Assembly: GCA_938022165.1 (NCBI GenBank)
Contig: CALIEI010000138.1
Location: forward strand, 1-32,981
DNA from: an uncultured Saprospiraceae bacterium
GTDB lineage: Bacteria > Bacteroidota > Bacteroidia > Chitinophagales > Saprospiraceae
Direction of reading: 5' to 3'
DNA: 32,981 bases
A model generated the notes under the pieces. It saw only the letters and a list, made by a program, of their open reading frames with translations, ran no database searches and was not told where the DNA came from. A program made the position numbers and the translations under genes. Shown here piece by piece: positions 1 to 32,981 of this stretch. Numbering within the stretch: position 1 is the first letter of the stretch; each line of letters begins with the position of its first letter.

Positions 1-770
1 TTTAGCTTGATATTCTTACCGCCAGTGAGACTTGCCATCTTAGCCATGATCATAGAACGTGAGGTCTCTGCATCATTCTGTACTTTACTCAATATGGGCA
101 ATACTGCGGCTAAGGGCATATGATGAAATTTATATTCACTCAATTTGAGGGGTTTTCCGTCTTTAGATTTTTTCTGAATTTCTTCTTCTGATTCAATATA
201 CAAAGGCAAGTTTGTTTGCAGACTGGCAATTATCTCTTCAATATCCGCCTCTGAATAAGACTTTGCCTTTTTAACTTCTGCATCTTCAATCACTTCTTTG
301 TAAATGGAAACTAAGTTTTCCTTTAGGTCTAGGATGGCTAATTTGATATTTTCGCCTTCTCCGTTATTTATCAAAAGTCTGTTACTTACATCCTTGTTTT
401 TACTTCCTTTGGGCTTTTCTTCGATATAGTCTTCATCATCTAGCAGCCCGTTTCTATTTCCAACATCATCTATTAATTTTTCTTTTATTGACTCAATGTG
501 CTGGACAAGGGAGTCCACATGAAGATTCATTTTTTCAACTCCACCATTGATAGCTGGAGCAAGCTTCTTTTTTGTAGTCAACGCTTTCTGAATAATTCTA
601 TAAGTATTGGCTGCATCTTCATTTGCAATGAGCATTGATTTTTTAAAACTCTTGTCTAAATCAAAAAAGGCATTCATTACTTCGGCAGAAACATTAAGGA
701 CTAGTAGCGCAGTGAGAACTAGGTACATCAAATTGACCATCAATTGGCGGGGTTCTTTAGGTATAGACAT
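1..770 (-). CDS. gldM: GldM, gliding motility / type IX secretion component, N-terminal part (runs off window edge)
   Basis: Minus-strand translation from ATG at 770 reads MSIPKEPRQLMVNLMYLVLTALLVLNVSAEVMNAFFDLDKSFKKS..., the characteristic GldM N-terminus with its single TM; the frame stays open to position 1. Not in the ORF track because it is truncated. Confidence 0.9.
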   Translation of the reverse strand, partial: MSIPKEPRQLMVNLMYLVLTALLVLNVSAEVMNAFFDLDKSFKKSMLIANEDAANTYRIIQKALTTKKKLAPAINGGVEKMNLHVDSLVQHIESIKEKLIDDVGNRNGLLDDEDYIEEKPKGSKNKDVSNRLLINNGEGENIKLAILDLKENLVSIYKEVIEDAEVKKAKSYSEADIEEIIASLQTNLPLYIESEEEIQKKSKDGKPLKLSEYKFHHMPLAAVLPILSKVQNDAETSRSMIMAKMASLTGGKNIKL

Positions 771-913
771 GGCAGTGCATTTAAAGGCTAGTAAATTAAC
801 TTATCAGAAAATCGTTTTGATTTGAAGATCAGTTATTCGTTATGCATGCATGTGCTATCATAATGCAGACTAGACAAAAAGGAACAACAAAATAAGGAAT
901 GAGAAAAAGTAAA

Positions 914-3061
914 TTACATCTTTATGATGCGTTGTACGAACATATTACTATTTGAAATATGCTGAAGTCGAACAAAATGCAACCCAGAACTCAAGGAACT
1001 TAAATCAATAGTTTCTTCGCTTTGGTTACTTGAATTAATTTGCAAGACAACATTTCCAAGGGCATCTATTACATCGATATTATACAAGCTGAGATTACCT
1101 TGTATTACAAAAATATCATTTGTAGGATTGGGAAATATTTCGATGTCAAAATCATTAGCTGAGATGTTTACAGTGCTAGTAGCAGGAGCTTGATCTACAC
1201 CCATTATGGCCGATAATAATTTAATATAAGCCGCTTGATAATAAATGGCTGGCTCTGTTATCTCCCAAGAAACTGCACTGCCGCCTGAGTTAAAATCCGC
1301 ATAGGATTTATAATAAGGCTGATTCGCAGGTGGGTTACTTGTACCTGAATATGTATGATTGGGTCCACCCGATAAGAATCCAGGAGCAGGACCATACAAT
1401 GAAGTATTTACATTATCAAAATCAGTTCCATCACTAAACCAAGTATGATAAATCTCATCAGCACTATTCTCAGCTCCTTTATTATTCATGTTACTTAGAA
1501 ACACCTTTCCAAGTGGATTACAGCCATGAAGGAAATGTAGATGGCCAGCCGCTTTATCTCTGTATGAATCAGGAGTTGAATTGCTTGTAACAAATCGATT
1601 GACATTGAGATTTAGGTTCCCCATACTGCTTTGTTGAGAATTGCTCCCCCATCCTAAATAATAATTTGGCATATAGCAACGATACAAGTCAATGTTAGAA
1701 GATCCATAATAGTCTTCCCAATTATTATTTATTGCAGCATTTTCAAATGAAGTAAGGAAATCGTTAGCTACTGTAGCATCATTTCCTGGCAAGGTAGAAT
1801 AATGTACATATGCATCCTTTGACATCATATAATTTATACCCCATTGCTCGTCAAAAGTGCTATTAAAGTCGAAACCAAAAACCAGTGATTTTTGATATTC
1901 ATTAACTATAAAATCATTATAGGCTGTTTTACCAGTCGCTTCAAATAAATAAATTGCCGTTCCAATAAAATACTCTTGATATTTTTCGCTATTGAAGTCA
2001 GCATCACCAGCTACGATAGAACCATCATCACAATCTAATTCCAAAGTTCCCGTATTGTAAAATGGCAATACATAATTCCAACATAATTCAGCTTGTGTTA
2101 AAAGACTATTTGCATAACTATTCAAACTTGGAAAATCCTTCAAAACAAAATAGGCATGTGCAAATACAGAAGCAACCGTTAGCGATGCCGATGTACAGGT
2201 TGGACCATAAAAGCGCTGATCAGTATTTGCGCTTGGAGGAGAAGATATGTTGACATTAAAGTTGGTACTGCCCATTTTGATCTGTGCACTCCCATCTAAA
2301 TTACTCATTTTTTGGAGCCAATCTAATTCCCATATTATTTCATCCAGTAAATCTGGAATTCCATTTCCAGATTCTGGCAAATTGAAATTATCAGTGAATA
2401 GGCTTGGATTATATCTATATGCCCATAATAAGGCATGGATAGTTTCCATTGTGAAGGTGGTGTATTTATTATAATCCCCTGCATCAAACCAGCCTCCCGA
2501 AAGATCCCTTTCAAGGCTAGCATCATTTGGGCTTCCAACAAACCTACAATTGAAATCTTGTAAAGCATTATCAAAATTCATCCCATCTGTCCAATTAGCT
2601 TCTGCATATGGAACTTCCTTGCTGTGGTTACAACGATTATAGTAGTACATTTTGGTTGCTGTTTCCAATACAGTATCGTACACATCGTAGCCTATCTCAA
2701 AGTCAGCAGAAGATTCATTATTTTGTGCATCGTGTAAGTAATAAGTTCCTGCTGTAGTTACATTTGAAAAATCTACCCACCATCCTTTATCGCCTGACCA
2801 GACTGAATCTGTATTTCCGTTATTCCAAACCAATGGATTATAAACACCAACGATAGCATTGGTATTCGCATTTCTTAATTCTATGGATGTACTTGGAGAA
2901 TAATTAAGTGAGGAATTAAAGCCCACTTCAGGGCTACTCAAAACTGCTATTTTGGTTGCATTAGGCGTATACCCAAATTGATCTACATGGATAAATGGGC
3001 TCTGTGAAAAAAGCCCATAACTCAGCATAAATAGAACAAGAAAAAGATGGACCGTTTTCAT
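914..3061 (-). CDS. Glycoside hydrolase family 9 (endoglucanase-like) with N-terminal Ig-like domain and C-terminal T9SS type A sorting tail
   Basis: Signal peptide; FIHVDQFGYTPNATKIAVLSSP (CelD-type N-terminal Ig domain); LSGGWFDAGDYNKYTTFT (GH9 catalytic DAGDYxK); HFLHGCNPLGKVF; C-terminal FDIEIFPNPTNDIFVIQG...GLHFVRLQ..VQRIIKM (T9SS Por-type tail). Confidence 0.9.
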   Translation of the reverse strand: MKTVHLFLVLFMLSYGLFSQSPFIHVDQFGYTPNATKIAVLSSPEVGFNSSLNYSPSTSIELRNANTNAIVGVYNPLVWNNGNTDSVWSGDKGWWVDFSNVTTAGTYYLHDAQNNESSADFEIGYDVYDTVLETATKMYYYNRCNHSKEVPYAEANWTDGMNFDNALQDFNCRFVGSPNDASLERDLSGGWFDAGDYNKYTTFTMETIHALLWAYRYNPSLFTDNFNLPESGNGIPDLLDEIIWELDWLQKMSNLDGSAQIKMGSTNFNVNISSPPSANTDQRFYGPTCTSASLTVASVFAHAYFVLKDFPSLNSYANSLLTQAELCWNYVLPFYNTGTLELDCDDGSIVAGDADFNSEKYQEYFIGTAIYLFEATGKTAYNDFIVNEYQKSLVFGFDFNSTFDEQWGINYMMSKDAYVHYSTLPGNDATVANDFLTSFENAAINNNWEDYYGSSNIDLYRCYMPNYYLGWGSNSQQSSMGNLNLNVNRFVTSNSTPDSYRDKAAGHLHFLHGCNPLGKVFLSNMNNKGAENSADEIYHTWFSDGTDFDNVNTSLYGPAPGFLSGGPNHTYSGTSNPPANQPYYKSYADFNSGGSAVSWEITEPAIYYQAAYIKLLSAIMGVDQAPATSTVNISANDFDIEIFPNPTNDIFVIQGNLSLYNIDVIDALGNVVLQINSSNQSEETIDLSSLSSGLHFVRLQHISNSNMFVQRIIKM

Positions 3062-3159
3062 AGGTTTTTTTTGAAATTTAATTAAAAATACACAAAAAAC
3101 TTAAGAATGCTAAGCTGTCCTTTCTCAAAATTCGATCTAAGGAAAATTATAGAAGCATA

Positions 3160-4167
3160 TTAGTCAAACCCATTCACACCATTAACCGTGGTATACTTGA
3201 AGCTCAATTTCTTATCAGGATTGATACGTTTAAATGCAGACTGCACCATAATGGTTCCTTCGTGAAAACCACAAAGGATCAATTTGAGTTTGCCTTCATA
3301 AGTATTGATATCTCCGATAGCATAGATGCCAGGTACATTAGTACTGTAGTCTTTAGTGTCTACTTCGATGGCATTCTTGGTGATATTCAAGCCCCATTCA
3401 GCAATTGGACCCAACTTTGGTGACAAACCAAAAAGTGGAACAAAGTGATCAGTAGATTGAATGATCTCTCCATGTTCTTTATGCTTGATGACTACATCAG
3501 TAAGCTTACCATTACCTTTAAGGCCTACCGCTTGCGCATTGGTTAAGAGTTTTATCTTGCCGCTCTCAGAAAGCTCCATTACTTTTTCTACAGAGTCTAA
3601 AGCCCCACGAAAATCTTTACGACGATGAATCAACATCACCTCCTTAGCGACGTCTGCTAAAAAGATAGTCCAATCTAAAGCAGAGTCTCCCCCACCAGCA
3701 ACTACTACTCGCTTATCACGATAAAATTCTGGATCTTTTATGATGTACTCAACTCCATTGTCTTCAAATTGAGCTAAATTATCGATAGGTGGTTTTCGAG
3801 GTTCAAAGCATCCCAACCCACCAGCAATACAGATCACTGGTGCATTGATCTTGGTGCCCCGACTGGTCGTCAAGACAAAACTATCATCTTCTAATCTCTC
3901 TATACTTTCGGCTCTTTCTCCTAAAGTAAACCCAGGTTTAAACGGAGCGATCTGCTCCATCAAATTGTCTACTAACTCGCCTGCTAAAATAGAGGGAAAA
4001 CCTGGAATATCATATATTGGTTTTTTAGGATATATCTCCGATAATTGACCACCTGTCTGTGGCAGTGAATCCACGAGGTGGCATTTGAGTTTAACTAAGC
4101 CGGCCTCAAAAACGGTAAATAAGCCACATGGGCCCGCCCCTATGATTAATATATCTGTTTTTTCCAT
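3160..4167 (-). CDS. Thioredoxin-reductase-like ferredoxin/flavodoxin--NADP(+) reductase
   Basis: FAD motif DILIIGAGPCGLFTVFEAG, NADP motif VVVAGGGDSALDWTIFLA, C-terminal GIYAIGDINTYEGKLKLILCGFHEG; no CxxC in the TrxR position. Confidence 0.9.
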   Translation of the reverse strand: MEKTDILIIGAGPCGLFTVFEAGLVKLKCHLVDSLPQTGGQLSEIYPKKPIYDIPGFPSILAGELVDNLMEQIAPFKPGFTLGERAESIERLEDDSFVLTTSRGTKINAPVICIAGGLGCFEPRKPPIDNLAQFEDNGVEYIIKDPEFYRDKRVVVAGGGDSALDWTIFLADVAKEVMLIHRRKDFRGALDSVEKVMELSESGKIKLLTNAQAVGLKGNGKLTDVVIKHKEHGEIIQSTDHFVPLFGLSPKLGPIAEWGLNITKNAIEVDTKDYSTNVPGIYAIGDINTYEGKLKLILCGFHEGTIMVQSAFKRINPDKKLSFKYTTVNGVNGFD

Positions 4168-4266
4168 TTGATCGTAATTGAAAACGCAATATTACAATAA
4201 GAAACAGATAGAGTCTACTATAGTTACATAAAAAAATGGCAAATGCACAGATTGAACAAAGTAGTA

Positions 4267-5322
4267 TCATTCTAATTGACACTGCTGGAGCAAAGTGCCT
4301 TCAACTCCTTTGATTTCAGCTGTCAACTTAGGTTTTTCTCCAGACCAATCGATTTGAAGTATTCCGTAATTTAGTTTAGCGATGAGATCGCCTACTCGAT
4401 ATTGATTTGGTTCTTCTTTGAGTGTACTCCAAGTATGTGTCAGTCCGCTACTAGTCACCTCATAGAGTGAGGCATCAGAATCCTCAAAATTGATTTGAGA
4501 TATTTCGGCTATATGACGATCTCCACTAATGAGCAATGGGCTAGATGGGTTAGTTTTTTCTATCAGCTTTAAAAACTTTCGACGTGCCGAAGGAAAATTT
4601 CCCCACATCTCATAATTGTGCTCCTTCGGAATTAATTGGATACTTGAAATAATGATATGCACGTCCGCAGAAGAATCTGTCAACTGTCGCTCTAGCCATT
4701 TCCATTGATCAAAACCGAGTACATCTCCCGTTCGATTGGGCAGGTATCTTCTGCCTCCTTCCTCAGGATTTTTCTCTAGCTCATCTCTAAAGTATCTGGT
4801 ATCAAGTAAAATAATCTTTACTTTTCTACCTTCGGGTCCAAAAGTATAAGCCTGGTAAGCACCATCACGCTTATACACTGGTCTACTTTCGTCTACGTCT
4901 AAAAAACTGAGAAGCAATTGTTTGCTTTGTTCTTTTTTGGGATACGTTTTGCAAGCGTCATTGTCTCCGTAGTCATGATCATCCCATGTCCCTATGACTG
5001 GCACCTGTGCAGTAAAACGCTGATAGGCTTCGTTTAATTTCTGAACGTGATATTCATCCGCTTTAAGACGCATATCTTCTGTATCTGCATAAATTATATC
5101 TCCTGTCCAAATCCAAAGATCAGGTCTATCAGCAGCAATAGGTGCCCATATACTTTGTTCCTTTTTTTGATTATTGCAAGATCCAAATGCAATCCTTGTT
5201 AGTTGCTTATCCAATGATAGCTTCATTGGTTTAAACATTCGATTTTGCGCATTAGCATTTAGAAATAAAAAACTAGATACTAGGCTAAGAATTAAGGATC
5301 GAAGAACTATTTTATACATCAT
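4267..5322 (-). CDS. PhoD-like / alkaline phosphatase D family metallophosphoesterase, exported
   Basis: Signal peptide; RIAFGSCNNQKKEQSIW, DLWIWTGDIIYADT, GTWDDHDYGDNDA, LLISGDRHIAEIS: PhoD-family metal-binding motifs. Confidence 0.9.
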   Translation of the reverse strand: MMYKIVLRSLILSLVSSFLFLNANAQNRMFKPMKLSLDKQLTRIAFGSCNNQKKEQSIWAPIAADRPDLWIWTGDIIYADTEDMRLKADEYHVQKLNEAYQRFTAQVPVIGTWDDHDYGDNDACKTYPKKEQSKQLLLSFLDVDESRPVYKRDGAYQAYTFGPEGRKVKIILLDTRYFRDELEKNPEEGGRRYLPNRTGDVLGFDQWKWLERQLTDSSADVHIIISSIQLIPKEHNYEMWGNFPSARRKFLKLIEKTNPSSPLLISGDRHIAEISQINFEDSDASLYEVTSSGLTHTWSTLKEEPNQYRVGDLIAKLNYGILQIDWSGEKPKLTAEIKGVEGTLLQQCQLE

Positions 5323-6307
5323 AACTAAGATAAAATATGCCCGCTTTTTTGCGAACTTGGTCTAAAACAGACATTAATCGAATACTAAAATCTAAGGGCA
5401 TTATGTCGCTTTCAGTTTGCCCATTACGGATACATGATGCTACCTCATCGGCCTCAAAATTATATCCGTTACAAGTATAGCTAAAATTTGAGGTTTTTCT
5501 TTGTTTATCCTTGATCTGTAACACATAATTCGCTGGTTCATGGAATCTCGCCGTTTCACCAACACTCAAAGAGCCCTTTTCTCCCTTGATAAAGAGGGCT
5601 GTAGGAGTATCTTTTAATAAAGTACAATGCAAATCCGCGATACATGTATCACTATATCTAAACTTTATTTTGACTTCTGTATCTACTCCAGTATCTCCAA
5701 AATTAGCCTTAGCCTCTATGTCATTAGGTGCACCGATTAGATCTAAAGCTGCAAAAATCGGATAGATTCCGATATCTAACAAGGCGCCTCCTCCTAGTCG
5801 CTTTCGAAAAAGACGAGTATGTTCTTTTTCATTGGCCACAAAACCAAAGTCCGCACTCAATTGTGTAATAGGGCCAAGTACACCGCTGTTTACAATATTC
5901 TTTACTTCTTTATAATGCGGCAAAAATTTGGTCCACATGGCCTCCATGAGAAAAACATTTTTTTCTCTAGCAAGCCCTACCATTTGTTCTACTTGAGTAG
6001 AATTTATGGCGAGCGGTTTTTCACAGAGTACTGGGATACCCGCCTCCAAACACATTATGGTATTTTCGCAATGCATATTATGCGGTGTAGCAATGTAGAC
6101 TGCATTTAGTTCTCCACAGTTCAAAATGTCACTGTAGTCTCCGTAAGAAAACTTTGCTTGATAGCGAGAAGCAAAATCCTGCGCTTTGTCTTTCGACCTT
6201 GAAGCTACAGCATGTAAAACGCCTCTTTCTGTTTTGGGTAAATCTTGTGCAAATTTTTCAGCAATTTTACCTAAGCCTATAATACCCCACTTGAAGTCTC
6301 TAACCAT
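5312..6307 (-). CDS. Gfo/Idh/MocA family NAD(P)-dependent oxidoreductase
   Basis: KWGIIGLGKIAEKFAQDL Rossmann motif, AVYIATPHNMHCENTIMCLEAGIPVLCEKPLAIN; 11-bp overlap with the downstream phosphatase start. Confidence 0.92.
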   Translation of the reverse strand: MVRDFKWGIIGLGKIAEKFAQDLPKTERGVLHAVASRSKDKAQDFASRYQAKFSYGDYSDILNCGELNAVYIATPHNMHCENTIMCLEAGIPVLCEKPLAINSTQVEQMVGLAREKNVFLMEAMWTKFLPHYKEVKNIVNSGVLGPITQLSADFGFVANEKEHTRLFRKRLGGGALLDIGIYPIFAALDLIGAPNDIEAKANFGDTGVDTEVKIKFRYSDTCIADLHCTLLKDTPTALFIKGEKGSLSVGETARFHEPANYVLQIKDKQRKTSNFSYTCNGYNFEADEVASCIRNGQTESDIMPLDFSIRLMSVLDQVRKKAGIFYLSYDV

Positions 6308-6438
6308 TTTAGATTTTGTTTTAGCTCAAAATCGAAAGATTAACCTTTGATCTCAATGTTATTCAATAATAAAACTAAAATTAGTTAAAGCTTTTCTATC
6401 TTTCATTCTCGGTATTACAAAAACTGTAAATCACTTTA

Positions 6439-7338
6439 ATGCACGATATAGATCAGCATTCTTTTGAATTTAATCCTGACCAGCTAATTTTATTAAATAT
6501 ATGCTTGGGGTTTTTGATGTTTGCTGTAGCATTGGACATTAAACTATCTGATTTCAAGAGAGTTTTTGACAACCCTAAAGCGGCAATAGTAGGCCTGACT
6601 TCGCAGTTACTATTGCTTCCATTGCTTTCGATAGCTTTAGTCTACCTTTTTAGACCTGCTCCTTCGATAGCGATGGGCATGATGATGATTTCAGCTTGCC
6701 CAGGAGGCAATGTATCCAACTATGCAGTTCATCTTTCCAAAGGCAATACTGCTCTGAGTATATTGATGACTAGTATTACCACAGTATGTGCCATAATCAT
6801 CACCCCACTTGCTTTTGGATTTTGGACAAAACTGATACCTGGTGATTCTGCGATCAGCATAAGTGTAGAACCTAGCCAAATGGTACAGACTATCTTCCTG
6901 TTGATATTTGTGCCCCTGGCTATTGGAATGCTTAGCAATCGTTACCTACCTAGCTTTACAGAAAAGATCAATAAGCCTGTCAAGACTATAGCTATGGTCA
7001 TTTTTATCAGCTTTGCAGTAGTCGCTATCTATACCAAGTTTGAGGATTTACGTACTTATGTCCATTTGGTATTTTTTATTGTTTTGGTGCACAATGCCCT
7101 AGCATTGATGATGGGATATGGGTTTGCCAAGCTAAATAAAATGAAAGAATATACAGCTAGAGCGATTTCTATAGAAACAGGAATACAGAATACTGGCCTT
7201 GGATTGATATTAATTTTCAATTTTTTTGATGGTTTAGGAGGGATGGCCCTAATTGTTGCTTGGTGGGGAATATGGCACTTGATATCAGGTTTTTTACTAG
7301 CCACTTATTGGGGAAGAAAACCTATCTCGCCAAATTAA
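6439..7338 (+). CDS. Bile acid:sodium symporter (BASS) family transporter
   Basis: Multi-TM; LGFLMFAVALDIKLSDFKRV, ACPGGNVSNYAVHLSKGNTALSILMTSITTV, AISIETGIQNTGLGLILIFNFF: BASS family signatures. Confidence 0.9.
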   Translation: MHDIDQHSFEFNPDQLILLNICLGFLMFAVALDIKLSDFKRVFDNPKAAIVGLTSQLLLLPLLSIALVYLFRPAPSIAMGMMMISACPGGNVSNYAVHLSKGNTALSILMTSITTVCAIIITPLAFGFWTKLIPGDSAISISVEPSQMVQTIFLLIFVPLAIGMLSNRYLPSFTEKINKPVKTIAMVIFISFAVVAIYTKFEDLRTYVHLVFFIVLVHNALALMMGYGFAKLNKMKEYTARAISIETGIQNTGLGLILIFNFFDGLGGMALIVAWWGIWHLISGFLLATYWGRKPISPN

Positions 7339-7582
7339 ATTTGGTTCGATAAGCCTTATTTTCTGCGATTTATGCATATTAATATACCTTAACCCGTCTA
7401 ATTTCAGTATATTTATAAGTCAATAGAGTGACTTTAATCTAAAGCACACGTAAAAAGATTAGAGAGGCAGAATGAATTAAATCAAAACAAAATCAAAACA
7501 GAACATCTACGTATGTTCAAAATCTAAGAAATATTCCTAATTTTTATTTTACAGATTAAATCAAATTCAAAATCGGAAATCT

Positions 7583-9112
7583 ATGTCTATTAATTTATTA
7601 AAAATGCTACAGGACCAAATGGGAAGCGCTGTAGTAGATCAAGCAAGTAAATTCTTAGGAGAGAGTGCTTCAAACACATCTTCAGGAATTAGTTCATTAT
7701 TGCCTTCTATTATAGGTGGACTGATGAGCAAAGGTAGCACTGAATCAGGAGCAAGCGGTATCCTTGATATGATTACTAAGGGTAACCATGATGGAAGTGT
7801 ACTTGATAATATTGGAAACGTATTTAGTGGAGGAAGCTCTACTAGCAATTTTATGAATGCAGGTAGCCTACTTACTAGCGCTCTTTTTGGCGGTAGCAAA
7901 TTAGGATCTGTATTAGATCTTGTTACTAAGGCAACAGGTATGAGAAGATCTTCTTCTTCTAGCTTAATGAACTTATTGGCACCTATCGTGATGGGTATGA
8001 TCGGTAAGCAAGTAAGCAGCAATGGCCTTAACGCAGGTGGTTTAATGAAAATGTTGATGGGTCAAAAAGATCACGTAGCATCTGCATTGCCAGCTGGTAT
8101 GGGTTCTATTTTAGGTTTTGCAGATATGAAAAATTCTGTAACTGAAACTGTAAGTTCTGCAGCTACTCGTACTGCTTCTGCAGCTAGAGATACTGTTAGA
8201 GAAACTGCAAACACAGCAACTGAAGCTGCTTCTACTGGTGGATCTTGGTTACGTTGGGCACTTCCTATAGTAGCTATAGGTGGTCTTGCATTTTGGTTAT
8301 TCACTAGAGGTGGAGCTGATAAAGTAGCGGGTACTATGAAAGACGGTGCTGGTACAGTGGTTAATGGTGCAAAAGGTGCTGCTGGTGCCATGGCGGACGG
8401 TGCTACCAAGACTGTTAATGCTGCTGGTGAAATGGCTGGAAACGCTGCAGGTACTATGAAAGATGGCGCTAACGCTGTTGGAAATGCTGCTGCTGGTGCT
8501 GCTGGAAGCATGAAGGATGCTGCTGGTAATATGGTTGATGGTGCTAAGAAGACTGCTGGAAATATGGCAGACGGTGCTAAGAACGCTGCCGGAAATATGG
8601 CAGATGGTGCTAAAGCAGGTACTAACAAACTTGGTGCGAAAATAAAGAACGCTGCTGTTAAGACAGGTGATGCTATGGGTGATGCTGCTAATAAGACAGG
8701 TGACGCTATGGGTAAAGCTGCTGACAAAACAGGAGCTGCTCTTTCTGCTGCTGGCATGAAGGCAAAAGATACTTTCTCTAGCATGTTTAAGACGGGTTCA
8801 AGCGCTTCTGCTTTTACACTTCACGATATTACTTTTGATCCAAAGAGTAATAAGATTACGGATTATAACAAGGATGAAGTAATGGCTTTAGCTGCTGCAT
8901 TGAAAGCAGATCCAAATGCTAAGATTCAAATCCAAGCTTTCTCAAATGCAGGAAAGAATGCAATCGCTAATAAAGGTATTGCTACTTCAAGAGCTGCTTT
9001 GATTCAGCAAATACTTACTACTTTGGGAGTAAAGGCAGGTCAAATGTCTACAAAAGGTATGGCTGCTGAGGATGAAGCTAATGCAAACGCTATCCAAGTT
9101 GTAGTTAAGTAA
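7583..9112 (+). CDS. DUF937-domain protein with central TM helix, Ala/Gly/Lys-rich LEA-like 11-mer repeats and C-terminal OmpA-like domain
   Basis: N-terminus MSINLLKMLQDQMGSAVVDQASKFLGES...LLPSIIGGLMSKG (DUF937/YidB-like); TM WLRWALPIVAIGGLAFWLF; repetitive GNMADGAKNAA-type segment; C-terminus DITFDPKSNKIT...IQIQAFSN...SRAALIQQILTTLGV resembling an OmpA-like fold. Confidence 0.8.
   Translation: MSINLLKMLQDQMGSAVVDQASKFLGESASNTSSGISSLLPSIIGGLMSKGSTESGASGILDMITKGNHDGSVLDNIGNVFSGGSSTSNFMNAGSLLTSALFGGSKLGSVLDLVTKATGMRRSSSSSLMNLLAPIVMGMIGKQVSSNGLNAGGLMKMLMGQKDHVASALPAGMGSILGFADMKNSVTETVSSAATRTASAARDTVRETANTATEAASTGGSWLRWALPIVAIGGLAFWLFTRGGADKVAGTMKDGAGTVVNGAKGAAGAMADGATKTVNAAGEMAGNAAGTMKDGANAVGNAAAGAAGSMKDAAGNMVDGAKKTAGNMADGAKNAAGNMADGAKAGTNKLGAKIKNAAVKTGDAMGDAANKTGDAMGKAADKTGAALSAAGMKAKDTFSSMFKTGSSASAFTLHDITFDPKSNKITDYNKDEVMALAAALKADPNAKIQIQAFSNAGKNAIANKGIATSRAALIQQILTTLGVKAGQMSTKGMAAEDEANANAIQVVVK
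8525..8623 (+). repeat. Three tandem in-frame 33-bp units encoding 11-residue repeats GNMVDGAKKTA / GNMADGAKNAA / GNMADGAKAGT
   Basis: Read directly: units 8525-8557, 8558-8590, 8591-8623. Confidence 0.9.
8660..8758 (+). repeat. Second set of three in-frame 33-bp units: KTGDAMGDAAN / KTGDAMGKAAD / KTGAALSAAGM
   Basis: Read directly: units 8660-8692, 8693-8725, 8726-8758 (third unit degenerate). Confidence 0.85.
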
Positions 9113-9161
9113 TTTAAAAAAATCTAGCGATAGTCAACTGACTATTAGAAAAGATACACAT

Positions 9162-9196
9162 AGCCGATCCAATTTATTTTGGGTCGGCTTTTTTAT
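9162..9196 (+). terminator. Rho-independent terminator downstream of the DUF937/OmpA-like gene
   Basis: agccgatcca ... tgggtcggct stem (one G-U) followed by a T-run (ttttttattt). Confidence 0.75.
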
Positions 9197-9200
9197 TTGG

Positions 9201-9400
9201 GGCCATCACGCTGCTCCCCACTAGCCAGCCGGAGCGTGACCGCGCTGTCCGTCACTCCGCTGCGCTGCGGTCTCTCTACTATTCCTCTCTGTAAACTGAT
9301 TTGTGGTATAAAAACAAATTTGTTTTGGCAAATAAAGCTATTGCCAAGACATTCGAGAGACTACTCCCTACGGTCGTCTGACTACCATCCCTTGTCCATT
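9201..9400. repeat. GC-rich, dyad-rich intergenic element (possible structured RNA or dispersed repeat)
   Basis: tcacgct(9206-9212)/agcgtga(9233-9239) stem; perfect 16-bp palindrome AAAACAAATTTGTTTT (9311-9326); ttggcaa/ttgccaa stem (9325-9347); composition differs sharply from the AT-rich flanks. Confidence 0.4.
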
Positions 9401-9608
9401 GGATTTTGCTTGATTGGTAGCATATAACCCACTGATATTGTTATAAATATCTTAGTATACCATTTATTAAACTCTATTATTATTCACTTTAATAATCAAG
9501 TAGAACTGCTTCAATAAATCCTAATGGATATTAGCGGACTTATGACAAATAAATGCCATTAACATAATTTTAAGTAAGCCTGCACAACAGAATTAAACAG
9601 AAAAATGT

Positions 9609-9905
9609 TTGAATATAAACACACACGAATTGGAAAAAAGAAATCTCAAATTTGAACTAATTGGTCGCATTATGGCAGCTGGGCAAATTAAATATCCTCT
9701 GCAATATGTCAAGAGAATATTGAGAGAATTTAAAAATGAAATAGGCACAATACTTAGCATAGATCATGAAAGCACTGAATCCCTAAATAAGGCGCTGGAC
9801 GAAGAAAGATTTAAGCTTGAGTTTGAGAAGATGACTGTAAATATTGAACTCGTACGAAATCGTCAAACGAAATTTAGTACGATCAAAAATATTGTTATGA
9901 AATAA
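9609..9905 (+). CDS. Small hypothetical protein (98 aa)
   Basis: ORF with protein-like composition (IGRIMAAGQIKYPLQYVKRILREFKNEIG...) but a TTG start and no recognised family. Confidence 0.4.
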   Translation: MNINTHELEKRNLKFELIGRIMAAGQIKYPLQYVKRILREFKNEIGTILSIDHESTESLNKALDEERFKLEFEKMTVNIELVRNRQTKFSTIKNIVMK

Positions 9906-9958
9906 AATGAATATCCCCTAAATCAAAAATCCCCCAAAACTGATATCCCATACCGTAT

Positions 9959-9991
9959 AGGAGGTTGCTCTCGAAGCCGCCTCCTTTTTTT
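9959..9991 (+). terminator. Rho-independent terminator between convergent genes
   Basis: aggaggttgctctcgaagccgcctcct hairpin followed by a T7 run. Confidence 0.65.
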
Positions 9992-11300
9992 ATGCCCCTC
10001 TGTTTTTGAAAAACAAATAATAAGCGATCACTCCTACTCCCAATACCGCAAGACCCGATAAAGCTTCTTCCGGTTTTTCTAACAAGGCAATAGAAATAAA
10101 AATAGTAGATATGATCACAAAAAAAGCAGGTATAAAAGGATAGAGTATTACACGAACTGGTCGTTCCATATTAGGTTTTTTACGCCGTAAAATGAATACC
10201 GCTGCACCAGCTAGAGTCATAAATATAATATCCATAAATACTACAAAACCCATCAACTCTCTAAATGTCCCCCACAAAAGCAATAAAATTATAGCCCATA
10301 CCGATTGAAAAATCATTGCTTTATATGGCGTCTTATATCTTGGATGAACATCAGACAAAAACTTAAAAAATACTCCATCATTCGCCATCGCATAATATAT
10401 GCGAGGTGCAGACATAGTATAAATGCCAATCGTACCAAAGATAGATATCGCAATGGCTATGGCAACGATTTTGCCACCATTGGGAGTAATAACCGTCATC
10501 GCATCTGCTGCGATTGAATCCGTAGCAGCAATGCTCTCTATGCTTAACAGGTTCATATAGCTGATATTGACCAAAATATAAGTGATCGTCACAATGCTTA
10601 CACCCAATACCATTGCTCTTGGTACTGTTCGTCTTGGCTCTATGGTTTCTCCTGACAAAAATGAAGTATGATGCCAACCTCCCATCGCGAAGAGCACCCC
10701 AATCAGGGCTAGTATAACCCCCTGAAAAGCATTATCTGGAAGAGAAGATATACCATAATCTAAGCTTATAGTCTGTGGATCATAATATACAAATCCCAAG
10801 ACAATTATGATCGCTATGGCAAAGAGCTTAATTCCTGTAAAAAGATTTGCGAAGACTTGACTAGTTTGTACACCAGTGACATTAATAATAGTCAACACTA
10901 TTATAGCAAGCGCTGCCACAAACACCTGCGCATTAGCGCTAAGGTCAATGAAATTGGTCATATACTTGGCAAATATCATCCCTAGAGCTGCAATTGCCCC
11001 TGTAGTGATGACCAATAGAATTACCCAACCATAGAGAAAACCCATGAGTTCACCATAAGCTTCCTTCAGATATACATAAACACCGCCCGATTTGGGATAC
11101 ATCGATCCCAGTTCAGAGAAGGTCAAAGCGCCGGTAAGAGCAATAAAACCACCTAAGGTCCAGGCGATTATAATAAGTAAGTGATGTGGAACGTCTTCAG
11201 CAATCTGTCCTGGGCTTGAAAATATCCCAGCACCTATGCACGCACCAACGGCTATCATAGTTAAGCCGTAGGTGTTCAACTTGCGGTTTAGTTTGGCCAT
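9990..11300 (-). CDS. APC superfamily amino acid permease
   Basis: 12-TM-like; GLTMIAVGACIGAGIFSSPGQIA, ALTFSELGSMYPKSGGVYVYLKEAYGELMGFLYGWVILLV, GGWHHTSFLSGETIEPRRTVPRAMVLG: APC/LAT-like motifs. Confidence 0.93.
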   Translation of the reverse strand: MAKLNRKLNTYGLTMIAVGACIGAGIFSSPGQIAEDVPHHLLIIIAWTLGGFIALTGALTFSELGSMYPKSGGVYVYLKEAYGELMGFLYGWVILLVITTGAIAALGMIFAKYMTNFIDLSANAQVFVAALAIIVLTIINVTGVQTSQVFANLFTGIKLFAIAIIIVLGFVYYDPQTISLDYGISSLPDNAFQGVILALIGVLFAMGGWHHTSFLSGETIEPRRTVPRAMVLGVSIVTITYILVNISYMNLLSIESIAATDSIAADAMTVITPNGGKIVAIAIAISIFGTIGIYTMSAPRIYYAMANDGVFFKFLSDVHPRYKTPYKAMIFQSVWAIILLLLWGTFRELMGFVVFMDIIFMTLAGAAVFILRRKKPNMERPVRVILYPFIPAFFVIISTIFISIALLEKPEEALSGLAVLGVGVIAYYLFFKNRGA

Positions 11301-11611
11301 GACTTAAAGATGTGAAAAAATACCTGTTTTGCTTAAAAAAATCACTGCTTTCTCGGTTTATTAGACCTTTTGATTAAAATTTCAGTTTTGTAGCAGCGTT
11401 TTGAAGCATATTGTTATCTAATATAATGAAAACTAAAATGCATACTTTTTTGAGTGCCCATGGTCTCAACTAAGAATATAAAGCTAAAATAACACTGAAT
11501 GAACAATTAGGCTATTAACAAAATTTAATATAAATGGTACGGAAGGAGATTTTCTCCTTCCAGTTTTGTATCTTTTACAACGTTTATATTATTTCATCTA
11601 GGAACAAGCAT

Positions 11612-12190
11612 TTGAAACTCGAGAGCATCATACTAGGCTGTCAAAAAAAAGATCGTAAGTGTCAAGAGGCGCTCGTGAGAAAATATGCTCCTACGCTATT
11701 GAATATTTGTAAAAGATATGTCTATGATCCTGATTTAGCGCAAGATGCCTTGCAAGAGTGTTTTCTTAATACTTTTAAATACATAGATAAGTATTCTGGG
11801 AAAGGATCTTTTGAAGGCTGGATAAAACGAATTGCCGTGAATTGCGCTTTAGGTGTGCGAAAGAAAATGAAGGGAGACTTGTATATCCATGAGATGGAGC
11901 AAGTATTAAATGTTACTACAGATATACCGGATGCCGTTTCAAAACTGAAAGAGGAAGAAATTCTAAAAGTAGTGGAAGGCTTGCCGGAATCATGTGCAGT
12001 AATTTTCAAACTCTTTATAATAGAAGGCTATCCGCATAAAGAGATTGCAGCCATGCTTGGCATCCAAGAATCCACCTCAAGATCTCAACTTGCAAGAGCC
12101 AGAGAGAAATTGATTGTAAAACTTAGAAAAATCGAGAGTGTAGAGTTCAATAGATTGAATAACCTATTCTTTCAAGTACAAAGAAATTAA
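11612..12190 (+). CDS. ECF-type RNA polymerase sigma-70 factor
   Basis: LVRKYAPTLLNICKRYVYDPDLAQDALQECFLNTFKYIDKYSGKGSFEGWIKRIAVN (sigma region 2) and EIAAMLGIQESTSRSQLARAREKL (region 4). Track ORF begins at 11534, but homologous sequence starts near a TTG at 11612; true start uncertain. Confidence 0.9.
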   Translation: MKLESIILGCQKKDRKCQEALVRKYAPTLLNICKRYVYDPDLAQDALQECFLNTFKYIDKYSGKGSFEGWIKRIAVNCALGVRKKMKGDLYIHEMEQVLNVTTDIPDAVSKLKEEEILKVVEGLPESCAVIFKLFIIEGYPHKEIAAMLGIQESTSRSQLARAREKLIVKLRKIESVEFNRLNNLFFQVQRN

Positions 12191-12191
12191 T

Positions 12192-13520
12192 ATGAATATT
12201 TTTGATTTTGAAAATCGAGTAAGATCCGCGGCTAATAATGTCCAACATGACTTGGACATGGAACGCCTATTGAGTGATTTGAATCTTCAAAGCAAACCAT
12301 CTAGATTTAGAATACTATTGCCTTATTTTGGCTTTGCTGGATTAATGTTAATTAGCGCAATGGCCTATTTTTCATTTTCTTCAGAGACAACAATTAATAC
12401 AAATACTTTAGAAAGAACTGAAATTGCTGAGAAACCCAATCCGAAAGAAAATAGTATCGCAATAAAGACTACCAAGCAAAACACTCTTGATAAAGAGGTG
12501 AAGACTGTAGTTCAGTCAAATTTAGTACAACAAAGTATTCCTACTGCTATCAAGAAAGAAAGTAAAAAGCCAGTAAGAACAACTTCTATCGCTCCACCCG
12601 CTGAACCTAGGATCAATAACTCAAGATCTATTAATTTAATTCCGCAAAAAAATACCATAATAATTAAGGAAGAGACTATCGATCAAAAAGATAACCTTAT
12701 CAATACAAATCAACAATCTCAAAAAGCCATTATTGCTGCAATCAATACAACTAACAGTCTAGATAATTCTACTGATATAGAGCCTAATATTTCAACTACA
12801 GTTCTCGATAAGTTACCACTACTTAGTACATACATGACGGAAGAGCTCCCTAAAAATCTACATAAAAAGGTAGCTGAATGTCCTAAGTTTACTGATGGTA
12901 ATTGGAATTTTGCAGTAGTCCCTGAGGTGGGTGCATTGTTTCCAATCAAATCACTAAACGTAAAGGATAGTAGATTCACTGAGATCTTTGAAGACAGAAA
13001 AAGAAATGAATCTTCTCAATTGAGTTTTTCATCTGGAATCTCAGTACAGTTCAGAAATAAAATAACTGGCTTGTATATCAGACCTGGATTCAACTACACA
13101 AGAATTGAAGAAACCTTTACAAATGAAGACACTAAATTTGTAACCAACGAAGTGCAATATCAAGTTCATCAATACAACATACCTATAGCTATTGGTACTA
13201 GTCTAGACCAAGGTAAGTTTTCAATAAAAGTTGAAGGAGGTCTAATCTTTAATTTTCTTCAAGAAACGAATGGTCAACTTTTTAATGGTGACGAAGATTT
13301 TATCATGTTAGATACTGATCAGTCTTTATTTAAGGAATCTGTAGGGCTTGGATTTTTTGCTGGAACTACTATAAATACTAAGCTAAATTCCAACACGGAA
13401 TTATTTGTAGGCCCTAGATTTATATTTAATACCCTTTCTACTTCATCCAATCAAAACCCAATCGATCAACGATATAGCTTTGTTGGGTTAAATGCAGGTA
13501 TAGTTTATACTCTATTTTAG
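12192..13520 (+). CDS. Membrane-spanning protein with putative cytoplasmic N-terminus, one TM, low-complexity linker and C-terminal outer-membrane beta-barrel-like domain (candidate anti-sigma partner)
   Basis: N-terminal 40 aa, TM ILLPYFGFAGLMLISAMAYFSF, Lys/Thr/Asn-rich linker, C-terminal alternating aromatic/hydrophobic strands ending in ...VGLNAGIVYTLF; starts 2 bp after the sigma factor gene. Confidence 0.7.
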   Translation: MNIFDFENRVRSAANNVQHDLDMERLLSDLNLQSKPSRFRILLPYFGFAGLMLISAMAYFSFSSETTINTNTLERTEIAEKPNPKENSIAIKTTKQNTLDKEVKTVVQSNLVQQSIPTAIKKESKKPVRTTSIAPPAEPRINNSRSINLIPQKNTIIIKEETIDQKDNLINTNQQSQKAIIAAINTTNSLDNSTDIEPNISTTVLDKLPLLSTYMTEELPKNLHKKVAECPKFTDGNWNFAVVPEVGALFPIKSLNVKDSRFTEIFEDRKRNESSQLSFSSGISVQFRNKITGLYIRPGFNYTRIEETFTNEDTKFVTNEVQYQVHQYNIPIAIGTSLDQGKFSIKVEGGLIFNFLQETNGQLFNGDEDFIMLDTDQSLFKESVGLGFFAGTTINTKLNSNTELFVGPRFIFNTLSTSSNQNPIDQRYSFVGLNAGIVYTLF

Positions 13521-13594
13521 AAACCACCGCTGAAATGAAAGAGATTCTTTGATTGGTCAATGCATTTTTTCTATTTTTGAGCAAAAGAGAACCT

Positions 13595-14095
13595 ATGTCA
13601 ATTTCCAAAATAGAGAAGGCGCCGATGGCGAAGATAGACAGCCTTAATCAAGTTGCTGAATTTCATACTACTTTCAAGCATCCAATACTTTCAGAGCCAA
13701 CAATCCCGGCTAAAGAAAGAGCAGACTTGCGCGTACGCCTTATTGCAGAGGAGCTAGACGAACTTAAGGAAGCTATTGCAAATAATGACCTAGTTGAGGT
13801 GGCTGACGCCTTATGCGATATTCAATACGTCCTATCAGGGGCAGTATTAGAATTTGGATTAGGAGATAAATTCGTTGAACTTTTTGAGGAAGTACAGCGC
13901 TCCAACATGAGCAAAGCTTGTGATACTATGGAGGAAGTAGAAGCTTCAATAAAGCATTATAAGGAAAACAAAGGTGAAGACTGTGCTTACAAAGTAGAAG
14001 GAGATAAATTCTTGCTCTATAGGACTACTGACAACAAGACTTTGAAATCTATCAATTATTCTCCTGCAGATCTTAAATCTATTTTGGAAGACTAA
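13595..14095 (+). CDS. MazG/HisE-like nucleotide pyrophosphohydrolase family protein
   Basis: VRLIAEELDELKEAIANNDLVEVADALCDIQYVLSGAVLEFG: EExxE ... D(A)xxD all-alpha NTP-PPase motif. Track ORF starts at 13553; MSISKIEKAPMAKIDSLNQV from 13595 is the more plausible start. Confidence 0.85.
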   Translation: MSISKIEKAPMAKIDSLNQVAEFHTTFKHPILSEPTIPAKERADLRVRLIAEELDELKEAIANNDLVEVADALCDIQYVLSGAVLEFGLGDKFVELFEEVQRSNMSKACDTMEEVEASIKHYKENKGEDCAYKVEGDKFLLYRTTDNKTLKSINYSPADLKSILED

Positions 14096-15183
14096 CTATC
14101 ATTTAGCTCTATAATCTTCTCCGTAAAAGTGGATAGCATTTTAGAGTTAATCCCGATCTTATATTTTATCACCTTTCGATTTTTATCCAATAAGATAAAG
14201 GTTGGATAGTATTTTATTTTGAATCTATTCAATACAAGATCTTTGAGGTAAGCGAAATTAAGACCTATGTCTTCAAGTTTTTCTATTTCATCTTTTTCAT
14301 AATCTGTTTTGAATCCAAGTAAATAGAATTCAACTTTTTTACCCTCTAAGGCTTCTACCATACTACCAATAAGCTCCTCCTCTAAAGAGCTTATTTTATG
14401 AAAACCGCAGAAAGCCATTACGACTAGACTATCTGCATCAGATTGTTCAGTTACTTTAGTTTTATCTGCCAATTTAAGTTTGTACCCAATTTTCTTTTTA
14501 TTCAATTTGAATAAAGACCAAGATTCTTTAGTGACTATTGTCTCATCAAAAGAATCTCTAATGTCCTCCGGGAAAACTTCATCTGTTATACGATAATCAT
14601 CAAGTGTAAAAGTGGACTTATCGGTAACAGTTGGAAAAATGGATTTGGCTACGTAGGTAACTCGACCATATACATCATCCACAAATGTATATTGCATAGC
14701 ATAACCTTGGACTTGAGAAAACGGGGTAAAATTCACCCCAAACACATCGGTCGTATAGATTTCTATTTTTGTATCGTTGTGTATAATTTCATATTTTTTG
14801 CATCGCATTCCACCAATTTGGTACAACTTCTCATCATTCGTGTTTGACACTAATGTTGGTATTTGTGCAAGCGGACTCTTAACGGCTATTTTATCCTTTT
14901 CATCTTTTTGGTAGCATTGATAATCTAAGCCATTTACCAGATCATATACATGCACCTCATCAATATCGGCAGCATATTTATTTAATGTCAAGACATAATC
15001 AGGGCTGACTATATGAAAGGTCTCGTAAGGTAGGTTGTATTTGTAGCTAGACAAGCTATCTGAATTTTCTACATATACTTCGTATCGTATTTCAATGACG
15101 TTGACGTCTTCTGCTGCGCGGAGCTCAAAAAAAAGCGTACAAAACACGAAAAGAGTAAACGGAATAACTTTCATAATAAACAC
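14092..15183 (-). CDS. Exported protein with C-terminal thioredoxin-like fold lacking a CxxC motif
   Basis: Signal peptide; C-terminal SLVVMAFCGFHKISSLEEELIGSMVEAL...VEFYLLGFKTDYE...RFKIKYYPTFILLDKNRKVIKYKIG (TlpA/thioredoxin-like pattern with cis-Pro YYPTFILLD). Confidence 0.65.
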   Translation of the reverse strand: MFIMKVIPFTLFVFCTLFFELRAAEDVNVIEIRYEVYVENSDSLSSYKYNLPYETFHIVSPDYVLTLNKYAADIDEVHVYDLVNGLDYQCYQKDEKDKIAVKSPLAQIPTLVSNTNDEKLYQIGGMRCKKYEIIHNDTKIEIYTTDVFGVNFTPFSQVQGYAMQYTFVDDVYGRVTYVAKSIFPTVTDKSTFTLDDYRITDEVFPEDIRDSFDETIVTKESWSLFKLNKKKIGYKLKLADKTKVTEQSDADSLVVMAFCGFHKISSLEEELIGSMVEALEGKKVEFYLLGFKTDYEKDEIEKLEDIGLNFAYLKDLVLNRFKIKYYPTFILLDKNRKVIKYKIGINSKMLSTFTEKIIELNDS

Positions 15184-15204
15184 CTAATGTATTGATGATC
15201 TACT

Positions 15205-15377
15205 ACTATTGAGTCCATTCCGGAAAGTAGCGGATTGCAAAAAATAGGCTATTTTGGATGAGATTTTTTATTCTCGATATTCAGTGATGCCTGAGCATCA
15301 GTGGATTGAGAAAATGAAAAATATCGCCAAAAGAGTCATTTTGTGCTTTCGTGACTTTTCGGAATGGACTCACTATT
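15205..15377. mobile_element. MITE-like near-palindromic element (161 bp, 15211-15371) with 6-bp flanking direct repeat ACTATT
   Basis: Left end GAGTCCATTCCGGAAAGT (15211-15228) and right end ACTTTTCGGAATGGACTC (15354-15371) are inverted repeats with one mismatch; imperfect dyad continues to a central tgatgc-ctga-gcatca (15285-15300); ACTATT at 15205-15210 and 15372-15377. Confidence 0.8.
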
Positions 15378-15442
15378 AATATTTAAACCTAAAGCATAAC
15401 AGAATTGAGTTATGCCATTTAATTAAAGATAAAGGATATGAA

Positions 15443-16762
15443 TTACAATTTTAAGTTTTTAATGATGTACTGTCCTACTTTTTCCCCTTGTTGTACTCCA
15501 TTGTCAATAGCTGGTCTATAATGGATACCTCCATATAGTCTACTGATAGCAGCTTCCTGACTAGCTTCAACAAATGAATCAAAACTACGGACTGGTAAGC
15601 CATATTCAACCTCTACATCATCATCAAAACTAAAACTATCCCCATACAAGTGAGTAAGGACTAGGGCTGCTGCGGTAGAGATAACTGAATGTCCACTTGT
15701 ATACTCTGGAAAAGGTGGTGTTTGTAGTGCAGGTTTCCAATTTTCATCTATATGCTCGTTTATCACCGTCTCAGGGCGAATTAAATTACTCCTATACTTC
15801 TCATCCCAACAACTAATAAAAGCGTCTGCAAGCGCAATAGAGACCATACAGTAAGCCTTTAAGGTACCAAGAAAGTCGTCATTAGCTTTCTTCGATGCAA
15901 TTGCGGTAATCCCTTGCCAATGGCCACCTGGGGTAATTTTTTTTGTAGCAAACATAACATGGCCTGTCTGATTCATAACATACGGGTTACAATCCCAAAA
16001 GCTAGCAATCTCTACCCTCTCTTCTTTATTATCTGCTTCTAGCGCATGATAAACCTCCATTAGTTCTTTATAAAATAGGCTATTCTCTTTTAGATTAAAC
16101 TCAGTCGGCGGAGGTGGCACAAACTGGTCAGCAGATTTAATTACAAATGGTCTGATTTCTTTCCAGTGCGGCTCGATTCCTGTCATATAAGCAGGAGGAG
16201 TTGGCTTCCATCTATATATTTCATCTTCAATTATTGAAAACTTAGGGTAAGTTCTTGTCTCTTTGTAATTATCTTTATCAGCCCAGTCCAGAATGTGATC
16301 AGCGACTTTATTTCCATAATCAGTTGACCTCTTATACACGTCCGAGGGCATATTCACAGCTTCAAACTCTTTTAAAATTTCCTCCTCAAATGTTGTCATC
16401 TTTTCTTCTGAAAAAATCAAAGCCTTCCCAACCTTTATGTATGCGATCATACTTGCCAGCGGATAGCAAACTTCTTCATCCTCAGCAGGACGAGGAATAG
16501 CAGAAAGACCTTTAAGTTGTCCTTCTAATGATGTAGCCTTATTTTCGGAATGAGCCATTACTTCGTAGGCTGCAATGATAGGATAAGCATATACCCGCGA
16601 TGCGACTGGCGGAGAAAAAATATCATGGACAATAATATCCGACAACTGCTTTACAGTACGATGTATAATCTCAGTTTGAGCGGCGTCTTTTTGATAGTTA
16701 GGATTGGGTTTTTCGCAAGAGAAAAATACTAGTAGGCAAATAAGACTAGCAAACTGTTTCAT
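15443..16762 (-). CDS. Vanadium-dependent haloperoxidase / PAP2-fold lipoprotein
   Basis: Lipoprotein signal LICLLVFFSCEKPN; KYRSNLIRP (KX6RP), EYTSGHSVISTAAALVL (variant PSGH), ISRLYGGIHYRPAIDNGVQQGEKVG (SRX5H): VHPO/acid phosphatase core motifs. Confidence 0.88.
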   Translation of the reverse strand: MKQFASLICLLVFFSCEKPNPNYQKDAAQTEIIHRTVKQLSDIIVHDIFSPPVASRVYAYPIIAAYEVMAHSENKATSLEGQLKGLSAIPRPAEDEEVCYPLASMIAYIKVGKALIFSEEKMTTFEEEILKEFEAVNMPSDVYKRSTDYGNKVADHILDWADKDNYKETRTYPKFSIIEDEIYRWKPTPPAYMTGIEPHWKEIRPFVIKSADQFVPPPPTEFNLKENSLFYKELMEVYHALEADNKEERVEIASFWDCNPYVMNQTGHVMFATKKITPGGHWQGITAIASKKANDDFLGTLKAYCMVSIALADAFISCWDEKYRSNLIRPETVINEHIDENWKPALQTPPFPEYTSGHSVISTAAALVLTHLYGDSFSFDDDVEVEYGLPVRSFDSFVEASQEAAISRLYGGIHYRPAIDNGVQQGEKVGQYIIKNLKL

Positions 16763-16820
16763 ATGATAATTTTTGATTCATAAATATACTGAAAAGTACA
16801 GTCGCCAGTAAAACTGATAT

Positions 16821-19800
16821 CTATAATTCTTTTTGATTTGGATCTATTCTAAGGATTCTTAATGAATCATTATTTGTAGCTACAAGAATCATATTTTGAT
16901 CTTTGGTCCCTTTAAGGCGCTTTATATTTCTAATTTGAGCGCGAATCTTAACCTCAGGTGTAAAGGCTTTTTCAAATTCACCATTTCCTTTATTTATCAA
17001 CAAACTACCAAGGTCGCTATCTAATCTTCCCATTTGAATATTATTATCATAAAAGTTCCCTCCCATGAAAACATCCATTAGCTCATCTCCATTAGCATCC
17101 ACTACAATAGCATCATTATAAGATGTCCACTGCAAGTTATCAGCCAATGATTTTACTTCAAATTGCAAATTACCATTGTTGATCAAGATGGCATTCTGAA
17201 AATAATCGACATAGCTTAGCTGAGCTTTAGATAAATTGTCTTTACCAATAAGCTCATTAAGGCTTGCTTTCGCAAAATCCTTTGCTAGCAGAAAATCTTT
17301 CTTTAAATAAGGAAGTTGAGTTTCTAATTCATGCTTATTTGCAAATGGTATTTCCTTATCATCAATATAATAAGTTAATAATTGCTCCTTAGTACCATTT
17401 GCATCAAAGTCATTATAGTACATTCTTATCGGTTGCTCCTCAGAGGCCTTCAATCTACTATTCAAGCCTAAGTTTCCAGCTAAAATATCGATGTCGCCGT
17501 CATTATCGAAATCATAAGGCAAGACAAAATTCCACCAACCATGTTTGTCGATGAGTTTTCTCCGCTCAAACTTTGATCCTTTACGAATAAAAGCCTCTAC
17601 TGCTCCCCATTCTAAAGCAAGAATCAAATCAAGTTCTTTGTCTCCATTAAGATCAGACCATTGTGCATCTTTTACAAATTGATAATTTGTCAATTCAGGT
17701 GCATACTCTTCCGTCTTATCCATATACTTTCCTTTGCCATCATTTATAAGAACATATGAAGAAGGAAGGACGCCATAACTTCTAGAAACAGCTCTTGCTC
17801 CGATAAATAGATCTGGATATCCATCTCCATTAATATCGTTTGAGATAATGCATGAAGCCGTTAATTTTACATTATTAGGGAAAGCACCTTCAACAGAACT
17901 AAATGACCCTTTACCGTCATTACTATACACTCTAGGTGAGTTCCACTCAGAAGTAACTGAATATTCACTTCCTCCATTAGCTGTAACTAAATCTAGATCT
18001 TTATCTCCATCTACATCAATAAGCAAGGCACTCACTTCTTCACTTATTGAATCTCTTCTAAACACCTCTGAAGAACGTTGAATAAAAGTGCCATTTTGTT
18101 GTTGGACATATACTTTACTTAGCTTTCTTTTTGAAGATCCAATATAAAAGTCATCCAAACCATCACCATTTACATCGCCAACAGCTAAGGCAGGCCCTTC
18201 AGAGGAAGTCATATGCGGAATAAGAGACTCTCTATTAAATTCAATAAAAGGATTTTCCTTGTGCTGCACATTTAATTGAAGCTGTTTTGTTTGGTCTGTC
18301 AAACTGTTAAATGTTACATTCCTACGCTTCAATTGTTCATAATTAAATTTTGCTAGTCCTGCGGTATAGGAAATCTCACTATCATCTTTAGCAGATATTT
18401 TTTGATAAGTATTATCTGGCCAAACTAAATGTATTGAGTCTACTTCATTGACGTCTCCAATTCCAAGATGAAAAGGTATTTCCATTGAGGATTGAAAACC
18501 TCTCAAAGGGAATTTTTCATGAAAAATTGTTTGATCTTTTTTATAGACAATCACCTTTGATCCAATTGCATTGATGTTATTCTCCGCTCCTTTTAATTTC
18601 AAACTCAAAAAAGACTCTGGATTAGGATTTGAATTATTTTCATAAACTAGTGCTTCGTCATCAATGTTATTCACTACGACATCGAGATCACCATCATTAT
18701 CTAGATCTGCATAAATGGCCCCATTGGAATAGGTGTTTTTATCGTTAAAAATATTTGGTCCTAAATCTTGAAAAGTCAGATCACCATTATTTTTAAAAAA
18801 GCGGTTTGGTAATTTAATCTCTGGTAGATTATCAATCATCTCGACATCCTTATCTTCCACAGCCTTGGTTCTTATTCGGTTTTGAATATCCACTTTTTCT
18901 ACAAAGTTGATGTAGTCAATATCATTCATTCGTTTTGGTATACCATTGCTGATAAAAGCATCTTTATATCCATCATTATCAAAGTCAAACAACAATGCAG
19001 CCCAGGACCAATCTGTTGCGTGTACTCCTGCATACATCGCTAATTCAGAATAAGTGTTATTTCCTTGATTGACTTGCAACGAATTTTTAGCATACTGGTA
19101 ATTGTAACCATAGCCCAGTTTAAATTTGAAAATATCAAACGCATCTTCTCCTTCCGATGTTTTCAAAATGTAAGGATCAGAAGGAAGCATGTCTAGTGTT
19201 ATTAGATCGGGATATAAATCATTATTAATATCCGCAGCATCAACACCCATACTAAATCTACTAGTATGCATCATTTGATTCGTTAGGTCTTCCTTAAATA
19301 TTCCATTTCCCTGATTGACATACAAGTAATCATTTTCATGGAAATCATTGCCTACATACAAATCTGGCAATCCATCTAAGTTGAGATCTGAAGCTACTAT
19401 TCCTAAACCATACCCAATAACAGAACTGTTGATACCTGCATCTTTTGTCTTTTCAACAAATCTCCCATTTTGATTTTCCAAATATTTATCTCCAGAAGTT
19501 GGATGGAACTCTTCTGCAAAATTTTTCCTTTGACCGAAAGTTCCATTCGCATGCAAGGAGTGATTCATCTGAAAGACATCCAAGTCTCCATCAAGGTCTG
19601 CATCAAAAAATAAAGTTTGCGTTCCAAAGCTAGATTGCGCTAAACCTATTTCTTCAGCCATTTCTTTATATATCGGAATTCCATTTTCATCAATAGATTG
19701 ACAAATGAAAAACAAATTCCTTCCTTCTAGATCTTGAAATGCACCTAATTGAGTAACATATATATCTAGTAAACCATCATTATTAAAATCTACTATTGAA

Positions 19801-20165
19801 ACTCCATTCGACCAAGCATCTTCAGGAATTTCTATTCCTGAATCTTTTGAAACATCTTTAAATTTCATCCCTCCCTCGTTCAAGAAAAGTTTATTAGAAC
19901 CTTGGTTAGATGAAAAGTAAAGATCTATCAGACCATCATTATTAAAATCACCAGCTCCTACCCCTGCACCATTATAAAAGTACATGTAGTTGAATATATT
20001 CATATCTATGGATAACTCTAGCTTGTTGCTAAAGTGCAAACCCGTTTCAGAAGAATCTAATATTTTAAATGCAGCAGCTTCTAGTGAGATATGCTCAGAG
20101 GAATTTTGGTGGCAACTAAAAAACACAACAAAACAAAAAGCAAGAAGTAGTACTTTATTCAACAT
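16821..20165 (-). CDS. VCBS/FG-GAP repeat-containing ASPIC/UnbV (CRTAC1-like) lipoprotein, copy 2
   Basis: Lipoprotein signal LLLAFCFVVFFSCHQN; many DxNxDGxxDL Ca2+-loop repeats (GDFNNDGLIDLYFSSN, YADLDNDGDLDVVVNN); ASPIC/UnbV-like GSKVIVYKKDQ...RGFQSSMEIPFHLGIG..EVDSIHLVWPD. Confidence 0.92.
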   Translation of the reverse strand: MLNKVLLLAFCFVVFFSCHQNSSEHISLEAAAFKILDSSETGLHFSNKLELSIDMNIFNYMYFYNGAGVGAGDFNNDGLIDLYFSSNQGSNKLFLNEGGMKFKDVSKDSGIEIPEDAWSNGVSIVDFNNDGLLDIYVTQLGAFQDLEGRNLFFICQSIDENGIPIYKEMAEEIGLAQSSFGTQTLFFDADLDGDLDVFQMNHSLHANGTFGQRKNFAEEFHPTSGDKYLENQNGRFVEKTKDAGINSSVIGYGLGIVASDLNLDGLPDLYVGNDFHENDYLYVNQGNGIFKEDLTNQMMHTSRFSMGVDAADINNDLYPDLITLDMLPSDPYILKTSEGEDAFDIFKFKLGYGYNYQYAKNSLQVNQGNNTYSELAMYAGVHATDWSWAALLFDFDNDGYKDAFISNGIPKRMNDIDYINFVEKVDIQNRIRTKAVEDKDVEMIDNLPEIKLPNRFFKNNGDLTFQDLGPNIFNDKNTYSNGAIYADLDNDGDLDVVVNNIDDEALVYENNSNPNPESFLSLKLKGAENNINAIGSKVIVYKKDQTIFHEKFPLRGFQSSMEIPFHLGIGDVNEVDSIHLVWPDNTYQKISAKDDSEISYTAGLAKFNYEQLKRRNVTFNSLTDQTKQLQLNVQHKENPFIEFNRESLIPHMTSSEGPALAVGDVNGDGLDDFYIGSSKRKLSKVYVQQQNGTFIQRSSEVFRRDSISEEVSALLIDVDGDKDLDLVTANGGSEYSVTSEWNSPRVYSNDGKGSFSSVEGAFPNNVKLTASCIISNDINGDGYPDLFIGARAVSRSYGVLPSSYVLINDGKGKYMDKTEEYAPELTNYQFVKDAQWSDLNGDKELDLILALEWGAVEAFIRKGSKFERRKLIDKHGWWNFVLPYDFDNDGDIDILAGNLGLNSRLKASEEQPIRMYYNDFDANGTKEQLLTYYIDDKEIPFANKHELETQLPYLKKDFLLAKDFAKASLNELIGKDNLSKAQLSYVDYFQNAILINNGNLQFEVKSLADNLQWTSYNDAIVVDANGDELMDVFMGGNFYDNNIQMGRLDSDLGSLLINKGNGEFEKAFTPEVKIRAQIRNIKRLKGTKDQNMILVATNNDSLRILRIDPNQKEL

Positions 20166-20167
20166 GC

Positions 20168-23100
20168 TTACTTTAGAATTTTAAAAAGCTTTGGAGATTC
20201 GTTATTAATACCTACAAGTATATGTCTCTGATTGTTTATAGATAAAAGCTTAATGTCTTGCACTTCACCTTTAACGCTTAGTCCGGTTTGGTTTAGTACC
20301 TCAAAATTTCCTTTTCCATCATTTATTAATAAATGTCCTCTACTGGCATCCAGTCTTGAAAACTGAGGAAGGAAATCAAAATTATTTCCTCCAATTACTA
20401 AATCCTCATCTCCATCCTCATCTATATCTATAGGTAAGATTGCATTCACACAAGACAACTGTACATCAATAGGCAATTCTTTAATTTTAAAATTTCCTTG
20501 TCCATTGTTAATAGCGATACATGAAGGCAAATAACTTACCCCTTTTCGAGAAGCTGCATCTAATAATTTTTTATCAAAAAGATCTTCAATACCTTTTGTA
20601 GCAAAATCTTTATGCATAAGATTTTTTTTCTTCAATATTGGAAGTTGCTCAGTTAACTCACGCTTAGAAAAAATTGGGTAGTTTTTATTTCCATCAGAGT
20701 AAGTAATGATTTTATCAAACTCTCCATTTTGATCAAAATCATAAACGAATATTCTTAAAGGATCATTCTCTTCCGCTTTGAAAGATACGTTCTTACCTAT
20801 GTTCCCAAGTATCAAATCTTGATCACCATCTTTATCTATATCAGCTGTAGAAACACTATTCCAAAAACCATATAGTTTAGATAATGATGATTCCACTTTC
20901 ACAAAACCTTCACCATTGTATTGAAAAATACTGGGTGCCATCCACTCTCCTACAACTACTAATTCTTTTTTATCGTCACCCATCAAATCAATCCAAGCAG
21001 CATCTTTTATCATACCTACGGTTCGCATTTCCTTTGGAAGCTCGAAAGATTCAAATTTTCCATTTCCCAAATTTTTGTAGATAAAGCAATTGGGACTCAC
21101 TCCATATGTTCTTGTCAAATTTAGATTCCCTACAAACAAATCAATCAATTCATCACCATCAAAATCATAAGGCAAGACTGCGGATGTATTCATCCTATTG
21201 TTGGGTAAGCCATCTTTGCTTAAATCATAATTTCCTTTTCCATCGTTAATAAGAAGGCGATCTGCAATAAGTGGGTTATGCGCTAATTGTTCATTACCTC
21301 CACTACCAACAAATAAGTCTTGATCGCCATCTGAATCTGCATCAAAAAATGCTACAGCAGTATCTTCAAAATCTTTCAACTTTTCAAGTAAGTCTTTCTC
21401 GCTTTGTACGAATTGACCATTACTGCTAAGCATGAATTGGCCAGCTTGACCCTTAGCCCCAGAAAAGTAGATGTCACTTTGGCCATCGCCATTCAAGTCA
21501 GCAACACCAATCTTTGGCCCTTCTTGCGAATACATCGATGGGATATTTCTTTCATAGTAAAAATCAACATAATCATTTTCCTTGTGCGCTTCAATTTTGA
21601 ATGGCACCTCTTCCAATAGAGTTTTTGTAGTCGTTGATTTGTTTGAATCAACAAACAAACTGGAATTGATTTCACTTTGACTTATTTCTATATCTTGATT
21701 GACGGCTTCTACCATATGTTTTGTTTCTTTTCCATCAGGCCAGATAACTATAAGGGAATCTATTTTTTCATACTCCCCTAAGCCAAAAATGCTGGTATAG
21801 TCTACAGAAGATTGAAACCCTCGGTTAGGCACAAGCTCTTTTAGCAATATCTTGCCCTCTACATAAAGCTTCAATTTAGCGCCGATAGCAAAAGTATTTT
21901 TCTCCTGTCCCTTAAGTTTTACTCTTAGATAGTTAGCACTAGAATTATTTTTAAAGATTTGACTTTGCTGATTAACGTTATTCACTACTAGATCAAGATC
22001 ACCGTCATTATCTAAATCACCATAGGCAGCCCCATTAGAGAATGATTCTTTATCTAAACCCCATTCTTGGGCAGATTCAGAAAAAGTTAAATCTCCATTA
22101 TTTCTAAATACATTATTGACAATCGGTGTAGAAGGCATTTTTTCAATGATATTGAATAACTCTTCCTTCTTACCTCCAAGTGCCATTTTTGAAACTACAT
22201 CATTAGCGAAGAAGTCAATGAAATCTAAATCAACTACATCTTTATAAATTCCATTGCACACATAAATATCCGTATTGCTATCATTATCCATGTCAAACAT
22301 TAGCGCTCCCCAGCTCCAATCAGAGGCAGCTACATTTGCGAAATTAGAAATCTCTTTAAAGCGGTTGTCGACAGAATTTAACTGCAAGGTATTTTGCATA
22401 TATTGATTGTAAAATCCACTCTTAGTTTTTAGCTTGAATAAATTAATGTCATCAAAAGAAGCATTTTTCTTTCTTCTTTGTGGATCTATAGGAAGCATAT
22501 CGGTGACAAATATGTCACTCAAGCCATCATTATTAATATCCGCCATATCAGCGCCCATAGAGGAATGGGAAATATGATCTATGTAGCTAGGAAGGTCTTC
22601 TTTAAACTTCCCATTCTTATCATTTATATATAAATAGTCTCGTTCGAAAAAATCATTGCTGACATAAATATCTGGCCACTTATCATTATTCACATCGCCA
22701 ATAGTAACCCCTAATCCAAAACCAATTAAACTTCCAAATATTCCTGACTCTTCACTTACATCGACAAAGGTGTTCCCATCATTGCGTAATAACTTATCAC
22801 CACCTCCTTTAAGGAATTCTTCAACAGGCCAGTCTTTTGCCCTTAGATTTCTTTTATTAGAATAGTTCAAGGTGTTGACCGGAATGAAACTGTTGTTTAA
22901 AATATATAAGTCTAGGTCTCCATCTTTATCGTAGTCGAAAAAAGATGCATGAGTAGTATAGCCTTCTTCATCTAGGCCCCATTCGCTGGCAGATTCTGTA
23001 AAAGTTAGATCCTTGTTATTAATATACAAGGTGTTGTTTTGCTTACTCCCTTTTCTATAGCCAGCGTTGCACACATAAATATCTAAATATCCGTCTAGGT

Positions 23101-23473
23101 TGATATCAACCATGGCAACACCTGTGCTCCATTTATTTTCATCAAGCACGCCAGCTGTTTCTGAAATATCTTTAAACTTAAAATCTCCTTCGTTTAGGTA
23201 AAGGCGATTGGCACCCATATTTGAAGTAAAGAATACATCAGGCAAACCATCATTGTTTACGTCACCTATTGCAACTCCCCCACCATTGTAAAAATTTCTA
23301 TAATTGAAAATATTGAAGTCCTCACTATTATGAACCTCATTGATAAAATCCACACCTGAATGACTGGAGTTAACTTCCTTGAATAGCTTTTTGGACGAAT
23401 CCATATCCGAATCAGAACAAGAAATGAAAGCAAATAAAATGAATAGAATGAAAAATTTTCTAGAGAAAATCAT
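20168..23473 (-). CDS. VCBS/FG-GAP repeat-containing ASPIC/UnbV (CRTAC1-like) lipoprotein, copy 1
   Basis: Lipoprotein signal FILFILFAFISCSDSD; GDVNNDGLPDVFFTSN, YGDLDNDGDLDLVVNN repeats; GAKLKLYVEGK...RGFQSSVDYTSIFGLG..KIDSLIVIWPDG. Clear paralogue of 16821-20165. Confidence 0.92.
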   Translation of the reverse strand: MIFSRKFFILFILFAFISCSDSDMDSSKKLFKEVNSSHSGVDFINEVHNSEDFNIFNYRNFYNGGGVAIGDVNNDGLPDVFFTSNMGANRLYLNEGDFKFKDISETAGVLDENKWSTGVAMVDINLDGYLDIYVCNAGYRKGSKQNNTLYINNKDLTFTESASEWGLDEEGYTTHASFFDYDKDGDLDLYILNNSFIPVNTLNYSNKRNLRAKDWPVEEFLKGGGDKLLRNDGNTFVDVSEESGIFGSLIGFGLGVTIGDVNNDKWPDIYVSNDFFERDYLYINDKNGKFKEDLPSYIDHISHSSMGADMADINNDGLSDIFVTDMLPIDPQRRKKNASFDDINLFKLKTKSGFYNQYMQNTLQLNSVDNRFKEISNFANVAASDWSWGALMFDMDNDSNTDIYVCNGIYKDVVDLDFIDFFANDVVSKMALGGKKEELFNIIEKMPSTPIVNNVFRNNGDLTFSESAQEWGLDKESFSNGAAYGDLDNDGDLDLVVNNVNQQSQIFKNNSSANYLRVKLKGQEKNTFAIGAKLKLYVEGKILLKELVPNRGFQSSVDYTSIFGLGEYEKIDSLIVIWPDGKETKHMVEAVNQDIEISQSEINSSLFVDSNKSTTTKTLLEEVPFKIEAHKENDYVDFYYERNIPSMYSQEGPKIGVADLNGDGQSDIYFSGAKGQAGQFMLSSNGQFVQSEKDLLEKLKDFEDTAVAFFDADSDGDQDLFVGSGGNEQLAHNPLIADRLLINDGKGNYDLSKDGLPNNRMNTSAVLPYDFDGDELIDLFVGNLNLTRTYGVSPNCFIYKNLGNGKFESFELPKEMRTVGMIKDAAWIDLMGDDKKELVVVGEWMAPSIFQYNGEGFVKVESSLSKLYGFWNSVSTADIDKDGDQDLILGNIGKNVSFKAEENDPLRIFVYDFDQNGEFDKIITYSDGNKNYPIFSKRELTEQLPILKKKNLMHKDFATKGIEDLFDKKLLDAASRKGVSYLPSCIAINNGQGNFKIKELPIDVQLSCVNAILPIDIDEDGDEDLVIGGNNFDFLPQFSRLDASRGHLLINDGKGNFEVLNQTGLSVKGEVQDIKLLSINNQRHILVGINNESPKLFKILK

Positions 23474-23548
23474 ATACCAAAACTACAAAAAAAGGTCGTC
23501 TGTAAATCAATACAGACGACCTAAAAATTCTTTATTTGGTACTAAATA

Positions 23549-25051
23549 TTAGTACCCAGGATTTTGTACAAGGTTTGGATTTCCAGCAAGAGATCTTGAA
23601 GGGATTGGGAACAATAAACGCTCCTCACCAGTAGCGGGCTTTTCTTCCCAAGCGTCTAAGAATCTTCCAAATCTAATTAAATCTTGTCTTCTATGACCTT
23701 CCCAGTACAACTCTCTTCCTCTTTCCGCTAGTAAAGATGCTTCATCAATTGCAGATAGAGCACTTGCACCACGGATTGTTCGTATGTTGTTAACGATGTC
23801 CAATGCTCCCGCAGAGTCACCAGTTCTCATTAGTGCTTCAGCTTGCATTAACAAAACATCAGCATATCTGTAGAATACATAGTCGTTATCAACATTGTCT
23901 CCATTGTTATAATCAATTGGATACTTAACAACTCTAACACCAGTAACTTCTAGATTAGATCCTGACTCTTGAATTGCAACCTCTGGCGTAAAAGCAAGTG
24001 GATTACCTAATCTATCTTCCAATGCATTACCATCTTGATCAAACTGTTGACCTGCAAGAAATCCAGCGTTAATACCAGCTACTTCTGTAGAGCCTTCGTA
24101 ATCAGTTGCTCTTCTCGCATCATCATCTTCGAAACTAGCGTAAAAGTCACCTAATGTTGAGAATCCGTTCCATCCTGAAGGATTTTGATTATAGTGTAAA
24201 GTACAGAACCATCTTGATCTAACGTTACCAGAACTAATCCCGCCTTGATTTAAACCAGTGAAAATATTTTCCGTTGAAATCGCATCATTAGTTGGCGCGA
24301 AATTATCGAAATAATTTGTTGCCAAACTATATTTACCGGAATTCGTCAACTGTTGCGCAATAGCATTTACTCTATTCATATCAGCTGCATCGAAACTAGG
24401 TGCCGCTCTATTTAAGTAAACTCCTCTATTAAGTAATAACTTCATCTCAAGTACTAATGCTGCATCTTTATTAGCAACATGTGCTGGACCATCAGGAAGA
24501 TTTGAACTAATGGCTTGAAGTTCACTTATAATAAAATCAATAGTCTCTTGTGGTCCAAGTACGGTAGCATCCTCTAAAAGAGGCGCACCAGCTTCTCTAA
24601 ATGGAACTTGTCCCCAGCCATCTAATACGGAACCCATCACAAAAGCTCTTAGGAATCTTGCTTGTGCTTCTTGCTCTGGAGTAGGTTCAAACTGTAAGAT
24701 GTTAGTCGTACCAAATACAACTTGTAATAGCTCTGAAAATGTGCTCGCTAAAAAATCATGATCAGGTGACCATGAGTGATCGTGAAGTGATCTCCAAATA
24801 CCATTATCATCCCAATCCGGTCCTCTAGTTGGCCCTATGGTCTCATCAGAAGTATGCTGTTGAGCAGCCCAAAATCTAGATTGATCTTGATATGGCAATC
24901 TTAATGCTTCATACTGAGCAGTCAATAAATTCTCTACATCAATCAGATCAGCATTTTGCTCCACCGTAATGGTATCTCTGATTTCTGGTTCTAAGTCTGT
25001 GCATGAAAAACCTAGCATCAAACCAAGAAATAAAATGAAATAATTCTTCAT
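23549..25051 (-). CDS. SusD/RagB-family outer-membrane nutrient-binding lipoprotein
   Basis: Lipoprotein signal FLGLMLGFSCTDLEPE; YADVLLMQAEALMRTGDSAGALDIVNNIRTIRGA and RELYWEGHRRQDLIRFGRFLDAW: SusD C-terminal signatures. Confidence 0.93.
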   Translation of the reverse strand: MKNYFILFLGLMLGFSCTDLEPEIRDTITVEQNADLIDVENLLTAQYEALRLPYQDQSRFWAAQQHTSDETIGPTRGPDWDDNGIWRSLHDHSWSPDHDFLASTFSELLQVVFGTTNILQFEPTPEQEAQARFLRAFVMGSVLDGWGQVPFREAGAPLLEDATVLGPQETIDFIISELQAISSNLPDGPAHVANKDAALVLEMKLLLNRGVYLNRAAPSFDAADMNRVNAIAQQLTNSGKYSLATNYFDNFAPTNDAISTENIFTGLNQGGISSGNVRSRWFCTLHYNQNPSGWNGFSTLGDFYASFEDDDARRATDYEGSTEVAGINAGFLAGQQFDQDGNALEDRLGNPLAFTPEVAIQESGSNLEVTGVRVVKYPIDYNNGDNVDNDYVFYRYADVLLMQAEALMRTGDSAGALDIVNNIRTIRGASALSAIDEASLLAERGRELYWEGHRRQDLIRFGRFLDAWEEKPATGEERLLFPIPSRSLAGNPNLVQNPGY

Positions 25052-25074
25052 ATCTTAATTTTTATTATAAAGTT

Positions 25075-28068
25075 TTAAAATGAGGCTCCAACAGTAAGCA
25101 AAAATGATCTCGCTGATGGATACGGTATATACTCAATTCCTTGAGAAGGTACGCCATTTCTTAGATTTACAGTGTTAACTTCCGGATCAAAGCCTGAATA
25201 ATTGGTAAATAATGCTAGATTTTGTCCAGTTATTGACACGTTTATATCCTTTAATTGTCCAGCATCTCCAAATCTATACCCTAAAGTTAGATTAGACAAT
25301 TTCACAAAATCACCATCTTCTACAAATCTTGAAGAAGCTGAGATTGGATTTGCACGACTTTCCTGAACAGGTCCATCTAATAACACTGCGTCAATATTTC
25401 TAGTTCCTATGTTACCAATAGGAAGTACACTGTTCGCTGTATTATTATAAATTTGGTGTCCAAATGCACCGTGCAAATTAGCTCCAATGAAGAATCCACC
25501 AGCTTCAAAGTTAATATTGAATCCTAATACAGTGTTTGCATTTGGATCTCCAGCAGCCATCAATTCTCCATCATTTGCGAAAATTGAATTTCCATCATCG
25601 TCAAGCCCTTGATAATCTCTTACAAAGAAGGTATTGATTGGGAAACCATTTCTAATCGTTTGGACAGTTGTATTTGAAATACCTTGTCCAAATAATTCTC
25701 CAGTAGGAACTTCAATAGTAAAATCTCTTATCTCATTAGTTAAGAAAGCCAAGTTTACACCAGCTGACAATCTAACGTCTCCTTTATTGATAATGTTTGC
25801 ATTTAACCCTATTTCAAGTCCGCTGTTTACCAATTCACCATCAAGATTTTGGAAAGGTCTTGCTGGAGGTCCAGGCTCAGAAACTTGCAAGTCTAATAAT
25901 AAGTCGCTAGTTACTCTGTTGTAGTATTCAACCGTTCCTGTAATACCGTAATTAAATAATGAAAAATCAACCCCTACATTAAATGTAGCTGAAGATTCCC
26001 AAGTTAAATTAGGGTTAGCCTCACGAGTCAAAAACTGACCTGAATTATCTAGAAGATCAATCACAGTCAATGCCGCATCAGCAGCAAATTCCTGATTACC
26101 AGAAATACCCCATCCAGCTCTAAGCTTTAACTGATCGATAGCGTCATTTGCCAAGAAAGATTCATTATGTAAATTCCAAGCAGCAGCCACTGATGGGAAT
26201 ACACCATATCTATTATTCTCTCCAAAACGAGTAGAACCATCTGCTCTTAAAGTACCCGTCAATAAGAATCTATCATTAATGTTTAAGTTTGCTCTTCCAA
26301 AGAATGATTGTATTTCACTGATCGGCTCTGCAAAAGAAAACACATTTCTATTATCACGATTAGAGTTTTGTAATGCTAGATCATTATTGAAATCTAAAAT
26401 GTCAAATCCAAAGCCTCCAAATCCAAAGCCTTGAAAATTGAATTTTTGATATTCATAACCACCTAATAGGTTTAATGAATTGTTTGTTCCTAAATCTACA
26501 TTGTAGTTCAGAGTATGTGTGTGTACTTGGTTGATCAATCTGTTTTGAGATTGTCCTGCAAATCCAAGTCCTTCAACTCCTTGTACATTAATCAAACCAG
26601 AGATCCCACCAGAAGCATTACTGTTCGCAAAGTTATTACCATAACGGTAACGGTAAGTCAAATTATCAGTAATGTTCCAATACGGAGAAATAGAACCTAT
26701 AATAGTAGTCGTATTAGCTTGTTCTCTGTGAGCGTCCAACAATTGAAGTGGGTTGATAGTAGTAGCACCCACTGTCGCCGTTGTTGAATTATTAGTAGCT
26801 GTAGTAAAAGCCCCATTTGACATCAACGGAATAGTTGGATTCCATTGTAAAGCTTGTGCAACTAAGTTACCTGTAAAACCAGCGTTAGTCGAAATAGGCG
26901 CAATGTCTTCTACAGCATGAGAAGTAGCTAAAAATACATCAAAGCCTACTTTATCTTCCAATAAAGTATACTGTGCATTTATGGTAGCATTGTATCTTTC
27001 CAATCCTGATTCTCTAACAATACCCTCCGTATCAAAATATCCGAGAGATACTCTATAAGAACCATTATCTGAACCACCTCCTATAGACATATTATAGTTT
27101 TGAGTAGTACCCGTTTGTAAAATTTCATCTAAGGCATCTACATTTCCTCCACCATCTGCAGAAGCTAAATCGTCTCCAGTGAAACCATATTGACCCAAAG
27201 CAGATCTATATTCATCTCCATCTAGAATGTCATACCCGTTCAAAAGTGTACTTACACCTACACCTGCATTAAAGCTAATAGAAGGTTCAGCGTTTTTACC
27301 TTTTTTAGTAGTTACGATTATAACACCATTTGCTGCTCTTGCGCCATAGATAGCTGCTGAAGAAGCATCCTTTAATACTTGGATAGATTCGATATCCTGT
27401 GGATTAAGGAAGTTCAATGGGTTAGAATTTGGTAACTCTCCAATGTCTGTATTCAAGATACGTGCTCTAGCACTTCTACCATCCAATGGAATACCATCTA
27501 TTACATATAGTGGGTTTGCGCCTGCTCTGATAGAGTTATTACCTCTAATCTGAACAGTGGCTTCAGCACCAGGCTGACCACTATTGTTGGTAACATTAAT
27601 ACCCGGAAGACGACCTTGAAGCAGTTGATCAGAGTTTACAACTACCCCTTTGTTGAAATCTTTAGCCTCTAGAGATGCAACAGATCCGGTAAGGTCTGTC
27701 CTTCTAACAGCTCCGTAACCAATCACCACTACTTCATCTAAAATCTCTCCCGCTCCTAGCGATACGTCTACAACGTTAGATGCTCCTAATGGTATCGTTT
27801 GAGATCCATATCCAGTATAGGATATATCTAATGATTGTGCATCAGCAGGTACTTGAATAGAGTAAGTCCCATCTATGTCAGTGATGGTCCCTGTGGTAGT
27901 TCCAGTAACGATTACACTCGCACCGATTAGTGGATCTCCATTGTCGTTATCTATAATGGTACCACTAATGGTTCTTTGTCCATAAGAAACGATCGATATT
28001 GCCATAAAGGCAAACATCAAAATCAATCCCTTATAAGAATTGTCAAATTTGATTTTCATACATTCCAA
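25075..28068 (-). CDS. SusC/RagA-family TonB-dependent outer-membrane transporter (likely start at 28059)
   Basis: Carboxypeptidase-D-like domain GTIIDNDNGDPLIGASVIVTGTTTGTITDIDGTYSI; TonB box region DEVVVIGYGAVRRTDLTGSV; plug PLYVIDGIPLDG...DIESIQVLKDASSAAIYGARAANGVIIVTTKKG. Confidence 0.95.
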   Translation of the reverse strand: MECMKIKFDNSYKGLILMFAFMAISIVSYGQRTISGTIIDNDNGDPLIGASVIVTGTTTGTITDIDGTYSIQVPADAQSLDISYTGYGSQTIPLGASNVVDVSLGAGEILDEVVVIGYGAVRRTDLTGSVASLEAKDFNKGVVVNSDQLLQGRLPGINVTNNSGQPGAEATVQIRGNNSIRAGANPLYVIDGIPLDGRSARARILNTDIGELPNSNPLNFLNPQDIESIQVLKDASSAAIYGARAANGVIIVTTKKGKNAEPSISFNAGVGVSTLLNGYDILDGDEYRSALGQYGFTGDDLASADGGGNVDALDEILQTGTTQNYNMSIGGGSDNGSYRVSLGYFDTEGIVRESGLERYNATINAQYTLLEDKVGFDVFLATSHAVEDIAPISTNAGFTGNLVAQALQWNPTIPLMSNGAFTTATNNSTTATVGATTINPLQLLDAHREQANTTTIIGSISPYWNITDNLTYRYRYGNNFANSNASGGISGLINVQGVEGLGFAGQSQNRLINQVHTHTLNYNVDLGTNNSLNLLGGYEYQKFNFQGFGFGGFGFDILDFNNDLALQNSNRDNRNVFSFAEPISEIQSFFGRANLNINDRFLLTGTLRADGSTRFGENNRYGVFPSVAAAWNLHNESFLANDAIDQLKLRAGWGISGNQEFAADAALTVIDLLDNSGQFLTREANPNLTWESSATFNVGVDFSLFNYGITGTVEYYNRVTSDLLLDLQVSEPGPPARPFQNLDGELVNSGLEIGLNANIINKGDVRLSAGVNLAFLTNEIRDFTIEVPTGELFGQGISNTTVQTIRNGFPINTFFVRDYQGLDDDGNSIFANDGELMAAGDPNANTVLGFNINFEAGGFFIGANLHGAFGHQIYNNTANSVLPIGNIGTRNIDAVLLDGPVQESRANPISASSRFVEDGDFVKLSNLTLGYRFGDAGQLKDINVSITGQNLALFTNYSGFDPEVNTVNLRNGVPSQGIEYIPYPSARSFLLTVGASF

Positions 28069-28599
28069 TTTTGATATTTGTTAAAATATTTTTTCCATAC
28101 TTGTCTAGAAATGAAGAAATTACCCAATTCTAGTGTCTTTTTATTTCATACTAAGCGCTCTGACAAAAAGCTTAAAACACGGCAGAATCTATATTATGTG
28201 TTTCTTTTACAATTAGTAAATATATACACTTGGATTAAAATAAAAAAATTTTGTTGGTAACTTAGATTAATCACATGATCAGTAGTTGTCGATCTTTAAT
28301 TTGCAAAATTTGATGTTTGTGTAAAAAGAAAGCGAGCAGAATTTCAAGATAGTGACTTTAGTTTTAGATTATATTTTATCAGTTAACTGTTAATCAGTCA
28401 ACATTATTTATAAACAAGAAAAATCGTGCATAAATATATACTAATCGAAGAGTATTGGAAGCACAGGTAGTAAAGATTTAGTTTCTCAGCAATCAAAGTG
28501 TTATGGCGAAATGGTAAGTAAATTTTTACAGTCGATCCACTTGGTTGATGTCTTTATAATGAAAGTGAATTTTATAGCTATAGTCCGATATATTATATA

Positions 28600-28745
28600 C
28601 GTATACATCGCGGAAGCGTATAGCTGTAGCTCGACGCACCGGAGGGGCGTAAGGACAAGGGATAGCAGCGGCATCTCGTTTTTTATGACTGTAAGGAATA
28701 AAAACGAGATATAGCGTAGAGCCCGGTGCCGACGTAGTACGGCAT
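28600..28745 (+). ncRNA. Candidate structured RNA or dispersed structured repeat in the SusC-protease intergenic region
   Basis: Nested stems: gcaccgg (28636-28642)/ccggtgc (28723-28729) enclosing atctcgttttt...aaaacgagat (28673-28710); conserved-looking 'ggacaagggatagcagcggcatc...gatatagcgtagagcccgg' arrangement; GC-rich compared with flanks. Family and strand inferred, not searched. Confidence 0.5.
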
Positions 28746-28886
28746 GGTCCCAAAAAAGAATTTACAATACCTTTTAAGTGGCAACTTAGGTCAAGTTAAA
28801 ATGGTGTTGGAAAAGAAAACTTCATAATCTAAATATCAATTGAGTATCTTCATAATTGATTGGCCATTCTAAGGTTAAAGCGCAAC

Positions 28887-30143
28887 ATGTTTACTACCGT
28901 TTTTGATAAATTTATTTCTAAGATTTTTTTTACTGCCCTTCTTGTAATATTGGTAGGAAATAGTGGCTTAGCCCAATCCTACGGCTTCATAATTAATGAA
29001 CGGACTGAAAAAGAAACTTTCTCATTTGAATATATCAATGGTTTTATTGTTGTAGAGCTTCTGTACAATCACACTTTTCCGATGAAGTTCCTTTTTGATA
29101 CGGGAGCTAGTAATACCATAGTAAGTAATAAAACAATTGTTGATCTGTTTGGCCCAACGTACGGAAGGACCTTCACGATCTATGGGGCTGACTTGAGCAA
29201 GCCTCTGTATGCGCATCTGGTAAAAGGGGTTCATCTTAGATTGGAAAATACAACGGCACCAAACCAAGATATTTTAGTGCTAGAAGAAGACTATTTTAAT
29301 TTTAAACGCTTGACAGGTAGGGAGATCCATGGCATACTTGGAGCTGATATGTTTAGAAATCATGTTGTCAAAATCAACTACCAAAGGAGAACAATACAAT
29401 TCTATAAAAAAGGCTCCGATAAGTTAAAAACAAATGGTTTTGAAAAAAGCAAAATCGCTGTTCAAAAATCTAAACCATATATAGTAAGTGACATTACCTT
29501 GGCTAATGAATCTGAAACCAAACTAAAATTGCTGGTTGATACGGGTGCTTCAGCAGCACTCTTATTAAATACAAAATCTGATACTAGCCTAGTGCTTCCA
29601 GAGCAAATCATACCAGGGAATGTTGGTTTTGGTATCGGTGGACTCATGGAAGGTTATGTAGGTAGAGTTAAAGATCTAGAAATCGGTGGCAAAAATCTTG
29701 AAAACGTAATTTGTCATTTTCAAAAAAACGAGAAGTCCTTAGATTCTTTAAATCTTGTTTTTAGACATGGCCTAGTAGGAAACTATGTGTTGGATCGATT
29801 TGAAGTAATACTAGATTATCCAAATCAGATGATTTATCTCAAGCCTACAAAAAAGTGGAAAAGGAAATTTGATTATGACAAGAGTGGGATTACTGTCATA
29901 GCTATCGGAATTGAAGAACAAACCTACTATATACAGGGCATTCTTAAGGGTTCGCCGGCTGAAAAAGCGGGTCTAAAACCGGGTGATGTAATACACAAAA
30001 TCAATAGTATGCCTCGTCTATTGCTATCATATGATGGTATAACGAAAATTTTGAAAGGCAAAACGGGTAAAAAAATAAAATTGAAAGTAAAACGGGGTGA
30101 ACAGATCTTAAAATTTGAATTTAGACTTAAAGACTTGATTTAG
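28887..30143 (+). CDS. Retropepsin-like aspartyl protease with two aspartyl-protease-like domains and a C-terminal PDZ domain, exported
   Basis: Signal peptide; FLFDTGASNTIVSNK and LLVDTGASAALLLNT, GILGADMF, GLVGNYVLDRFEVILDYPNQMIYLKP; PDZ GILKGSPAEKAGLKPGDVIHKINSM. Track ORF starts with TTG at 28860; ATG at 28887 precedes a good signal peptide. Confidence 0.88.
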   Translation: MFTTVFDKFISKIFFTALLVILVGNSGLAQSYGFIINERTEKETFSFEYINGFIVVELLYNHTFPMKFLFDTGASNTIVSNKTIVDLFGPTYGRTFTIYGADLSKPLYAHLVKGVHLRLENTTAPNQDILVLEEDYFNFKRLTGREIHGILGADMFRNHVVKINYQRRTIQFYKKGSDKLKTNGFEKSKIAVQKSKPYIVSDITLANESETKLKLLVDTGASAALLLNTKSDTSLVLPEQIIPGNVGFGIGGLMEGYVGRVKDLEIGGKNLENVICHFQKNEKSLDSLNLVFRHGLVGNYVLDRFEVILDYPNQMIYLKPTKKWKRKFDYDKSGITVIAIGIEEQTYYIQGILKGSPAEKAGLKPGDVIHKINSMPRLLLSYDGITKILKGKTGKKIKLKVKRGEQILKFEFRLKDLI

Positions 30144-30204
30144 AATGCTTTAGAATCATTTTGCTTTTAGAGTGCGTGAGCTAGCATTTATTGACTTAAA
30201 GTTG

Positions 30205-30212
30205 TATATTTG
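30205..30212 (+). promoter_or_regulatory. Possible Bacteroidota -7 promoter element (TATATTTG) upstream of rplU
   Basis: Matches TAnnTTTG about 30 bp upstream of the rplU ATG; no convincingly spaced -33 TTG found. Confidence 0.4.
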
Positions 30213-30241
30213 CATCCTTTTAGAAATAAAAATCATCAACT

Positions 30242-30553
30242 ATGTTTGCAATTTTGACAATAGCTGGTCAACAATTCAAAGTAGAAGAAGGTCAAGAGAT
30301 CTTCGTCCACCAGCTAGCTGCCGAAGAGGGCAAAAGTGTTTCTTTTGATCAGGTACACCTGATAGGTAAAGGAACTTCAGCCCAGATTGGAAAGCCTGTT
30401 CTTTCGGGTGCATCCGTAAAAGCTACTGTTCTTGGCCATGAAAAAGGTAAGAAAGTAGTCGTCTTCAAGAAGAAAAGACGTAAAGGTTACCGTGTAAAGA
30501 ACGGTCACAGACAACATTTCACTAAAATCAAGATCGACAGCATAGTCGGCTAA
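30242..30553 (+). CDS. rplU: 50S ribosomal protein L21
   Basis: MFAILTIAGQQFKVEEGQEIFVHQL...GHEKGKKVVVFKKKRRKGYRVKNGHRQHFTKIKIDSI: canonical L21. Confidence 0.97.
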   Translation: MFAILTIAGQQFKVEEGQEIFVHQLAAEEGKSVSFDQVHLIGKGTSAQIGKPVLSGASVKATVLGHEKGKKVVVFKKKRRKGYRVKNGHRQHFTKIKIDSIVG

Positions 30554-30571
30554 TCAAAAATCTAATTAACG

Positions 30572-31279
30572 ATGGCACATAAAAAAGGAGTCGGTAGTAC
30601 TGACAACGGACGTGACAGTAATAGTAAAAGGTTGGGAATCAAACTTTTTGGTGGACAACTAGCTAGAGCTGGAAATATTATAATTCGCCAGAGAGGTACT
30701 AGATACCACGTTGGCCCAAATGCATATCTTGGTAGAGATCATACTGTACATGCTATGATCGACGGTCGTGTAGCTTACACAAAAGGAAGAAAAAATAGAA
30801 CCTACGTAAGCATCATTCCGTTGGAAAATGGTGAAGCTTTAGTTCCAAGCAAACCTCAAAAACAAGCTAAGCCAAAAGCGCCTGTGGCTCCAGCAGCACC
30901 AGTAGCAAAAGCAGAACCTGTTGCTCCAGTAGCACCAGCGGCTAAGCCTGCTGCAAAAGGGGATAAAATAGCATTTGATGGCAAAAAGTATGCTCCAGAT
31001 GACTTAACAATAATTGAAGGAATAGGACCAAAAATCAGCGAACTTCTTAAAGAAGGAGGCGTAAAAACATGGAGTGATCTTGCTGCTGCAGATGTCAGCA
31101 GACTCCAAGAAATTTTAGACGCAGCTGGTCCTAGATATAGAGTTCATAAGCCAGGTACTTGGCCAAAACAATCACAAATGGTGGTTGATGGTAAGTGGGA
31201 TGAACTTAAAGAATATCAAGATATTCTTGACGGGGGGGTTGACCCTTCCGAAGCGAAAAATTCTTCCGAAGAAGAATAA
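30572..31279 (+). CDS. rpmA: 50S ribosomal protein L27 with C-terminal Ala/Pro/Lys linker and helix-hairpin-helix-like extension
   Basis: [72 protein letters not shown] = L27; then [27 protein letters not shown] linker and [58 protein letters not shown] domain. Confidence 0.95.
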
Positions 31280-31332
31280 TTTTGCTTATATTAGCGATAG
31301 TTTTAGTTTTCATAGCTTTATATTTTTGTTGG

Positions 31333-31361
31333 GCCGTGCTCTTTAGAGTGCGGCTTTTTTT
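31333..31361 (+). terminator. Rho-independent terminator after rplU-rpmA
   Basis: gccgtgctct-tt-agagtgcggc stem (10 bp including two G-U) followed by a T-run. Confidence 0.8.
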
Positions 31362-31464
31362 ATTGCACTTATTTTCAAATAAGAACACATTAACTATTAG
31401 AGTAAACAGGCTCAAATAGTTAGATATTACTACAATAAAGGATATTGAATATTTAGACGTGCGG

Positions 31465-32223
31465 TCAAATAATATGATACTGTCCGGCAGGCAGCCAACC
31501 CAATTGGCCATTCTCTAAGCGCACTTTTTCAAAGCTGCCTATCTTATCAACTATTTGGACTTTTGTGCCCGGTAAGAGGCTCATAATCGCTTCATTTGCT
31601 TCTTCTGGGGCCGACTTTAGCTCGATCTGATCTTTCATTATTATACCCGTCTTGAGCCGATATTGAAATTTTGCCTGAGAGGAACTCAGGAAGAAAAATA
31701 ATATACTTAACACAAAAAATGCTATCCCGCCCAAAAAGCCCTTCTTTTTAGTTAGCCTCTCGGAATGCAGAAGCCAAACTCCAAATGCAAAGACGGATAA
31801 GAATATAGAAATGAATCCAATAAAATACCAGGTATTGGAACCCGCTCTAGTAAATAGGTATTTCCAAACTCTAAACACGATGAACTCTGGAATCTGAACG
31901 ATATCGCTATCTAGCTGTTCTTTGGCGATGCTCAAATTGTGCAGTATAGATTTATCAAACGGATCCATTTTTAGGCCTTTTTCAAAATATAAAATTGCCG
32001 AGGGAATGTCTCCACTTTTATATAAAGCAGAACCTAGATTGTTATATACCGCTAAGGATTGGTAGTCAAAATCAATGACCTTCTTGTATTGCTGAATGGC
32101 ATCGCTATAAGAGCTACTCTCATAAGCAGCATTGGCTGATTCTAACAGTCCTTTAGTATCCTGTGCAAAAAGCATCAGGTTAAAAAAGATTAAAGCAAAA
32201 AGTAGTTGAATTCGTTTATTCAT
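31465..32223 (-). CDS. TPR-repeat protein with TM helices and C-terminal SH3-like domain (BatE-like)
   Basis: Signal peptide; TPR AIQQYKKVIDFDYQSLAVYNNLGSALYKSGDIPSAILYFEKGLKMDP; two TMs; SH3-like LPGTKVQIVDKIGSFEKVRLENGQLGWLPAGQ. Track ORF extends to 32241, but MNKRIQLLFALIF at 32223 is the better start. Confidence 0.8.
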   Translation of the reverse strand: MNKRIQLLFALIFFNLMLFAQDTKGLLESANAAYESSSYSDAIQQYKKVIDFDYQSLAVYNNLGSALYKSGDIPSAILYFEKGLKMDPFDKSILHNLSIAKEQLDSDIVQIPEFIVFRVWKYLFTRAGSNTWYFIGFISIFLSVFAFGVWLLHSERLTKKKGFLGGIAFFVLSILFFFLSSSQAKFQYRLKTGIIMKDQIELKSAPEEANEAIMSLLPGTKVQIVDKIGSFEKVRLENGQLGWLPAGQYHII

Positions 32224-32227
32224 GCTG

Positions 32228-32981
32228 TCAAAATAAGTCACTTAGTTGCAGAGGACGTCTTTTCGTTTCCCAATTAAATCCATCCAGCTTTAGCGCATTT
32301 GGATCTGCTTTTTTTATAGGTTTTATATCTGCTTTAGGATTTGGAAAACACTTTATCTTTTCAACTTTATTATCTCCAAAATCAATGATCATATCACTAC
32401 ACACCGTTTTGTTTACAGCAATATAAGCATTGTCCTCATCCAACAAATAATAAATAGATTCTGCATTGCCATAAACATTCATTCCATAGATTTCATCCTC
32501 TTGAAATAATGCAATAACATCACGCCCTTTTATTTGATTGTAAAAATAATTATCTGTTGTATTAATAATAAAACTTTTCTCCACTAAAAAAATAGAATCT
32601 AACTTCCCATCCTTCATCTTCATGTCAATGGTATCTGCCGAGAATTGAGATGTATCAGACCAGATTATGGGGTTTTTATAAAAGTGAAAAACAGAGTCTC
32701 TTTGATCGAAAACAAGAGAATCACATATTGCTTGAAAATCACTCTTCAACATTCTCACGTCTTCATGAGCGATGAATCTTTTTGCGCTATCTACATCATA
32801 GGTTTCCGATCTGGAATAGATGAGTGTATCTGTTGTTAAAAATAGAGAATCCTCATCTAAAATAGAAATCATTAAAGTTCGCTCACCATAGGCTTTAAGA
32901 TAATCTTCATCTTCCAAATAATTAACCTCATCACACTCTATAATAACTTGCTCAACGCTGTCTTGCCAAAACACATTTCCC
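32228..32981 (-). CDS. OstA-like / LptA-family protein, C-terminal part (runs off window edge)
   Basis: Repeating QVIIECDEVNYLEDEDYLKAYGERTLMI...DSLFLTTDTLIYSRSE...DVRMLKSDFQAICDSLVFDQRDSVFHFYKNPIIW pattern of Bacteroidota OstA-like proteins; the open frame (GNVFWQDS...) continues past 32974 to the edge. Confidence 0.75.
   Translation of the reverse strand, partial: GNVFWQDSVEQVIIECDEVNYLEDEDYLKAYGERTLMISILDEDSLFLTTDTLIYSRSETYDVDSAKRFIAHEDVRMLKSDFQAICDSLVFDQRDSVFHFYKNPIIWSDTSQFSADTIDMKMKDGKLDSIFLVEKSFIINTTDNYFYNQIKGRDVIALFQEDEIYGMNVYGNAESIYYLLDEDNAYIAVNKTVCSDMIIDFGDNKVEKIKCFPNPKADIKPIKKADPNALKLDGFNWETKRRPLQLSDLF

Follow-up and report, generated by a model that had tools for sequence, protein, structure and literature searches.

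The window analysed here is a stretch of 32,981 nucleotides from an uncultured Saprospiraceae bacterium. Its minus strand carries a run of five consecutive genes, which encode, in order, SusC, SusD, two β-propeller proteins (VCBS1 and VCBS2) and a PAP2-fold lipoprotein of the vanadium haloperoxidase type (VHPO). All five ORFs were open at the coordinates listed in the initial annotation, and its domain assignments held when the run was analysed with Pfam and NCBIfam models. The SusC-type TonB-dependent transporter (25075–28068) scored 658 bits against TIGR04056 (cut-off, 368) and contains Plug and CarbopepD_reg_2 domains. Its ORF is open as annotated, but the listed start is a TTG, and the ATG three codons later, at 28059, is the likelier start. 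The SusD protein (23549–25051) matched SusD_RagB (PF07980, 94 bits). It is followed by VCBS1 (20168–23473), VCBS2 (16821–20165) and the VHPO gene (15443–16762), 3′ of which lies a weak terminator-like hairpin on the same strand (15393–15416).

The short gaps reported between the genes were confirmed: 23 bp between SusC and SusD, 75 bp between SusD and VCBS1, 2 bp between the two VCBS genes and 58 bp between VCBS2 and VHPO. So were the lipoprotein signals, a lipobox-type cysteine being present in SusD (C17), VCBS1 (C19), VCBS2 (C18) and VHPO (C16); in alignments of relatives the last three cysteines were invariant. The adjacent SusC/SusD pair predicts a SusCD system at the cell surface, as had been proposed, and the lipoproteins would face outward. 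Such a pair is one feature of a PUL. A domain search found no CAZyme inside the five-gene run, and no dedicated regulator (SusR, HTCS or ECF/anti-sigma) is adjacent to it. The sole glycoside hydrolase found in the window is a GH9 (914–3061) that carries a type IX secretion tail. It was rejected as the missing CAZyme, since ≈ 12 kb of sequence with unrelated genes separates it from the run. We also considered the ECF sigma factor at 11534–12190 as the regulator of the run; it is on the opposite strand with three ORFs intervening, a position that does not support this role.

The gap between SusD and VCBS1 contains a terminator-like hairpin (minus strand, 23493–23522) with a 12-bp stem, a 6-nt loop and a T tail. 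The operon-like spacing claimed earlier stands, but the hairpin splits SusCD from VCBS1-VCBS2-VHPO. Because it divides the run, "one operon" may here mean SusCD plus partial read-through. A hairpin of the same type, mostly of different sequence, was present in 34 of 40 gaps following SusD in VHPO-linked loci. The control gaps gave 0/10 (VCBS-VCBS), 0/10 (SusC-SusD), 1/16 (VCBS-VHPO) and 30/248 (generic same-strand gaps), and dinucleotide shuffles yielded ≈ 0 hairpins. The element is not unique to VHPO-linked loci: among 16 other SusD genes whose gap was comparable, 8 also have one (L208 was left out of this control, being the VHPO-linked L048 locus), against which the VHPO-linked loci are enriched (p = 0.014). 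We infer that the hairpin is a general feature of SusCD genes that is enriched here, and that it would permit more SusCD than VCBS/VHPO transcript.

The last gene of the run had been assigned to the VHPO fold; the match proved to be more specific. In a phmmer search of the PDB, its product aligned over residues 5–437 to 4CIT and 4USZ (E = 1.3e-165), a full-length match to zgVIPO1 of Zobellia galactanivorans with 55% identity. Entry 4USZ is the vanadium iodoperoxidase of that organism (PMC5064120). Every PDB chain matched by the window protein was a haloperoxidase. The vanadate-site motifs are intact (KYRSNLIRP, TSGH and SRxYGGIHY), and K-x6-RP, SGH and R-x5-H occurred together in 132 of 140 homologues. 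The lipobox-like cysteine is also aligned between the two proteins. Given the full-length match to zgVIPO1 and the intact catalytic motifs, haloperoxidase is the leading activity, and we consider it likely that the product is such an enzyme, a prediction made from sequence by comparison with a protein of another organism. In a tree of 141 rows, zgVIPO1 and L164, the copy from Maribacter algarum, were sisters (support 98). The clade around this pair is from Flavobacteriaceae, and most of its genes come after VCBS-VCBS. The genome to which the window belongs has one zgVIPO1-type gene.

VCBS1 and VCBS2 are each ≈ 1100 residues long, with eight FG-GAP_3 repeats and one UnbV_ASPIC (ASPIC/UnbV) domain, and are rich in motifs resembling Ca2+ sites. 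AlphaFold models of both were confident (pLDDT 87 and 84, respectively). The top PDB match for either model was murine CRTAC1 (cartilage acidic protein 1, 9etn), with TM-scores of 0.74 (VCBS1) and 0.68 (VCBS2) normalized by target length, and 0.38 and 0.35 by query length; the other matches were mostly multi-propeller proteins with low TM-scores. An FG-GAP propeller combined with an ASPIC/UnbV domain is common to CRTAC1 and the VCBS proteins. The latter, however, are about twice as long and are predicted lipoproteins. From the positions of domains, repeats and strands, the CRTAC1-like part is apparently the N-terminal half, with a second propeller beyond it. The same genome encodes nine ASPIC proteins in 3.9 Mb.

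The gene set had been suspected to recur in Bacteroidota, and a check of neighbourhood conservation bore this out. Of 295 genomes sampled from the class, 76 contained a VHPO homologue; the weakest of these matches were short PAP2 hits. A set of 140 VHPO loci was mapped, using whole genomes as well as named public contigs. They were chosen by likeness to the window's VHPO, so that the fractions describe this family rather than Bacteroidota overall. A VCBS gene lay within 9 kb of VHPO on the same strand in 87 of the 113 loci having at least 6 kb of upstream sequence. Where at least 12 kb was available (n = 52), 39 loci had VCBS and 23 had SusC/D in addition; the SusC/D count is a conservative one, as the models used to search for these genes derive from sequences like those of the window. 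VCBS was directly upstream of VHPO in 67/140 loci, with a median gap of 4 bp. Most homologues at 38–45% identity kept the link, as did 5 of the 11 whose identity was below 38%. This recurrence across families rules out chance assembly of the gene set. Each component is known, but we found no paper combining SusCD, VCBS and haloperoxidase in a literature search that took in few subscription papers and no supplements.

The statement that the locus lacks CAZymes is correct for the run itself but does not extend to its relatives: GH65, GH37 or GH13 was encoded within 9 kb of VHPO, on the same strand, in 38 of 139 (GH65 in 22, GH37 in 23 and GH13 in 20). By the same measure, sodium:solute (SSS) symporters were found in 27 and ROK-family kinases in 13. 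The GH65 scored above the NCBIfam cut-off for kojibiose hydrolase (1109 versus 800), GH37 passed the TreF model cut-off for trehalase, and GH13 was most like treC. GlpK and GlpD were found in several of these loci, the typical order in Fulvivirga being SusD-VCBS1-VCBS2-GH65-VHPO-GH37-SSS-GlpK-GlpD-GH13. The nearest relatives of the window's SusD, in loci L160 (70% identity) and L165 (74%, partial), belong to the order SusD-VCBS1-VCBS2-GH13-VHPO, to which L165 adds one oxidoreductase gene; both loci are adjoined by an MFS/GH37 trehalase pair. By comparison with these loci, the run in the window looks like a reduced α-glucoside locus. One locus (L045, SusD 60% identical) has the identical bare five-gene form.

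Two known systems resemble these loci. Trehalose-like α-1,1-glucan PULs have been described in North Sea Flavobacteriia, with SusC/D expressed during blooms (PMC6298971). They share the SusC/SusD pair with the window, and GH37 and GH65 with its relatives; in contrast, the window's run has no glycoside hydrolase, and haloperoxidase is not mentioned in the paper's main text. FjDexUL, the branched-dextran PUL of Flavobacterium johnsoniae, combines SusCD with a GH65 kojibiose hydrolase (PMC10316084), as do 22 relatives of the window locus, but it has GH31, GH66 and GH97 rather than GH37 and GH13, and neither VCBS nor haloperoxidase is mentioned. The GH37 trehalase gene that a trehalose PUL should contain does not lie in the window's run. 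Targeted searches of the rest of the genome revealed a single GH37 gene on another contig (C241), overlapping an MFS gene of the type found in relatives' loci. This GH37 was ≈ 42–51% and the MFS ≈ 44–48% identical to most copies in those loci. The same searches did not find GH65 or a close GH13 in this genome, which is 88% complete, so that up to 12% may be missing.

Taken as a whole, the explanation we favour, to which we give an even chance, is a reduced SusCD locus that serves a small α-glucoside and is joined by a surface vanadium haloperoxidase. SusC/SusD would import the glucoside, most likely trehalose or a trehalose/kojibiose-like compound, with the two double-propeller lipoproteins beside them as putative binding or scaffold proteins. 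The VHPO lipoprotein would oxidize iodide (perhaps bromide) with H2O2 close to the importer. This would remove H2O2 and yield hypohalous acid, which may deter competitors or modify matrix material. Once imported, the sugar would be handed on by the MFS transporter, and the cytoplasmic trehalase whose gene lies on the other contig would then split it. For the window's own copy, a trehalose-type α-glucoside is the likely substrate, by a little more than even odds. Against the favoured explanation are the lack of a CAZyme in the run, the failure of the targeted searches to find GH65 or a close GH13, the location of the trehalase on another contig, and the varied glycosidases or xylose-isomerase-like gene near VHPO/VCBS loci elsewhere. 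Import of a disaccharide via SusCD would also be unusual.

The strongest alternative, though distinctly less probable, is that VCBS-VHPO is a portable surface oxidation module, serving in H2O2 quenching, competitor suppression or destruction of quorum signals and attached to SusCD loci of many different specificities, the sugar varying by lineage. GH29, GH3, GH20, GH35, GH30 or GH43 stands beside the SusC-SusD-VCBS-VHPO module in several other genomes. Because different glycosidases adjoin the VCBS-VHPO pair while the link between its members persists, the pair is not linked to any single sugar, and the VHPO-VCBS association is more constant than that of VHPO with CAZymes. On the other hand, the SusDs nearest to that of the window are mostly in α-glucoside-linked loci, and the activity of the module is itself predicted. 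An unlikely alternative is that the substrate is phosphorylated and that the PAP2-fold lipoprotein acts at the surface as a phosphatase, trimming a phospho-glycoside or glycerophosphate glycolipid before uptake by SusCD. The PAP2 fold includes phosphatases, and a glycerol moiety is suggested by several Fulvivirga-type loci, which hold GlpK, GlpD and an aquaporin-like gene; yet the nearest solved relative, at 55% identity and with all catalytic motifs, is a vanadate haloperoxidase, and every PDB chain matched is likewise a haloperoxidase. Slightly less probable still, and speculative, is that SusCD, the VCBS propellers and a vanadium iodoperoxidase form one surface machine coupling glucoside uptake to halide oxidation: glucose set free from trehalose-type sugars would supply H2O2 formation, and the iodoperoxidase would convert this H2O2 to hypoiodous acid, with the Ca2+-binding propellers holding the parts together. 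Least probable is the importer of a non-glycan (aromatic or halogenated) substrate first proposed for the locus: haloperoxidases can act on aromatics, the run has no CAZyme and Roseivirga loci contain amidase-family genes, but the glycosidases, sodium:solute symporters and sugar kinases of the relatives, and the placement of the nearest SusDs in such loci, make a trehalose-type α-glucoside the likelier substrate.

Iodine uptake by Arenibacter C-21 requires glucose, oxygen and calcium, and its genome holds at least five zgVIPO homologues (PMC5064120). The coupled machine, if true, would provide a gene-level basis for this dependence. The present analysis links zgVIPO1, a crystallized enzyme of unclear physiology, to a particular kind of sugar-uptake locus that is widespread, and it thereby points to a testable class of substrates. 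Should the coupling prove real, carbohydrate uptake in the sea would be connected with iodine cycling by bacteria and with oxidative chemistry at the cell surface.

Repeats lie on both sides of the five-gene run. Downstream, a palindromic element of ≈ 170 bp (15200-15385) separates the vanadium haloperoxidase (VHPO) gene from the next gene. A search of the window's own genome returned ≈ 40 copies of this MITE-like element, most of them with 84-98% identity. On the upstream side of SusC lies a GC-rich dispersed repeat (28570-28760), for which ≈ 14 partial copies were found (77-94% identity). Further along, the gene at 30572-31279 encodes ribosomal protein L27, the extended C-terminus of which bears a helix-hairpin-helix domain.

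The gene downstream of VHPO (14092-15183) gave no match in a Pfam search; judged from its sequence, the C-terminus of the product reads as thioredoxin-like. At the nearest relative locus, L098, VHPO is followed on the same strand by a 362-aa gene that clusters with the 14092-15183 gene. Among the Flavobacteriaceae loci L120-L177, a GyrI-like protein of 299 aa and a weakly phytase-like protein of 284 aa come after VHPO in ≈ 20 loci.

Besides the SusD of the window, only one further SusD gene was found in the same genome (G000:C98, locus L002). There, SusD is followed by a VCBS/ASPIC gene and then by a GH36/GH31-like protein, and a hairpin is located in the gap between SusD and the VCBS/ASPIC gene.
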